Of a stretch of DNA of 64,000 nucleotides, positions 1-64,000 are shown piece by piece. The translations under genes and the position numbers were made by a program. Where the stretch lies: assembly GCF_014697545.1 (NCBI RefSeq), contig NZ_JACJSA010000010.1, positions 1 to 64,000 of the forward strand. The letters are read 5' to 3'. Position 1 is the first letter of the stretch. Every line of letters begins with the position of its first letter. The notes beneath the pieces are model-generated. The model worked only from the letters and a program-made list of their open reading frames with translations. It ran no database searches and was not told the origin of the DNA. The stretch is from Oscillatoria sp. FACHB-1407. Lineage in GTDB: Bacteria; Cyanobacteriota; Cyanobacteriia; Elainellales; Elainellaceae.

Positions 1-38
1 CTAGTGTTGCGAACACAAAGTTCTGCAATGTAGGGGGT

Positions 39-76
39 TTGGGGGCTTCGCCCCCAAGAAGGGGTTTCACCCCTTC
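39..76. repeat. Two adjacent perfect hairpins (intergenic repeat)
   Basis: TTGGGGG-CTTCG-CCCCCAA (39-57) is followed at once by GAAGGGG-TTTCA-CCCCTTC (58-76). Each has a 7-bp perfect stem and 5-nt loop. It looks like a palindromic repeat of the type scattered in cyanobacterial intergenic DNA; a terminator role for the minus-strand gene ending at 156 is possible but there is no clear T-run. The rest of 1-155 shows no gene. Confidence 0.6.
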
Positions 77-155
77 ACCCCTTTCAAAACTTATTTTTTG
101 CTGTACTAGAATAGGCGATCGCCAACCTCAGCACTTCACCTGATTGGATCAGGGT

Positions 156-590
156 TTAGGGCAGTTTGTAGCTCGCTACTCGCAGGGTCAGTTCTCCCTG
201 TTGCGGATCTTCGCTAAAGACAAAGGCTCCCTCTTCAGTTTCACCGCCTGAGAGAAAGTCGATTTGCTGCTCTGCTGATTCGGTTACTTCACCGTTGACT
301 TCTAACTCAGCCATGATTTGCACCGACTCCGCCGTACTACCTCCCGTGTTGCTCACCTCAAAGGGGAGATAATAATTTCCCTCTGCTTCTCGAACCTCTC
401 CAGACTCGCGAATGCTGATTTGGGGGTCGTCCTGATAGTTTGTACCAAACCAAACATAGAGCACTAATCCGACAATCCCAGCGAGAATACAGGAAGCAAT
501 ACCAAAGGTGACCCACTCCGCTGGGGTGCGGGATGGTTGCTCCTGCTCTGTTGCTTGAGAGGATGTTTTAGGGGATTGAGTTTGACTCAT
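156..590 (-). CDS. TIGR02588 family protein (single-pass membrane, unknown function)
   Basis: A 144-residue protein if started at MSQTQSP. It has a polar Ser/Gln-rich N-terminus (about 1-25), one hydrophobic membrane segment (about 26-48, containing GIASCILAGIVGLVLYVW) and an outside domain with a beta-rich pattern (SNTGGSTAESVQIMAELEV) resembling small Ig-like or CARDB-like folds. I recognise it as the TIGR02588 conserved family, which typically sits next to TIGR02587; exactly that neighbour lies upstream, with an ATGA overlap (587-590) implying translational coupling. That overlap decides the start; a longer frame reaching 668 would lie inside the neighbour. The function is not known. Confidence 0.75.
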   Translation of the reverse strand: MSQTQSPKTSSQATEQEQPSRTPAEWVTFGIASCILAGIVGLVLYVWFGTNYQDDPQISIRESGEVREAEGNYYLPFEVSNTGGSTAESVQIMAELEVNGEVTESAEQQIDFLSGGETEEGAFVFSEDPQQGELTLRVASYKLP

Positions 591-1477
591 ACAGCTAACC
601 TCCCAGCCGCACCACCAATCGTGGCAGGCAATCCTAAAATCAACGTGTAACTCAGCCACATACTCCACGGGTCATCAAAACTGAGCTGATCAAAAAACCA
701 CAACATCACCGCTGCGGCTGCCAGTGACACTAGATACGACATCACCGTTTCACTCAACGGACGCTGAAAAATTCCCCGTTGCTGTTTGCGTTTTTTTTGG
801 TCTGAAAAGTTTGCCTCAAACACAATGCCATAGGATATCAGCAAGGATGTCACGATGATGGCAATCAGCCAGGGTGGAGACACTGCCGAAGAGAGCATGG
901 CAACCTCATCGGTGGGGGCGATGTTAAACGCAATAAATAAAGAGCCAATCAAGGTACCGCCAATATCAGACAAGGTGTCATTGATGGCAGGAGAAGAGGT
1001 TTGAGATGAGCCAGACTGCCTGCCTCTAGACTCGGTTGTCTCCTGACCGTTGCCATTGTCATCGGCTCTTAGAAGTTGTCGGGCAAGAGCAACTCCCAGC
1101 GTGAAGGGCACACCTTCATAGATGATCTTGCCTAACGCCTCATCCAGAGGAGTACTGGGGGCAATTTCGCGAAGTAAGGTCAAAATCAAAGCGGCGCAGG
1201 CTAATCCCAACGCGATCGCCTCCACACTATCCATAGCGGCATCCTGGAGGTTTGTGTCTCTGGTATTACGGAACCCAGAAGTGCGATTCAGCATAAAGAC
1301 AACAACAAACGTAGCGGCGATCGCGATTAGCATTCGGGGCGGTTCGATAAATGAGCCAATCCACCACACTTCCATGGTGTAAAGCAGAGGAATGCCAAAT
1401 AGAAACCCGCCACAGGCACCCCGAACAATATCTCGAATCTCAGTTCTCCAGATTTGCTGTCGTTTGGCTGACCTCAT
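587..1477 (-). CDS. TIGR02587 family putative integral membrane protein
   Basis: A 296-residue polytopic membrane protein. Hydrophobic helices occur near residues 18-35, 45-60, 90-105, 170-190, 200-220, 240-262 and 270-290, with a polar loop (about 140-165, rich in Gly/Asn/Gln/Ser) splitting two membrane halves. It matches the general character of the TIGR02587 family, whose function is unknown. It is first gene of a two-gene unit with the TIGR02588 protein (stop and start overlap by 4 nt). A G-rich octamer array and heptamer array lie upstream. The conserved pairing suggests a two-subunit membrane complex; this is inference. Confidence 0.75.
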   Translation of the reverse strand: MRSAKRQQIWRTEIRDIVRGACGGFLFGIPLLYTMEVWWIGSFIEPPRMLIAIAATFVVVFMLNRTSGFRNTRDTNLQDAAMDSVEAIALGLACAALILTLLREIAPSTPLDEALGKIIYEGVPFTLGVALARQLLRADDNGNGQETTESRGRQSGSSQTSSPAINDTLSDIGGTLIGSLFIAFNIAPTDEVAMLSSAVSPPWLIAIIVTSLLISYGIVFEANFSDQKKRKQQRGIFQRPLSETVMSYLVSLAAAAVMLWFFDQLSFDDPWSMWLSYTLILGLPATIGGAAGRLAV

Positions 1478-1555
1478 ACATCCTCAAACAAACCTCATCT
1501 CTTAATTTTTCCTCAGAGGTATTCCAGGAGACATCATCACTAAGAGGGAGCTAAG

Positions 1556-1645
1556 GAGGGGAGGGTGTGGGGGTGTGAGGGAGGAAGGGTGTGAGGGTGG
1601 GAGGGTGTGAGGGTGTGAGGGTGTGAGGGTGTGAGGGTGTGGGGT
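1556..1645. repeat. G-rich octamer array (GTGTGAGG)n
   Basis: Degenerate then near-perfect tandem copies of GTGTGAGG/GGGTGTGA run between the TIGR02587 gene and thrB. The purest run is about 1605-1643. One strand is strongly G/T, the other C/A. It is a simple-sequence (STRR-like) repeat typical of cyanobacterial intergenic regions and has no coding potential. Confidence 0.8.
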
Positions 1646-1673
1646 GAGAAATCTTTTTTGAATGACTCATCGC

Positions 1674-1769
1674 AATTGACCATTGACCATTAACCATTGA
1701 CCATTAACCATTGACCATTAACCATTGACCACTAACCATTGACCGTTGACCATTAACCATTAACCATTG
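1674..1769. repeat. Heptamer array (ACCATTA / ACCATTG)
   Basis: About 13 tandem heptamers alternating ACCATTG and ACCATTA, effectively a 14-bp period, directly upstream of thrB. The same unit forms a longer array at 6787-7021. This is the class called short tandemly repeated repetitive sequences (STRR) in cyanobacteria. There are no spacers, so it is not a CRISPR array. Confidence 0.9.
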
Positions 1770-1871
1770 CCCCTTAACAAATGACCCATACCCCTCAGGA
1801 ATCTATGTTGTGAGGTAACGATACCTGCTAAAGTGTTTTACTCGTTATCCCTCAGCACTCCACACTGCTTT

Positions 1872-2810
1872 ATGGTCAACACGGTCACAATTACAGTTCC
1901 AGGTACAACCTCAAACGTCGGTCCAGGTTTTGACTGTCTTGGAGCCGCTTTGACCCTCCGCAATGACTTCAAATTCACTCCGTTACAAGGTGAACCAGAG
2001 TGCCAAATTGCGGTTTTAGGCATGGAGCCAGGGGTAATTCCAGGTGGGCGATCGCAGTCGATCAAGCTGGATTCAAGTAACCTGGTCTATCAGTCGTTTT
2101 TGAAGTGTTATGAGTACCTGGAGCAGTCGCCCCCCGGAGTGCAGATCGATATGCAGGTGCGGGTGCCGTTTTCACGGGGGTTGGGTAGCTCGGCAACCGC
2201 AATTGTCGGGGGATTAGTGGGAGCGAATGCGCTGGCAGGTTCACCTCTAACGCAGGATGAGCTAGTGAAGTTGGCGATCGCCATTGAGGGACATCCCGAC
2301 AACGTGGTGCCTGCATTGCAGGGGGGATGTCGTCTGGCAGCAACTGATGCAGCAGGGGATTGGACGATCTGTGATGTTAACTGGCATCCTGATGTCGTAC
2401 CTGTGGTTGCCATTCCCGATTTTGAAGTCTCCACTGAAGAAGCTCGTCGCATTTTGCCCAAGGAATACAGCCGCGCCGATGCCATCTTTAATATGGCGCA
2501 CCTGGGTTTATTGCTGCGGGGACTCGAAACTGGACGAGAAGATTGGATTCGATCAGCCCTGCAAGACCGGATTCATCAACCCTATCGCCAGTCGTTGATC
2601 ACAGGTTTTGAGGCTGTGCAGTCTGCGGCGATCGCTGCTGGAGCCTATGGCTTGGTCATCAGTGGAGCCGGGCCTACCCTGCTCGCTCTGACCAATCCTG
2701 CAAATGCATCAACCGTGGCGATCGCTCTGTCCACCGCCTGGAATCAACAGGGCATCTCAGTGCAAACCAAAATTCTACAAGTCGATCCGCAAGGGGCAGT
2801 TGTGGTGTAG
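1872..2810 (+). CDS. thrB: Homoserine kinase
   Basis: Phosphorylates L-homoserine with ATP to O-phosphohomoserine, the committed step to threonine. It is a 312-residue GHMP kinase: N-terminal VPGTTSNVGPGFDCLG (about 9-24), the ATP-binding loop PFSRGLGSSAT (99-109) and a C-terminal GHMP motif ISGAGPTLLAL. The ATG at 1872 is chosen because homologues begin close to the first beta strand; an upstream in-frame GTG at 1833 would add 13 residues not expected in the family. It is convergent with the dehydrogenase gene at 2844; the stop codon lies within a perfect palindrome. It appears monocistronic. Confidence 0.96.
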   Translation: MVNTVTITVPGTTSNVGPGFDCLGAALTLRNDFKFTPLQGEPECQIAVLGMEPGVIPGGRSQSIKLDSSNLVYQSFLKCYEYLEQSPPGVQIDMQVRVPFSRGLGSSATAIVGGLVGANALAGSPLTQDELVKLAIAIEGHPDNVVPALQGGCRLAATDAAGDWTICDVNWHPDVVPVVAIPDFEVSTEEARRILPKEYSRADAIFNMAHLGLLLRGLETGREDWIRSALQDRIHQPYRQSLITGFEAVQSAAIAAGAYGLVISGAGPTLLALTNPANASTVAIALSTAWNQQGISVQTKILQVDPQGAVVV

Positions 2811-2842
2811 GCACGCGATTAATCGCGTGCCTACACCACAAC
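2799..2842. terminator. Perfect 44-nt palindrome between convergent genes
   Basis: Two 22-nt halves, 2799-2820 and 2821-2842, are exact reverse complements, centred on GCGATTAATCGC. The palindrome includes the thrB stop codon and ends 1 nt before the last codon of the opposing dehydrogenase gene. It could act as a bidirectional terminator, although no long T-run follows. The core recurs at 26180-26317 and 56341-56360, so it belongs to a repeat family. Confidence 0.7.
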
Positions 2843-2843
2843 C

Positions 2844-4328
2844 TTAAAACTGTCTTGTCCAATCGCTAAACCAGCGTTCGACGACAACCTTCGTTTGAGT
2901 GAAGAACTCCACCGCGTGTGCGCCTTGTCCGTGGAGATCGCCAAAGAAGCTGTCTTTCCAACCACTAAAGGGAAAGAATGCCATCGGAGCGGCAACGCCA
3001 ATATTGATGCCAATGTTGCCTGCCTCTGCTTCATAGCGAAACTTGCGGGCTGCCGCCCCACTGCTGGTAAACAGGCATGCCATGTTGCCCCACACCCCTC
3101 GATTCACCAGGGCGATCGCCTCATCAATCGTGTTGACATGCATCAACCCCAACACAGGACCAAAGACCTCAGTACGGGCAATCTCACTGTCAGGGGCAAC
3201 ATCTTGTAGTAGCGTCGGCCGGACAAAACTACCCTGCTCATAGCCAGAAATCTTCGGTTGACGACCATCCACAATGGGTTTCGCTCCTTGGTCAATGCCT
3301 CGTTGAATTAAACCCTCAATGCGATCGCGACTGGGGTGGTTAATCACTGGACCCATCTGCACGCCAGACTCTAGCCCAAACCCGACGACTCGCGCTTTTG
3401 TTGCCTCTACAATTGCCTCTGTAAAGGGTTCCTTGGCTTTTCCCACGGTCACCATTAACGATGCGGCTAAACATCGCTGTCCGGCACAGCCAAAGGCACT
3501 ATCCATGGTGATCCGAGTCGTCGTCTCTAAGTCAGCATCGGGCAGGACGATAATTGGATTTTTCGCACCGCCCTGACATTGCACCCGTTTGCCATTGGCA
3601 GCGGCACGACTATAAACGTATCGAGCCACTGGGCTAGAGCCAACAAAACTAACCGCTCGAATCACAGGATGATCCAGAATCGCGTCTACCGCTTCTTTAG
3701 CCCCGTTGACCAGATTCACGACTCCGGCAGGTAATCCCGTTTTCTCCAGAAGTTGAAACACCTTATACATGGTTAGAGGTACCTTTTCAGAGGGCTTCAC
3801 AATGTAGGTGTTGCCACAGGCGATCGCGTAGGGCAAAAACCAGAAGGGAATCATGCCCGGAAAGTTGAAGGGGGCGATCGCTGCCGCGACTCCTAATGGT
3901 TGCCGGATCATCATTTCGTCGATACCTCTGGCGATGTCCTCTAGATTGGTTCCCTGCATCATCATGGGAATGCCACACGCCACCTCGACGTTTTCGATCG
4001 CCCGTTGCATCTCAGCTTTCGCTTCGGCAAAGGTTTTGCCACATTCCAGCGTGATCGTCCGCGCCAGATCATCCAGGTTGGCTTCGAGCAAGCCCTTCAG
4101 CTTAAACAGATATTGCACCCGATCTGTCGGGGGAACTCGTCGCCATGACTGAAAAGCGATCGCCGCTGCTTGGGCGGTCTGGTCGATCTCACTCGCTGGT
4201 GAGAGAGGGACTTGCGCCAACACCTCGTTGTTTGCTGGATTCACCACATCCAGATACTCTGTGGCGATCGAAGTCTGCCACTGCCCGTTGATGTAATTCT
4301 GTAGCCGTTCTGTTTGTACGCCGCCCAT
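2844..4328 (-). CDS. mmsA: CoA-acylating methylmalonate-semialdehyde dehydrogenase
   Basis: Oxidises (methyl)malonate semialdehyde with NAD+ and CoA to propionyl- or acetyl-CoA, in valine, beta-alanine or inositol breakdown. It is about 494 residues, a full aldehyde dehydrogenase fold: [11 protein letters not shown] and IVKPSEK in the NAD domain, GSSPVARY, then FGCAGQRC with the catalytic Cys (about residue 286). The region with the base Glu of hydrolytic ALDHs reads CQGGAKNP, as in MmsA/IolA enzymes. An ATG at 4328 is preferred over GTG at 4334; both are possible. No other valine or inositol catabolic gene is nearby, so the physiological substrate is uncertain. Confidence 0.9.
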
Positions 4329-4334
4329 GATCAC

Positions 4335-5099
4335 CCGTTGAAATCAACCCATCCGTTTATTGTGAGGCAGTTGGGGGCGATCGTCATACGGCAATCATCA
4401 ATGGTCACCCTTTACTCCCTCCTGCCCTATCCCGACACTCTCACAATTGTTAAGGAGTGTATAGGGATTGAATCACACCTTCTTGCAACTTGCCTTACCA
4501 AATCTGCTTTGCCCCCTTCTCCTTCCTGTTAATGTCATGAAATCTTCAAAAAGTAGGCAATCTATTTTTCGTTACACAGCTTTACAAAAGGTATTTTCCA
4601 GAATTTATTTCCTAGATTTCGCCAAAATCCTTACCCGACAGATGTTTTAACTCTATTTCAATTTTATTTTTTAGCTGAATCATAATTAAAAATCGATAGA
4701 AACAATAAGCATAAATGCTCATATACAGATTCCTCCAGGGTGGATAATTGAACATTTTCATTAAAACTTCGTCATATTGGGGGGGTTGAAGTTAAATAAA
4801 CTTAACAAATTGGGGTATCTTGGTTATTAGGTAAATGTTCTTACCAAAAACTCCTTTTCTTGGCTTAGTCTGTCAAGAACTTTTAGGGGAGCGAAGGTCG
4901 AAGACTTCTGGTTATTGGACTTCTCATTTCATCTGTATTCCCTGTACTGTGTGTCGCCCATTTCACTAGTGCCTCTTACCTTCTAGCCTCCCAACCTCGA
5001 TGCGGTGCGCTTCTTAACAGACTGAGCGTCGGTTGTTTCTCAACAGTTTATTTCGCAACCGAAACCCTTCATCCACACACTCTTGGGTAGGCTCTCATC
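4335..5099. other. Long gene-free region upstream of ndhD
   Basis: 765 nt without a convincing gene. Short open frames here (4314-4532, 4468-4650, 5033-5230) have no recognisable protein features. The middle (about 4530-4860) is AT-rich and probably holds the ndhD promoter and a long 5' leader; I could not fix a promoter with confidence. No tRNA or hairpin terminator is evident. Confidence 0.5.
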
Positions 5100-6707
5100 A
5101 TGAGTACTCAATTTCCGTGGCTATCAGCCCTGATTCTGTTTCCGCTAGTGGCAGCTTTGCCCATCCCTCTATTACCCGACAAAGAAGGCAAAACCGTTCG
5201 CTGGTATGCCCTGGGTGCTGCGATCGCTGAGTTTGCTTTCATCCTCTACACCTTCTGGAAGCACTACGATCTGCAAAACCCTAACTACCAGTTAGTCGAA
5301 TCCTACACCTGGGTTCCCCAGATTGGTTTGCACTGGTCGTTGGCAGTGGATGGCTTATCGATGCCTCTGGTGCTTCTGACAGGGTTGATTACAACTCTGG
5401 CTATCTTTGCCGCATGGCGAGTAACAGATAAGCCTCGCCTTTTTTACGTCCTGATGCTGGTCATGTACAGTGCTCAGATTGGGGTCTTCCTGGCTCAAGA
5501 TCTGCTTCTCTTCTTCCTCATGTGGGAATTGGAGTTGGTTCCTGTTTATCTGCTGATCGCTAATTGGGGCGGACAGAAACGTCTCTACGCTGCCACCAAA
5601 TTTATCCTTTACACGGCGGCGGCATCTATTTTTATTCTGATTGCAGCGTTAGCAATGGCGTTCTATGGCGATAACGTTACCTTCGATATCGCAGAGCTAG
5701 GGTTAAAGAATTACTCCCTGGGCTTTGAACTGCTCATGTACTCCGCGTTTCTGATTGCATTTGGCGTGAAGCTACCCATCTTCCCGCTTCACACTTGGTT
5801 GCCCGATGCGCACAGCGAAGCTCCTGCACCTGTATCGATGATTTTGGCAGGGGTGCTGTTAAAAATGGCAGGTTATGCGTTAATTCGCTTCAACATTGAG
5901 ATGCTGCCCGATGCTCACGTTTACTTTGCGCCTGTACTGGCAGTGCTGGGTGTGGTCAACATTATCTACGCCTCTTTGACTGCCTTTGCTCAAGACAATT
6001 TGAAACGACGCCTGGCTTACTCCTCGATCGCCCATATGGGATTCGTCCTGCTCGGCATTGCCTCTTACACTACTCTAGGGATGAGCGGTGCGGTGTTGCA
6101 GATGGTGTCTCACGGCATGATCGCAGCGGCATTATTCTTCCTGACTGGTGTGGCATATGATCGCACTCACACCCTCTCAATGGATAAGTTGGGTGGCATG
6201 GCAAAACAAATGCCGACGGTGTTTGCCCTCTTTACCGCAGGTGCGATGGCATCGCTGGCATTACCTGGCATGAGTGGCTTTGTCAGCGAATTGACGGTAT
6301 TCCTGGGCTTCAGCACTAGCGACGCCTATAATGACACCTTCAAAACCGTCATTGTCATACTCGCAGCCGTAGGAGTTCTACTGTCTCCTATTTACCTGCT
6401 GTCGATGCTACGTCGCGTCTTCTACGGTGCAGCCAATAGCGAATTGCTGAGCGAGTTCAAGATCACCGATGCAAAACCGCGTGAAGCATTCATTGCGATG
6501 TGCTTGCTGGTTCCCATCATCGGTATTGGCGTCTATCCCAAGCTGGCAACCCAAACCTATGATGTGAAAACGGTTGAAGTCGCGTCGCAGTTGCAGACCG
6601 TGCTACCAGCGATCGCCCAACAACCCTTACACATCAATACCCCCATCTTTACGGCTCCCTCCGTTTTGGGAACCGAAGCAAAAGAATTAGTCAGCCTGAC
6701 AGAATAG
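5100..6707 (+). CDS. ndhD: NAD(P)H-quinone oxidoreductase subunit 4 (NdhD/NuoM)
   Basis: A proton-pumping membrane subunit of the cyanobacterial NDH-1 complex, which moves electrons from ferredoxin to plastoquinone in respiration and cyclic flow. It is 535 residues with about 14 membrane helices. Family signatures visible include [18 protein letters not shown] (the conserved helix-5 Glu), [23 protein letters not shown] and AYSSIAHMG. The paralogue class (D1/D2 of NDH-1L versus D3/D4 of the CO2-uptake complexes) cannot be fixed by eye, though the sequence looks like the D1/D2 type. ndhF, often adjacent, is not present upstream here. Confidence 0.93.
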
Positions 6708-6738
6708 AAGGCTGTACTGACAATTGTGGTTGATTATG

Positions 6739-6773
6739 CCGGGGATGCAGAGATGTGTCCCTGGTTTTCTTTT
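6739..6773 (+). terminator. Rho-independent terminator after ndhD
   Basis: CCGGGGA (6739-6745), a 13-nt loop, then TCCCTGG (one G-U pair) followed by TTTTCTTTT. The hairpin plus T-run lies 31 nt past the ndhD stop. Confidence 0.7.
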
Positions 6774-6786
6774 AGAATGAGTCGGC

Positions 6787-7021
6787 TATTGACCATTAAC
6801 CATCAACTATTGACCATTAACCATCAACCATTGACCATTAACCATCAACCATTGACCATTGACCATTAACCATCAACCATTAACCATCAACTATTGACCA
6901 TCAACCATCAACCATTGACCATTAACCATCAACCATTGACCATTAACCATCAACCATTGACCATTAACCATTAACCATTGACCATTAACTATTGACCATT
7001 GACCATCGACCATTAACCATA
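6787..7021. repeat. Long heptamer array (ACCATTA/ACCATCA/ACCATTG)
   Basis: About 33 tandem 7-bp units with slight variation, filling nearly all the space between the ndhD terminator and the alcohol dehydrogenase gene. It is the same family as 1674-1769. The end lies only about 30 nt before the next start codon, so the next gene's promoter must lie within, across or before the array. Confidence 0.92.
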
Positions 7022-7051
7022 GCTTGTATGTCTTAACGAAAGAGGTATCTC

Positions 7052-8110
7052 ATGAAAGCGCAGGTGTTTCGAGGAGTTAATCAACTTAGCTATGAAGAGG
7101 TGCCGATGCCAGATCTCGCCTCAGATGAGGTTTTGGTACAGGTGCGGGTGGTGGGATTGTGTCAGTCAGATATCAAGAAAATTCGCTATCCCCTCTATGA
7201 ACCGCCTCGCATTTTTGGACACGAGACAGCAGGTGTGATTGCAGCAGTTGGAAGTCAAGTACAGAACTGGCAAGTGGGTCAACGAGTCGTCGTGATGCAC
7301 CACATTCCCTGTATGCGCTGCGCTTACTGCCTCAACGAAAACTTTTCGATGTGTGATGTGTATAAGAATGTCACCACAACCGCAGGTTTTGCGCCCAGTG
7401 GAGGTGGTTTTGCGGAGTATGTCAAAGTGCCGGGGCATATTGTCCAAAATGGCGGACTAATCCCCATTCCCGACGATGTGACATTTGAGCAAGCCAGCTT
7501 TGTGGAGCCAACCAACTGCTGTCTGAAAGCCGTTCGTAAGGCTCAGGTTGCTCCGGGACAAACGGTACTAGTTACGGGTGCAGGGCCGATTGGGCTGATG
7601 TTTATCATGTTGGTGAAGTATTTTGGGGCGAAGGCGATCGCCACTGACCTGCTTCCCTCTCGCCTTGAAAAAGCCAAAAGTGTCGGTGCTGAAGCTGCCT
7701 TTGATGCCCGTGACCCCGATCTAGCTGCCAAGATCCATGCCATGACTGGAGGAGTAGGGGTAGACACCACCTTGCTGGCAGTGCCCAGTGACAAAGCCTT
7801 CTTTCAAGCTCTAGACTGCACCCGCAAAGGGGGCAAAATCCTCTTCTTTGCCGAGTTTCCCGATGAGGTAGAGATCCCCATCAATCCCAATATTCTCTAT
7901 AGAAGAGAAATTGATTTGATGGGGAGTTACAGTTCCTCCTATCGGGTACAGGCTTTAGCCGCTGATATTGTGTTCAACAAGCGGATCGATGTCGATGCCC
8001 TGGTGAGCGATCGCTACCTCCTGAAAGATCTGGCAGCCGCAGTCGATCGGGCAACTTCCCCAACACCAGAGACATTGAAGATTCTGATTTATCCAGAAGG
8101 AGAAGGGTAA
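7052..8110 (+). CDS. Zinc-dependent medium-chain alcohol dehydrogenase
   Basis: A 352-residue MDR-family oxidoreductase. Catalytic zinc ligands are C37 (GLCQSD) and H57-E58 (GHETAGVIAAVG); structural zinc cysteines are C87, C90, C93 and C101. The Rossmann motif VTGAGPIGL follows at about 173, and the acidic residue after the second strand (ATDLLPSRL) favours NAD(H). It resembles sorbitol/threonine dehydrogenase-type enzymes, but the substrate cannot be told. A GAGGT Shine-Dalgarno sits before the ATG. It stands alone, with a heptamer array upstream and a convergent gene downstream. Confidence 0.88.
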   Translation: MKAQVFRGVNQLSYEEVPMPDLASDEVLVQVRVVGLCQSDIKKIRYPLYEPPRIFGHETAGVIAAVGSQVQNWQVGQRVVVMHHIPCMRCAYCLNENFSMCDVYKNVTTTAGFAPSGGGFAEYVKVPGHIVQNGGLIPIPDDVTFEQASFVEPTNCCLKAVRKAQVAPGQTVLVTGAGPIGLMFIMLVKYFGAKAIATDLLPSRLEKAKSVGAEAAFDARDPDLAAKIHAMTGGVGVDTTLLAVPSDKAFFQALDCTRKGGKILFFAEFPDEVEIPINPNILYRREIDLMGSYSSSYRVQALAADIVFNKRIDVDALVSDRYLLKDLAAAVDRATSPTPETLKILIYPEGEG

Positions 8111-8115
8111 GGAAA

Positions 8116-8263
8116 TGAAGGATAAAGGATGAAGAATAAAAAAGAAGAGAAAAGAGGGGTGAAGGGGTGAAGAAACACTCTAATTCCTTACAAAACTCCG
8201 AGCACACAGCCAGAACCTACAAGGCTACGTTTCATCCTTTATCCTTTATCGCTTATCCTTTCT
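8116..8263. repeat. Inverted pair of GGATAAAGGATGA repeats between convergent genes
   Basis: GGATAAAGGATGAA at 8120-8133 is the exact reverse complement of TTCATCCTTTATCC at 8231-8244, each extended by degenerate copies (GGATAAG-like, CTTATCCTTTC). The pair sits between the convergent dehydrogenase and TerB-like genes. The same motif recurs in the same kind of place at 29662-29882 and 44740-44866. It may fold in RNA and act as a bidirectional terminator; there is no classical T-run. Confidence 0.6.
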
Positions 8264-8956
8264 TCAACAGTATGGCGTTACATCTTCCCCACAGTCATCT
8301 GCTAGATAGGACAATGCCCGGAAGCGTAACCCGACGAGCTGGTCATAAAGCGGGTTGAGCTTACACATCGCAGGAATATGCATGAGTTTGCGACCGAATA
8401 GATTCACGTCCCGCTCAAACGGACATTGAGGCGGAATCATTTTGCAGAGAAACCGTGCCACTTGGGGGTCGTGTATCTCTAGATGGTCCAGCCATTCTTT
8501 AATTGGGTGGAGCAACTCTCGATGTTCCTGGGGACTAACGGCAGGTGTTGTAGCGGATACCATGTCACCGGATTCTAAAACCTCAGGAGCAGGGCATAGA
8601 ACCAGGCGTAGCGACTCCAGCACTTTGGGTTGTTGCTCCAGTGCGACACAAAACTGTTGGAGGATCTCGTCTTCTGATTGAGAGAAGACTCCATCGGCGA
8701 TCGCCACCATGACTGCCGTTCTCAGGAAATTTTCAGCGGTCTTAGGGTCGTGGCTAAAGGTTGCTCCCAATTCCGCTGGAGTGATGGGTTCTAAGACTTC
8801 TATATCAGATTGGGTCGTTAATTCACTGGTCAAATTTGCGATCAGCTCTTTCTCTTCTTCATCGAAATGACCATCTGCCCAGGCAATGGTCAACAGCCCT
8901 CGCAACCAGACCGAAATCTCTTCAGACGTGTATCGAGATTGGACTGTGCTCGTCAT
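8264..8956 (-). CDS. TerB-like protein with Mo-dependent nitrogenase C-terminal domain
   Basis: A 230-residue protein with two parts. Residues 1-125 are helical with two TerB-like motifs (TIAWADGHFDEEEKELI and VAIADGVFSQSEDEIL), each a helix pair with acidic residues. Residues about 146-230 match the domain named 'Mo-dependent nitrogenase C-terminus' (LHPIKEWLDHLEIHDP, QCPFERDVNLFGRK, LCKLNPLYDQL-like, ending GEDVTPYC) with several cysteines. Despite the name, this domain is widespread in cyanobacteria without nitrogenase and no nif gene is here. ATG at 8956 is preferred to a TTG at 9019. Function unknown; possibly metal or stress related. Confidence 0.75.
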   Translation of the reverse strand: MTSTVQSRYTSEEISVWLRGLLTIAWADGHFDEEEKELIANLTSELTTQSDIEVLEPITPAELGATFSHDPKTAENFLRTAVMVAIADGVFSQSEDEILQQFCVALEQQPKVLESLRLVLCPAPEVLESGDMVSATTPAVSPQEHRELLHPIKEWLDHLEIHDPQVARFLCKMIPPQCPFERDVNLFGRKLMHIPAMCKLNPLYDQLVGLRFRALSYLADDCGEDVTPYC

Positions 8957-9075
8957 AAAACTTTCATTTGAGAAGTTGGGATATAATTCCGTGTCGATTG
9001 TAGCTCTGGTAATAGCCAAACTGGCTGTAAACTAAAAGACTGAATCCTAAGGATCGCAATGTGTGAGGGTTTTTT

Positions 9076-9444
9076 GTGACACCGCAAGAATTTTTCTTAT
9101 TCTTAATGTCTATCCTGTCGAGTGTTGCCGGACAGTTTTTCTTAAAGGCAGGTGCTCTCAGGTTAGGTAAGGCAACACCCACGAATGCACTGAGTCATAT
9201 TTTCAACATTGCGACAACTCCTGAACTGATTGCAGGGCTGATGTGCTACGGCTTGGGAGCGATCGCGTATATCCTGCTGCTGACGCGAGTTAAGCTAAGC
9301 ATTGCAGGACCCTCGATCGCCCTGGTCTACATTTTTACAGTGTTGATGGGTTATTTCTTCTTTAAAGAGGCGATTCCCCCGACTCGTGTTGTCGGATTAG
9401 GATTTATTATCGGTGGCGTGTTACTGGTGATGTGGCAACGATAA
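9076..9444 (+). CDS. Small DMT-superfamily (EamA/SMR-like) transporter
   Basis: A 122-residue protein with four hydrophobic helices (about 5-22, 45-65, 72-92, 98-120), the size of a single DMT half-unit. The C-terminal half has the usual DMT pattern (GPSIALVYIFTVLMGYFFFKEAIPP...GLGFIIGGVLL). It may work as a dimer, like SMR pumps or the ArnE/ArnF lipid-sugar flippases. The start is a GTG at 9076, supported by a GAGG Shine-Dalgarno 8 nt upstream. It is divergent from the TerB-like gene and just precedes the polysaccharide locus, so a role in lipid-linked sugar movement is conceivable but unproven. Confidence 0.75.
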   Translation: MTPQEFFLFLMSILSSVAGQFFLKAGALRLGKATPTNALSHIFNIATTPELIAGLMCYGLGAIAYILLLTRVKLSIAGPSIALVYIFTVLMGYFFFKEAIPPTRVVGLGFIIGGVLLVMWQR

Positions 9445-9518
9445 TGTGGCTCAATCGTTGGGTGTATCAAACCTAATTGAGACATTAGAATAGTTCTATA
9501 TATTCCATAGATTCAGAT

Positions 9519-10619
9519 CTATAGATACGATTTAAGAACTTGTGACGTTTGAGTCGCTGTTTTTGCCCAGTTAAATTGACTGGCTCTTGTTAAACTTGCT
9601 TGACACAGACGTGACCGCAGTTGCAAGTCAGTTGCGATCGCCTGCATAGCGGCTGTTAGCTCTGCTGTGTTATAAGGATCAACCAACAAGGCTGCTTCCC
9701 CTGCCACTTCTGGCATAGATGCCAAGTTGGAAGTGATTACAGGTGTTCCACATGCCATGGCTTCAAGAACGGGCAGTCCAAACCCCTCCCACAAACTGGG
9801 AAAGACAAGGGCGATCGCCTGGTTAATGATTTTGGGTAGTTCGGCATAAGGAACGTAATCTAAAAATTTGACCTGCGAAGCAATTCCTAACTCATTTACG
9901 AGTGCCTCTAAATTAGGAGTAAACCGTTGATCACGAGGACCAACAATCCAAAACTCATACTCTTGAACATGAGTTAATTCAGCGAAGGCTTGTAGCGATC
10001 GCTGCAAATTCTTATAAGGGTCGCTCCGTCCGATGTAAATAAAATAATTTTTGGTTGGCAAGTCGAGAAAGTGGAAATGATTTACGTCATGAGCTAACCA
10101 AATCGGTGTAATTTTTTGGGCTGAAATGCCATAGAAATCAACAATATCTTGAGCCGTTGCTTGAGAATTGCAGATAATGTGAACGGCTTGTCTTAAAACT
10201 TGCGGCACATAATATTGAAAGTAGTATTTTAAGGGCGATTTCCATGCCGAAAAGTGGAGTGGAATCAGATCATGAACCATCACCACAAATCGACAGCCTG
10301 AGAAGAGAGGAGCCTCTGGAATTGGAGAAAATAGCAGGGGCGATCGCAGTTTTTTGTAAAGGCATGGTAGTTGAAACTGCGTCCACAATAACCGTCTTAG
10401 ATGCCCTTTAGTTCCATATTCTGAAGTGAGGTTATCGGGAATTGTGTAATAGTCAAATTGCGCTTTACTCTCTATAAAACGTTGGTGGGACGAAACCAGT
10501 AAAGTGGCTTTAGAAATAGGAAGCGCAGGCATCAAGTTAGAGGCATAGGTCGTTAAGCCTGTCGGCTTTAGACCCATAAAGGATAAGTTGATTAGTAGTT
10601 GTCCATCTTCAGACTTCAC
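9519..10619 (-). CDS. Glycosyltransferase family 4 (GT-B) protein
   Basis: A 366-residue retaining GT-B glycosyltransferase. The donor-binding half has [58 protein letters not shown] in several pieces, i.e. the EX7E motif of GT4 enzymes. It probably adds a sugar to a lipid-linked oligosaccharide at the cytoplasmic face. It is the last gene of the minus-strand unit permease-ATPase-sulfotransferase-glycosyltransferase, 48 nt after the sulfotransferase. The donor sugar cannot be inferred. Confidence 0.9.
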
Positions 10620-10667
10620 ACCTTCCCTCTCAACTCTTACCTGCTGTGAATGTCATATAAAAGATAG

Positions 10668-12437
10668 TTAATCTGTTTCTGCCTGTTTTGATCGCCGCAC
10701 AAAAAGGCTCTTAATTTGCTTTAACTGACGAATGATATAAAGTTTAATTGGTACTTTAATTCTATCTTCATACAATGCTCGAACATGCAGAGCCAGAAAT
10801 GATAACTTCGGTAGTTGCTTCTGTCTTGTAAAAACTACAAAGTTGCCATCTGCAAATACTGGGGAGAAACGGTGTATCAATAAGTTAAATAGAATCGGGT
10901 TGAGATTTTCAATCGTTCCCTTATAGAGAATAAGCCATTGAAAATCAACCTTACTCAGAAAAGCAGTTTGATAATCCAAAACTTCATTTGGCAATTTCAA
11001 TTGAAAGACCAACGGGGCTGCAATCTTGTCACCCGGTCCAAGGTGCTTCTCTAAAAACGTGGCAACATCTCTCCACGATTTCAGTTCAAAAACAGAGAGT
11101 GCAGCACTTTCAGTTTTGGCAGCATGAACTGGAAAAATTTTGAGGCTGTTGACAGCTATTCCAACAACTCTAGGATCAGGGTTAAGCGGATTCACTTCTG
11201 TAAAAGAAACCACTCGATTCACTCGAAAAGTCAGCCGAGAAAAGACCCTTCCATTGTCAAGAGCAACTTTTGGAACGATCGCCCGAAACCACCGTACGCT
11301 AGAACCGCGATCGCTATACAAAATCTCCAATTGCACTGGATGACCATTGACATCTAATGTCAAACTAGCGGCGACATCTGGAGTTGTTGCATAGTTGCAA
11401 ATGGTTTTGATTTCAATAATGACATCTTCATCAGAAGCGACTGGAAAATCCAGTGTTGCGCTCGTTTCAGGACCAATCCAACGATAGCCTGAACGATCAT
11501 TGAGTGACTCTCGCCGATGCCATCCCGTTCCTCTTAATGGCTCCACAAAATCATAGCTGAGAGAGTTAGAAATATCAGGATTAAGATTTAGAAATCGCTG
11601 TTCAGCATGTCGTTCCAGCAACTCTTGAGTCACTTGAGAAGACATAGGCTCTTTAACCGTTTGTGGGTGGGTAAAAGCCCCATATTTCGTGAGCAGATCC
11701 CGCTGCATCTCAGCAAATCGAGTTTCAAACAACTCCTTAGCGTATTGATACAAGTCAATATCTAAAAGGGAGTTTTGCTTAATGAGTTCAATTGTGCTAG
11801 GGGGAATCTCTTCTTTAGATTTTTTATCTTTCGCAGCGTTTTCACGACGGGTATTGATGATAGGCTTCCAGCCAAAGATATAAGACAACAGAAATAATGA
11901 ATCTTGAAATCGCTCTAAAATACCAACGAATGCCAAGCGGTCGAGTTGTTTTTTTGCAAGATCAAATACTTCATCAGGTGACAGATGATTTAAGTCAAAC
12001 TGCGCTAGTTTGGCGATGTAATAAGTCTGGACGTTCTTGCCCAATCGACCAACAGGCATTCCTTGAGCAAACTCCTCAAGGGTCATATCTTTGACCATGT
12101 CATAGTGTGGATCACCTGGCATTCTGCGGATGTACTCGTAATGAGAAATCACACGAGCGACAGGTTCTCGCAAGACCGTCACTAGCAAAAGATGCTTGTG
12201 AGACAAAATTTGGGGGATATCGACGTAGTTTATGTGCCCTCTAAACAGTCGATATTTCTCATAGTCGGCTTGAGAATAATCTTTTAGTTGAGCATTAAGT
12301 GTGGCGGGACAAACATCATCATTGTGAAACTGATCTTCCAGGATGGTTCTAAACGTCATCCCTGCTGTTTTAGGGATATGAGGAAAATAGAGAACATCTT
12401 CATCCTGCAAATCGTACTGCGCTGGAAAATCCTTCAT
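10668..12437 (-). CDS. Sulfotransferase family protein with extra C-terminal domains
   Basis: A 589-residue protein. Residues about 1-270 form a Sulfotransfer_2-like domain: the 5'-phosphosulfate loop FPHIPKTAGMTFRTIL (about 18-33) and the 3'-phosphate motif LREPVARVISHYEYIRR (about 90-105) for PAPS binding. Residues about 300-440 look like a beta-sandwich (YRWIGPETSATLDFPV, SLTLDVNGHPVQLEILY) similar to modules attached to cyanobacterial glycan enzymes. Residues 450-589 form a third region I do not recognise, ending in a basic tail. Lying 39 nt after an ABC exporter ATPase, it probably sulfates a surface glycan; the acceptor is unknown. Confidence 0.82.
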   Translation of the reverse strand: MKDFPAQYDLQDEDVLYFPHIPKTAGMTFRTILEDQFHNDDVCPATLNAQLKDYSQADYEKYRLFRGHINYVDIPQILSHKHLLLVTVLREPVARVISHYEYIRRMPGDPHYDMVKDMTLEEFAQGMPVGRLGKNVQTYYIAKLAQFDLNHLSPDEVFDLAKKQLDRLAFVGILERFQDSLFLLSYIFGWKPIINTRRENAAKDKKSKEEIPPSTIELIKQNSLLDIDLYQYAKELFETRFAEMQRDLLTKYGAFTHPQTVKEPMSSQVTQELLERHAEQRFLNLNPDISNSLSYDFVEPLRGTGWHRRESLNDRSGYRWIGPETSATLDFPVASDEDVIIEIKTICNYATTPDVAASLTLDVNGHPVQLEILYSDRGSSVRWFRAIVPKVALDNGRVFSRLTFRVNRVVSFTEVNPLNPDPRVVGIAVNSLKIFPVHAAKTESAALSVFELKSWRDVATFLEKHLGPGDKIAAPLVFQLKLPNEVLDYQTAFLSKVDFQWLILYKGTIENLNPILFNLLIHRFSPVFADGNFVVFTRQKQLPKLSFLALHVRALYEDRIKVPIKLYIIRQLKQIKSLFVRRSKQAETD

Positions 12438-12476
12438 AGCCTCACAGATTTACTCTCTCACATCCACAATTAATAG

Positions 12477-13271
12477 TTACAGTGATGAATTTGTCACCGT
12501 AACATTCGCACTCGTACCCAAATCAATTTTGACGTTGGCCGATCTGCAATAACTTTCTGCGACTTCGATGGGGTCGCCAATCATCTTGATAGTATGATTC
12601 TCAATCCACATGACGCGATCGCAGATTTTAGCGACACTGGCAATGGAGTGAGAAACAATAATCATCGTCACATGACTATCTTGAAAAGTCATCATTTTAT
12701 CGACGCATTTCTTCTGAAACCGAATATCTCCGACCCCCAGCACCTCATCAATCAGCAAAATTTCAGGGTCAAGGTGCGCTACGATAGAAAACCCCAGTCG
12801 GGCTAACATACCGCTGGAATAAACTCGAATGGGGCGATCTATGAATTCGCCTAATTCCGAGAATTCGATAATCTCGTCCATTTTTTTCAGAATTTCTCGT
12901 CGGGTTAATCCCATCAAAACACCATTGAGAACGATGTTTTCTCGACCTTCTAGATCGGGATGGAATCCTGCACCCAATGACAGAAGGGGCGAAATTCTAC
13001 CATTCACAATGACTCGCCCTTTATTGGGCTTTAAAACGCCTGCGATTAAACCGAGAGTAGTGCTTTTGCCTGCGCCATTATTGCCGATAATGCCAAAATT
13101 TTCGCCTCGATAAACCTCAAAGGAAATATCTCTAAGTGCTTCAAAGCGATCGTTCTTTAGAACGTTTACATTCTCGGAGAAATTAAACAGAAAATTTTTA
13201 ACTCCCCGGATTTGACGATAGAGCGGATAATGCTTGCTTACTCTATCAAACGCAACAATGGGTTCATTCAT
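12477..13271 (-). CDS. Polysaccharide ABC exporter ATP-binding subunit (Wzt/KpsT-like)
   Basis: A 264-residue ABC ATPase: Walker A GNNGAGKST, signature YSSGMLARLGFS and Walker B EILLIDEVLGVGD, the last typical of polysaccharide exporters. It ends shortly after the H-loop (IIVSHSIASV), so it lacks the large substrate-binding C-terminal domain of O-antigen Wzt and resembles the short KpsT/TagH type. ATG at 13271 is chosen since it overlaps the permease stop (ATGA, 13268-13271), implying coupled translation. It powers export of a lipid-linked polysaccharide across the inner membrane. Confidence 0.92.
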   Translation of the reverse strand: MNEPIVAFDRVSKHYPLYRQIRGVKNFLFNFSENVNVLKNDRFEALRDISFEVYRGENFGIIGNNGAGKSTTLGLIAGVLKPNKGRVIVNGRISPLLSLGAGFHPDLEGRENIVLNGVLMGLTRREILKKMDEIIEFSELGEFIDRPIRVYSSGMLARLGFSIVAHLDPEILLIDEVLGVGDIRFQKKCVDKMMTFQDSHVTMIIVSHSIASVAKICDRVMWIENHTIKMIGDPIEVAESYCRSANVKIDLGTSANVTVTNSSL

Positions 13272-14083
13272 ACAACTTCCGCAAACTTCCACTCAAGCTT
13301 CTTATAAACGTATTGACCAACCACTAGAAAAAGAACGGCATAAGCAGCAGCAATTAACACATGATTTGGGTCAACAACAAACTTGTTGCTCGCATCCATC
13401 AAAAATAAATCCCGCCAGCTAACGATTAGTGCAGCAAAAGGATTCAGCCCATACAACAAGACCTGGTACTCCGTTGGAATCATTTCTTTGGTGTAGATGA
13501 TTGGCGTGAAGTAAAATGCCAAATTCATAAATACACTAACCAATCGCTCAATATCCCGCAGAAAAAGATTAAGCGATGACAGAATTAATGTGATTCCATA
13601 CGCCATCGCAAATTGAATAACGAGTAAAACCGGGAAATAGAGCCATTCCAAAGACAACGGAACACGGTAAATTAGCATGAACAACAGGATGACTGGAATC
13701 GACAAAATGTAGTGAATTAAATGGTTGATGATTGCAGTCAAAGGAATAATATTTCGGGGGAATTTAACCTTCTTGATTAATCCTGCTGAGCCAACAAATA
13801 ATCGAGGCGACCCGTTAATGCAATTTGACAACCACTGCCAGGGGAATAAACCTGCAATCAGCACAAGGGGATATTGAGGAACATCGATTCGCATAATTAC
13901 CCCGAAGGCGATATAAAAGACGAATGCAAAGGTCAAGGGACTGGCAACCGACCACAGGTAGCCCAAAGCTTTGTTCTTGTATCGAGCCTTTAGTTCTTTT
14001 TCCACTAGAACCCGAAGCAGATCCCGATAGTTTTCAAAGTTTCTGTGATCTCCAAAAATGCCAGATCGTCTTATTCCTTGCAT
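13268..14083 (-). CDS. Polysaccharide ABC exporter permease (Wzm/KpsM-like, ABC-2 type)
   Basis: A 271-residue ABC-2 permease with six predicted membrane helices and the characteristic N-terminal amphipathic stretch before helix 1 (RDLLRVLVEKELKARYKNKALGYLWS). FPWQWLSNCINGSPRLFVG and IKKVKFPRNIIPL are typical of Wzm/KpsM/TagG. It forms the channel with the ATPase encoded immediately downstream. It is the first gene of the minus-strand unit, divergent from the glycosyltransferase at 14296 across a 212-nt gap that must hold both promoters. Confidence 0.92.
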   Translation of the reverse strand: MQGIRRSGIFGDHRNFENYRDLLRVLVEKELKARYKNKALGYLWSVASPLTFAFVFYIAFGVIMRIDVPQYPLVLIAGLFPWQWLSNCINGSPRLFVGSAGLIKKVKFPRNIIPLTAIINHLIHYILSIPVILLFMLIYRVPLSLEWLYFPVLLVIQFAMAYGITLILSSLNLFLRDIERLVSVFMNLAFYFTPIIYTKEMIPTEYQVLLYGLNPFAALIVSWRDLFLMDASNKFVVDPNHVLIAAAYAVLFLVVGQYVYKKLEWKFAEVV

Positions 14084-14295
14084 GACTTGCGCCTGTCAGA
14101 TGTCAGTTTAGTGCTCAGATAAGGTTTTTCTGAGATACCACTTCAAAGCCTGATAATACTCTACTCTGTCGATATGTAAAATACTTGACACAATCCATCG
14201 CAGTGGTTGAATACGTCACAGAATGCGAGTGAGGTGAAACATTGAGACTATGAAATGGTCGAACAAACGCGGGTTAAGAGTAAAGGGCTACCCCG

Positions 14296-15423
14296 ATGAA
14301 AACAGCAGTTGTTCATGAGTGGTTGGTGACTTACGCCGGATCAGAGCGGGTTTGTGAACAGATGTTGATGCTCTTTCCCGATGCGGATTTGTTTAGCCTG
14401 GTCGATTTTCTCCCAGAGCATTTGAGAGAGTTTATTCAACACAAATCAGTTCACACCTCTTTCATTCAACGACTTCCCTTTGCCAACCCAAAGTTCCGTC
14501 AGTATCTCCCATTGATGCCTCTGGCGATCGAGCAGTTTGACGTGTCGGAGTATGACGTGATTTTGTCTAGCCACCATGCCGTCGCAAAAGGGGTCATTAC
14601 ACGTGCCGACCAGTTGCATATTAGTTATGTACATACCCCAATTCGTTATGCTTGGGACTTGCAACGCGACTATCTGCAAGGAGCAGGGCTACAGCGGGGG
14701 TTAAAGGCTGTTCTGACGCAACTCATATTGCATTATTTGCGCTTATGGGATCTTGCCAGTGCGAATCGAGTTGATTATTTCATTGCCAATTCTCACTACG
14801 TGGCTCGACGGATTTGGAAAACTTATCGCCGTTCTGCTCAGGTCATTTATCCCCCTGTTGCAGTAGAGCGATTTTATCCGAAGCCACAACGGGATGAATT
14901 TTATTTCACCCTGTCTCGCTTTGTCCCTTATAAGCGCATCGATTTGATTGTGCAGGCATTTACCCAGATGGGACTCCCTCTCGTTGTGATGGGGGATGGA
15001 CCAGATTTGCGCAGGGTAACCGCATTAGCCGGACCTAATATTCAATTTCTGAAACCTCAGTCAGATGCGGTTGTGGCGGACTATATGCAGCGATGTAAGG
15101 CATTTGTTTATGCTGCTGTAGAGGATTTTGGAATTACGTTAGTGGAGGCACAAGCGGCAGGCGCACCTGTCATTACCTATGGCAAGGGGGGCGCAACAGA
15201 GACGGTGATTCCTGAAAAAACTGGGCTGTTTTTTGCGGAGCAAACTGTAGAAAGTTTGATAGAAGCGGTGTGGTGGTTTGAGTCAAAAAGCGTATTGTTT
15301 GATACTGATTTGCTGCGATCGCACGCTGAGCAATTCTCCGTCAAACGATTCCAACATGAATTTGCCCAATTTGTTGATCAAAAATGGACAATATTTCGGC
15401 GAAGGGATGACTTACAGTATTAG
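14296..15423 (+). CDS. Glycosyltransferase family 4 protein
   Basis: A 375-residue GT-B glycosyltransferase starting MKTAVVHEWLVTYAGSERV, a form common in cyanobacterial and rhizobial exopolysaccharide loci (mannosyltransferase-like). Motifs: SYVHTPIRYAWD, FIANSHYVARRI, YFTLSRFVPYKRIDLIVQAF and VEDFGITLVEAQAAGAPVITYGKGG (acceptor and nucleotide-sugar binding, EX7E region). It is first gene of the plus-strand unit and lies 24 nt before the WbaP-type transferase. Sugar specificity is not determinable. Confidence 0.92.
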   Translation: MKTAVVHEWLVTYAGSERVCEQMLMLFPDADLFSLVDFLPEHLREFIQHKSVHTSFIQRLPFANPKFRQYLPLMPLAIEQFDVSEYDVILSSHHAVAKGVITRADQLHISYVHTPIRYAWDLQRDYLQGAGLQRGLKAVLTQLILHYLRLWDLASANRVDYFIANSHYVARRIWKTYRRSAQVIYPPVAVERFYPKPQRDEFYFTLSRFVPYKRIDLIVQAFTQMGLPLVVMGDGPDLRRVTALAGPNIQFLKPQSDAVVADYMQRCKAFVYAAVEDFGITLVEAQAAGAPVITYGKGGATETVIPEKTGLFFAEQTVESLIEAVWWFESKSVLFDTDLLRSHAEQFSVKRFQHEFAQFVDQKWTIFRRRDDLQY

Positions 15424-15447
15424 CGTGAGGAGTAGTAATCATTTGCA

Positions 15448-16890
15448 ATGCAGCTTAACCGCACGTTACGACCTGCAATCTGGGCACTAACCATTTCAAC
15501 TCGGTCATTACCAACGCTTACCATCATGATCTGCGGAGATCTGTTGGCTCTGGCGATCGCTGGGTTAGTGAGCATCTACAGTCGCCTGGTTTTAGAAGGT
15601 CAATTTCACCCATTACTGTATCTACAACTGTGTCCGCTGTTGGGTCTGTTTGTTCTAACCTATGCAGCAGTTGGGCTGTATCCAGGGGTGTTGGTTAGCC
15701 CAGTCGATGAGTTTCGTCGAATCAGTCTGTCCACAACGTTGATGTATCTCGTCCTGGGGTCAGCTATTTTCTTGCGCCGTGAGGGTGAGGTCTATTCAAG
15801 AAGCATTTTCTTGACAGCATGGGTGTTATCCATCGTGCTAGTGCTGTTGGGGCGTGCCCTGGTGCGCCACTTTTGTGGGCACCAAAAGTGGTGGGGTTAT
15901 CCGGTGGTGATTTTGGGGGCAGGCAAAACCGGAGAGATGGTCATCCGCACCCTCAAACGGCAGCCCAGTTTGGGTTTAAAGCCAGTGTTAGTGCTGGATG
16001 ACGACCCCCAGAAACACGGTTTTTTGTTGGATGTACCCGTGTTGGGAGGGGTTGAGTTAGCCCCGATCGTGGCACGAGAGCGGCAAATCCCGTATGCGAT
16101 CGTCGCCATGCCCGGAGTGCCTCGGAGCCGACTGCTCAAGCTGCTAGAGCGATATGGGCACACCTTTGCTCACTTATTGATTATTCCTGACCTATTTGGC
16201 TTTTCTAGCTTATGGGTAGTCGCCAGAGATATGGGTGGCATGTTGGGGCTAGAAATTCGCCAGCAATTATTGTTGCCCGGTCCCCGGCTTGCCAAGTTTC
16301 TGATCGACCTGATTACGACTCTGATTGGCGGAGTGTTGATGCTGCCGCTGATTATTATCATTGCAATTCTGATTCGGCTCGACTCCCCTGGGCCCATCTT
16401 TTATGGGCAGATTCGCATCGGGCAAAATGGGAAACCCTTCAAAGCCTGGAAGTTTCGCTCAATGGTGCAATACGCTGACAAGGTTCTCTACAACTACTTG
16501 GAAGACCATCCAGAACTCAAGGAATCCTGGGAGCAGGATCAAAAATTGCGGGATGATCCGCGTGTAACTCGCATCGGACGGTTTTTACGGCGCACCAGTC
16601 TGGATGAACTGCCACAATTGTGGAATATTTTGCGGGGAGAAATGAGCCTGGTGGGACCCCGTCCCATTGTGGACGAGGAGATTTGGCGATATGGGGAGCA
16701 ATTTAATCTCTACACCAAAGTAACCCCTGGTTTAACGGGGCTGTGGCAGGTTTCAGGACGCAACAATCTACCCTATGAAGAGCGGGTCGGCTTAGATGCC
16801 TATTACGTGCAGAATTGGTCAGTTTGGTTAGATATGTATATTCTGGCGAGAACAGTTTGGGTAGTGATGTCTGGTGAGGGGGCTTACTAG
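15448..16890 (+). CDS. Undecaprenyl-phosphate sugar phosphotransferase (WbaP-like)
   Basis: Starts repeat-unit synthesis by moving a sugar-1-phosphate (galactose in WbaP) to undecaprenyl phosphate. It is 480 residues: four N-terminal membrane helices, a central nucleotide-binding domain ([17 protein letters not shown], about 150-170), then a membrane re-entrant helix and the catalytic bacterial sugar transferase domain ([61 protein letters not shown]). Length and order match the WbaP/WbaP-like long PHPT family. It sits between a glycosyltransferase and a ligase/polymerase. The sugar could be galactose or glucose. Confidence 0.92.
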
Positions 16891-16896
16891 ATTTTC

Positions 16897-18195
16897 ATGG
16901 AACAATACAACCGAACTGAAAAATTTTATGATGCAATTTTGCGGTTTAGTTTGTGGACTTTACCGTATTTTTATTACGCCAGTTTTTGTGGCGTTTTTGC
17001 GGTTGTCATTCATGCTTTAAGAACGTCTCAAAAAAGAGTTTTAGATTCATTCACACGCAATAGCTTGTTGCTTATTAGTGGCTTACTTATCCTCAGCTCT
17101 GCATTTGCCTGGAATCGGGGTGAAGCCTTTTTACAACTGGCAAACTTTTTGCCTTTTTTTCTGGTGTTTGCAGCTCTCACAGTTGTCCTAAAACGAGTTG
17201 AAACGCTGGAAACGCTGGCATTGGGGTTAGTCATTAGTGCAGTTCCCATCAACTTGATTAGCCTGGTGGAATATGGGTTGAAATCCCCTTTTTTACCCCA
17301 AGCAATGCAGAATATTGGGGCGATCGCCCAACTTCGGTCGGCACCCCATGTTGGTCGGGCCATGGTGACCTTTGACCATCCCAATGTGTTAGCCAGTTAT
17401 CTAGTGATGGTTCTTGGATTAGGTCTGGGGTTAGTCATTAAACAGCTTGCTCAACCCTTGCAAAAACCATCCGAAATTCAATCACAAATTCAATCTCATC
17501 CGGATACCAAACCTCGACTGGATTGGTCTGTTTGGCGATCGCGATTGCTTTACATTGGCACTGGTTTAAACCTAGTTGGAATCTTTTGTTCCGGTTCTCG
17601 CAATGGTTTGATTATCGCCATTTCTCAACTCATCGTGTTCGCCCTACTGGCACGCACCCGACGGATGATGTTCTTAGCAGGCTTGCTGGGTGTGGGGGCG
17701 ATCGCACTTGCAGTCTTGACCTTAGGAGTTGGTGGGCGATCGGTGACAGAGGAAGCAGTTGCAACTGACCCAAGAGTTGGAGTCTGGCAAATTGCTCTGG
17801 ATTTGATACGAGAACGTCCTCTCTTAGGCTGGGGATTGGGCAACTACAAATTAATCTACCCAGAGCGGCTGATTGATCCTACTCACCCCTACATCGCCCA
17901 TCCCCACAATATCTGGCTCCTGCTAGGCAGTGAGGCAGGCATTCCCGCGATGCTCCTCATGACCGTTCTTGTGGGATACATCTGTTACCGAGCAGTACGG
18001 CTGTTGCTCCTACAGAAGACGGCACCCATTTCCCCTGGCATCGTTTTGGCTTACCTTCTGGCATTCTGGGGATGCATTGGGTTTGCCCTGTTTGATGTGA
18101 CGCTTTACGATGCTGGCATCAACATTATGAATTGGACGATGCTGGCAGGCATTTACTCTGCTTCGCTGCCTGACCCTTCACCGTCTGAGGCATGA
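16897..18195 (+). CDS. O-antigen ligase / polymerase family protein (Wzy/WaaL-like)
   Basis: A 432-residue membrane protein with about 10-12 helices and a long periplasmic loop. The loop contains the Wzy_C signature: VTFDHPNVLASYLVM, CSGSRNGLIIA, RVGVWQIALDLIRERPLLGWGLGNYK and THPYIAHPHNIWLLLGSEAGIPAML. It starts 6 nt after wbaP, so is co-transcribed. It would polymerise repeat units or ligate finished glycan; sequence alone does not separate the two. The last 43 nt overlap the end of an opposing gene. Confidence 0.9.
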   Translation: MEQYNRTEKFYDAILRFSLWTLPYFYYASFCGVFAVVIHALRTSQKRVLDSFTRNSLLLISGLLILSSAFAWNRGEAFLQLANFLPFFLVFAALTVVLKRVETLETLALGLVISAVPINLISLVEYGLKSPFLPQAMQNIGAIAQLRSAPHVGRAMVTFDHPNVLASYLVMVLGLGLGLVIKQLAQPLQKPSEIQSQIQSHPDTKPRLDWSVWRSRLLYIGTGLNLVGIFCSGSRNGLIIAISQLIVFALLARTRRMMFLAGLLGVGAIALAVLTLGVGGRSVTEEAVATDPRVGVWQIALDLIRERPLLGWGLGNYKLIYPERLIDPTHPYIAHPHNIWLLLGSEAGIPAMLLMTVLVGYICYRAVRLLLLQKTAPISPGIVLAYLLAFWGCIGFALFDVTLYDAGINIMNWTMLAGIYSASLPDPSPSEA

Positions 18196-18731
18196 TCGTA
18201 AGCCAAAATGCCCTCCATCGCTTGCTGAATAACCTGTCGCTGCTCCGCGTCATAGCCCCACCGTTTGAGAAAAGCATGGTAGGCTCCCTCTCCAGTGGTT
18301 GTGCTTTCGTGCAATTGACGGGCACGATCCGCGATCGCCGTTGAGTGAAGCTGTTGAATTAAACAAACTGTGCGCGATCGCACCCGATCTGACCCCTGTG
18401 CCATCTCTTCATTCCCGTTGCGACGATGAGCCACTGCCATTGCCGACGACATCGCCAAATTTTTGACCAATAACTCTGCGACGATCTCTGTCGCAGCTTG
18501 TAGGCCTTGAATAACAGAAGCTGTAGGCTGATCGGCAACAGGACGTGGATCGCTTAAGTACGTCACGAAAAAGCCGCGTGCTCCGTTTTCAGTGCCAACG
18601 AGAGAAGCGATCGCCCCCTCTAACTGAGCATCCGAAAGCTGCCCCTGCTCCAACTGATCCAGCATCGTCTGTGTCAGAGCGATCGCTTCTTCAAAGGTGA
18701 TTTCTGGGGTCGTTGACTCAGCTTCTACCAT
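18153..18731 (-). CDS. Conserved cyanobacterial hypothetical protein
   Basis: A 192-residue, largely helical soluble protein. The N-terminal third (ITFEEAIALTQTMLDQLEQGQLSDAQLEGAIASLVGTENGARGFFVTYL, read in pieces) resembles acidic helical bundles; a middle part contains MAVAHRRNGNEEMAQGSDRVRSRT and the end is acidic. I know no function. The C-terminal 14 codons overlap antisense with the ligase gene; the coding character of the main body supports it as real. Confidence 0.7.
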   Translation of the reverse strand: MVEAESTTPEITFEEAIALTQTMLDQLEQGQLSDAQLEGAIASLVGTENGARGFFVTYLSDPRPVADQPTASVIQGLQAATEIVAELLVKNLAMSSAMAVAHRRNGNEEMAQGSDRVRSRTVCLIQQLHSTAIADRARQLHESTTTGEGAYHAFLKRWGYDAEQRQVIQQAMEGILAYDHASDGEGSGSEAE

Positions 18732-18920
18732 GACTAACCCTTCTATCTCTACAGTGCTTAGCTCGGCGGTTGTCAGTAAATACTGAAGACGCTACCTTCT
18801 ATTTTGACGTTCCCTGCTCAAAGAAGGCAAAGAGCGCAGGGAAGCTCACTCTCCATTCCCCACTCCCCACTTCCATTCCCTACTCCCTAGCTTCACTTAA
18901 ATTCAGTACGATGGTTAATC

Positions 18921-20045
18921 ATGGCAATCATTTCCTCAAAACAATCCACTCCAGATCCCGATAACTCCAGTGAGCAAGGGTCTTTGCCATTGGCGCGATC
19001 GCTGTCCAAAGCCCGATCGGCGGCAGAATCTGGCTTATTGCAGCCTGAAGCCACCCTGGAGGACGGAGCCAAGCAGGATGAGAGCTTGCGCCCTAAGCGA
19101 CTGGCAGATTATGTTGGGCAAAAAGATCTAAAGGAAGTGCTGGGAATTGCCATTCAAGCGGCAAAAGCCCGAAACGAAACCCTCGACCACCTGTTGCTGT
19201 ACGGACCACCAGGATTGGGTAAAACGACCATGTCGTTGATCCTGGCAGAAGAAATGGGCGTCGATTGCAAAATTACAACGGCTCCAGCGTTAGAGCGTCC
19301 ACGAGATATTGCCGGGTTGCTGGTCAATCTGAAACCGGGTGATGTGCTTTTTATCGACGAAATTCACCGTCTGCCGCGAGTCACAGAGGAAATTTTATAT
19401 TCAGCGATGGAGGATTTCCGGCTCGATATCACCGTGGGTAAGGGACAAAGTGCCCGAACTCGCAGCCTGCCATTACAACGATTTACCCTGGTCGGAGCAA
19501 CCACTCGCGTTGGAGCACTGACTTCTCCCTTGCGCGATCGCTTCGGATTGGTGCAGCGGTTACGTTTTTACGAGTTAGATGAACTGACGCACATTATTCT
19601 TCGCACTGCGGAAATTCTCAAAACCCCAATTACCTCTGAAGGAGCCACCGAGATTGCCCGTCGCTCCAGAGGCACGCCCCGCATCGCCAATCGGCTGTTG
19701 AGACGGGTGCGAGACTACGTAGAGGTCAAAGCAACAGGAACGGTGACAGAAGCGATCGCTGCTGAAGCACTGGAGCTATTTAACGTTGACCCCTGTGGAC
19801 TGGACTGGACCGATCGCCGCATGTTGACGGTGATTATTGAAAACTTTGCCGGAGGACCAGTCGGGTTAGATACGATCGCTGCCGCCACGGGCGAAGATGC
19901 TCAAACCATTGAAGAAGTCTATGAACCCTACCTGCTGCAAATCGGCTACTTGCAGCGATCGCCCAGAGGCAGAATTGTCACTCCTGCCGCCTGGAAGCAT
20001 CTGGGTTATCAACCTCCCGATAGCCAACTAACCTTTTTACACTAA
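18921..20045 (+). CDS. ruvB: Holliday junction branch migration ATPase RuvB
   Basis: Hexameric AAA+ motor that drives Holliday junction migration with RuvA during recombinational repair. It is 374 residues: a cyanobacteria-like N-terminal extension (about 1-55, Ser/Pro-rich), then [12 protein letters not shown], Walker [13 protein letters not shown], Walker [11 protein letters not shown], sensor-1 [19 protein letters not shown] and the C-terminal winged helix ([15 protein letters not shown]). The next gene begins immediately after the stop codon, suggesting co-transcription. A pyrimidine-rich tract (about 18846-18895) lies just upstream. Confidence 0.96.
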
Positions 20046-20966
20046 ATGAGGAACTGTCACAGTCACATGGGTAAACGAATCAGCACGATGATGACGTTTT
20101 TGGTATCTGCTGTATTGGCGATCGCAGTTTGGGTTAGCGGGATCATTCCCTTAAACATCGTTCCCTTAAACAGTGCCCTTGCAGAATCACTCTCCTCCAC
20201 GGAGCCTGCTCCAACCGCTACGGCTGATCAACCCATTGAACAACCTGACATTACTTCATGGGTTGAGCAGCTAAACAATTTGCGAAATCGGGCATTTACA
20301 GCAACCAATGAAGGCGATTTTGCTGCTGCCGAGGAGTACTGGACCCAAATTCTAGAATTTCTGCCCGATACACCTGCCATTTGGAGCAATCGGGGCAATG
20401 CCAGGGTCAGCCAAAACAAACTGGAGGAGGCGATCGCCGACTATAACAAAGCCATCGAACTTTCCCCTAAGTCTCCTGACCCATACCTCAATCGCGGCAC
20501 GGCTCTGGAGGGGTTGGGTCGCTGGGAAGAGGCGATCGCCGACTATAACCGTGTGTTGGAGATTGATCCAAACGACGCAGCAGCTTACAACAACCGGGGC
20601 AACGCTGAAGCAGGGTTGGGTCGCTGGGAAGAGGCGATCGCCGACTATCAAAAAGCAGCCGATTTGGCTCCAGACTTTGCCTTTGCCCGTGCCAACTATG
20701 CCCTGGCTCTCTATCAGGTTGATCAAACCCAGGAAGCCATTCGCACGATGCGCAATCTAGTCCGTAAGTATCCCAAATTTGCCGATATGCGGGCGGCTCT
20801 CACTGCCGCTTTGTGGGTTGATGGGCGACGGGGGGAAGCTGAAAGTAATTGGGTAGCCGCTGTAGGTTTAGATAACCGCTACAAAGATATTCAATGGGTG
20901 GCAAATACACGGCGTTGGACGCCCAAAATGGTGGACGCCCTACAAAAATTCCTCACCCTCAAGTGA
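20046..20966 (+). CDS. Secreted or membrane-anchored TPR protein
   Basis: A 306-residue protein with an N-terminal hydrophobic segment (about 14-35) and a likely signal peptide ending near SALAES. It then has four TPR units (about 88-225) such as AIWSNRGNARVSQNKLEEAIADYNKAIELSPK. Two TPR units share an identical 36-nt DNA block (20511-20546 and 20613-20648), each with an in-frame HIP1 site. It directly abuts ruvB (stop TAA then ATG). An alternative start at 20067 (MGKRIST) is as plausible. A protein-interaction role at the membrane or in the periplasm is inferred. Confidence 0.82.
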   Translation: MRNCHSHMGKRISTMMTFLVSAVLAIAVWVSGIIPLNIVPLNSALAESLSSTEPAPTATADQPIEQPDITSWVEQLNNLRNRAFTATNEGDFAAAEEYWTQILEFLPDTPAIWSNRGNARVSQNKLEEAIADYNKAIELSPKSPDPYLNRGTALEGLGRWEEAIADYNRVLEIDPNDAAAYNNRGNAEAGLGRWEEAIADYQKAADLAPDFAFARANYALALYQVDQTQEAIRTMRNLVRKYPKFADMRAALTAALWVDGRRGEAESNWVAAVGLDNRYKDIQWVANTRRWTPKMVDALQKFLTLK

Positions 20967-20968
20967 TT

Positions 20969-20988
20969 CATCACAAGAAAGTGTGATG
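20969..20988. terminator. Hairpin between convergent TPR and GT-A-like genes
   Basis: CATCACA-AGAAAG-TGTGATG is a perfect 7-bp stem with a 6-nt loop, starting 3 nt after the TPR gene stop. It is followed by a mixed pyrimidine stretch rather than a T-run. A terminator role is likely but not certain. Confidence 0.5.
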
Positions 20989-21071
20989 TCTCGCTTGTAA
21001 ACAAGATATCCGCACTTTAGGATTGCTGAATCATGTCTTCCGCTTCTTATCTCTCTTGAAGCGACCAACCC

Positions 21072-22064
21072 TTAGCGGTAGTAGAAGTCAAAATCACGGC
21101 TTGTTAAGGTTTGAAGCCTTAACCGCAGTGAGTGATAGTAGTAGGACTGGAGTTTGGTCAACTTGGCGATCGCCTTTTTCCACACAGGCAATCGTCGATT
21201 CTCAATTTTCTTTTGCGCTTCAAAATATTGCTTCTTTGCAGTGGGGTCAGATTCACCCTTTAAGATTCTTACCTTTTCGATGCGATCGTCAAAGAAGTCA
21301 ACTCCCGGCATAACATCATGACGAATCGGGAAGCCTACCTTCGCTGCTGCGAACCCGATCGCATACGCAGGTCCTTTATGCTGACCATGCAATTCTGCAA
21401 AAACAGCCAACTTACCCCATAGATCCAGGAATTCTAACTCTCGACCGCCATCTCTCGTCACCACAAATAAAAATTCGTTAATCCAGGTCAGATCGTCTGT
21501 TTCCAGATTTAGACCGACCTTTTTTGCCATTTTTTGGATCACCCCATACGCTTTTACAACGGGAGCGTCTGATGATTTGGCTCGCTCCAACATCGCGTTT
21601 AAGTGAACAGCCATGTTGGCACAGCTTCGGGCAGTGATACCGGGTTGCCATTGCAAATCGTGCGGAATGGGAGCACACAACCGCACATCCGCATCCAAAT
21701 ACATGCAGGAGTTAAACATTGAAAGAGCCTTGGCGATCGCAAACCGCCGCTCGTGATAACACAACACTCCTACATGATCATGTTTGAATACCAAAACAGT
21801 GTCACTGGGCTTAAAGTCTTCAGGCTTATCCGTAAAGATAATCAGTGGAATTTCAGGTGAGTGTTGCGTAACATCCGCCACTAAATTCTGAGCTAATGCG
21901 CGATACGTCTTACCAAATGCCGCCGTACAAATACAAAAATCCTGAACTCTTTTCTCTCCACTGCTATTGCTTGTGGATGGGCTACTCTGCATGGCATTAG
22001 AGGACATAGCAGGAGAATCAACATCTTGGGAATCGCTTAGATTCTGGTTGTTCAATGAAGTCAT
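21072..22064 (-). CDS. GT-A-like glycosyltransferase / nucleotide-diphospho-sugar transferase
   Basis: About 330 residues. After a Ser/Asn-rich N-terminal tail (1-35), the core begins FCICTAAFGKTYRALAQNLVADV, with IPLIIFTDKPEDF and, at about residue 125, MYLDADVRL, a DxD metal/nucleotide-sugar motif. AIAKALSMFNSC before it is the usual GT8-like helix. The C-terminus is basic and helical. I recognise the fold type but not a specific family or acceptor. ATG at 22064 is preferred over a TTG at 22088. The gene stands alone, convergent with the TPR gene. Confidence 0.68.
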   Translation of the reverse strand: MTSLNNQNLSDSQDVDSPAMSSNAMQSSPSTSNSSGEKRVQDFCICTAAFGKTYRALAQNLVADVTQHSPEIPLIIFTDKPEDFKPSDTVLVFKHDHVGVLCYHERRFAIAKALSMFNSCMYLDADVRLCAPIPHDLQWQPGITARSCANMAVHLNAMLERAKSSDAPVVKAYGVIQKMAKKVGLNLETDDLTWINEFLFVVTRDGGRELEFLDLWGKLAVFAELHGQHKGPAYAIGFAAAKVGFPIRHDVMPGVDFFDDRIEKVRILKGESDPTAKKQYFEAQKKIENRRLPVWKKAIAKLTKLQSYYYHSLRLRLQTLTSRDFDFYYR

Positions 22065-22474
22065 GAGACTAGTTTTCCCTCTACTCAAGAAGTAGCAAAT
22101 TGCATCCCAGCAATAGAATTCGTTTTAGAGACAGAACTGTTAGAAGCCGCATTCTTTATGTACTTCATCCTTAAAACATCAACCTAAAAATACCTTTTGA
22201 AATCACCAAATTACAGTTTCAAACTAAAGATTGGATTAGTTGAATGGAGTTCATCAGCGTCAAAAATCAGAGCCGTAAAAATTCCAATTTCAAATTTACA
22301 ACTTTAGAAATTTCAGTAGATAGTTTTAAGTAAGAAGTCCTAAATATAGAGATGTAAACAACCTATATTTGGGCTACGACGTTGAGGAATACACTCTACA
22401 ATTGACCACATTATAATCTTCGTCAAGGAGCGTGTCATGGAGGCTTGATGAAGCAGACTTAAAGTTTTATCGAA
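22065..22474. other. AT-rich gene-free region
   Basis: About 410 nt upstream of the GT-A-like gene and downstream of the HAD phosphatase gene (both minus strand). It is AT-rich with no convincing frame; an overlapping plus-strand frame from 22432 is the antisense of the HAD gene. It probably contains the promoter of the GT-A-like gene. Confidence 0.5.
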
Positions 22475-23281
22475 CTAGTTCTTCATTAACAACGTTTGAA
22501 TCACAGTGGGGATTAACTCCTCCACTGACTTCAGGACGATCGCCCCTCCGGCTTGCTGAAGTTGCAACGAATAAGCAGTCGCATACTCTGGTGTGGTTTG
22601 GGCATGAGGGGGCAAAATCCCAACCCCAATCCACTGGCGTGAAGGCTCCTGCTGTCGAGCATGTTCAACCGTTTGCATATCGGCTACAGTATCTCCCACA
22701 TAGATCACTGGAGACAAAGTGCCTGAGTGCGGTTCTAACTGTTGAATCACATCGAATAACCCCGTGGGATCCGGTTTTCCGGGAGCATCTTCCATTGCCA
22801 CTAGAACGGGCGATCGCAGCCCCAAACGTTTTTCCAGTACATAGGTCGCTGATCCTCGCGTAGCCCCACTAAAAAAGCCCCATCGAATCTGGGCTTGAGT
22901 TAGCCCCTCTAAATAGCTGGGTTGTAGCAACAATGGCTCGTCGCAGATATAACCTGTCCAGTGAACGGGATCGGGACCGCGATAACGGCTCTGAAAAAAG
23001 GCAACAATCTCTTGATAATCGTAGTTGAGTTGAGTGCGATCGCCCCCCTGCCCCTCAAAGTAACGATAAATCAGTTCACGAGAGGCTTCCCAGTCATTAT
23101 TCCACACACCTTCACCCTTCAAAGTATCAATGTCTTTCATAGAAGGGCGATAAACTCCGCCTGTATAATGCTCGACCGTATCCGCCAGAGCACGACGGTA
23201 AGACCCTCCCACATCCCGAATGACACCATCGATATCAAATACAACGATTGCGCTAGCTGTCTTTTGCTCTGCCTGATACAC
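22475..23281 (-). CDS. TIGR01548 family HAD-type phosphatase
   Basis: A 268-residue HAD subfamily IA hydrolase. Motif I VVFDIDGVIRDVGGSYRRA (nucleophile D, then D+2), motif II FFSGATR and motif III/IV EDAPGKPDPTG ... VIYVGDTVADMQ are all present. The family TIGR01548 is a conserved cyanobacterial/archaeal HAD group, sometimes linked to histidine biosynthesis or glycosyl metabolism; the substrate is not established. The start is GTG with a weak Shine-Dalgarno. It is a stand-alone gene next to PSRP-3, which is divergent. Confidence 0.85.
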   Translation of the reverse strand: MYQAEQKTASAIVVFDIDGVIRDVGGSYRRALADTVEHYTGGVYRPSMKDIDTLKGEGVWNNDWEASRELIYRYFEGQGGDRTQLNYDYQEIVAFFQSRYRGPDPVHWTGYICDEPLLLQPSYLEGLTQAQIRWGFFSGATRGSATYVLEKRLGLRSPVLVAMEDAPGKPDPTGLFDVIQQLEPHSGTLSPVIYVGDTVADMQTVEHARQQEPSRQWIGVGILPPHAQTTPEYATAYSLQLQQAGGAIVLKSVEELIPTVIQTLLMKN

Positions 23282-23401
23282 GAATCTTTTTAACTCCCAA
23301 CTGAGGATTCTTTGGCATTCCTATCATCTCAGGTCTAGGTGGATTAATATAGAGAATTGTAGTTTTGTAGAAACAGCCGGAGGCTGTCGCTGGAGGTCGC
23401 A

Positions 23402-23701
23402 TTGGCGAAGTTCATTTTGAAAGTGCTTTGGCTGGAAAAAGACGTTGCACTGGCAGTTGATCAAGTCGTTGGGAAGGGAACTAGCCCTCTCACGTCTTAT
23501 TTCTTTTGGCCCCGCAATGACGCATGGGAGCAATTAAAGGCAGAATTAGAATCCAAACATTGGATTGCTGAAGCCGATCGCGTCGATTTATTAAACAAAG
23601 CCACCGAGGTCATTAACTACTGGCAAGAAGAAGGCAAACGCCGCACAATGGCTGAAGCCCAATCCAAATTCCCAGAAGTGACCTTCACGGGGAGTGCCTG
23701 A
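23402..23701 (+). CDS. 30S ribosomal protein PSRP-3 (Ycf65-like, cS23)
   Basis: A 99-residue small-subunit ribosomal protein specific to cyanobacteria and plastids. [42 protein letters not shown] (read in parts) and [26 protein letters not shown] are near-invariant in the family. The start codon is TTG at 23402: a strong GGAGGT at 23393-23398 sits five bases ahead, and the translated N-terminus (MAKFILK) matches homologues. No close ATG exists in frame, so the start is well supported. Confidence 0.93.
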
Positions 23702-23780
23702 TTGAAGAGAGTTTTGGGTGGTGAGTGTTCAATACATCGGTAAATCGTTGTTAACACGATCACCAACTTGATTTTTGAGC

Positions 23781-23900
23781 TTGGCGGTTGAAACCGCAGC
23801 TACAAGAATAAAACCGATCGACGTTGATTGAAGGAGACGCTGAACCCTTCAAGTCATGCAGGTAGGCTTTGTTCTGATAGCCACGACTTCAGTCGCCAGC
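23781..23900. repeat. Fragments of palindromic intergenic repeats
   Basis: TTGGCGGTTGAAACCGCAGC... at 23780-23820 reads, on the minus strand, like the right half of the 164-bp MITE-like elements (49197, 62571). At about 23861-23900 a related form AGGTAGGCTTTGTTCTGATAGCC...TCAGTCGCC appears on the plus strand. Both are partial. They lie between the convergent PSRP-3 and response-regulator genes. Confidence 0.6.
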
Positions 23901-23994
23901 GATAAAGTCACACCTACAATGATGTCAGCTTCAATAAGGACGAGTTTCGTTCTCAACCTTCGATAGGAATACAGGCAACTGCTTTTCTTGCCCT

Positions 23995-24684
23995 TTATTC
24001 GGAGCTAGCCGTGCCAAAGCGGTAGCCTTTGCCGTAAACCGTGTGGATTAAAGGGCTCTCCTCATTCGCTTCAATTTTGCGACGCAGCAGGCGAATTTGT
24101 GCCGCTAAAACATTACTGCTCGGTTTTTCCCCATCCTTCCACAAGTGCTGATGAATTTGGGTATGAGTCAATAGCTGGTTCGGATACCGCATCAGATATG
24201 CAAGCAGTTGAGCCTCCTTTTCTGAAAGCTCAATCCTCCGTCCCTGCCGATAAGCCAGTTGATTGTCGGAGTCGAGTTCTAGATCCTCCACCTGAAGGCG
24301 TTGAGGGGTAGTGACCTCCAGGGTGGGTGGACGACGCAACAGAGCACGCACTCGCGCCAGCAATTCACGTAATTCAAAGGGCTTGATCAGGTAATCATCG
24401 GCTCCAGCATCCAACCCGGCAACGCGATCATCGATTGTGTCTTTGGCTGTGAGAAACAAGACCGGAGTCATATCCCCGTGCGATCGCAACTGTTGGCAAA
24501 TCTCCAAACCAGTGGTGTGGGGCAACATCCAGTCCAAAATTAGCAGATCATAACTGCCACTAGCAGCCAAGACGCTCCCCTCAGCCCCGTCGTGGGCAAT
24601 ATCAACCCGATATCCCTCTCGCGTCAATACACGGCTGAGGGGGTCGGTCAATTCAGCTTCGTCATCCACCAACAAAATCTGCAT
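23995..24684 (-). CDS. OmpR/PhoB-type response regulator (RppA-like)
   Basis: A 229-residue two-domain transcription regulator. Receiver domain: VDDEAEL acidic pair, phospho-acceptor D in LLILDWMLPH (about residue 51), T/K in FLTAKD and DYLIKPFELREL. Winged-helix output: LSEKEAQLLAYLMRYPNQLLTHTQI...NVLAAQIRLLRRKIE...IHTVYGKGYRF. It resembles regulators annotated RppA. The partner histidine kinase is not adjacent, so it is an orphan here. ATG at 24684 (MQILLVDDE) is chosen because receiver domains start there. Confidence 0.85.
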   Translation of the reverse strand: MQILLVDDEAELTDPLSRVLTREGYRVDIAHDGAEGSVLAASGSYDLLILDWMLPHTTGLEICQQLRSHGDMTPVLFLTAKDTIDDRVAGLDAGADDYLIKPFELRELLARVRALLRRPPTLEVTTPQRLQVEDLELDSDNQLAYRQGRRIELSEKEAQLLAYLMRYPNQLLTHTQIHQHLWKDGEKPSSNVLAAQIRLLRRKIEANEESPLIHTVYGKGYRFGTASSE

Positions 24685-24910
24685 GAAAACTATTCTAATG
24701 TCAGTCGTTCTCAGCAAGTCCTGTTTAGAACTCCGGTGGTGTTCCAAACCTGTTGATAACCTCTGTAAGACCCCCTGTAGTCACCCTTACCAAGGGGGAC
24801 GGCGACAGCCGGGGGTTAGTAGCAACAGATCTGAAACACTACCTGCACCCCGTTCTAACCAACCCCTCGGTTGCTATATCTTAAAGAAGCGTTAGTGGCT
24901 AAATCCTACG

Positions 24911-26152
24911 ATGACCTCGGCGATCGCAAAGACATTACAGCTTGATTTCGTGCGGCAGCAATTTCCTGCACTGGCAGGAGAGTGGACATTTTTCGATAAC
25001 GCTGGTGGGTCACAAACCCTGAAACCAGTGGTCGATCGCATTGCAGAATACCTGCTTACCTCAAATGTGCAACTCGGTGCCTCCTACACAATCTCCCAGT
25101 TGGCAGGTCAACGGGTAGCAATGGGCGCACAGGCGATCGCCACACTGATGAATGCGGCTCCCGACGAAGTGGTGATGGGAGGATCGACCAGTTTGTTGCT
25201 GAGAATTTTGGCGTTGTGTTTGAGCCGCATTTGGCAACCGGGAGACGAGGTGATTGTCACCAATTGCGACCACGAAGCCAACATTAGTCCCTGGATGGAC
25301 TTGCAGCGGCAGGGCATCGTCGTCAAAGTTTGGCAGATCAACCCTGAAACGCTGGAGTTACAAATTGAGGACCTAGAAGCCCTACTCACTCCCAAAACAC
25401 GCCTGGTTGCCTTAACGCACACTTCTAATATTTTGGGGACAATTACCCCTATTCAAAAGATTGCAGAGGTCGTTCACGCGAGTGGAGCACTGATTTGTGT
25501 GGATGGCGTAGGCTACGCAGCACACCGTTTAATTGACGTGCAAGCATGGGATGTAGATTTCTATGCCTTTAGTTTTTACAAAGTCTACGGTCCTCACTAC
25601 GCTGTGTTGTACGGCAAGCGCGAACATTGGTTGGCTTTACCCAACTTCAATCATTACTTCATCAACACTGAACTTCCTTACAAATTTCAACCGGGGAACG
25701 TCAACTTTGAACTGAGCTACGCCATGGTGGGACTTTGCGATTATTTGAGGAATTTGGCAACTCATCATAAAAGTGCCATATCCTCTGATTTGCGGACTCA
25801 AATGGCTCAAGCTTTTGATCTCATCGCAGACCATGAGACGGTGATTGGCGATCGCCTCCTGACCTACCTCACCAACAAACCCAACGTTCGTATCCTCGGC
25901 AACCTAACGAGCGATCGCCATCAACGAGTTCCTACAATTTCCTTTGTGGTAGATGGGGTCAACAGTTCCAGCATTCCCAAACAAATCGACCCCTACCAGA
26001 TCGCGATCCGGTACGGCGACTTCTACGCCAAGCGATTAATCGAATCGTTGGGCTTGGTCGATCAGGGAGGAGTCGTGCGGGTCAGTATGGTGCATTACAA
26101 CACCGTCGAAGAAGTCGATCGTCTGATCGAGTGCTTTGAACAGGTGCTCTAG
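24911..26152 (+). CDS. Class V aminotransferase, cysteine desulfurase-like (TIGR01976 type)
   Basis: A 413-residue fold-type I PLP enzyme. FFDNAGGSQ begins the fold; DHEANISPW binds PLP phosphate; SFYKVYGPH carries the PLP lysine (about residue 224). The C-terminal site that holds the sulfur-accepting Cys in SufS/IscS here reads RYGDFYAKRL, with no Cys, so a persulfide-forming desulfurase role is doubtful. Members of this group are annotated 'cysteine desulfurase-like', function unsettled. It has its own promoter region of 160 nt divergent from the response regulator, and is convergent with a GST gene. Confidence 0.85.
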   Translation: MTSAIAKTLQLDFVRQQFPALAGEWTFFDNAGGSQTLKPVVDRIAEYLLTSNVQLGASYTISQLAGQRVAMGAQAIATLMNAAPDEVVMGGSTSLLLRILALCLSRIWQPGDEVIVTNCDHEANISPWMDLQRQGIVVKVWQINPETLELQIEDLEALLTPKTRLVALTHTSNILGTITPIQKIAEVVHASGALICVDGVGYAAHRLIDVQAWDVDFYAFSFYKVYGPHYAVLYGKREHWLALPNFNHYFINTELPYKFQPGNVNFELSYAMVGLCDYLRNLATHHKSAISSDLRTQMAQAFDLIADHETVIGDRLLTYLTNKPNVRILGNLTSDRHQRVPTISFVVDGVNSSSIPKQIDPYQIAIRYGDFYAKRLIESLGLVDQGGVVRVSMVHYNTVEEVDRLIECFEQVL

Positions 26153-26179
26153 AAATCTTGAACCTATGATCGAGCCTCC

Positions 26180-26317
26180 TGAGGGGACGCGATTAATCGC
26201 GTCCCCTCAATAAGTTTGATTAATCGCGTCCCCTCAATAAGTTTGATTAATCGCGTCCCCTCAATAAGTTTGATTAATCGCGTCCCCTCAATAAGTTTGA
26301 TTAATCGCGTCTCCTCT
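26180..26317. repeat. Palindrome plus five tandem GATTAATCGCGTCCCCTC units
   Basis: A perfect 30-nt palindrome, TGAGGGGACGCGATT/AATCGCGTCCCCTCA (26180-26209), is followed by four further tandem 27-bp units (ends at 26236, 26263, 26290, 26317) repeating the right half with AAGTTTGATT spacers; the last is altered (GTCTCCTC). Because only one left arm exists but five right arms, alternative pairings are possible. It lies between convergent genes and ends 5 nt before the GST stop. Confidence 0.9.
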
Positions 26318-26321
26318 ATTC

Positions 26322-26975
26322 TCACAGCGTATGAGCCTCAATCACTTCTACCTCAGCCTCGGCATCGGCTAACCATTGCCGCATGGTTGGCAATGCCCAA
26401 ATTGCATCCGCATAGGCTTGCGCTACCGGATCAAGGGAAACGCCGTAGGTGACAAACCGAGACACCACAGGCGCATACATCGCATCAGCATAGGTGAACT
26501 GTCCAAACAGGAAGTCGCCTCCTGCGCCAAACTGTTGACGGGTATCACGCCAAAGTTGGGTAATGCGATTGATATCGTCTTGAACTCCCGGTTTGCGCCC
26601 CTCCCCCGGATAACGAGAGCGACAATCCATCGGCATATGCTCCCGCAGTGCCCGAAATCCAGCGTGCATCTCCGAACTGACCGCACGAGCGATCGCCCGT
26701 GCCTTTGGATCTTGGGGCAACAACTGGCGATCGGGGGCTTGTTCCACAATGTATTCACAAATCGCCAAGGATTCCCAGATGTGCAAACCATCGTGAATCA
26801 ACACAGGAACGCGCCCGGAGGGGGAGTGCTCCAAGATCTTGGCATGGGTTTCCGGAGTGTCTAATGGAATGCGGATTTCTGTGAATTCCAGTCCCGATTG
26901 TTTGAGGGTTAACCAAGCCCGCAACGACCAGGACGAATAGTTTTTGTTGCCGATGACTAGAGAAAAGGATGCCAT
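26322..26975 (-). CDS. Glutathione S-transferase family protein
   Basis: A 217-residue soluble protein. N-terminal thioredoxin-like half: LVIGNKNYSSWSLRAWL (an S/Y-rich active-site start), HSPSGRVPVLIHDGLHIWESLAICEYI including cis-Pro (RVPVL) and the ES motif for the glutathione gamma-glutamyl group. The C-terminal all-helical domain begins after about residue 85. It probably conjugates or reduces small electrophiles. It is alone, divergent from the ferritin-like gene. Confidence 0.88.
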   Translation of the reverse strand: MASFSLVIGNKNYSSWSLRAWLTLKQSGLEFTEIRIPLDTPETHAKILEHSPSGRVPVLIHDGLHIWESLAICEYIVEQAPDRQLLPQDPKARAIARAVSSEMHAGFRALREHMPMDCRSRYPGEGRKPGVQDDINRITQLWRDTRQQFGAGGDFLFGQFTYADAMYAPVVSRFVTYGVSLDPVAQAYADAIWALPTMRQWLADAEAEVEVIEAHTL

Positions 26976-27133
26976 GTGGAGAATTCCAAAAAAGTGCTGA
27001 AACTGGAGGACTGAATTACAAGATCGATCCCTCAGCGGTGTGCGATCGGTAGTCTATCGCGCTCCCTCCTCGAACCGCTATCTATAGCGTTCAGCTGTTC
27101 TAGAAATAAAATTCATCCATTCCGCCAATTCCT

Positions 27134-27922
27134 ATGATGAAGGCAACTTCTTTTTCTCACGTCTCCACATCCCATGCCAGCAATCCCCCGGGTAGGGCCA
27201 GTGCCTTGCACCGAACTTCAGCCGATTGGTTAACTTACTTTCGCTTCAATCGAGAAACTCCGCGATCGCTACCCTGGAACGACGAGACACCCTTAACTAA
27301 CACTGAAAAGCAGATCATTGCTCACTCCATCAGTTATTTTCAATTAGGCGAAAGCTCCGAAGGAACACACTTGATGCGACTCGCCCGAAACTACGCTGAA
27401 CAGAGCGGAGATTGCCATTGGGTCAAGGTCATCAAACTCTTTATCGGTGAAGAACAACGGCACGCCCAGGATTTGGGACAATTCATGCGTCAGCATCAGT
27501 TACCTCTGGCACAAAAACACTGGTCTGATACCTGGTTTCGTAGGCTGCGCCGTTTGGCAAATTTGGAAATAGCATTGATGGTTTTATTAACGGCGGAGGT
27601 GGTGGCAACACTCTATTACCCTGCTCTGGGAATAGCAACGCGATCGCCTCTGTTACATGATCTCTGTCAGCAAATTCACCAGGATGAAACTCAACACGTT
27701 CAGTTTCAGACCGAGACGTTACAGCGCATCTGGCGATCGCATCCGCAGTGGCGACAGTGGTTCACTCGAATCCTGTATAGGTGCTTCTTCCAAGTCACTC
27801 TGATTGCCGTGTGGGTAAGCCACCGCCCCGTACTGCAAGCCGCAGGCTACTCGTTTACAACCTTCTTTCAACAAGCCTGCATCGCGCTCAACACTAATCT
27901 CTTTACAGAGGTGAATATATAG
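27134..27922 (+). CDS. Ferritin-like di-iron protein, unknown function
   Basis: A 262-residue helical protein. Metal-ligand pattern of a di-iron four-helix bundle is visible: E in QLGESSEGTH (about 77), EEQRH (about 107-111), E in LLTAEVVA (about 155) and DETQHVQ (about 190-195). The spacing (E...EExxH...E...DExxH) is that of ferritin-like carboxylate di-iron proteins. C-terminal helices are more hydrophobic. I do not recognise a named subfamily. Possible roles include an oxygenase/oxidase or iron handling; no partner genes are nearby. Confidence 0.65.
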   Translation: MMKATSFSHVSTSHASNPPGRASALHRTSADWLTYFRFNRETPRSLPWNDETPLTNTEKQIIAHSISYFQLGESSEGTHLMRLARNYAEQSGDCHWVKVIKLFIGEEQRHAQDLGQFMRQHQLPLAQKHWSDTWFRRLRRLANLEIALMVLLTAEVVATLYYPALGIATRSPLLHDLCQQIHQDETQHVQFQTETLQRIWRSHPQWRQWFTRILYRCFFQVTLIAVWVSHRPVLQAAGYSFTTFFQQACIALNTNLFTEVNI

Positions 27923-28467
27923 ATTCAGTAAACTTGCTGAACCGTCCACCAGTGCAGATGCTACACTAGGTGTGTTGTAGTGTTGCAAAAGGTTGCAGTG
28001 CGTTGAGAATTTCTGCATTAGCTGGATGTTGTTGGCTTCCAGTGTGGTACTTAGAAATGAAATTACAGCGCAAGCGGCTCTCCGACCCGGCTCTGTCATG
28101 GGCAGACCGTTGTGAAGGACCCAGTATGAGCTGATCGACCTGTAACTGTAGGTTGGCAGGCAGTAGCTATTGGCTACCCGCTAATAAACGGCATGAATGT
28201 TGTTTTTAGTAGCCTTGCGAACTCGGTCGGTCAAAGCTCTCTTTAGAGTTTTTCCTAACTAAATGATTTGGATGACGGCAAATCGTCCTGCTTTGTTAGC
28301 AGTGCTATTCGCTGACTGCTTTTGCTTTTGGTGCTGAGCCAACAGCAAAGGGGGTAACGGTTTTGTAGTGATGCAAAGCCATGTTTGCTTTAGAGTCTTT
28401 GCCGTTCTTCCGCCGAAACGCATGTTCACTTCACTTCGATGTGTTTAATTCATTTGGGAGTCCCACC
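27923..28467. other. 545-nt gene-free leader before the DHS-like gene
   Basis: No convincing coding frame. It contains several short hairpin-forming stretches, for example GTAGCTATTGGCTAC (28157-28171), and may be a long 5' UTR for the deoxyhypusine-synthase-like gene. I could not match it to a known riboswitch; a minus-strand frame 27719-28099 is rejected. Confidence 0.45.
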
Positions 28468-29661
28468 ATGTCTAGCCTACTCAACCGTAAGATTGCACCT
28501 ACCCCCATGCCCACTGAAATTGGGGTTGTAGATTTAATCGACAATTATTTCACCGCTTATAACTCGGCTCGTCTGCGCGAAATCTGTCATCTTTTGAGCC
28601 ACGATGTTATGCAAGATGGAGTCACTGTTGGTCTAAGTCTGTCTGGAGCGTTGACTCCTGCTGGTTTTGGCGTCTCCGTGCTATCTCCATTGATTCGCAA
28701 TGGCTTTATTGATTGGATCATCAGCACTGGAGCTAACCTGTATCATGATTTGCACTACGGATTAGGGTTGAATCTGTATAGTGGCAATCCTTTTGCAGAT
28801 GATGTCAAACTGCGCGAAGAAGGGCAAATCCGCATCTACGACATCACCTTTGGTTATGATGTGTTGCTCGAAACAGACGCCTTTATCCGAGAACTATTGC
28901 GGGCAGAGCCCTTTCAAAAACGCATGGGCACTGCTGAGTTCCATCATCTGTTGGGCAAATACATTAACGCCGTTGAAAAGCAAATCGGCGTCAAACACTC
29001 CTGTTTGCTCTCCACTGCGTATGAATGCGGTGTGCCCATCTACACTTCCTCGCCAGGGGATAGCTCGATTGGGATGAATGTAGCCGCTCTGGCATTGGAA
29101 GGATCAAAACTGGTGATTGATCCCTCTCAGGATGTCAACGAAACCGCCGCGATCGCCTATACGGCACGGGATGCAGCAAGTGACGGCAGCGAAGGCAAGA
29201 GTGCCGCCATCATTATTGGCGGTGGTAGCCCCAAAAACTTCTTGCTGCAAACTCAACCTCAAATCCACGAGGTGTTGGGACTGGAGGAACGGGGGCACGA
29301 CTACTTTGTGCAAATCACGGATGCTCGTCCTGACACCGGGGGACTGTCGGGCGCAACCCCCTCGGAAGCTGTGAGTTGGGGCAAGATTGACCCTGACGAG
29401 TTGCCCAGCACCATCGTCTGCTACACCGACAGCACGATCGCCCTACCCATCATGACCGCTTATATCATGAGCCAGAGTGCTCCCCGTCCACTGAAGCGAC
29501 TGTACGATCGCCGGGAAGAGATGCTCGATCGCTTGCGGTTAGCCTATTACGCAGCCAAAGCTCGCCAACCGGAGCAACCCACAGCAGCGATCGCTCAAAT
29601 CGTCACCGCGACTCGTGAACCTGTCGCAACGTATCCCTGCGGTACACCCATTAAACGGTAG
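28468..29661 (+). CDS. Deoxyhypusine synthase-like protein (homospermidine biosynthesis)
   Basis: A 397-residue member of the deoxyhypusine synthase family. LSLSGALTPAGFGVSV binds NAD, STGANLYHDLHYGLGL and IYTSSPGDSSIGMN form the active-site region, and EAVSWGKI holds the catalytic lysine K306 (codon 29383-29385), equivalent to the lysine of eukaryotic DHS that carries the aminobutyl intermediate. Bacteria lack eIF5A hypusination; bacterial homologues are linked to homospermidine synthesis from putrescine and spermidine. ATG at 28468 (MSSLLNRK) is chosen; a frame from 28381 would add an unlikely Cys/Phe-rich tail. Confidence 0.88.
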   Translation: MSSLLNRKIAPTPMPTEIGVVDLIDNYFTAYNSARLREICHLLSHDVMQDGVTVGLSLSGALTPAGFGVSVLSPLIRNGFIDWIISTGANLYHDLHYGLGLNLYSGNPFADDVKLREEGQIRIYDITFGYDVLLETDAFIRELLRAEPFQKRMGTAEFHHLLGKYINAVEKQIGVKHSCLLSTAYECGVPIYTSSPGDSSIGMNVAALALEGSKLVIDPSQDVNETAAIAYTARDAASDGSEGKSAAIIIGGGSPKNFLLQTQPQIHEVLGLEERGHDYFVQITDARPDTGGLSGATPSEAVSWGKIDPDELPSTIVCYTDSTIALPIMTAYIMSQSAPRPLKRLYDRREEMLDRLRLAYYAAKARQPEQPTAAIAQIVTATREPVATYPCGTPIKR

Positions 29662-29882
29662 GGCGGAAAAGGCTAAACGATGAGCGATAAATGATGAAAG
29701 TTAAGCGGTGGTGGGTTGTGTGTAATCGAAACTCACTGCCGCTTTTACACTTTGATTAGATCAAAGGTATCGCGATCGCCTCGTTCTATAAAGGATGTAA
29801 AGATGATGCGTTACGCTGCGCTAATACATCCTACCGGACTGCTCTCTTTTTATCCTTCAGCCTTTATCCTTCATCCTTTTTT
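29662..29882. repeat. Heptamer-like GATAAA/GATGAA repeats between convergent genes
   Basis: Degenerate forward copies (GGCTAAACGATGAGCGATAAATGATGAAAG, about 29670-29701, and AAAGGATGTAAAGATGATG at about 29789-29807) face reverse copies (TTTTTATCCTTC...CCTTTATCCTTCATCC, about 29848-29878). Same repeat type and same arrangement as 8116-8263 and 44740-44866. Confidence 0.55.
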
Positions 29883-30803
29883 TCAGTTTCGGTGATTATT
29901 GCTGTAACGAATCCGTGCCCCTGCCCATTGCAGTTTTTCTCGTAGGGTCTGGTAGTAGGAATAGTTTTCTTGCAGGATGATGAATTGCGCCTGACAGTCT
30001 GCCATCCGGATGTCCACTCGTTGTCCCGGCCAGATAGAAGTCGCTAACACCCCATCCATCCACAGTTTAGTCGTCAGTTCGCGATCAGCAAGCGGCCAAA
30101 TGCTCACGACCGAACCAGGAGGAAGGACAATGGGACGACTGGAGAGGCTCAATGGACAAATGGGGGTAACAGCGATCGCCTCCATACCAGGATGAATAAT
30201 GGGACCGTTTGCCGCAACGGTGTAACAGGTGGAACCTGTCGGAGTTGCCACAATCAACCCATCCCCCTGGTACTGATCGACCACCTCCCCATCGATCTCC
30301 ATTTCTAAAATGGAGGTAATCATCCGGTCAGCAGAGGCAGGCTTAACGCACATCTCGTTTAGAGCCAGGTAGCGATCGCTCATCGGTTCCCGATTGCTGC
30401 GACTACCCTCAAAGGTCGTTGCCTGGAGCATCATCCGTCGCTGCACCGCAAAGCGATCTTCCTGGAGTCGATCTAGCAAAAGATTGGAGTTGCCAAAGTC
30501 GTCAGCAGACTCAGTGAGAAAACCCAACGTTCCGCCCACATTGAGTGCCAGAATCGGAATGCCTTCAGGGGCAAGATGACGGGCGGCTCCCAAAGCAGTA
30601 CCATCACCACCCAGAACAAGAGCAAAGTCAATGGGCTTAGAAACCGACGCCAAAAAAACCGGGTAGGGGTTATCCTTAGACCCACTGGGTCCCAACAAAA
30701 CCTTGCAATTACGCGCTTCCAACTGTCGGGCACAATTTTCTGCCCAACGTTGACTCAGGGGATCGCCCGCCTTATGAACAATAATGACCTGATTTAATTC
30801 CAC
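29883..30803 (-). CDS. nadK: NAD kinase
   Basis: Phosphorylates NAD+ to NADP+. It is 306 residues with the NAD kinase hallmarks GGDGTALGAARHLA (GGDGT at 65-69), LNVGGTLGFLTE, the NE/D motif ALNEMCVKP and GDGLIVATPTGSTCY. The cyanobacteria-like N-terminus MELNQVIIVHKAGD fixes the start. It follows ndhE by only 20 nt on the same strand, so it is probably the last gene of the ndhA-I-G-E unit, linking NADP supply to the NDH-1 genes. Cyanobacteria usually have two NAD kinases; this is one of them. Confidence 0.94.
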   Translation of the reverse strand: MELNQVIIVHKAGDPLSQRWAENCARQLEARNCKVLLGPSGSKDNPYPVFLASVSKPIDFALVLGGDGTALGAARHLAPEGIPILALNVGGTLGFLTESADDFGNSNLLLDRLQEDRFAVQRRMMLQATTFEGSRSNREPMSDRYLALNEMCVKPASADRMITSILEMEIDGEVVDQYQGDGLIVATPTGSTCYTVAANGPIIHPGMEAIAVTPICPLSLSSRPIVLPPGSVVSIWPLADRELTTKLWMDGVLATSIWPGQRVDIRMADCQAQFIILQENYSYYQTLREKLQWAGARIRYSNNHRN

Positions 30804-30823
30804 TCCCGACGATGCTCAATCTG

Positions 30824-31129
30824 CTACCACTTCAACAGATTGAATTGCTCCATATCTACAGTATCGCGGTTGCGGTAAATCGATAGAACAATTGCCAAAC
30901 CCACAGCCGCTTCAGCCGCAGCAATGGAAATAACAAATACCGCAAACACTTGTCCTTTGACACTTTGAGGGTCAAGGTAGTTGGAAAACGCCATCAGATT
31001 GAGGTTGACCGCATTGAGCAATAGCTCAATTGACATCAAGACTCGAATCGCGTTGCGGCTGGTGACTAGACCATAGATGCCAATGCAAAAAAGAGCGGCA
31101 GCAATAAGAAGAAAATACTGTAGTTGCAT
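30824..31129 (-). CDS. ndhE: NAD(P)H-quinone oxidoreductase subunit 4L (NdhE/NuoK)
   Basis: A 101-residue NDH-1 membrane subunit with three helices. [32 protein letters not shown] contains the conserved membrane Glu, and [25 protein letters not shown] the second Glu and the C-terminal tail. The start MQLQYFLL (31129) matches homologues; an in-frame upstream codon at 31147 would add six residues. It is 26 nt after ndhG. Confidence 0.95.
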
Positions 31130-31155
31130 GGATTGTGTCAGTGTCAAAGGGTGAA

Positions 31156-31803
31156 TTAAGCGTTGCGATCGCCAGGAGATTCAGTAATCGTCCGCTCTGG
31201 ACGAGTGATGCCAACAGAAGTCAGCTCACGCGGACGTTCCGGCAGCGTCAACACGGGCTGCTGAGGCTGGACGGCTGAGGAATCGTCTGGCAAAAACTCG
31301 CGGCGTGCCAGGACAATCGCCCCAATTAATGCCATCAACAGCAATACAGATGCCAACTCAAACGGCAATAAGAAATCGCTGAAGAAATGTAGCCCAATCG
31401 TGTAGATTGCTCCATCTCCTGCAACAGGCGACCCTGAAATTGCCCAAGGAGTCGCAAGCACCATTGCTCCCAATAAGGCAAACAGACCAGAGCACACCAG
31501 AGCAGTAGCCGCCCTGCCCAACCAGGCATTAGCCACTGGGCGGAACGGTTGCCGCTTGTTAACTAGCATGATCCCGAACAGGATCAGAACGTTAACGGCT
31601 CCGACATAGATGAGCACCTGAGCCGCAGCGACAAATCCAGCATTGAGCAGGATATACAAACCAGAGATGCTGATAAAAACACCACCCAGCAGAAACGCTG
31701 AATAGACAATGTTATTTAACAACACGACACCCAATGCGGCTGCCAGCGTCATAAAGGCAAGGATGCCGAACGAAACAATTTGAACCCCATCTGCTAGATT
31801 CAC
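31156..31803 (-). CDS. ndhG: NAD(P)H-quinone oxidoreductase subunit 6 (NdhG/NuoJ)
   Basis: About 215 residues with five membrane helices. [70 protein letters not shown] (read in parts) is the NdhG core. The start is taken as GTG at 31803 because homologues begin MNLAEGVQ and a GAGG Shine-Dalgarno sits 5 nt ahead; a frame from 31878 adds 25 residues. A polar C-terminal tail follows the last helix. It is third gene of ndhA-I-G-E. Confidence 0.93.
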
Positions 31804-31884
31804 CGCTACCTCGTCTCCATCAAATAGTGCATCAACATGTCTAATTGCGATCGCCCACTCAAGGTATAGCCGATCCAAATCAGG

Positions 31885-32472
31885 CTACTTCGTTTCCATT
31901 TCTTCTAAGATCTCTTCTGGCATCTTACCAGCCCGACGCGACCCTGCTGGTAAACCGTGGGGCTCCAGAACGCCTTTGGGCAGATAGGCAAGCTCACGCA
32001 GTGGAGTCACCATGGGATCTTGAGTCACCTTGTAAGGCAAACGTCCTAATGCCACATTGTCAAAGTTCAACTCGTGGCGATCGTACGTTGCCAGTTCATA
32101 TTCCTCAGTCATCGAGAGGCAATTCGTGGGGCAATACTCAACGCAGTTGCCACAGAAGATGCAAACTCCAAAGTCGATGCTGTAGTGATTCAGTTTTTTC
32201 TTCTTGGTTTCTTTGTTGAATTCCCAATCAACAACGGGCAAATTAATCGGGCAAACCCGAACACAGACTTCGCAGGCGATGCACTTGTCAAACTCAAAGT
32301 GAATTCGACCCCGAAACCGCTCAGAAGGAATGAGTTTCTCGTAGGGATATTGAACGGTAATTGGGCGGCGTTGCATGTGGTCAAAGGTAACGGACAGCCC
32401 TTGCCCGATGTATTTTGCCGCTTGTCCTGCTTCTTTTGCGTAGTCAACAACAGACTTAAGAAATTTCAGCAT
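31885..32472 (-). CDS. ndhI: NAD(P)H-quinone oxidoreductase subunit I (NdhI), 2[4Fe-4S]
   Basis: A 195-residue peripheral iron-sulfur subunit. Two ferredoxin-type clusters are bound by [12 protein letters not shown] and [12 protein letters not shown] (CxxCxxCxxxCP each); it carries electrons along the hydrophilic arm toward plastoquinone. [42 protein letters not shown] is typical of the cyanobacterial form. ATG at 32472 (MLKFLK) is preferred over GTG at 32481. It lies between ndhA (57 nt) and ndhG (81 nt). Confidence 0.95.
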
Positions 32473-32529
32473 GGCGATCACAGTAAAGTTGAAGCAAGTG
32501 GATTGAACTTAAGAGGAGAATCGATTCAG

Positions 32530-33648
32530 TTAGCCACCAAAAGCAACGGGGAAGGCAAGCTTAAGCCCTGCGGTTAACAACAGATTCACCAGCGAGACTG
32601 GTAACAAGAATTTCCAACCTAAGTCTAACAACTGGTCAATCCGAACGCGGGGTACCGTCCAACGCAACAGGATTGCAATGAAAACGAGTAGATAGGCCTT
32701 AAAGACGGTCATAATAATGCCGATCGCCCCAGTGATAACCTGCAACCAGGGAGTTGTCTCACTCACGCCAATCCAATCGGCGATTAAGCTGATGGGAATG
32801 GGAAAATCCCAACCACCCAAGTAAAGCACCGAAACAAACAGGGCAGAGAGCACTAAGTTGACATAAGAGCTGAGATAAAACAGACCAAACTTCATTCCAG
32901 AATATTCAGTCTGATACCCTGCAACCAACTCCTCTTCTGCTTCGGGCAGGTCAAAGGGGAGACGCTCACACTCTGCCAGAGCTGCGATCCAAAAGATCAA
33001 AAAGCCAATGGGCTGTCGCCAAATATTCCAGCCGAGGATGCCATAACCGGATTGCTGATTGACAATGTCAATGGTGCTGAGAGAGTTTGACATCATTACA
33101 ATCGCCAGCACAGACAGTGCCAAAGGCAGTTCATAGCTGATGGACTGAGCCGCTGCGCGCAAGCCACCCAACAGCGAGTATTTGTTATTGGAGGCATATC
33201 CCGACATCAACAAGCCGATGGGGGCAATACTCGATAGTGCAATCCACAAAAAGATACCAACACCCAGGTTAGTGATTTGTAAATTTTGACCAAACGGCAC
33301 AATCAAGTAGGACAAAAAGACTGGTACAACAACCAATACAGGTCCAAGCGTAAACAGCCAGGGGTCAGATTTGGCTGGAACTAAATCTTCTTTGAAGAGC
33401 AATTTTGCACCATCGGCAATGGGAATCAACATTCCCAGAGGTCCAGCAAACTCAGGACCGATCCGTTGTTGAGCGGCTGCTGAGATCTTCCGCTCCAACC
33501 AGGTGGTAACGAGTACACCAAAAGTCGCACCCAGAAGGACCAGGAGCATAGGGAATGGCATCCAGATGACCTTTGCCAACTCTGGTGATAAGCCAAAACT
33601 GCTAAGAGCTTCAATAAAGCTCCTTTGTAAATCAATTCCAGAATTCAT
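32530..33648 (-). CDS. ndhA: NAD(P)H-quinone oxidoreductase subunit 1 (NdhA/NuoH)
   Basis: A 372-residue membrane subunit at the quinone-binding junction of NDH-1, with eight helices. Signatures: [68 protein letters not shown] and [31 protein letters not shown], the acidic quinone-site loop. It is the first gene of the unit. gltA, found upstream of it in some cyanobacteria, is absent. The 540-nt region upstream is shared with the divergent sigma-like gene. Confidence 0.96.
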
Positions 33649-34188
33649 AGGTTGCCGCTCTAGGCTAGTGCTCTGTTAAGCAGGTTCACAAAAAACGATT
33701 GGGCTGATTGCAGACTCGTCCAGATCCATCGGGTCAAAGCAGGAACGCTTGTTTGTGAAGAATCTTCACGCAGTCCTCGTCATCAGTATATCGTTGCAGG
33801 GTTCTCAAAGCGGCACTCATCCACAAGAAGTTCTAAGCAGGAGAGCGGAGAATTCAGTATTTGCTCGAACTGCTCAAACGCTTCTCTAATCAGGGCTACG
33901 GGACATAGATAGATTTTTAATTATGGTTTAACTCTCATAAATCGAATTAAATCTATCTAAAGTAATGAGTTTAGTTAATGATCTGGATATGTTTTTAATA
34001 AGTTTTCATAGGGTTTTTGTCCATTTGAGCGATCGCCCCTGAGACCTCAAATGCATTTGCTGCCATTTTTAAAAACTTATTGTAAAAAAAGTTGTGTAAT
34101 TCCAAACAATGTGTATATTGAGAGCTATTCATTTCAGCCAATTCTTAATAGCGACCGACCGATTACGTGTGAGGGAACTGAGATTATT
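33649..34188. promoter_or_regulatory. Divergent regulatory region of ndhA and sigma-like gene, with long inverted repeat
   Basis: 540 nt without a gene. TAGATAGATTT (33906-33916) and AAATCTATCTA (33949-33959) are perfect inverted repeats; inner AATT/AATT can extend the stem. This AT-rich hairpin or operator lies between the divergent starts of ndhA (33648) and the sigma-like gene (34189). It may be a protein-binding site or part of a leader. The promoter elements themselves could not be fixed. Confidence 0.5.
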
Positions 34189-34851
34189 GTGCAAATTCCA
34201 AACTTTCCTGAATGCCACCACCCCCTGTTGAAATCGTTGCATCACTACAGCGATCAGGAGTTACTGACTCTGTTTCAGCGTCACCCTGATGCGGGTCAAT
34301 ACTTCACAGCGATTTTTTGCCGTTACAGCCCGATTGTGTACACGTTGATTCGCCACTCAGCGCGATCGCCCGTTCAAGCTGACTATTTGTTTGCGATTAC
34401 CTGGCGACATATCTATCACGAACTGGGGGGCTTGGATCTGCATCAAAGCTCAGCGGCAGGCTCAGAGGTGATGAACCTGCAAAGCTGGATTATCAACATC
34501 ACTGCCGTTTGTATCAACCGTGCTGATTTACCGCCTGTTGAGTCAATTCACTATTCGTTGCAAGCGGCTCCGCCTCCACTCTGGTGCTATATTGAGCGAT
34601 CGCTCGATCAACTCCCCCCTGTGCAACGCCTGATGGTGTTAATGGCACAGACCTTCCACTGGAGCGAAACTCGCATTTCCGCCTATCTCCAGGCTGAAGG
34701 AGAGATGATCTCTCCAGCAGAGGTGAAACAGCAACTTCAGGCAGGCTATCAACAGTTAGAAGCCAACCTGCCAGAGGATATTCGAGCCATTTACCTGGAG
34801 GGGCAGAACCGCAGTCTAATTGGAGCGGAACCTGTCCCCTCCGAGAGCTAG
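34189..34851 (+). CDS. Sigma-70 (ECF-like) family protein
   Basis: A 220-residue protein that resembles an RNA polymerase sigma factor. Region 2-like helices: YSDQELLTLFQRHPDAGQYFTAIFCRYSPIVYTLIRHSARSPVQADYLFAITWRHIYHEL (read in parts); region 4-like HTH: LDQLPPVQRLMVLMAQTFHWSETRISAYLQAEG. The DNA-binding part is degenerate, so promoter specificity is unclear. The start is taken as GTG at 34189 (VQIPNFPECHHPLL) because the upstream 46 residues look non-homologous and a GAG element lies 6 nt ahead. It shares its stop (CTAG) with an opposing gene. Confidence 0.75.
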   Translation: MQIPNFPECHHPLLKSLHHYSDQELLTLFQRHPDAGQYFTAIFCRYSPIVYTLIRHSARSPVQADYLFAITWRHIYHELGGLDLHQSSAAGSEVMNLQSWIINITAVCINRADLPPVESIHYSLQAAPPPLWCYIERSLDQLPPVQRLMVLMAQTFHWSETRISAYLQAEGEMISPAEVKQQLQAGYQQLEANLPEDIRAIYLEGQNRSLIGAEPVPSES

Positions 34852-35378
34852 TTCAAATAGACGGCCCCTGTCGGCTCAATTCGTAAGGCGGTGCGATCGA
34901 CCGTAAAGTCTTCGGTTGCCTGCAAAATTAGGGTGAGTGTGCTTGTGGAATTGTTGGCTTCAATGGTGGGGCTGATTAGACCGCCATCGTTGCGTCGAAA
35001 AGTCAGTGTTGTAGGAATACCCAGGTCTTGCAGCGTTGCCTGAGATTGGGCACCTAAAGCGCGAAACTGAGTATCACCAATCACTTGATAGCTCAACTCA
35101 GCCCCGGTTGCGTTGATGACCTGAATGGTTATCGCATTGCCATTCGGTTGCACGATCGCGAGGGGAATGGGTAATACATCGGGTTGGGTCTGCTTCAGGT
35201 GTGGGCTGACTCGTTCCGCTGTTGTTTGGGCAGCAGTCATGTCCCCTTGGAGAAGCGGTGACGCAACAACCTGAGAAGGCACAAGGCTCAGTCCACCTGC
35301 AAGCAGTGCCCAACTGAGCCACGTCTTCATACCTGGTTTAGAGGGGCGATCGGATTGTTGAAAAATTGATTTAGTCAT
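34848..35378 (-). CDS. Secreted hypothetical protein
   Basis: A 176-residue protein with a signal-peptide-like N-terminus (hydrophobic WLSWALLAGGLSLVPSQVVA, about 19-38, cleavage near VVAS). The mature part looks beta-rich (NAITIQVINATGAELSYQVIGDTQFRALG, TLTFRRNDGGLIS), likely periplasmic. I do not recognise a family. Its stop codon overlaps the stop of the sigma-like gene by the 4-nt palindrome CTAG (34848-34851), so the two genes are exactly tail-to-tail. Confidence 0.65.
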   Translation of the reverse strand: MTKSIFQQSDRPSKPGMKTWLSWALLAGGLSLVPSQVVASPLLQGDMTAAQTTAERVSPHLKQTQPDVLPIPLAIVQPNGNAITIQVINATGAELSYQVIGDTQFRALGAQSQATLQDLGIPTTLTFRRNDGGLISPTIEANNSTSTLTLILQATEDFTVDRTALRIEPTGAVYLN

Positions 35379-35570
35379 ACGTCAACGATTTAAGCAGAGA
35401 TTTCATTACTGACGTGAGTCAATCACCAGTGATTCCTTCACCTGTGATTTCACCGGGGGTTATATCGTCATTCATAACTCATTCTTCAGAATTCCAAACT
35501 GATCCACCGACTGAGGTATCCTAAGCAGGAGAAATTGAATTCCAGCGAATAGCCTCGGTAGTGAACGCCC

Positions 35571-35885
35571 GTGAAGTATTTTTTTCTTTCAGATGGATGG
35601 AACGTTGGCAGAGTATGGGAGTTTGGTGGGTTGTGGAACGAACTCGCCTGGCGACGTAAACCCGAAATTTATCGGATGAACCTGTGCATGGTAGAGCGTG
35701 GCGAAAAGCTATGGCTCCATCGAGTTGAAGATGCCGTTTTGATGTTGGAAGTAAAACCTTCCATGCCACAAGATGACCCAGCCCACGCCATTGGGCAAGT
35801 GGTGCTAAAACGATTAATTTCCGCAGAACAAGTGATTGAGCTATTGTGCTCTGCTGAAGCCGTTTTAGACATCCCAGAGAAATAG
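35571..35885 (+). CDS. Conserved cyanobacterial hypothetical protein
   Basis: A 104-residue soluble protein, starting MKYFFLSDGWNVGRVWEFGGLWNELAWRRKP, rich in Trp (6) and basic residues. The central part (GEKLWLHRVEDAVLMLEVKP) and C-terminus (AIGQVVLKRLISAEQVIELL) look like a compact alpha/beta fold. I believe similar proteins occur in many cyanobacteria, but no function is known to me. A minus-strand frame 35521-35907 over the same DNA is rejected. Confidence 0.7.
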   Translation: MKYFFLSDGWNVGRVWEFGGLWNELAWRRKPEIYRMNLCMVERGEKLWLHRVEDAVLMLEVKPSMPQDDPAHAIGQVVLKRLISAEQVIELLCSAEAVLDIPEK

Positions 35886-35986
35886 AGGAACTGAGTCGTA
35901 ATCGCATCGCACACTCCAGCAGAGGACATCCACCAAGCCTCCCTACAAGGATCTCGGCTTCCCTTTTTGCCCTCTGCGTTTTATGG

Positions 35987-36088
35987 CCGTAGCCCCATTC
36001 GATAGGGCGAAGGCGAGTCAGAAAGCTTCCCCAGAATCAGTGGTTGAGCCATCGCCTTTGTCGTAAGCTTTCTGACCAAAGCTATACC
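35987..36088. repeat. Palindromic intergenic repeat, uninterrupted copy
   Basis: CCGTAGCCCCATTCGATAGGG...GGCGAGTCAGAAAGCTT...AAGCTTTCTGACC. Its arms TCAGAAAGCTT (36018-36028) and AAGCTTTCTGA (36065-36075) are perfect inverted repeats. A second copy at 60855-61125 is split by a MITE-like element. It lies between the convergent 104-residue gene and the TolC gene. Confidence 0.7.
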
Positions 36089-36093
36089 TTGCC

Positions 36094-37878
36094 TTAGGGC
36101 GTTTCTGCCAGATTACTACTCGTTAGGTTGCTGACAGATCGCTGCAATTGCACCAACGAGCGGTTATATCCCAAGATGGCGTTCAACTGATTCACCTCAG
36201 CACGGGTCAACTCCGTCTGCGATCGCAACACGTCAGTTTGTGTTCCAACCCCAGCCTGGAAGCGCAGACGCGCTAGCCGCAAAGCTTCTGTTGCCTGCTG
36301 AAGTGCCAAAGCCGTCGTCGCAATGTTTTCAAAGTTGGCTTGCAGGGACAGGTAAGATTGTTCGACCTCAAAGCGAACCTGGTTACGAGCATCGGCAAAT
36401 TGAGTCTCAGCGATCGCAATATTTGCTTCCTGCTGGTCTGCCTGCGCTCTAGCTGCCCCACCATCAAATAAAGTGATGCTGACCTGCGCCCCTAACTCGT
36501 AATTATCTTGGAAGCCCTCATCTTCGTTGAGCAGGTTACTAACGTTATAAGCTGCACTCAACGAGACTTGAGGCCCCAGTGCAGCTAAAGCGGCTCGGCG
36601 TTGTTGCTCACTGATGTCTCGCTGAACCAACTGCTGCTGCAACTCAGCCCGATTACGATAGGCGAGAACGATACTGTCTTCCAGGGTCAACCCCCAGCGA
36701 TCGGCAACTCGAACCGGATCCGCTGCTGCAATATTAATGGTTTCCGGTAAATTCAAGCGGCGGGCTAGCTGGCGACGAGAGATTTGTTGCTCACTAATGC
36801 GCTGTCTCAACTCCTGCTGAGCGTTTGCCAAATCTACCTGAGCTTGCAGCACATCAAAGCGGGTGCCCACCCCTGCCCGTTCCAGTGCTTCCGCATCTCG
36901 CAAACTGCGTTCTGCTTGCTCCAGAGCGTCTCGAGAGATCCGCACCTGTTCATCTGCTTCTTGCAAGTCGTAATAATCATTGGTGACATCTAACCGCAAC
37001 TGTTCTGCGGTAGTTTCGACCTGCAATTCCTGTAGGCGCACCTGCCCTTCAGCCGCCCGAATTGCCGCCGATCGCCGACCCGAGGTAAACAGGTTGTAGT
37101 CAAGTTGGACTGTACCACCAAGCGTGACGTTAATGTCATCCTGGTTACCCACCGGACGGCCAAACACATCGGTCTGTCCCTGGTTCTGGTTTTCTACAGC
37201 GTTCAGCGATACCCCTGCCTGGACGGTCGGGTCATTCGCGGCTTGCTGCTCGCGTAAACTGGCTCGGTTTCTTTCTAACTCTAACTGAGCAACTTGAAGT
37301 TCCCGACTATTGCGTCGTGCTAACTCTAACGCCTGTTGCAACGTAATAGGCTGAGTGCCAATGAGCTCAACCTCTTCGGGACGAGTTGGAAACAGTAACA
37401 GGTTAGGTTCAGCGTTTAAGTATTCTGGAGCAGAGTCAATCTGACCTGGAGCTGAGATCGCAGGCGTTGGAATATCCGTTTCAGGTTGTGAATTGCCAGC
37501 ATCTGGTCGAGGAACGGCTGGTAAATTTTCAGTTGGAGTTGGATTGGTCGGTGTTGGTGCAGGGTCTGGAGCCGCTTGAGCCGTCGATGTATCTTGAGCT
37601 TGCACCAGTAGCACTGACTGGGAGGATTGGAATTGATGGAGCGGTATGGCAACCGGAGCCCCAACCGTTGGGGACGCAACGACCTCAAAGGATGAACCGC
37701 CTTGCATCACTGCCAGGGGATATTCAGGATTTGATTTGTCCTCTTCAGATTGACTGCCCTTAGTCAAGCTTGAAGCAGAATTGAACGGTAAGGGAGGTTG
37801 AGCAGAGGCAGTTCCAACAGAGTTAAGGGCAATGGCTGCACCAATGCTGAGAGCAATTAGAGGATGATTGGGTTGCAT
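36094..37878 (-). CDS. TolC family outer-membrane efflux protein
   Basis: A 594-residue protein, longer than E. coli TolC. It has a signal peptide (ALNSVGTASA, about 29 residues), a Pro/Thr-rich linker (about 100-165) probably crossing the peptidoglycan, and two OEP repeats with long alpha-helices (LQQALELARRNSRELQVAQLELERN..., EQQRRAALAALGPQVSLSAAYN...). It would form the trimeric outer-membrane channel of a type I secretion or RND/ABC efflux system. No adaptor or pump genes are adjacent, so it probably serves several systems. Confidence 0.9.
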   Translation of the reverse strand: MQPNHPLIALSIGAAIALNSVGTASAQPPLPFNSASSLTKGSQSEEDKSNPEYPLAVMQGGSSFEVVASPTVGAPVAIPLHQFQSSQSVLLVQAQDTSTAQAAPDPAPTPTNPTPTENLPAVPRPDAGNSQPETDIPTPAISAPGQIDSAPEYLNAEPNLLLFPTRPEEVELIGTQPITLQQALELARRNSRELQVAQLELERNRASLREQQAANDPTVQAGVSLNAVENQNQGQTDVFGRPVGNQDDINVTLGGTVQLDYNLFTSGRRSAAIRAAEGQVRLQELQVETTAEQLRLDVTNDYYDLQEADEQVRISRDALEQAERSLRDAEALERAGVGTRFDVLQAQVDLANAQQELRQRISEQQISRRQLARRLNLPETINIAAADPVRVADRWGLTLEDSIVLAYRNRAELQQQLVQRDISEQQRRAALAALGPQVSLSAAYNVSNLLNEDEGFQDNYELGAQVSITLFDGGAARAQADQQEANIAIAETQFADARNQVRFEVEQSYLSLQANFENIATTALALQQATEALRLARLRFQAGVGTQTDVLRSQTELTRAEVNQLNAILGYNRSLVQLQRSVSNLTSSNLAETP

Positions 37879-38101
37879 GTTGGATGAGTTTACAGTCCAA
37901 AGAACGAGTTGGAAGAAAAACCTGAAGTAGATACTGACAGGGTATTTTACTTGGCAAATAACCCATGAGTTAGTTTAGGGAACTCAAGGAGTTTACACTT
38001 CATCCGGTTGGATCAACTCGCAGAATAATCTTACTCAATCCCGATGCAAGACTCCAAAATTTATATCTAGAGAATGATTTTTTAAGAGATAAACAATCGC
38101 C

Positions 38102-38977
38102 TTACCGCCGTAGAAAGTTCAACAGTTCTCGATTTACGGTTTGCGGAGCCTCTTGTTGTATCCAATGACCACATTGGGCGATCGGCGCAAACCGAAACGG
38201 AGCCGCAATTAGCTTGTCGATCCCCTCAATCACCTGACGGCTAATCAGGGAATCTTCCTCACCCCACAAGACTAACGTGGGCACAGTGATCGGTCGGGGC
38301 GATCGCCCCCATTGGTTGAGCCACGCCTGCGGAGAAAACAGTTGACGATAGTGATTGATAGCGGCGGTCAAGACCCCTGGCTTTTCGAGAGCAGCTTGAT
38401 ACAGTTCTGTATCTTTCGTGGAAAAAGCCCCTTTACGAATGGCTTGCTCCTGAAGCATGTTTTTCACAAAAGCTCGCAAGTTTTGACGGATCAACCATTC
38501 GGGTAACGCTGGAACCTGAAATGCCAGAATGTGCCAACTGCGCCGCAATTGATCCAGGTTACTAATCATGGCTTGAGTGAAGTCATGCGGATGTAGGGCA
38601 TTGAGCAATGCCAGACGGTGGATGGATTGAGGAAACTTTTGTGCCAAAGACCAGGCGATCGTGCCACCCCAGTCATGTCCCACAACATGCGCCTTCAGAT
38701 ATCCCAGGCTCTCAATCAGCCCGCGAATATCGTTACTGAGCGTATCTAAGTCATACCCATCGGCTGGTTTATCAGAGTCGTTGTAACCCCGTAAATCAGG
38801 TACCACTACTTTAAAGTGACGCGCTAACGCTGGAATTTGGTGTCGCCAGGAGTACCAGAACTCGGGAAACCCGTGCAACAGGACAACCAGTTCACCCTCC
38901 CCTTGAGTCACACAGTGCAGTCGAATGCGATTCGTTTCAACGAAGCAGTGTTGCCATCCAGATTCTAATGCGGTCAT
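38102..38977 (-). CDS. Alpha/beta hydrolase, epoxide hydrolase-like
   Basis: A 291-residue alpha/beta-hydrolase. LLHGFPEFWYSWRHQIPAL contains the oxyanion HGFP; GHDWGG holds the nucleophile Asp (typical of epoxide hydrolases and haloalkane dehalogenases rather than esterases, which use Ser); the C-terminal IAQCGHWIQQEAP contains the catalytic His. The HGFPEFWYSW signature favours soluble epoxide hydrolase. ATG at 38977 is chosen; a longer frame to 39064 starts in non-homologous sequence. The gene is monocistronic. Confidence 0.85.
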   Translation of the reverse strand: MTALESGWQHCFVETNRIRLHCVTQGEGELVVLLHGFPEFWYSWRHQIPALARHFKVVVPDLRGYNDSDKPADGYDLDTLSNDIRGLIESLGYLKAHVVGHDWGGTIAWSLAQKFPQSIHRLALLNALHPHDFTQAMISNLDQLRRSWHILAFQVPALPEWLIRQNLRAFVKNMLQEQAIRKGAFSTKDTELYQAALEKPGVLTAAINHYRQLFSPQAWLNQWGRSPRPITVPTLVLWGEEDSLISRQVIEGIDKLIAAPFRFAPIAQCGHWIQQEAPQTVNRELLNFLRR

Positions 38978-39308
38978 AAACTCTAAAAAAACAGTGGACG
39001 CAGGTGCGCCTCCTAAACCTGATTGCTCCAAGAGAGTGGAGACAGGGAAATCAAACTGGGACAATCAAAATCGCTTAGTCTTTCTTACTTCTTTATTGAA
39101 GCCTTAACGTTAAGGACTTGATATAGCTGTGATATCCGGTTAGGAACCACTGCGCTTTAGTGCCCGATTGAGAGACGCAATGTAACGATTAATACCATTA
39201 CTTGACTTCGTTTTACAGCTTAACATCCCGGCGATCGCCCGTGGTTCAGTTGAATCTCTGAACTCTTATCCTCGCCCAACTCGAACTATCCCAGATTAAG
39301 TAGAATCA
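38978..39308. other. Gene-free region, type IV pilin downstream flank
   Basis: About 330 nt between the pilin gene end and the hydrolase start. It holds no convincing frame, tRNA or array; presumably it carries the hydrolase promoter. Confidence 0.4.
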
Positions 39309-39791
39309 TTAGGGGCAAACGGTGCCTGTAATCACAGGTACAGTGGCGGGCGTACCCTGGCAGACAATTGACCAGGAAGTCAGTGTCCCATCTGTTAAGG
39401 TGCCTAGCCAGACTCGCCCTGCGTAGCCCCGCATCACTCCTGCCGGAGTAGCAGTCGTCACAGCCGCAGCAAGGCTACCTGCGCCTACTGGAGTTGAGGC
39501 ATAGGTGTAGTTTTTGGACGTCGAAAGACCTACCTGTAAGTCTTCTAAATTACCAAAAGCATTCTTCTCAAGAAAGTATGCCTGCTGACCTCGATTAATG
39601 GAGCCAACGTAGGTTAAAGCCTCAGACTCACGAGCCTTACTCGATTGAGAGAGAAATGAGGGCAGGGCAAGGGCTGATAGTAAGCCAATGATCATGATTA
39701 CGACCAGCAACTCCAGTAGGGTAAAGCCCCGATCTTGCGGGATAGACTTAACCCAATATTGAAGAAATTTCGCTTGTAGTTCAGCCTTCAT
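39309..39791 (-). CDS. Type IV pilin-like protein
   Basis: A 160-residue pilin or pseudopilin. The 22-residue leader ends in Gly before FTLLELLVVIMIIGLLSALALP, with the conserved Glu at position 5 of the mature protein; this is the prepilin peptidase site and the assembly helix. Mature globular part is Gly/Thr/Ala-rich and has two cysteines near the end (SIVCQG...GTVCP) for a disulfide loop typical of PilA. It could be a major or minor pilin of a motility/adhesion or DNA-uptake apparatus. It is a single gene. Confidence 0.9.
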   Translation of the reverse strand: MKAELQAKFLQYWVKSIPQDRGFTLLELLVVIMIIGLLSALALPSFLSQSSKARESEALTYVGSINRGQQAYFLEKNAFGNLEDLQVGLSTSKNYTYASTPVGAGSLAAAVTTATPAGVMRGYAGRVWLGTLTDGTLTSWSIVCQGTPATVPVITGTVCP

Positions 39792-40107
39792 AGGTAATTC
39801 TTCCTTAGAGAGTGGGATGGTCGATTCCGACTCCGGGGTTGTGCGAACACCACGTAATTAAAATCACTGAGTAATTTCACGGTGTTCTTGTTTACCTATT
39901 CCTGAAAGCAAAAAAAAATCCGGAATTCAGAGCAGGAGCGATGCCTGAGCTTTGTGAACTCTTAAAATCGGTATGAAATTACTGTGGAGATGAGGAATCA
40001 TTCATCACTTTGGGGTAGAGAAGAAGCGAGGGGTGAGCAAATTGGTTCTGATACTTGGAAATCTATGGCTGATCTCACTTTCAGAAATTACCGATACAGA
40101 TCTAAGT

Positions 40108-40258
40108 AACGTCAGTTCGGTTTAAGAGCCTGGTGAATGAATTCGCGGCTATTAAAGCAAAGTCCGCGACTCGACTGAGTTTCGCCGACCGTCCCTGCGT
40201 AGGCGGGTTTTGTTCTGGTAGCTGCGGTTTTAACCGCCACTCCCCTAACCGTCAGATG
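40108..40258 (+). mobile_element. MITE-like element copy A (degenerate right end)
   Basis: Begins AACGTCAGTTCGGTTTAAG and contains GAATGAATTCGCGGCTA, TTTTGTTCTGGTAGCTGCGG and TTTTAACCGCC in the same order as copies B, C and D. The right terminal repeat has decayed, so the end is approximate. It encodes no protein; a minus-strand frame across it is spurious. Between the pilin and HLIP genes. Confidence 0.75.
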
Positions 40259-40338
40259 CACCTGTCGTGACAAGAGGTTTGGCGAGGATTCACAGTGTCT
40301 CAATTACTAACTTGAATTGTGGCGATCGCCCGTCCAAG

Positions 40339-40364
40339 AAAAAAGGCGCGGAATCCGCGCCTTT
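40339..40364 (-). terminator. Rho-independent terminator of the HLIP gene
   Basis: On the minus strand a perfect stem AAAGGCGCGG-ATTCC-GCGCCTTT-like hairpin (palindrome GGCGCGGAATCCGCGCC) is followed by TTTTTTC. It lies 38 nt after the HLIP stop codon. Confidence 0.8.
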
Positions 40365-40401
40365 CAATGTCAGTTCTGCGATAAATGATGCGATGAAGTA
40401 A

Positions 40402-40545
40402 TTACATCAACCCTAACTGAGAGAGAATGCCATTTCCAGTAATCAACTCAGTTGCGAGACCGATTGCAAATCCTAACATTGCCAAACGACCGTTCCAGGT
40501 TTCAGCAAATTGAGTAAATCCGAACTTTGCTTGTTGATCTTGCAT
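40402..40545 (-). CDS. High light-inducible protein (HLIP/SCP)
   Basis: A 47-residue single-helix chlorophyll a/b-binding-like protein. ETWNGRLAMLGFAIGLATELITG contains the conserved ExxNxRxAMxGF chlorophyll-binding motif in the one transmembrane helix. HLIPs protect photosystem assembly and dissipate energy under excess light. The start is the ATG at 40545 (MQDQQAKFGF), as in homologues; a longer frame to 40593 would begin in the promoter region. It is monocistronic with a clear terminator. Confidence 0.93.
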   Translation of the reverse strand: MQDQQAKFGFTQFAETWNGRLAMLGFAIGLATELITGNGILSQLGLM

Positions 40546-40575
40546 GGGGAGTAACCTCAATAGAAATTCAACTTC

Positions 40576-40591
40576 TGTAATAGAAGTTAAC
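40576..40591 (-). promoter_or_regulatory. Possible HLR1-like (RpaB) site upstream of HLIP
   Basis: On the minus strand GTTAACTTCTATTACA, two 6-mers separated by 4 nt, 31-46 nt upstream of the start codon. This resembles the HLR1 direct repeat of high-light genes, but the first half deviates. Weak candidate only. Confidence 0.3.
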
Positions 40592-40672
40592 ATAACTTTA
40601 GGTTACTTGACAATATTCTCGCTGAATGGTTGATAGTACTGATGACAGCAGCGTTGAGGGTTGAACAACCCC

Positions 40673-42142
40673 TCAAGTCAACACCCAGTTGACCAGGGTT
40701 CGCACTGCAAACCCCGTTCCCCCCGCATTGTTGTAACCATTGTCCTTATCTGCCCAAACGGGACCCGCAATGTCGAGGTGTACCCAGGGCGTTTCTTTGA
40801 CAAATTGTTTGAGGAAGAGGCTCGCGGTAATGGCTCCACCGGGACGGGGACCCGTGTTTTTCATATCTGCAACGACCGACTTTAGTCCGTCAAAATATTT
40901 CTCCTCCATCGGCATCTGCCAGAATTTCTCGCCTGACTGCTTCGCGGCTTCCAAAAACTCAGTGGCGATCGCCTGACTGGTGCTCCACAAGCCAGCAATA
41001 TCATCTCCCAGGGCAATGACACACGCTCCGGTTAGCGTTGCCAGATCGACAATGGCATCAACCCCTAACTTCTCCGCAAACACCAGGGCATCCGCCAGGG
41101 TCAGCCGTCCTTCGGCATCCGTGTTGTTGATTTCGATGGTTTTGCCATTGGAAGCGGTGAGAATGTCACCGGGATGCATGGCACGACCGCTAATCATGTT
41201 CTCTGTCACCGCACTGATAAAGTGAACTTCGACATCGGGTTTGAGGGAACCAACGGCTTTAGCGGCTCCCAAAGTTGCAGCGGCTCCCCCCATATCGGTT
41301 TTCATCATCTCGATACCGCTACCCGTGGGTTTGATATTTAACCCACCGCTATCAAAGGTGAGCCCTTTACCGACGATCGCCAATTTGCGACGCGGTGTGC
41401 CCTGCGGGCGATAGGTGAGATGGATAAATTTGGGGGGTAACTCAGAGGCTTTTGCCACACCCAAAAAGGCTCCCATGCCGAGTTTCTCGCAATCTTCCTG
41501 CTCCAGGATCTCTAACTCCAGAGCATACTCACGGGCGATCGCCTCTGCGGTTTCTGCCATGGTGATGGGGGTAACGATGTTGGCAGGGGCAGAGACTAGC
41601 TCGCGTGCCAGGATGACCCCCAGGCTAATCTGACGGGCACGATTAATCGCATCCTCCTGTCCTGGGAAACCCAGTAATTCCACTTGTTGAATCTCAAAGG
41701 TTTTGTCATCATCTGACTTGAAGCGATGGTCATTGTGCAGAGTTAGTTCTAAACCTTCTGCGATCGCCTGCACCGTTTGAGCCGGATCATTGTTCCAGGC
41801 AGGGAAGCTAATGCCAACAGTTTTGCATTTTTCACGCTTCACCAGACGCACTGCCGCCGCAGTTGCTCGTCGCAATGTCTCCAGGGTCAGAGCATCAGAC
41901 TTACCCAACCCCACAACAGCAATTTTACGAATAGGGCTATTTGCACCAACTCTGGTCACAGCCGTGCTTTCAGCTTTGCCTTTAAACTCAAACTCGTTAA
42001 TCAGTTCTTGTAGCGTACCTGATAGGGTTTGGTCTAGCTCGGCTAAATCGCCCGTTAACTCGATCGCATCTTCAAACAATCCAACAACCAAACAATCGCC
42101 TGTCCAATTGACCCGTGGTGTATCTGTGCCTCGAAAATCCAT
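40673..42142 (-). CDS. pepA: Leucyl aminopeptidase (M17 family)
   Basis: A 489-residue cytosolic aminopeptidase that removes N-terminal residues from peptides. The M17 metal-binding core is present: [16 protein letters not shown] (Lys and Asp), [17 protein letters not shown] (Asp) and the signature [14 protein letters not shown] (Asp/Glu pair for two Zn/Mn). [12 protein letters not shown] begins the catalytic domain at about 220. It is a single gene with standard length. Confidence 0.95.
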
Positions 42143-42309
42143 GACTACAATTACCGATATATCCTTCTATATCTACCCAGTATTGCTCAATTCTTTAACC
42201 CTTGGTTTAGCATTTAACAGAGGGAATGGGGAGGAGGAAAGGGAGTGACTACGATGGTTAACATCAACTATTAGAAACGTGAATTAAATAACCTGGGCAA
42301 TTTCCTGTC

Positions 42310-42339
42310 TGTACGGGTTTGACAGTGCCAAACCCCTCC
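42310..42339. repeat. Hairpin repeat GGGTTTG.CAGTGCCAAACCC, copy 1
   Basis: 30-nt sequence from TGTACGGGTTTG to CAAACCCCTCC, forming a GGGTTTG/CAAACCC stem. A second copy with one mismatch lies at 49389-49418. The rest of 42143-42483 holds no gene; a pyrimidine-rich tract (about 42430-42472, CTACTCCCCATTCC-type) precedes the transglycosylase gene. Confidence 0.75.
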
Positions 42340-42483
42340 GCAAAAATTGCACCTCGTTCAATCCATAACCCTTAGAATGCGATCGAGATAGTCGCAGGAG
42401 AATGCGATTGAGACGGTTAGACCAGACCCATCCTCATTCCCTACTCCCCATTCCCCATTCCCTACTCTCCACTGTTGATTAAC

Positions 42484-44706
42484 ATGCTCAAGCAACCGAA
42501 ACGGACTTTACTCATAACGGCTGGTGCAGGTGTATTGGCATTGGCATTGGGAGGTGCGACTGCGGCTGCGCTTTACCCAACTTGGATTAGTCGGCTGCCG
42601 ATTGTAGGTCAGTGGATTCAACCCAATGAACCTTCGAATGAGTTTAGCCAAGCTTCAGAATCGTCAGAATCGTCCGTGGTGTTGTCGTTGGTGTCACTCT
42701 CCCCAGCAGAACGGGCGGCTCAGTTAGAGGCGATCGCCACTCAGGCTTCATCAACGGATCAGTATCGAGCACGTTATCTGTTGGCGATGGATCTAATCAA
42801 TCAAAACCGAGGTGGTGCGGCTCTGCCTCTGCTGGAGGGGTTAGAGCAGGACTACCCGGTGTTAGCTCCGGCAGTGCTGGCAAAACGAGCGCAGGCGTAC
42901 ACGGCAAGTGCTCAACCCGAACAAGCCACTGCGACGTGGCAAGCCTTGTTGCAGCAGTTTCCAGATAGCCCCTTTGCTGCTGAGGCGTTGTATGCCCTTG
43001 GTCAAACCGATGCTCAGGCGTTGGAGCAACTTCTGACTCAATTTCCGGCACATGGTCGAGCGATCGCTCTGGCGCAGGAGCGACTGGCTCAAAACCCCAA
43101 TCAACCCCAATTGCTGCTGTTGTTAGCTCGATACGGGTTGCATTTAAACGATGGAGAAGCTGCCCTCGATCGCCTGGTGAATGAGTATGCATCCACCCTG
43201 CCCCCCCAGGATTGGGAAGCGATCGCCTTTGGTTACTGGGAACTTCAGCGATATAGCAGTGCCAGTGATGCCTATGCCAAAGCCCCAGCTACCCCTTTGG
43301 GGCTGTATCGCGTCGGTCGGGGAGCCTGGTTGGGTGATCGAACTCAGGATGCGATCGCCGCCTATAGGGTTTTGATCCAACAGTTTCCTGATGCACCAGA
43401 GACAGGGTTAGGGTTGCTGCGTTTGTCTCGTCTGGTGGAACCGCAGGAGGCACTGAGTTACACCGACCAGATCATTAGCCGTTTTCCCGATCGCGCTCCC
43501 GAAGCATTATTGGAGCGGGCAAAGGCATTGGATGCTCTGGGCAGTGCCGAGTCCGCCAGTCAAGCTCGACAATCCCTGTTAACCCAGTACAGTTCCTCAG
43601 ATGCGGCAGCAGAACTGCGCTGGACGCTGGCAGAGCAACGCATGGAAGCCGGAGATCTGCGGGGAGCCTGGGAGTTAGCCCGACAACTGGTGAAGGATAA
43701 CCCTGACAGTGAATATGCCCCAGAAGCCGCTTTCTGGTTGGGTAAGTGGGCACACCAATCCGGGCAACCCGAAGCTCAGGCAGCGTTTGAATATGTCCTG
43801 ACCCACTACCCCGACTCTTACTATGCGTGGCGATCGGCAGTCTATTTGGGCTGGGACAATGTGGGAGACTTCACCAGCGTCCGTGCCAAAGTGCCCGAAG
43901 TCATTACTCCCACCCAACGCCCAACCCTACCCGCTGGCTCTGAGTTGTTGCAGGAACTCTATCGCCTGGGACAGAATCAGGACACCTGGTCGGTGTGGCA
44001 GGTGGAGTTTCAAAACCGCATGACCCCCACCGTAGCAGAACAGTTTACAGATGGGGTATTGCGCCTGGGGGTAGGCGACCATCTGGAAGGCATCTTTATG
44101 GTGTCCAGTCTCGCCAATCGGGAAACACCAGAGGAGCGATCGCAATACAAAGCGTTGAAGCAGCAACCTTTTTACTGGCAAGCGTTGTATCCCTTCCTTT
44201 ATTCGCAACCGATTCAGAACTGGTCAAAAGAGCGACAACTCAACCCGTTGTTAGTGACAGCGTTGATTCGACAAGAGTCGCGCTTTGAACCGAATATCCG
44301 TTCTGTAGTAGGGGCGATCGGGCTAATGCAAGTGATGCCCGATACGGGCGTGTGGATCTCGGAAACCACCGAATTTCCTAACTACAACCTGGATAACCCG
44401 GATGACAACATCCGCTTTGGCACCTGGTTCCTCGACTACACCCATGAGGAATACAGCGATAACTCTCTGTTTGCAGTCGCCAGCTACAATGCGGGGCCGG
44501 GGAATGTCGCCGATTGGATTGCCCGTTTTGGTTTCAGTGACCCCGATATTTTCGTAGAACAGATTCCCTTTCCCGAAACGAAGGGATATGTGGAGTCGGT
44601 GTTTGGTAACTATTGGAACTACCTGCGGCTCTACAACCCAGAGGTTTCACAACAATTGGCTCGCTATTCACCCAATCACGTTGAAATGGTGGGACAGATG
44701 CCGTAA
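42484..44706 (+). CDS. Lytic transglycosylase with TPR-like solenoid (Slt70-like)
   Basis: A 740-residue cell-wall enzyme that cleaves peptidoglycan glycan strands. After an N-terminal membrane/signal segment (about 10-30, TLLITAGAGVLALALGGATAA) come about 450 residues of alpha-helical repeats (TPR-like, e.g. SPFAAEALYALGQTDAQALEQLL), then the SLT catalytic domain: LLVTALIRQESRFEPNIRSVVGAIGLMQVMPDTG with catalytic Glu598, and FAVASYNAGPGNVADWI. This is the domain order of soluble lytic transglycosylases. An upstream TTG (42475) is a less likely start. Followed by heptamer repeats. Confidence 0.92.
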   Translation: MLKQPKRTLLITAGAGVLALALGGATAAALYPTWISRLPIVGQWIQPNEPSNEFSQASESSESSVVLSLVSLSPAERAAQLEAIATQASSTDQYRARYLLAMDLINQNRGGAALPLLEGLEQDYPVLAPAVLAKRAQAYTASAQPEQATATWQALLQQFPDSPFAAEALYALGQTDAQALEQLLTQFPAHGRAIALAQERLAQNPNQPQLLLLLARYGLHLNDGEAALDRLVNEYASTLPPQDWEAIAFGYWELQRYSSASDAYAKAPATPLGLYRVGRGAWLGDRTQDAIAAYRVLIQQFPDAPETGLGLLRLSRLVEPQEALSYTDQIISRFPDRAPEALLERAKALDALGSAESASQARQSLLTQYSSSDAAAELRWTLAEQRMEAGDLRGAWELARQLVKDNPDSEYAPEAAFWLGKWAHQSGQPEAQAAFEYVLTHYPDSYYAWRSAVYLGWDNVGDFTSVRAKVPEVITPTQRPTLPAGSELLQELYRLGQNQDTWSVWQVEFQNRMTPTVAEQFTDGVLRLGVGDHLEGIFMVSSLANRETPEERSQYKALKQQPFYWQALYPFLYSQPIQNWSKERQLNPLLVTALIRQESRFEPNIRSVVGAIGLMQVMPDTGVWISETTEFPNYNLDNPDDNIRFGTWFLDYTHEEYSDNSLFAVASYNAGPGNVADWIARFGFSDPDIFVEQIPFPETKGYVESVFGNYWNYLRLYNPEVSQQLARYSPNHVEMVGQMP

Positions 44707-44739
44707 GGAAAGAGAGAAGAGAGAAAAAAGAAGAGAAAA

Positions 44740-44866
44740 GAAGGATAAAGGATAAAGGATAAAGGATGAAACAAGAATCAAATTTGTAGGGTGCAGTTAG
44801 CGTCAGCGTAACGCACCTCAACGTTGACCCCCTTTTTATCCTTCATCCTTAATCGTTTATCCTTTC
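44740..44866. repeat. Inverted GGATAAA/GGATGAA heptamer repeats
   Basis: AAGGATAAAGGATAAAGGATAAAGGATGAAAC (44741-44772, three perfect GGATAAA units; longest unit run described in pieces) faces TTTTTATCCTTCATCC and TTTATCC (44833-44864) on the same strand, so RNA could fold. The right-hand copies run to 44866, into the last codons of the peptide-ABC ATPase gene, which ends at 44849. It lies at the junction of the convergent transglycosylase and peptide-ABC ATPase genes. Confidence 0.65.
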
Positions 44867-46597
44867 CATTTGTCCTTGCTTCGTTTGCAGCACCGACAAC
44901 AGGGGAGCCGCTTGCAAAAGGGTTTGCGTGTAGGGATGTTGGGGTTGGGTGAAGATAGTTTCCGTGTCTCCCAGTTCCACAATTTGACCCGCTTTCATGA
45001 CGGCAATGCGATCGCACAGGAACCTTGCGACCCAGAGATCGTGGGTGATAAAGAGGTAGGTCAGGTCAAATTCTCGCTTCAGATCCAGCATCAGGTTCAA
45101 CACCTGAGCCTGAACGCTGGCATCGAGCATACTGACGGGTTCATCGCAGATCAGCAGTTTGGGACGGGTAATCAGCGCACGGGCGATTGCCACACGTTGT
45201 TGTTGCCCGCCAGACAAGTCACTCGGATAGCGGTGGTAATAGTCGTCAACGGGGGTTAAGCCAACTCGCTCTAACATAGCTTCGACTTGCTTTTTAGCGG
45301 CGATCGCGTCGGCTAAATGATGGATCAGCAAAGGGTCAGCGATGCTCTGCCCAACGGTCATTGCTGGGTTGAGGCAGGCGTGGGGGTCTTGAAACACCAT
45401 TTGCATCTGCCGTCGCTGTTCCCGCAGTGCAGAAGGCGAGAGGCGAGTCAGGTTGTTCCCTAAAAACTCGACCTGTCCAGCCGTGGGGCGAATCAGATGC
45501 AGAATCGTGCGAGAGAGGGTGCTTTTGCCACAGCCCGACTCCCCGACCAAGCCCAAAATCTCACCTTGATAGAGGTCAAGGCTGACTCCATCTACCGCTT
45601 TGATGACGCTATTGGCTTGCTTGGTGATCAAACGAGCCACGAAATTTTGCTCCAGGGTGTAATGCTTTTGCAAATTCTCCAGGCGCAGTAAGGGAGTTTG
45701 GGGAACAGTCCCGTTGCTACCAGATGGAGGGGATGGAGGGGTTTGGGATGAACTGGAGTCAGCGTGAATGTGGAGGGCAGCTTCGAGGAGCGATCGCGTG
45801 TAGGGGTGCTGAGGCTGAGACAGAACGGTTTGGGTCTTGCCCTCCTCGACCAGATTACCGTCGTACATCACCGCAATGCGATCGCAATACTCCCCCACGA
45901 GAGCTAAGTCGTGAGAGATCAGCAACAATGCCATGTTGCGCTCTTTGCACAGACGGGTTAACTCTCGCAAAATTTGCGCGGAAACCGTCACATCCAGACT
46001 GGTGGTTGGCTCATCTGCCACGATCAACCGGGGATTTAGCAACAGAGCTAGAGCGATCGCCACCCGTTGCCGCATTCCGCCGCTAAACTCATGGGGATAT
46101 TGTGACCAGCGACTGGCAGGAATTTTGACCGCTTCTAACGTGGCGATCGCCCGTTCTTTAGCCGCTTGGCGTGACAAGTTGGGTTCATGTGCCAGCAGGG
46201 TCTCAACGCAATGCTCTCCAATGGTCATCAACGGGTCGAGACGAGTCATCGGGTCTTGAAACACCAACGCTACGGCTTCACCCCGAAACTGGCGCAACTC
46301 GGTTGGGTTAAAATCCAACACCGATCGCCCGTCAAACAACACTCGTCCTTCAATCTGCGTGGAACGAGGCAACAACCGCATTGCCGCCCGTCCGAGCGTG
46401 GACTTGCCACAACCCGACTCCCCGACCAACCCCAACCGCTCACCGGGGTTCAGCGTTAGGGAAACATTGTTGACAGCCCAACGGGTCGGGGGCGCAGGCA
46501 ACGAGTTTGGGTCAGAAGATTCAGCCAGAGCAGAGGAACCGCTGCGTTGAGGGTAAGCGACTCGCAACTGGTCAATACAAAATAGGGCACTGGTCAT
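44849..46597 (-). CDS. Fused dipeptide/oligopeptide ABC transporter ATP-binding protein
   Basis: A 582-residue protein with two complete ABC domains, as in fused DppDF/GsiA-type ATPases. Domain 1: Walker A GLVGESGCGKSTLG, signature FSGGMRQRVAIA, Walker B LIVADEPTTSLD. Domain 2: GLVGESGCGKSTLS, LSGGQQQRVAIA, LLICDEPVSMLD. Oligopeptide-type C-terminal cysteine-rich tails are missing. The permease and binding-protein genes are not adjacent. ATG at 46597 (MTSALFCIDQL) is preferred; a frame to 46618 adds seven residues. Confidence 0.9.
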   Translation of the reverse strand: MTSALFCIDQLRVAYPQRSGSSALAESSDPNSLPAPPTRWAVNNVSLTLNPGERLGLVGESGCGKSTLGRAAMRLLPRSTQIEGRVLFDGRSVLDFNPTELRQFRGEAVALVFQDPMTRLDPLMTIGEHCVETLLAHEPNLSRQAAKERAIATLEAVKIPASRWSQYPHEFSGGMRQRVAIALALLLNPRLIVADEPTTSLDVTVSAQILRELTRLCKERNMALLLISHDLALVGEYCDRIAVMYDGNLVEEGKTQTVLSQPQHPYTRSLLEAALHIHADSSSSQTPPSPPSGSNGTVPQTPLLRLENLQKHYTLEQNFVARLITKQANSVIKAVDGVSLDLYQGEILGLVGESGCGKSTLSRTILHLIRPTAGQVEFLGNNLTRLSPSALREQRRQMQMVFQDPHACLNPAMTVGQSIADPLLIHHLADAIAAKKQVEAMLERVGLTPVDDYYHRYPSDLSGGQQQRVAIARALITRPKLLICDEPVSMLDASVQAQVLNLMLDLKREFDLTYLFITHDLWVARFLCDRIAVMKAGQIVELGDTETIFTQPQHPYTQTLLQAAPLLSVLQTKQGQMERIND

Positions 46598-46937
46598 TGC
46601 CACTGAGTTCCATCGCAAAGGAGCAAACGAGGTAGAAGAGCAAAGTAGACATCATATAGCAGGTTATATTCCACTACTCAATCTCCACCTTGCCCTCATC
46701 AACATGCTCTCAGAAATCGGGAACGTCTAGCTCGTTATATCAAGCACCTCTGTCTTAAATTGTGTAGTTCATTACTTTTAGCGATCGCAACGGTCTATTT
46801 TGTCACTTAAGGCACGGTTAAGGATGCAACAACTAAGTGCCCCTGCAACTGATAATCTTATGGAGTATCGTGAAGGGATTGGTCTCTTTTGACTCAAATT
46901 TCCCTAATTTCCACCATTTGCAGGCTTATAGCTGTCC
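46598..46937. other. Promoter region of acyl-ACP reductase; no ado gene
   Basis: 340 nt without a coding frame. In many cyanobacteria the aldehyde-deformylating oxygenase gene lies directly upstream of acyl-ACP reductase; here there is none. A candidate -10 element (GATAATCTTAT, 46851-46861) lies about 75 nt upstream of the start codon. Confidence 0.5.
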
Positions 46938-47963
46938 ATGTTTGGTCTAATTGGTCATCTCACAAGTTTAGAACACGCTCAATCCGTTGCTAGAGAGTTA
47001 GGTTATCCAGAATATGCTGACCAGGGGTTAGACTTCTGGTGTAGTGCTCCACCTCAAATCGTAGACACGATCAAAGTAACCAGTGCGACTGGTCAACAAA
47101 TTGAAGGGCGATACGTCGAGTCCTGCTTTTTACCAGAAATGCTAGCCACCCGACGCATCAAAGCCGCTACCCGCAAAATTATCAACGCCATGGCTCATGC
47201 TCAGAAGCATGGCATCGACATTACCGCTCTGGGCGGGTTCTCCTCCATCATCTTCGAGAATTTCAATCTGGAGCAGATCCAACAGGTTCGCAATATCAAG
47301 CTAGAGTTTGAACGGTTTACAACAGGCAATACCCACACCGCTTACATCATTTGCCGTCAGGTCGAGCAGGTCGCGCCGAAGCTGGGCATTGATCTCGCTA
47401 AAGCAACCGTTGCGGTCTGTGGGGCGACAGGCGATATCGGCAGTGCGGTGTGCCGTTGGCTGGATGCCCGTACGGATGTAGCTGAATTGCTGTTGATCGC
47501 GCGCAACCAGGAACGACTGCAAGCGTTGCAGGGCGAACTCGGTCGGGGCAAAATTATGAGCCTTGAAGAAGCGTTACCTCAAGCCGATATTGTGGTTTGG
47601 GTTGCCAGTATGCCCAAAGGGGTTGAGATTGACCCAACCACTTTGAAGCAACCCTGTCTCATGATTGATGGAGGGTATCCCAAAAACTTGGCAACAATGA
47701 TCAAACATCCAGGAGTGCATGTGCTGAATGGGGGTATCGTGGAACACTCCCTCGACATCGACTGGAAAATCATGAAGATTGTCAATATGGATGTCCCCGC
47801 TCGTCAACTGTTTGCTTGCTTTGCGGAGTCTATGTTGTTGGAGTTTGAGAAGCTCTACACCAACTTCTCCTGGGGACGCAACCAGATCACACTCGACAAG
47901 ATGGATTTGATTGGACAGGCTTCCATCAAACATGGATTCCAACCGCTGTTAACGGTCGCCTAA
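46938..47963 (+). CDS. aar: Long-chain acyl-[acyl-carrier-protein] reductase
   Basis: Reduces fatty acyl-ACP with NADPH to fatty aldehyde, the first step of cyanobacterial alkane synthesis. It is 341 residues; the Rossmann NADPH motif [10 protein letters not shown] lies at 161-170 and the acyl-accepting Cys, C294 in LFACFAESM, matches the catalytic Cys294 known in the Synechococcus enzyme. The N-terminal half ([18 protein letters not shown]) is the usual family start. Its partner aldehyde oxygenase (ADO) is not adjacent, so alkane production depends on a distant ado or the pathway ends at aldehyde/fatty alcohol. Confidence 0.97.
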
Positions 47964-47972
47964 TTGGCAGGA

Positions 47973-48032
47973 TGAAGCATTTGCAGTGAAAAGCTCTGGC
48001 AGAAGGCAAAGGGTGTTCATGCAAATGCTTCA
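47973..48032. terminator. Inverted repeat between convergent aar and CDF genes
   Basis: TGAAGCATTTGCA (47973-47985) and TGCAAATGCTTCA (48020-48032) are perfect 13-bp inverted repeats with a 34-nt loop, beginning 9 nt after the aar stop. The right arm ends four bases before the opposing stop codon. It is likely a bidirectional transcript-end structure; no T-run is present. Confidence 0.55.
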
Positions 48033-48035
48033 CGC

Positions 48036-49016
48036 CTACTCTGTTTTATTGACGGTTTCTAAGATTGGTAGAGCAGGTGGGTTAGACAGATTGAGCGGTT
48101 TGATTCGCAACGGATTCGCCATCTGTAACATTACTTCTGAAAGATTGAACTCTCGTTGCAACGTCTCTTGAATGTGAAATAAGAGGCGATCGCGCTCTTG
48201 TCCATCGGTGCTCTCAACCGTTAACTGAGCCATCAGCAACTCTTGTCCAGGGGCGATCGCCCATGCTCGTAAGGTGTTCACTTCCTTCACCCCTTCCATT
48301 TGCTCAATGTGCGTTTGGATTTGAGCTAAATCGAGATGGCTCGGCGTTTTTTCTAACAAAATATCCAAACTTTGGCGAATTAGCGGAATTGCACCAACGA
48401 CCACGAACACCGCTACGAGCAAGCTAATCGCGCCATCTGCCCAATTCCATTGCCATGCCCAGATAGCGATCGCCGCGAGCAGCACCCCCACCGAGCTAAT
48501 CGCATCGGCAACCATATGCAGAAATGCGCCGCGCAAGTTCAGATCGTGGTGACTGTGATCGTGCAGTAGAAAAGCATTCAGGCTATTAATACCCAGACCC
48601 ACCGCCGCCGTAATTAGCATCGGCATTCCCAGAATCTCAACTTCCGGGGCTTGCAGTCGGGTCATAGCCTCCCAACCAATCCACAGGGCGATCGCCACTA
48701 ACCCAATACCATTTGCCAGGGCAGCTAGAATCTCGACCCGTCGATAACCAAACGGTGCCCGATCTGAGACAGGCAAGCGAGCTAGCCAGGTTGCGACCAG
48801 AGCTAACCCCAGTGCCAAACAATCAGACACCATGTGGCCTGCTTCGGCCACCAGTGCCAGACTGTGGCTTGTGAAACCGACAATCAGTTCGGCGATCGCA
48901 AATCCGCCAATCAACAGCAAGGCAGTCAGCAGAAGCCGAGCCTTACTGGGATCAGAGGCGTTCACAGCATGGGTATGGTTACAACCCGGATGACAATCAG
49001 CGGAATGATAATGCAT
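48036..49016 (-). CDS. Cation diffusion facilitator (CDF) metal exporter
   Basis: A 326-residue CzcD-like antiporter exporting Zn2+/Co2+/Cd2+ in exchange for protons. Six membrane helices; metal-site motifs HMVSD (TM2) and HMVAD (TM5) both HxxxD, giving the Zn-type site. A His/Cys-rich N-terminus (MHYHSADCHPGCNHTH) and an internal His cluster (HDHSHHD) are metal-binding. The C-terminal cytosolic domain is ferredoxin-like. ATG at 49016 is chosen; an upstream ATG frame to 49055 is possible. Confidence 0.92.
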   Translation of the reverse strand: MHYHSADCHPGCNHTHAVNASDPSKARLLLTALLLIGGFAIAELIVGFTSHSLALVAEAGHMVSDCLALGLALVATWLARLPVSDRAPFGYRRVEILAALANGIGLVAIALWIGWEAMTRLQAPEVEILGMPMLITAAVGLGINSLNAFLLHDHSHHDLNLRGAFLHMVADAISSVGVLLAAIAIWAWQWNWADGAISLLVAVFVVVGAIPLIRQSLDILLEKTPSHLDLAQIQTHIEQMEGVKEVNTLRAWAIAPGQELLMAQLTVESTDGQERDRLLFHIQETLQREFNLSEVMLQMANPLRIKPLNLSNPPALPILETVNKTE

Positions 49017-49196
49017 TACGGCACCAGAAGGCACGAGCAATAAATCGTCAAACACCAGATTAACCCTAAAGGAAGGGAGTAGGGGAGGAAGGAGGAAAGG
49101 ATAAACGATAAAGGATGAAGGATCAAAGGGAAGAGGTGCGATTTATCGCGTCTGTGAGAGGGAGGGAGTGGGAGAGGGGGAGTAGGGGAGTAATTT

Positions 49197-49360
49197 AACG
49201 TCATCTCGGGTTAAGCATTGGCGAATCAATTCGCGGCTATCAGAACCAAATCCGCCTTCGCAGACTCAGAAAAATCAAGGGTTTGCTGAACCGACGCAGG
49301 TCGGTTTTGTTCCTGTAGCTGCGGTTTCAACCGCCAAGATCCTTATCCCGAACTCAGACC
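49197..49360 (+). mobile_element. MITE-like element copy B, 164 bp
   Basis: Left end AACGTCATCTCGGGTTAAG, right end CTTATCCCGAACTCAGACC, imperfect terminal inverted repeats of about 19 bp. Flanked by AATTT on both sides (49192-49196 and 49361-49365), a perfect 5-bp direct repeat as expected from target duplication. Internal blocks are the same as in copies C and D. No coding capacity. Confidence 0.85.
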
Positions 49361-49388
49361 AATTTGAATTGTGAAGGCGACGAATGCT

Positions 49389-49418
49389 TGTACGGGTTTG
49401 GCAGTGCCAAACCCCTCC
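49389..49418. repeat. Hairpin repeat GGGTTTG.CAGTGCCAAACCC, copy 2
   Basis: Identical to 42310-42339 except one base (GGGTTTGGCAGTGCCAAACCC). Lies just after MITE copy B. The whole gap 49017-49491 also carries GGATAAA-like copies at 49095-49125 and no gene. Confidence 0.75.
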
Positions 49419-49491
49419 CCAACGCTGATTTGCCCATAAAACTGTTTAAATCGGTATCAGGTTAATTTAATACCCCATTACTCCATCACCC

Positions 49492-50712
49492 TTACTCTGC
49501 CTGGAGTGCTTTAAAACTCTCCTTGGGAATCAAGGTATGAATACCCTTGACGATATCGACGACCTGAGACACTTCAAAGTCGATCGCCGCACTTGCATAG
49601 AGCAATGCATCGGGTTTCGTTAGCCCATACTTCTCGTTGACAATTCGCAGGTATTCGCGCACCGATTTCTTCATTGCCTCATCCAGGTCGCGATCGAGCC
49701 CGATGGCAATCCAGGCATCCTCGATTTCGCCCATCGGAGTGTCGAGCGTCATGTCTTTATGAAGGACTAACTCAAAGGTTGGGGTTAACGAACACTCGAT
49801 CGCAGTTAGAGCCACTTCGCCATTACCCTGGGCACAATGCGGATCACCCGCGTAAAAGAGCGCACCGGGCACTTGAACAGGCAAATATAAGCTGCTGCCA
49901 ACACCCAGATCTTTGATATCGACATTGCCACCATAATTTCCAGGAGGAACTGAGTTAACCGCCTCTTCAACATTGGCAGGCACAATGCCCATCAGCCCCA
50001 TAAAGGGTTTTAGCGGAATCTCTAAGTCGGGCAAGCCGTTACTCGGTTTAAAGATCCCGACATCCCGGCTGCGTTCAATGGGAATCACTTTGGTGTAGAT
50101 CGGCGCGTTGTTTTCGGGATACTCCCCTGGCAGGGAGCCGCGACCGTGGCGGTTAGAAATGACACCATAGGGCGATCGATAATTCAATGCCAGCGTTTTA
50201 ATTTCGAGTACGTCACCGGGTTCTGCGCCCTCCACATAGATTGGACCTGTGATCACGTGTGGACCCGGACCCGACTTAGGCACTTCTGCTTTGACTCGTA
50301 TCTGATCAGGCAAAATATCTTCACGTTTGATACCACCCGCTGTCAGAAATTCAGTGGTATCGCCCTGATCAGGCAAGATGCCCTCATGAGACACCGTATT
50401 CATAATCAGGCGATCGCCCGATTGCACTCTTAGAATCGGTGGACTGTCTGGCTTAAACAATTCCCCCCAAATCACGTTTCCGGGCACCGACAGCACACGA
50501 TACGTACGACCACTGGCATGTGCCGGAGAGAACCAGAATGACCAACCTATCAACACCAGGGACGTGGCGATCGCCCCTGTTAGCACCAGCCATATCTTGC
50601 GCTTTCGAGACTTGGGTTGAAGCGATCGCCCCCAGACTTGGAGTGTGCTCTGAAGGGATGTAATGAGTGTTAGCAAAACGCGCCCTAATTTATTCTGCTC
50701 AAAGTATTTCAA
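49492..50712 (-). CDS. Acetamidase/formamidase family protein, exported
   Basis: A 406-residue FmdA_AmdA family amidase hydrolysing formamide or acetamide to ammonia and acid. Conserved parts: VISNRHGRGSLPGEYP, YGGNVDIKDLGVGSSLYLPVQVPGALFYAGDPHCAQGNGEVALTAIE (read in parts) and MTLDTPMGEIEDAWIAIGLD. Unusually it starts with a membrane/signal segment (about 38-68) ending in HAS, so it is probably periplasmic or membrane-tethered, while most characterised enzymes are cytoplasmic. No transport or urea genes lie adjacent. The substrate is inferred. Confidence 0.88.
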   Translation of the reverse strand: MKYFEQNKLGRVLLTLITSLQSTLQVWGRSLQPKSRKRKIWLVLTGAIATSLVLIGWSFWFSPAHASGRTYRVLSVPGNVIWGELFKPDSPPILRVQSGDRLIMNTVSHEGILPDQGDTTEFLTAGGIKREDILPDQIRVKAEVPKSGPGPHVITGPIYVEGAEPGDVLEIKTLALNYRSPYGVISNRHGRGSLPGEYPENNAPIYTKVIPIERSRDVGIFKPSNGLPDLEIPLKPFMGLMGIVPANVEEAVNSVPPGNYGGNVDIKDLGVGSSLYLPVQVPGALFYAGDPHCAQGNGEVALTAIECSLTPTFELVLHKDMTLDTPMGEIEDAWIAIGLDRDLDEAMKKSVREYLRIVNEKYGLTKPDALLYASAAIDFEVSQVVDIVKGIHTLIPKESFKALQAE

Positions 50713-51041
50713 CGGTTACCAGCCTCCTGCAACGCCACTGAATCAATGCTGGACATTAGTGAACTGTCTTTCCTGGAGGCTATTTGTAGTGCGAATTACA
50801 TCTGTATGGCTCGGTACACCGTTTAAGAGCAGATCTCTATCTTTAGACATAGAAACTTTGCCCTCTGATTGCTTGGGTACTGGCGACTGATTCTAAAAAT
50901 TCCTGCTTTGGGCTAGTACCAATGTGTCGGGTTGAATCTACAACGACCAACTCCAACTGGGTGAAGCCACTGAGCCAGCAATTCGTCACAATAGTCAGGG
51001 TAATCAACCCTGAGTGAACGATGTACTCAGGCAGTTAAGGC
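50713..51041. other. Gene-free divergent region
   Basis: 329 nt between the divergent amidase and DUF554 genes. A frame across 50663-50890 overlaps the amidase antisense and lacks features. No tRNA or repeat noticed; presumably promoters for both genes. Confidence 0.4.
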
Positions 51042-51785
51042 ATGACACTTGATTTTTGGGCAAGAACCAGTGGCACCTGGATTAATGTAGCTACCATTAT
51101 CTTAGGAACCCTGGTGGGAGTCGGATTGGGCGGACGTTTACCGCTACGGATGCAGCAAATCATCACTCAGGCACTCGGCTTGATCACCCTGTTTGTAGGC
51201 TTGAGTCTGGCTAACAGCTTGAACGAAGGACGGGCAGGGGTGGTCGATGGGGTGATCTTAGGATTGCTGGTGCTCGTCGTAGGGGGATTGCTTGGAGAGT
51301 GGTGCCAACTCGAAAAAGCTCTAGAGGCGATCGGGGATTGGCTCAAAACCCGCTTTAAAGGAAAAGGCAAATTTACTGAGGGATTTGTCGCTGCCAGTTT
51401 ACTATTTTGTGTGGGACCGCTCGCCCTGATCGGCAGCCTCAACAACGGACTGGTGGGAGATAGCCGTTTGCTGGTTCTCAAAGCCTCAATGGATGGACTC
51501 GCGGCGATCGCTCTGACGAGTGGCTATGGGATGGGGGTCGGCTTTTCGGCTCTTAGTATCCTGCTTTATCAAGGTGGAATCTCCCTGGCAGCAGGTCTAC
51601 TGGCTCAAGCCCTGCCAGATCCGGCAACCTCCCCTTTAGTAATGTTGGTCACGGGCGTAGGCGGGTTGATGATTGTGGGGTTATCGTTAAATCTTTTGGA
51701 AATTGCAAAGGTTAGAGTTGCCTCATTTTTACCCGCTCTCCTGTTAGCTCCAATCGTTCATAGCCTTATAGAGTGGCTGACTTAG
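51042..51785 (+). CDS. DUF554 family membrane protein (YdfK/YqgA-like)
   Basis: A 247-residue polytopic membrane protein of the DUF554 family: GTWINVATIILGTLVGVGLGGRLP begins the fold, with GxLLGEWxxLE (GLLGEWCQLEKALE), FVAASLLFCVGPLALIGSLNNGLVGDSRLLVLKASMDGLAAIAL and SLNLLEIAKVRVASFLPALLLAP (in parts). Six or more helices with an inside loop. Function unknown; proposed transporters in the literature are not established. Monocistronic; about 100 nt before the response regulator. Confidence 0.9.
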   Translation: MTLDFWARTSGTWINVATIILGTLVGVGLGGRLPLRMQQIITQALGLITLFVGLSLANSLNEGRAGVVDGVILGLLVLVVGGLLGEWCQLEKALEAIGDWLKTRFKGKGKFTEGFVAASLLFCVGPLALIGSLNNGLVGDSRLLVLKASMDGLAAIALTSGYGMGVGFSALSILLYQGGISLAAGLLAQALPDPATSPLVMLVTGVGGLMIVGLSLNLLEIAKVRVASFLPALLLAPIVHSLIEWLT

Positions 51786-51893
51786 TTGATCGCTTGCTAG
51801 AGAGGCGGTTTACTAAGATTACAAATGAATAAAAATAGATGAATCTATGCTGTAGCGATAGATTCTTTCCAACGGTGAAGTAGGAGTACTGTG

Positions 51894-52556
51894 ATGACCA
51901 TGTCTTCTGACGCATCCCCAATGCGGATTCTGATTGTAGAAGATGACCCAATGATGCAACTGGGTCTAGAGCAGTCTCTCTCCAGTCAACCTGGAATGAC
52001 GGTTGTAGGACGGGCTGATGATGGCTATCTGGCGGTTGAGGCGGCTCTCAAGCTCAAACCAGATGTCATTGTGATGGATATTGGTTTGCCGCGCCTGGAC
52101 GGCATTGCAGCCACCCAACAGATCAAAACCGCTTTGCCAGAGGTGCGCGTGGTGATGTTGACCTCTCACACCACTGAGAATGAAGTGATTGGAGCCTTGT
52201 CGAGTGGTGCCGATGCGTATTGTGTCAAGGGCACTAGTGTCGATCGCCTGCTGACTGCGATCGCGGCCGCCCAAGAAGGAGCCAGTTATCTAGACCCACA
52301 GGTTGCCCGTCGAGTCATGGATCACCTCAAATCACCCGCACCTAATGAAGAATCAGTAACGGTTGGGCAACTTTCACAACGCGAATTAGAGGTGCTTAAA
52401 TTGATGGTTGAGGGACATAGCAATCCGGAAATTGCAGCTGCACTTTACCTCAGCCCTAACACAGTAAAAACCCATGTTCGCGGCATTATGAATAAACTTG
52501 CAGTAGACGATCGCGTTCAGGCAGCAGTCGTCGCTTTAAGAGCAGGGTTAGTCTAA
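51894..52556 (+). CDS. NarL/FixJ-type response regulator
   Basis: A 220-residue two-domain regulator. Receiver: IVEDDPMM acidic pair, phospho-acceptor D in VIVMDIGLPRLDG (about 60), T in MLTSHT and K in YCVKGTSVD. Output: LuxR-type HTH LSQRELEVLKLMVEGHSNPEIAAALYLSPNTVKTHVRGIMNKL (in parts). No histidine kinase is adjacent. Start taken at ATG 51894, 7 nt after AGGAG; GTG 51891 and ATG 51900 are alternatives. Confidence 0.93.
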   Translation: MTMSSDASPMRILIVEDDPMMQLGLEQSLSSQPGMTVVGRADDGYLAVEAALKLKPDVIVMDIGLPRLDGIAATQQIKTALPEVRVVMLTSHTTENEVIGALSSGADAYCVKGTSVDRLLTAIAAAQEGASYLDPQVARRVMDHLKSPAPNEESVTVGQLSQRELEVLKLMVEGHSNPEIAAALYLSPNTVKTHVRGIMNKLAVDDRVQAAVVALRAGLV

Positions 52557-53141
52557 GAAAGAACAGGTTGACTACTGCAATTTACATTTCTCTACCTCCC
52601 TCTTTTGGTAGAGGTTGATTGCATGGATTCATCATGTTTTTCATACTTTCACTCAGGTATGTTTAAAGATTCATAAGAAGTTTATAGATCTATATCCATA
52701 AGTTCAGCGAAAATCCTTCTGAAACCTGACCCAGAAACCAGATTAAGTGACTAGAATGATTATTATTCTGTGGACACCAATCCCACTTTTCGCTAAGGAT
52801 AATTTCGCTCTCTTTTGTTAAGATGTGTTGATTTCAGAACAATTGGTAGCAGATCAAAACTCAATCAATAGCAGTCCATCTAATCTGCTTACTGCTATCA
52901 ACATCAAAACAACTAAAACTCCCAGTTAAGAGCTTAATTCAAGCTCAATTCAAACAAGTTGTATTTCCCTGCCCCCTGATTGTGTTTCCCTTCCGTAACG
53001 CAGATGTTGCCCCCGATTGTGTGCGTTACAAGGTAAAAAATTCGCCCCCAATATTATCAGGCCTACGTTTGCGAGGCGATTATCTGCCCAATTTAGACCA
53101 ACGTATTGGTTGGACATATCCTTATGAAGACGCTTGACGCT
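52557..53141. promoter_or_regulatory. AT-rich 585-nt region with inverted repeat before PadR gene
   Basis: No convincing gene. CTCTACC (52590-52596) and GGTAGAG (52607-52613) form a hairpin after the response regulator. GTAACGCA (52995-53002) and TGCGTTAC (53022-53029) are perfect inverted repeats with a 19-nt loop, about 113 nt upstream of PadR; an almost identical CCCCYGATTGTGT occurs twice (52974-52986, 53009-53021). These may be an operator region of the PadR-type regulator. Confidence 0.45.
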
Positions 53142-53504
53142 ATGACAACGTTTGAAGATATCTACCAATTCTTTCGGAACCCACCTCCGTTCTATCTCAA
53201 CAAAGAATTGGCAGTCTGTTATGTACTTGATGTCCTGCTCCGTAAAGATTCCTACGGCACAGAGCTAATTCAGTTGTTAGAGAACGAGTACCCAACCTAT
53301 CGTCTCTCCGATACGGTTTTGTACAGTGCTCTCAAATTTCTGGAGGATGCTGCTGCAATTACAGGTTATTGGAAAAAAGTCGAAGGTAGAGGGCGTCCTA
53401 GACGGATGTATCAAGTTACCCCTGAGTGGCAGCAGAAAGCTCAAGAGCTTGCCCGCCTATGGCATGGTTACGCATCGCGTCAGACTCCAACCCCGCAACA
53501 CTAA
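53142..53504 (+). CDS. PadR family transcriptional regulator
   Basis: About 120 residues, winged helix-turn-helix. FYLNKELAVCYVLDVLLRKDSYGTELIQLLENEYPTYRLSDTVLYSALKFLEDAAAITGYWKKVEGRGRPRRMYQVTPEW (in parts) is the PadR DNA-binding core including the beta-wing (GRGRPRRMYQ). Starts at 53124 or 53106 are also in frame; MTTFEDIYQF at 53142 is preferred because homologues start near it. Target unknown; it may autoregulate through the upstream inverted repeat. Confidence 0.82.
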   Translation: MTTFEDIYQFFRNPPPFYLNKELAVCYVLDVLLRKDSYGTELIQLLENEYPTYRLSDTVLYSALKFLEDAAAITGYWKKVEGRGRPRRMYQVTPEWQQKAQELARLWHGYASRQTPTPQH

Positions 53505-53736
53505 TTCAGTGTTCATGCGATGAATGCCATCTACTGTGATACGGCAATGCTCGTAAAGTGGGCAGCCTTCATCTTGCTACTTTAGTAGTAGGATGAACGT
53601 TGCCCACTTCCGCTAAGCACATCTCAATTCCACTATCTCCAGAAGCTCGATAGGGTTTTTGGAGAATGTTGTTTAGATGTTAATGCTTCATCTGAGCTTG
53701 ACCTGCACTCCTTATCTGCCAATTGTCCTTGGTTAT

Positions 53737-54291
53737 ATGGTTACTCCTGTCCTTTCCTCAACTGCTCTACTCACAGTGCTGCTGGCGATCGGGTTGATGT
53801 TTTTTATTCGGGCATCAACCAAAGACCGCATTCAAGTCAGCAAACTCGTCAGTGATCAGCCGGAAACGTCATTGCTAGAGCAGTTAGAACGTTATTTCAA
53901 AGAAAGAGCCTACCGAATTGCAGCAGTTGATGCAGCGCAAAATCAGATCACATTTGAAGGTCTGGTGCGCCCCAGTGTGTTTCTGGCGATTTTTTTAACC
54001 GTGTTAGCGGCGATCGGTATCCTTTGTTTGTCCCTGGTGCTGTCGTTTTTAGTGCCCGGTGGTGGCAATTGGTTTCTCCTGTTGGTGCTGCTTGCTCCAG
54101 CCGCAGGGGTGTTTTATTGGAAAAAGTCGGCTCGTCCAGAGCAAGTTCGTCTGCAAGTTGAAACCATTCAAAATCTATCTCCGACTGGAGCGATGCAAAG
54201 TGCGTCTCAACGGCTGATCACTGTCATTGGTCATCGCGATGAACTCGCAGAGCTTGAGCAGTCTCTAAAGTTACAACCATTGGATGAGTGA
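53737..54291 (+). CDS. Cofactor assembly of complex C subunit B (CCB2/CCB4-like)
   Basis: A 184-residue membrane protein of the CCB2/CCB4 family (DUF2930), needed to attach heme c-n to cytochrome b6 of the b6f complex. N-terminal helix (LLTVLLAIGLMFFI), RASTKDRIQVSKLVSDQPETSLLEQLERYFKERAYRIAAVD (in parts), then two helices (SVFLAIFLTVLAAIGILCLSLVLSFLV, WFLLLVLLAPAAGVFYW). Start ATG at 53737 (MVTPVLSST) is chosen as homologues begin there; an upstream frame to 53677 is less likely. Confidence 0.82.
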   Translation: MVTPVLSSTALLTVLLAIGLMFFIRASTKDRIQVSKLVSDQPETSLLEQLERYFKERAYRIAAVDAAQNQITFEGLVRPSVFLAIFLTVLAAIGILCLSLVLSFLVPGGGNWFLLLVLLAPAAGVFYWKKSARPEQVRLQVETIQNLSPTGAMQSASQRLITVIGHRDELAELEQSLKLQPLDE

Positions 54292-54329
54292 CCGCTTGAC
54301 TCATCCTCCCCAAAAGATGCGAATTCAAA

Positions 54330-54875
54330 ATGGCTTACCTATGTGACTTGGGAAGTGGACATTTACTCCACGTAGACTGTCAGGGTACAGACACACTGAT
54401 CACCCTTAGCCGCAATAGCATTGGGCAGCAACAGAGCCAAAGTAGCCACATTGTTACAGGCCCTTGGACAGCCCCTCCTACCCTGTTTCAAACTCCGGTG
54501 GGCTTCGTGCTGCGAGTGGAATCATCTCAAGGACAAACCTTTATTGCCTTACAAGGAACACAGTTGCAGGTATTGGCTAAACCACCTGTATTAACATCCG
54601 CTGAAATTTTGCCCCTACAACGAACTGAGGGGGCTCCCGCCAACCCGATGCCGCCCATGCAACCCATGCAACCCATGCAGCCTATGCAACCGTTACGAAT
54701 GGGTGATATGGAAATGCAGATGAACCCGATGCAAATGCGGATGGGCAATATGGAATTGAAAATGGGGGAACCGTCTCAACCGGCAACGGGAAAACGCTTT
54801 TGTCCTCAGTGCGGCAGTGCGTTGAAAGTGGGCGATCGCTTTTGTTCCTCCTGCGGTCAAGCACTAGGAGAGTAG
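54330..54875 (+). CDS. Zinc-ribbon protein with Met/Gln/Pro repeats
   Basis: A 181-residue protein. Residues 1-100 are a beta-rich domain (HLLHVDCQGTDTLITLSRN, GFVLRVESSQGQTFIALQG). Residues about 107-146 are low-complexity: MQPMQPMQPMQP followed by repeats of Met-Gln-Met and Arg-Met-Gly-Asn-Met-Glu. The C-terminus is a zinc ribbon, CPQCGSALKVGDRFCSSCGQ. The Met-rich linker is unusual; metal (Cu/Ag) binding or a flexible spacer is possible. Function unknown. It is 38 nt after the CCB gene, so probably co-transcribed. Confidence 0.78.
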   Translation: MAYLCDLGSGHLLHVDCQGTDTLITLSRNSIGQQQSQSSHIVTGPWTAPPTLFQTPVGFVLRVESSQGQTFIALQGTQLQVLAKPPVLTSAEILPLQRTEGAPANPMPPMQPMQPMQPMQPLRMGDMEMQMNPMQMRMGNMELKMGEPSQPATGKRFCPQCGSALKVGDRFCSSCGQALGE

Positions 54876-54931
54876 GGAGTCGAGAATAGAGCATGAGGAG
54901 TAGGGAAGTACTCTATCACCCTATCCCCCTT

Positions 54932-55519
54932 TCACTCCTTTACTGCTACACTTTTGTCCCTATTTTGCAAATCCAGAGCATGTTTCAGGCTCAACACGTC
55001 GTGGTGCCAGGTGGGTAGAACCAGGGTCATGATGATCTCTTCGATGCTGTTGACCAGACCCAGCCCGATCGCCAACCACAACCAGACTCCTTGACCAAAC
55101 CCAAATAGGGCGATCGCTGCGACAAATAACCCCAGTCCCCAGGCTTTGGCGGTGTAGGTGTGATAGCTAGGGGCTTTGCCATACTTCACAACACAAAAGG
55201 CATACAGGGTGACTTGTGCCACCAGCAAGGCGATCAGGGGTAGACGAAAGGCGATGACGACCTCCGGATAAACCAACCAGGCACTCGCCGCTACACAGGT
55301 GTAAAGGCAGACATCTGCCCAACCGTCAGCCTGACGCAGTTGAGCCGTGCTCACCTTTAATCGTCGGGCAATGATGCCATCAAAAATGTCAGACAATACG
55401 GCAATCACATATCCAGCAATAAACCAGCCCGTAACCTGACGATCGCTCGCATCCCAGAGAAGCAGAGGGGCGATCGCAAACCGCAGCATAACTAACCCAG
55501 CGGGAATAAAACGAGTCAT
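54932..55519 (-). CDS. CDP-alcohol phosphatidyltransferase family protein
   Basis: A 195-residue membrane enzyme with about six helices. The CDP-alcohol motif is SDIFDGIIARRLKVSTAQLRQADGWAD, i.e. DxxDGxxAR-(8)-L-xxx-DxxxD; the normally invariant Gly before the last pair of Asp is Leu here. It transfers a phosphoalcohol to CDP-diacylglycerol or uses a CDP-alcohol in phospholipid synthesis; the exact substrate (phosphatidylglycerol phosphate, cardiolipin or other) cannot be told. It is convergent with the zinc-ribbon gene. Confidence 0.82.
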   Translation of the reverse strand: MTRFIPAGLVMLRFAIAPLLLWDASDRQVTGWFIAGYVIAVLSDIFDGIIARRLKVSTAQLRQADGWADVCLYTCVAASAWLVYPEVVIAFRLPLIALLVAQVTLYAFCVVKYGKAPSYHTYTAKAWGLGLFVAAIALFGFGQGVWLWLAIGLGLVNSIEEIIMTLVLPTWHHDVLSLKHALDLQNRDKSVAVKE

Positions 55520-55589
55520 TTAGCGAAAATCTGAAGAGCTGTATACAATCATTTACAATCATTAAAGTTAGCTTTAGCGGAGCCTGCCC

Positions 55590-55976
55590 ATGTTCAGCGA
55601 CTTCCTGACCTTTGTCATCCATGTCGATGCCACAACCCTGGCGGGAATCGCCCTCTGGTCACTGGCTCTCTATCTTGGCTTTTTTCCCGTTAGTGAGTGG
55701 GTGATGGAGCAACTCAACCGCTGGTTCAACTTTGCAGAACGGTTTCTCTACACCTCATCCGAAGAATTTGAGCGCACCCGAAAAGCGAGGGAATCCCTAA
55801 ATGCCTTCTATGCCTCATTGCTAAGCATCGTACCGTTTCTTTTTGTAGGTTGGCTGTTTTATTACGGCATTGAAGTTAGCTTAGGGCGCAGTTGGTCAAT
55901 TAGCCTGGGCATTGTTATGAGCATCGGGGCAGGTGTTTATGAACTGGGTCGTCGGGATGGCCAGGCATCAGAGTAG
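55590..55976 (+). CDS. Hypothetical membrane protein
   Basis: A 128-residue protein with about three hydrophobic segments (about 15-35, 78-95, 103-120) and a charged amphipathic stretch with ERTRKARESLNAFYASLL between. No family recognised. It lies 70 nt from the divergent CDP-alcohol transferase gene and 88 nt before tatA on the same strand. A ribosome-binding-like GCGGAG precedes the ATG. Confidence 0.6.
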   Translation: MFSDFLTFVIHVDATTLAGIALWSLALYLGFFPVSEWVMEQLNRWFNFAERFLYTSSEEFERTRKARESLNAFYASLLSIVPFLFVGWLFYYGIEVSLGRSWSISLGIVMSIGAGVYELGRRDGQASE

Positions 55977-56064
55977 GATAAGAGGTACACATCGTGTTTT
56001 GGCAGGCAAAGAAACAGCCAAAATGTGACTTTAGAACGACTGATTTGATTCACAGGAGACTCCC

Positions 56065-56244
56065 ATGTTTGGCTTAGGTTGGCCCGAAGTAAGCATCATC
56101 GTAATTGTGGCGTTGATTATTTTCGGACCTAAAAAAATCCCGGAACTGGGCAGTGCGCTTGGCAAAACCCTGCGAGGCTTTAAAGAAGAAATGAGCAACC
56201 CCACAGAAGATGCCGATGAACAGGACATCGATCGTCAAGGCTGA
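56065..56244 (+). CDS. tatA: Twin-arginine translocase subunit TatA/TatE
   Basis: A 59-residue Tat pore-forming subunit: one N-terminal helix (WPEVSIIVIVALIIFGP) with the FGPKKIPELG hinge, an amphipathic helix (SALGKTLRGFKEEM) and an acidic tail. It exports folded proteins across the thylakoid and plasma membranes. The Shine-Dalgarno AGGAG is 8 nt before the ATG. TatA versus TatB cannot be fully separated, but the short length favours TatA/E. It is convergent with apcC. Confidence 0.93.
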   Translation: MFGLGWPEVSIIVIVALIIFGPKKIPELGSALGKTLRGFKEEMSNPTEDADEQDIDRQG

Positions 56245-56340
56245 TTCAGGAATTTTGGTAGGGGCGCAAGGTGTTTTGCCCTCACAAAATTTTTCTTTAA
56301 GAAACTATATTGACAATTGAATTAGGACATTGGATGCGAG

Positions 56341-56360
56341 AGACGCGATTAATCGCGTCT
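56341..56360. terminator. Palindrome AGACGCGATT/AATCGCGTCT after tatA
   Basis: A perfect 20-nt palindrome about 97 nt after the tatA stop, followed by TTCCTG. It shares the GCGATTAATCGC core with 2799-2842 and 26180-26317. Probably the tatA terminator or a repeat remnant. Confidence 0.6.
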
Positions 56361-56412
56361 TTCCTGTTGAATACCCTACTCCAACTGAGATGGCTGTGAG
56401 TATAAAACCCAA

Positions 56413-56517
56413 AAGTCTTCCGGTCATTGGCTAAACATTGAAGGTTAGGCTGCGACACCAGAAGGGCGATCGTTACAGTCTAAAGTCCAACGTTCGTAGT
56501 CAAAAATCGGAAGACTT
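56413..56517. repeat. Spaced inverted repeat AAGTCTTCCG/CGGAAGACTT
   Basis: AAGTCTTCCG (56413-56422) and CGGAAGACTT (56508-56517) are perfect 10-bp inverted repeats with an 85-nt interval, lying just past the apcC stop on the minus strand. The whole gap 56245-56547 is otherwise empty. It may close a long hairpin ending apcABC transcripts. Confidence 0.5.
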
Positions 56518-56547
56518 ATGTTTTGTTGAAATATTTTTGGAAAAGGA

Positions 56548-56751
56548 TTAAAGCAAGCCAGTATTGGTGCCGGGTTTACCCGTTGCCAATTCAACTTTGA
56601 TAATCTTGCCACCCATTTTCATGATGCGTTGCTGTTCCCGAAACCAGTTGTCATATGGAACAAGCTTCGTGAAATAGGTGTTTTGCAATTCCCGCTGAGT
56701 CCGAATTCGGGTTTGGCTGGGAACGCAAGCCGTAACCTTGAAAAATCTCAT
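56548..56751 (-). CDS. apcC: Allophycocyanin core small linker (ApcC, Lc7.8)
   Basis: A 67-residue CpcD-like linker that caps allophycocyanin trimers at the ends of the phycobilisome core cylinders. MRFFKVTACVPSQTRIRTQRELQNTYFTKLVPYDNW (in parts) and IIKVELATGKPGTNTGL are near-invariant. It is the last gene of apcA-apcB-apcC, 257 nt downstream of apcB; the long gap suggests a processed or partly terminated transcript, as found for linker stoichiometry in other cyanobacteria (inference). Confidence 0.96.
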   Translation of the reverse strand: MRFFKVTACVPSQTRIRTQRELQNTYFTKLVPYDNWFREQQRIMKMGGKIIKVELATGKPGTNTGLL

Positions 56752-57008
56752 GGGTTTACTGCTCCTAACTAGACTAGAAAATACTTGAATCTAAAGAACC
56801 ACAAGAGAATTTCTGATTAATAGATTCGACTGATGGTTCAAAGCCTGGGAGTCGAGAATCAATCTTAGACAATCAAAACTAGATAATCTAGCTGCTGATT
56901 TCCTAAAACTCATTCCCAACTACCCAGACCTTAAAAAGAGTTTTGAGTGATTTGTTTTGAAAGTTGAGTTGACACCCAGGATTCAAAACTTACCACCTAA
57001 AGCTCAAA

Positions 57009-57494
57009 CTAGCTCAAACCGGAGCTGATGTAGTCTAGATAGACACCCATTTCCTTACCAGCGTCTGCACCAACCAAACTAGCCGTCACTTCTTTGATAG
57101 CTTGAATCGCTTGTACAGTTGCAGCAACGGGTACACCCAAAGAGTTGTAGGTTTCTTTCAAACCGTTGAGCACGCGCTCATCCAGGATGGAAGGATCGCC
57201 AGCCAACATGGCATAGGTGGCATAACGGAGGTAGTAGTCGAGGTCGCGGATGCAAGCTGCATAGCGACGAGTGGTGTACATGTTGCCACCGGGACGAGTG
57301 ATGTCGGAGTACAACAGGGACTTAGCAACCGCTTCTTTAACGATCGCGGAAGCATTTGCACTGATGGTGGTCGCTGCACGAACGCGCAGTTCACCAGTTT
57401 GGAAGTAAGCTTTGAGCTTTTCCAAAGAAGCCGTATCCAGGTATTTACCCTGAACGTCAGAAGAGTTGATAACAGCAGTAATTGCGTCTTGCAT
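57009..57494 (-). CDS. apcB: Allophycocyanin beta subunit
   Basis: 161 residues. Carries one phycocyanobilin on C81 ([12 protein letters not shown]); N71 (GGNMYTTRR) is the asparagine usually methylated. It pairs with ApcA to form the (alpha-beta)3 trimer of the phycobilisome core that passes energy to the photosystems. ATG preceded by AAGGA. It lies 114 nt after apcA. Confidence 0.98.
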
Positions 57495-57608
57495 GATGGT
57501 TTGTTTCCTTAAGTCAAGTCATTATGCGTGGTTATGAAAGGCATGGAGGAAATTTGAGTATGAAGGGTTGAGCACTCTCAACTGGCTTCGATACGCGATT
57601 CTCTTGCC

Positions 57609-58094
57609 TTACTGCATAGCACCGATGACGTAGTCGAAGTAGGAGCCTGCTTCGGAAGCGTCTTCAGAAGACATCAAAGAGGTAGCTACGCTCTTCATGG
57701 CGCGAATCCCTTCTGCAACAGCAGGGATGGGAGTGCCCAAAGAGTTGTACATTTCACGCACGCCGACAATTCCGATCTCTTCGATAGGAGTAACGTCGCC
57801 AGCAACCACTCCATAAGTGATGAGACGCAGGTAGTAGTCCAAGTCACGCAAGCAAGTTGCGGTCATTTCTTCGCCGTATGCGTTTCCACCAGGAGAAACA
57901 ACGTCAGGACGCTTCTGGAACAGTTGGTCACCTGCTTGCTTGACGATCCGCTCACGAGAATCAGTCAAAACTTGAGCAATCCGCAGGCGGCGTTCGCCAG
58001 AGGTGACAAAGCTCTTAATCCGATCCAACTCACCGGGGCTGAGGTAACGTGCCTCAGCGTCGGCATTCACGATTGATTTCGTGACAATACTCAT
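57609..58094 (-). CDS. apcA: Allophycocyanin alpha subunit
   Basis: 161 residues. Phycocyanobilin is attached at C81 ([14 protein letters not shown]). [23 protein letters not shown] and [19 protein letters not shown] are typical. A strong Shine-Dalgarno GGAGGA lies 8 nt ahead. It heads the unit apcA-apcB-apcC. apcE, usually just upstream in many cyanobacteria, is not present here. A GTCGTT-GCTG-AACGAC hairpin (58148-58163) sits in the leader. Confidence 0.98.
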
Positions 58095-58735
58095 TGATGG
58101 ATTCCTCCGAAAAGAAAATGTAACCAGATGTGTTTAAACTGGCGTTCGTCGTTGCTGAACGACTAAACCTCTAACTTCAGCGGACTGATTAGGCAAAATG
58201 CTGATGCCAGTTAGAGAGCCATCTTAATTAATCTACCTTGAGTGGTTCCTCTTCGCGATCGCGTTATTGGAAACACACAAGTCTTAAGGCTCAGCTACCT
58301 TCCGCAAATATTCTGCGGCATTGCGTTCACATTCTGAGTTGCCTTTTAATACTTCTTAATGATTGCCCTCAGAATTTATCTATTCCTTGCACCCTATTCC
58401 CCACTCTCCACTCTCTAATTCCCTACTCTCACTCCCTATTTCCCACTCTCCCGATTTTTTTCTTCTGTCATCAACTGTCTACAAATCGCAAAGATCGTAG
58501 CGTTGGTTACACAGCGTTTTGGAAAGTGCCTCGTATGCTGCTGTTAATTGAGTCACAACAAATCCGTCACCAACCTTGACGGGATCGAGGCACCTATCCA
58601 GGTGCCTTTTCCGTCACTAGTCCCTTTTCTACCAAATGCGGGAGGGCGATCGCCCTGGATCTTCTCAACCCGCTAAGCACATTCTGCTGTAGATTTGGTA
58701 GTCTAGCTTAATGGGTCTTGGTGAAAGGTAGAGAC
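58095..58735. promoter_or_regulatory. Divergent promoter region of apcA and guaB3
   Basis: 641 nt. Contains the apcA leader with a GTCGTT/AACGAC hairpin (58148-58163), an AT-rich patch (TTAATTAATCTACC, 58224-58237) that could contain the minus-strand -10, and a pyrimidine-rich tract (58388-58450, CCCTATTCCCCACTCTCC-like). No gene is seen. Confidence 0.5.
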
Positions 58736-59899
58736 GTGGATATTCAAATTGGCAGGGGCAAAACCGCCCGCAGGGCATACGGTATCGATGAAATTGCGCT
58801 TGTCCCTGGACAGCGAACATTAGACCCAAAACTCGCTGATACGAGTTGGCGAATTGGTGGGATCGAGCGTGAAATTCCGATCATCGCCAGTGCGATGGAT
58901 GGCGTAGTGGATGTGGGAATGGCGATCGCGCTCTCTCAACTAGGGGCACTGGGTGTGCTGAATCTGGAAGGCATCCAAACTCGCTATGATGACCCCAACC
59001 CCATCCTTGATCGCATTGCGTCGGTTGATAAATCAGAGTTTGTGCCATTAATGCAACAACTCTATGCAGAACCGATCAAACCAGAGTTAATCGAAAAACG
59101 CATCCACGAAATTAAGGAAAAAGGCGGCATTGCGGCGGTTAGTGCGACTCCACTGGGAGCATCGCTCTATGGGTCAGCCGTGGCAAAAGCCGGAGCAGAT
59201 TTGTTCTTCATTCAGGCAACGGTCGTTTCCACCGCACATTTGTCGCCAGAATCAGTCACTCCGCTGGATCTGGCTGAGTTTTGTCAAAACATGCCCATGC
59301 CTGTGGTGCTGGGCAACTGCGTCACCTACGAAGTCACACTCAACCTGATGAAGGCAGGTGCAGCAGCTGTGCTGGTGGGCATTGGACCCGGGGCTGCCTG
59401 CACTTCCCGTGGAGTATTGGGTGTTGGCATACCGCAAGCCACAGCCGTAGCAGACTGTGCTGCTGCACGAGACGACTATTACCGCGAGACGGGTAACTAC
59501 GTTCCAGTGATTGCAGATGGAGGCTTGATTACAGGTGGCGACATCTGTAAGTGCATTGCCTGCGGTGCAGATGGTGTGATGATTGGTTCTCCCTTTGCCC
59601 GCGCTGCTGAGGCTCCTGGACGTGGCTACCACTGGGGTATGGCGACTCCAAGCCCAGTGTTGCCTCGTGGCACTCGCATTCGCGTAGGCACCACTGGCAC
59701 ATTGAAACAAATCTTGCGCGGACCTGCTCAACTCGATGACGGCACCCACAACTTGTTGGGAGCCCTGCAAACCAGTATGGGAACACTGGGAGCGAAAAAT
59801 ATCCGCGAAATGCAACAGGTGGAAGTGGTGATTGCACCATCGCTGTTGACCGAAGGTAAGGTTTACCAAAAAGCCCAACAACTGGGCATGGGTAAATAG
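58736..59899 (+). CDS. guaB3: GuaB3 family IMP dehydrogenase-related protein
   Basis: 387 residues; TIM-barrel IMPDH without the CBS (Bateman) insert. [59 protein letters not shown] (active-site Cys in GPGAACTSR) and [30 protein letters not shown] are the IMP and catalytic regions. It is the actinobacterial/cyanobacterial GuaB3 type, shown to oxidise IMP in a cyanobacterium. The start is GTG at 58736 ([13 protein letters not shown]), with a GGTAGAG ribosome-binding site; a TTG at 58718 is less likely. Confidence 0.93.
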
Positions 59900-60307
59900 C
59901 GATCGCCCCAGAAACACACTTCATCGTCTAGCAAAAATCAGTCATTAGGCAAAAAAATTAGTATCTTGATCCGGTTGTCAAGTTAAAGACTAATAACTTT
60001 TTTGCTCCCAATTGCCGATTTTGCTGGAAAAACCATAACTGTCACTTACAATAGGAGATAGCGGAGACGAATGTTTCCGTTCACTCCTCACACCACACTC
60101 CGCCTGGACTATTACGTTCAGGCGGTTCCTATTTTAAAGAGACTTTCTCAGGTGAGTTTTACCTTCACTTATCGGCTCTCATCCCTCGAAATGTATCTAT
60201 GCACCTTCCCGGCATTTATGTCTGATTGTGTAGAACATATAGCCGAGAGTCTTCATATTCGTTATGGTAAAATTTCTGTAGATAACATAGGCTAAGGGTT
60301 TTCAGGC
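59900..60307. other. Leader region of thioredoxin gene
   Basis: 408 nt without a convincing gene. A 74-codon frame from 60071 exists but has no recognisable features and ends next to the thioredoxin start; it is treated as non-coding. No terminator with a clear T-run was found after guaB3. Confidence 0.4.
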
Positions 60308-60631
60308 ATGTCAGCAGCCGCACAAGTAACAGATTCTACCTTTAAACAAGAGGTACTTGAAAGCGAAGTTCCCGTCCTCGTGGACTTTTGGGCTCCTTGG
60401 TGTGGTCCCTGTCGTATGGTTGCGCCTGTGGTTGATGAAATCGCTGAGCAATACAACGGTCAGGTCAAAGTTGTTAAAGTCAACACCGATGAAAATCCTA
60501 GTGTTGCCAGCCAGTATGGTATTCGCAGCATCCCAACACTGATGATTTTCAAGGGAGGACAGCGAGTCGATATGGTGGTCGGCGCGGTTCCAAAGACGAC
60601 CCTTGCAAGCACTCTCGAAAAGCACCTGTAA
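60308..60631 (+). CDS. trxA: Thioredoxin (TrxA-type)
   Basis: A 107-residue disulfide reductase with active site WCGPC ([16 protein letters not shown]), cis-Pro loop [14 protein letters not shown] and a C-terminal [12 protein letters not shown] helix. It is an m-type/typical cyanobacterial TrxA, reducing target proteins with electrons from ferredoxin- or NADPH-thioredoxin reductase. GGGAG-CGGT-CTCCC (60641-60654) follows the stop but lacks a T-run. Confidence 0.97.
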
Positions 60632-60854
60632 GTTAGCAACGGGAGCGGTCTCCCACGGGAGAAACTGCTTGTACCGGGCTTTATTGAGTTAGGTGCAGCG
60701 TTGTAGAACGTTTGTAAGTTTTGTCTTATAGACAAGTGGTTTTCATTGCCATAATCCTCAAGTGGGGCGATCGCTGGATTAATTGCTGGCTCTCCTGTTT
60801 GGGGATTTTTTGCAGCGACTGAATATAGGACACCTTCGTCACGGGGTGGTGTAG

Positions 60855-61125
60855 CCGTAACCCCATTTGATAGGGTGGAGGCGAGTCAGAACGCTCTCCC
60901 AGCATCAGAATTTGAGCATTGCCTCTGTTCTAACGTCAGTTCGGTTTAAGAGCCCAGCGAATGAATTCGCGGCTACTAGAGCGAAGCCCACCGACGCGGA
61001 CTCCGGAAAATGCAGAATTTGACGAACTGACGCAGGTCGGTTTTGCTCCCATAGCGGCGGTTAAAACCGCCGCAATCCTTATCCCGAATTCACGTTGTCC
61101 TAAGCTTGCTGACCAGACCTATATC
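60855..61125. repeat. Palindromic repeat, split by MITE copy C
   Basis: Left half 60855-60931 (CCGTAACCCCATTTGATAGGG...GAGTCAGAACGC...GCCTCTGTTCT) and right half 61097-61125 (GTCCTAAGCTTGCTGACC) together correspond to the uninterrupted copy at 35987-36088. The 165-bp element C lies exactly between. The remaining 60632-60854 and 61126-61235 have no gene. Confidence 0.7.
60932..61096 (+). mobile_element. MITE-like element copy C, 165 bp
   Basis: Left end AACGTCAGTTCGGTTTAAG, right end CTTATCCCGAATTCACGTT: inverted repeats matching at 15 of 19 positions. Flanked by GTTCT (60927-60931) and GTCCT (61097-61101), near-identical 5-bp repeats; the uninterrupted host repeat has GTCGT there. Internal palindrome GGCGGTTAAAACCGCC. 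No coding capacity. Confidence 0.85.
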
Positions 61126-61235
61126 TGGCGAGTAAATCCTGCAAACCTCTGAAGGTTCTGACCTAAATCACATCCGCCAACAAAATCTCTGTTGAAAAAT
61201 AGCTAAAATAGAGTGCTGCCAGTATAGAGACGCTC

Positions 61236-62303
61236 ATGGCTATATCTCCTCTGCCCCGTCCTCTTGCATCGCTTCAAGAAGAGGTCGTCGAACTCATCAG
61301 TCAATTACCTTCCATCAAACATGGCACACTGATTCAACAAGCTCTAACGACGCTGATACGGATGGCAGAGGTCGAGGCGGATCGACTCGATTGGAAAATC
61401 CTGAATGCCTCGTTACAAGACATGGAACGGGCATTTCGGACGTTTTATCCCTACCGTCATATCCGTAAGATCAGCATCTTTGGCTCAGCCCGAATGCAAC
61501 CCGATAGTCCTGAGTATCAGATGGCACTCGACTTTGCTCGTTGTGTAACCGCTCAGGGGTTTATGGTGATCACCGGAGGCGGTCCCGGCATTATGCAGGC
61601 GGGTAATGAGGGAGCAGGAGCGGACAAATCCTTTGGCTTAAATATTCAACTGCCTTTTGAGCAAGGGTCAAATCCGTTTATTGAAGGCGATCCAAAGCTT
61701 GTCAACTTCAAATATTTCTTCACTCGCAAACTATTTTTCTTGAAGGAAAGTGATGCTCTGGCGTTGTTTCCAGGTGGATTTGGGACTCAAGACGAAGCAT
61801 TTGAATGTTTGACCTTAATGCAAACTGGTAAGGCAGGCATTGTGCCCTTAGTCTTGATTGACTCTCCAGGGGGTGATTATTGGCGTGGGTGGGATGCCTA
61901 CGTTCAGGGGCATTTGTTGCAACAGGGATTGATTAGCCCCGGCGACTTAAATCTTTACACCATCACCGATCAACTGGATGTTGCCTGTGAAGCAATCTCT
62001 AGCTTCTATCGGGTTTATCACTCCAGTCGTTATGTCGGCGATCGATTAGTGATTCGCCTCAACTTTGAGTTATCTGATGAGGACGTTGAGGATCTCAATC
62101 AGAACTTTAGCGATATTTTGATCAAAGGGCGCATTGAGAAAAGTCCGGCATTACCGCAGGAGCAGGAATCTGAAATTGCTACACTCCCCCGGTTGGTGAT
62201 GCATTTCAACCAACGCGACCTGGGACGGTTATATCAGATGATTCGGCTGATCAACCAATTCGGTGCAGGCGCACCAGAGGCAACTCATCCAGAGCAGAAA
62301 TAA
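61236..62303 (+). CDS. LOG family protein (TIGR00730/lysine decarboxylase-like)
   Basis: 355 residues, longer than typical LOG proteins (about 200). Rossmann core: ISIFGSARMQPDSPEYQMALDFARCVTAQGFMVITGGGPGIMQAGNEGAG (in parts) and LALFPGGFGTQDEAFECLTLMQ, matching GGGxGxM and PGGxGTxxE motifs. LOG enzymes cleave cytokinin/nucleotide N-glycosidic bonds (phosphoribohydrolase) despite the old decarboxylase name. The N-terminal 70 and C-terminal 100 residues are extra helical parts of a longer, cyanobacterial type. Single gene. Confidence 0.88.
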   Translation: MAISPLPRPLASLQEEVVELISQLPSIKHGTLIQQALTTLIRMAEVEADRLDWKILNASLQDMERAFRTFYPYRHIRKISIFGSARMQPDSPEYQMALDFARCVTAQGFMVITGGGPGIMQAGNEGAGADKSFGLNIQLPFEQGSNPFIEGDPKLVNFKYFFTRKLFFLKESDALALFPGGFGTQDEAFECLTLMQTGKAGIVPLVLIDSPGGDYWRGWDAYVQGHLLQQGLISPGDLNLYTITDQLDVACEAISSFYRVYHSSRYVGDRLVIRLNFELSDEDVEDLNQNFSDILIKGRIEKSPALPQEQESEIATLPRLVMHFNQRDLGRLYQMIRLINQFGAGAPEATHPEQK

Positions 62304-63201
62304 GGATTGAGCGTCAGTTCATATTTACAAATTGAGTGAGAAGCGGATATTGGAGCAAAGTCTGGCTAAACAGGCTCAAACCAAAGGCTTACCAAACCAT
62401 CTAAAGTCCTTATCTCGAACTCAGGTTACGGCAGATCAGGGGCATTCCACCCCAAACAGGCTACTGTGTAATCCCAATTTGAATTGGCTTCGCTGCACAT
62501 GATTCCGTAAGGGCGTTTCGCGAAACGCCCCTACCCACCGATCTGCCACAATCAAACATTAAATCGGTATAACGTCAATTCGGGTTAAACACCTGGCAAA
62601 TCAATTCGCGGCTATGGGAGCGAAGTCCGCCTGCGCGGACTACAGAAAATTAAGGTTTGCCGAACCGACACAGGTCGGTTTTGCTCTTGTAACGGCGGTT
62701 TTAACCGCCAAGATCCTTATCCCAAACTCAGGTTGTGTACATAGATCTCGGCTTGCTTCCAAATGAGGGGCATAGTTGTTGCAAGCGTTTGAGAACCAGG
62801 CATTGGGGGAGTCTCCCCAAACTTCCATTAGAGGACGCCACTGCCCCCACTGGGTTGAGCCTGGCGCAGCCAAAGCCCCTGAAGGTGTTTTGATTCACCC
62901 AAAAACGCGCTTCGCATCGGTTCCAAGTACGGGTGTTTCTGGTTGGGTTAAGCCCCTTGGCAAAGGCTTATAGTCTCCAAAGTTAAGGCTGAGAGAACTT
63001 GTGCACACAGTAGCCCGACGCCGGAGAGAAGGTGTCTGTTGATTTCTAGAGTGGAGTGGGTAATCTTTGTAGAAATATCTTGAGATTATATTTAAGTTTG
63101 CCCTTGAGTCATTTTACTGGGTGCATCGTGCAGATAGCTCTAAGCAATACTTGAGCAATAAAACAGCATAATAAGGCAACTCAGTCAGGACTAATGAGAG
63201 T
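62304..63201. other. Repeat-rich gene-free region
   Basis: About 900 nt without a gene. It holds a possible decayed MITE (GCGTCAGTTC near 62311 and right-end-like CTTATCTCGAACTCAGGTT at 62409-62427), palindrome GGGCGTTTCG/CGAAACGCCC (62511-62530) and MITE copy D (62571-62734). The rest (62735-63201) shows no frame worth calling. Confidence 0.5.
62571..62734 (+). mobile_element. MITE-like element copy D, 164 bp
   Basis: Left end AACGTCAATTCGGGTTAAA, right end CTTATCCCAAACTCAGGTT, inverted. Same internal blocks as B and C (CAAATCAATTCGCGGCTA, CGGCGGTTTTAACCGCC). The flanking 5-mers (GGTAT, GTGTA) do not match, so its target duplication is lost or never existed. Confidence 0.8.
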
Positions 63202-64000
63202 ATGGGTGAGCTGATTATTGTTTGTGTTGACGCTGAATTTGCTGTACTGAACAGCCTGCAAGAGGACTTAAACCCAAATGAAGGCTGTATTGTGGCGATC
63301 GCCTCTGGTTTAGACCAAGCACTCACGTTACTGCAAGCCTCCCTGACTCCAACTACCCCTGTGGCATTGGTTACGGCACAGCAGATTGACCTGAATCAGG
63401 ATATTGCTCATGTCTCGGAGTATCTGCAACAACTGCCGTGGCAACCCAATCTGCTGCTGATTCGGCACACCTGCATTGATGCCATGGCAAGAACCATGAG
63501 TTCATTGGGGCATCACACTGTCGCAGTTCAATCAGCCTCAGATTGGCAAGGCACACTTGCCATAACTCTGTTTCAGCAATTGCGCTGCCGTCCAATCAGA
63601 TCATTCTATCCATTACGCCATCACAGCACGCCCCTGGCTGAACTCGATCCTACTGTGCTGGTTCAGACGGATGATGTGCGGCAGTTTCCCTCACCAGATC
63701 ATCACCTCTCGGTGCAAGACCTTGAGATCCTTAACCGCGATCGCGTAGACATGCTAATGAAGCACCATTTAGCGGAGTTGATTGCATGGCAAAGTCGATA
63801 TGAAGCAGCCGGTCAAGCCAGTGGGCAGATTCTCTATGAGTGGAATGGAGAAACGGATCAAAACACCTGGGGACCGAATACTGAACAGATTTTGGGCTAT
63901 ACCGCGAATGAAATGCCAATTACCTTAAAGGATTGGTTGGCGTTGATGCACCCCAGCGATCGCCCCATCGTTGCCTCAAAAATCGAATCCACCATTGCCG
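63202..64000 (+). CDS. PAS-domain sensor protein with degenerate receiver (5' part, runs off window)
   Basis: Open from ATG 63202 to the window end (266 residues and continuing). Residues 1-100 resemble a receiver domain (LIIVCVDAEFAVLNSLQEDLN) but the phospho-acceptor strand (VALVTAQQIDL) lacks Asp, so it is probably a non-phosphorylated pseudo-receiver. From about residue 200 a PAS fold begins (ILYEWNGETDQNTWGPNTEQILGYTANEMP...WLALMHPSDRPIV). A histidine kinase or GGDEF output domain is expected downstream, out of view. Confidence 0.85.
   Translation, partial: MGELIIVCVDAEFAVLNSLQEDLNPNEGCIVAIASGLDQALTLLQASLTPTTPVALVTAQQIDLNQDIAHVSEYLQQLPWQPNLLLIRHTCIDAMARTMSSLGHHTVAVQSASDWQGTLAITLFQQLRCRPIRSFYPLRHHSTPLAELDPTVLVQTDDVRQFPSPDHHLSVQDLEILNRDRVDMLMKHHLAELIAWQSRYEAAGQASGQILYEWNGETDQNTWGPNTEQILGYTANEMPITLKDWLALMHPSDRPIVASKIESTIA

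Follow-up and report, generated by a model that had tools for sequence, protein, structure and literature searches.

The window, by which we mean the whole stretch of 64,000 nucleotides that was analysed, carries a complete aar gene between a peptide-type ABC transporter ATPase and a cation exporter (Table 1). AAR converts acyl-ACP to a fatty aldehyde, from which ADO makes an alkane. The encoded protein scores 672.8 bits against NCBIfam TIGR04058 (cut-off 449.7) and is thereby a member of this family. It contains Cys294, within the stretch QLFACFAE, which we take to be the active site, and a GATGDIG stretch, with what is presumably the Rossmann nucleotide motif of AAR starting at residue 160. 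The original prediction, which covered aar plus its intergenic flanks (46598-48032), had described an intact gene with C294 and the NADPH motif, flanked by a peptide-ABC ATPase and a CDF exporter, and our domain assignments confirm both points.

Table 1 Features of the aar locus in the window
Feature	Position	Strand	Remarks
Peptide-type ABC transporter ATPase, 589 aa	44849..46618	-	two ABC_tran domains and oligo_HPY; divergent from aar
Intergenic region, 319 bases	46619..46937	+	likely seat of the aar promoter; upstream gene divergent
aar, long-chain acyl-ACP reductase, 341 aa, complete	46938..47963	+	TIGR04058, Cys294, NADPH motif; sole copy found in the search of the window genome
Cation-efflux (CDF) exporter, Cation_efflux/ZT_dimer	48036..49055	-	convergent with aar

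Because the upstream ATPase gene points away from aar, the region between the two is the likely seat of the aar promoter. This ATPase gene has the opposite orientation in the 16 named relatives that carry it immediately beside aar, and the CDF exporter was absent as a neighbour of aar from the 28 other loci compared. No ado adjoins aar at the window locus, as had been predicted, while in the canonical cluster it lies directly upstream.

Searching the window genome, we found one complete ado on contig C7 (284686-285339, minus strand), which scores 415.5 bits against PF11266 and 416.2 bits against TIGR04059 (cut-off 222.65). All six residues that we take to be the diiron ligands of ADO are present (E32, E60, H63, E115, E144 and H147). 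With both genes present at different loci, the genome fits the split ado/aar type, and the AAR/ADO pathway, as far as its sequence tells, is complete and merely split. Loss of ado, with the aldehyde from AAR feeding a fatty alcohol, a free acid or a wax, would agree with the bare upstream side of the window aar and with the existence of other cyanobacteria that have aar and no detectable ado; the complete ado on C7 already refutes the loss, and our genome search found no olefin synthase in the window genome, which leaves this explanation very improbable. The interpretation originally offered is therefore mostly refuted: its suggestion that the pathway may be split was correct, and finding ado elsewhere makes the arrangement a rearrangement on the genomic side, but a different use of the aldehyde has no support here.

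Since the window genome is a draft of 66 contigs, one might suppose that ado and aar are truly adjacent and that contigs were misjoined or broken during assembly. The window aar, however, is embedded in a long contig and has complete genes to its left and right, two relatives with single-contig genomes are split as well, and named relatives share this ATPase-aar neighbourhood, so that an artefact is hardly credible. The genes accA, SDR and folE lie together on contig C21, and ado, aar and the accA trio thus occupy three separate contigs.

We then determined the arrangement in the window genome and 59 relatives, 60 genomes in all, counting the best aar and ado match of each; 12 weaker or fragmentary aar matches and one ado fragment were left out of the count, none of which would make a genome scored as apart adjacent. 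Of the 36 genomes in the window's family, 31 yielded both genes, and none of these 31 has them side by side; a few drafts have aar at the end of a contig (with 57 bases upstream of it in G020), so that adjacency is formally possible there. The two genes lie on different contigs in 28 genomes and far apart on one contig in three, separated by 4.12 Mb (G002), 2.94 Mb (G008) and 1.41 Mb (G023), G002 and G008 being single-contig genomes. The other five family genomes miss one of the two genes from the assembly. The comparison also took in 24 genomes from other families: 20 carry ado immediately upstream of aar, two carry the genes apart (G037 of family f3 and G040 of family f6), and the remaining two have neither gene (G038) or ado alone (G045). 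The expectation that ado and aar are normally adjacent thus stands for most cyanobacteria, with 138 of 181 reported in the available text of Klähn et al. 2014 (PMC4094844) and 20 of our 22 genomes outside the family that have both genes, and fails for the window's family.

A named collection of loci showed a comparable division, with ado directly upstream in 63 of 80 aar loci and absent from the DNA compared in 17 (L061-L074, L076, L078 and L085), for which this upstream DNA amounted to 10 kb in eleven, 2.1-8.2 kb in five and 663 bases in L085. These 17 include the 14 best matches and carry the names Elainella, Oculatella, Pegethrix and Drouetiella, among others. Second, diverged ado copies were present in five of the 60 genomes (L201-L205, in G001, G011, G041, G030 and G004); they are 59-66% identical to the ado of the window genome and keep all metal ligands. 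Genomes with two ado genes are mentioned in the portion of Coates et al. 2014 (PMC3903477) available to us.

The position of the break was assessed from the genes that adjoin ado and aar on either side. The 11 unsplit loci compared share the order permease (-), ado, aar, followed by accA directly in six and one frame later in one; accA was not in the adjoining DNA compared in four. A sugar-ABC permease lies divergently upstream of ado in all 11 of these loci and likewise in all eight split-type ado loci, seven from the window's family and one from family f3. At the f3 locus (L147) a 93-aa frame separates permease and ado, and at L148 the ado frame is masked by a longer overlapping one. On the side of aar, 16 of the 17 named split loci have the ATPase gene immediately upstream in the same orientation as aar, at distances of 109-509 bases, and three (L062, L066 and L073) have accA as the next gene downstream. 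The order ATPase-aar-accA was found in all four f3 genomes sampled. The ATPase gene lies away from aar in each of the 11 unsplit genomes where it was found (a search of G055, which is unsplit, gave no match).

Because ado keeps its permease and some aar genes keep accA, the break, judged from these neighbourhoods, lies within the ado-aar gap and is probably common to the window's family and f3. Most split genomes differ from one another in the genes 3' of ado, and a search for the reciprocal junction found no shared gene in the ATPase neighbourhoods of six unsplit genomes (L154-L159) or in the ado neighbourhoods of eight split ones. In the window genome the ATPase gene still adjoins aar but is turned round, and accA-SDR-folE lie away from aar. 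The split in G040 has a different appearance, with ado and aar about 0.71 Mb apart (L162 and L166) and no peptide-ABC ATPase adjoining aar; since it lacks this neighbour, it is a separate, independent split, and splitting arose more than once.

In a tree of 43 aar sequences the split ones cluster, with two changes of state compared with a mean of 14.6 after shuffling. Two unsplit sequences (Myxacorys and Lyngbya aestuarii) are placed between split sequences, at poorly supported forks, which gives two changes rather than one. The aar tree hence does not resolve a single origin of the split, and strict membership in one clade is unsupported by it. An aar acquired by horizontal transfer would be unlinked from ado and lie apart from it, as is the case here. 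The window aar, however, is 81-92% (mostly 87-92%) identical to the aar of family members and groups with them, if at weakly resolved forks, and accA-SDR-folE still stand beside aar in some relatives, so that we regard transfer as most unlikely.

The DNA upstream of aar aligns poorly apart from a short promoter-like element, TTGTGTAGTATT, which was present in all 15 split relatives tested (of 17), with a mean of 1.8 after shuffling; the pattern was chosen after viewing an alignment into which 15 of the 17 split loci had entered, and this count is not an independent test. Among the adjacent-type sequences it occurred in three of nine, with a shuffled mean of 0.8. The best matches in the window, 178 and 80 bases upstream of the aar start codon, are weak, with three mismatches each. 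After the split, aar could also have come under the transcript of the peptide-ABC ATPase and so have been linked to peptide uptake, in keeping with the same-strand ATPase upstream of aar in nearly all named relatives. In the window, the divergent ATPase means that aar cannot be read from it, and the element found in the relatives, subject to the same post hoc choice of pattern, speaks against such control as well; we hold this to be improbable, though less so than loss, transfer or artefact.

We very much favour the reading that the window genome has the ordinary alkane pathway, with ado and aar apart in the genome after an ancestral breakpoint between them. That both genes are complete was observed directly, as were the gene neighbours flanking the break on either side. 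The ancestral chromosome of the window's family would have broken between ado and aar, possibly in a single event. The former would have remained behind its divergent sugar-ABC permease, and the latter would have retained accA-SDR-folE on its other side and arrived downstream of the peptide-ABC ATPase. On the way to the window genome, aar would then have lost accA-SDR-folE as neighbours and the ATPase gene would have been turned round. The AAR and ADO enzymes could still meet in the cell, with presumably normal alkane output, and the split should cost little, because ado and aar had separate promoters in all strains tested according to the available text of Klähn et al. (PMC4094844). In Anabaena 7120, heptadecane was restored only by the native two-promoter construct, while an engineered ado-aar operon failed (PMC6186262, as excerpted). 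Taken together, these two published results make a split unsurprising.

We also searched a class-wide sample of 388 genomes, accepting matches with E up to 1e-80 for aar and up to 1e-40 for ado. We found aar in 362 and ado in 358, both in 356 and neither in 24. Six genomes had aar without ado (G033, G151, G215, G227, G307 and G310) and two had ado without aar (G014 and G045). A relaxed search for ado (PF11266, E up to 1) gave no match in the six. We dropped G227 and G310, whose aar is partial, and G033, a 91% complete draft, and base the claim on G151, G215 and G307, which are 100%, 99% and 96% complete, the last in 550 contigs. These three belong to one genus, distant from the window's family, and encode full-length AAR proteins that score 637.9, 635.0 and 616.6 bits against TIGR04058, respectively, and keep Cys294.

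In these three genomes, olefin-synthase (OLS) genes occupy the place of ado beside aar. The locus of G151 and G215 (L167 and L168; flanks L173 and L174) runs cryptochrome (-), bcp, g8, amylase, ABC (-), FAAL, PKS, DUF6208, desaturase, aar, accA, SDR, folE. Five congeners (G163, G233, G204, G267 and G319) have cryptochrome (-), bcp, g8, amylase, ABC (-), ado, aar, accA, SDR, folE; in seven more, the same ABC gene adjoins ado-aar and differences lie farther out. Of these 12 ado-aar congeners, 10 have accA after aar. A domain scan, performed for G151 only, returned an AMP-ligase with ACP, then KS, AT, KR, ACP, a sulfotransferase and a thioesterase-like alpha/beta-hydrolase, which is the olefin-synthase set named in the available text of PMC7381351. 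G307 (L169) has PKS, DUF6208, aar, accA, SDR, folE on a contig that starts inside the PKS frame, leaving its upstream flank unseen. In G302 (L175, L196), G296 (L176), G316 (L198) and G402 (L199), PKS-DUF6208 is followed directly by accA, and the stretches of these loci gave no match to aar or ado; the upstream flank of G302 likewise carries the ABC-side genes, and two additional frames precede FAAL. These OLS-accA loci without aar are apparently the end state of a switch between pathways.

Throughout the genus, OLS was present in 11 of 26 genomes, with aar adjoining in three, accA directly adjoining in four, neither in the DNA compared in three (G293, G262 and G398) and a short contig in one (G290); the genome-wide aar and ado searches covered the genus except G398-G402. 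Among 68 chosen genomes, 21 had OLS, three of them with aar only, one (G045) with ado only and 17 with neither. None was found among the 42 genomes with both aar and ado, and of the 24 genomes that lack both aar and ado, 19 were tested and 18 had OLS, the exception being G134. The exclusion between the full pathways holds, though single leftovers exist. In G045, the gene immediately downstream of ado (L184:7828-8550) is a one-piece olefin synthase; this ado is 50% identical to that of the window genome, keeps the ligands and scores 294 bits against TIGR04059, and no aar was found in G045.

The OLS carriers of the genus are scattered on a tree of the flanking genes. Synonymous distances between their OLS genes are nevertheless about as large as those of the flanking genes or slightly smaller, a pattern that an ancient tandem arrangement or an exchange of alleles would explain no less well than repeated entry of OLS. 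For aar, dN/dS was 0.07-0.09 in five comparisons with an OLS+aar genome versus 0.02-0.03 in four between ado+aar sisters, and for accA of the same pairs 0.01-0.04 versus 0.01-0.03, some of the dS values being near or above 1. The aar of OLS genomes evolves faster yet remains constrained, under purifying selection. A conserved block upstream of aar is kept in G151 and G215 and diverged in G307, and these observations together fit either a different, retained role or slow decay of aar. We tentatively suggest, at somewhat less than even chances, that a single slot passed from ado+aar through OLS+aar to OLS alone, with AAR retained for a function independent of ADO. In the middle state, aar could either supply aldehyde for another use or be a slowly decaying remnant. 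The searched genomes thus locate a chromosomal slot where one hydrocarbon pathway displaces the other, and the mutual exclusivity of AAR/ADO and OLS becomes testable in natural close relatives.

Two generalisations in the literature bear on these genomes. The available text of Klähn et al. 2014 (PMC4094844) states that no genome has just one of aar and ado, and that of Coates et al. 2014 (PMC3903477) that no olefin-synthase genome has the AAR/ADO pathway or a pseudogene of it. The OLS+aar and ado+OLS genomes contradict both statements as given there. The literature that we searched, by titles and the openings of abstracts, contained no report of aar beside an olefin synthase, a search that does not establish priority.

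Compared with known systems, the window genome has the same AAR and ADO enzymes as the canonical ado-aar(-accA-SDR-folE) cluster, and accA-SDR-folE are still together in it, but what is one cluster there is dispersed here. It also differs from genomes with the OLS pathway, the other hydrocarbon route of cyanobacteria, which was not found in it. Its closest counterpart is the split type: cases of split ado and aar are already noted in the available text of Klähn et al. 2014 (PMC4094844), and the window arrangement is a further member of this reported type. Here, the split is common to a family and four f3 genomes and its breakpoint is placed by the neighbouring genes, matters on which that text, so far as available, is silent. 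The window thus corrects the guess of a broken pathway and illustrates that adjacency is not kept across a whole family having both genes.
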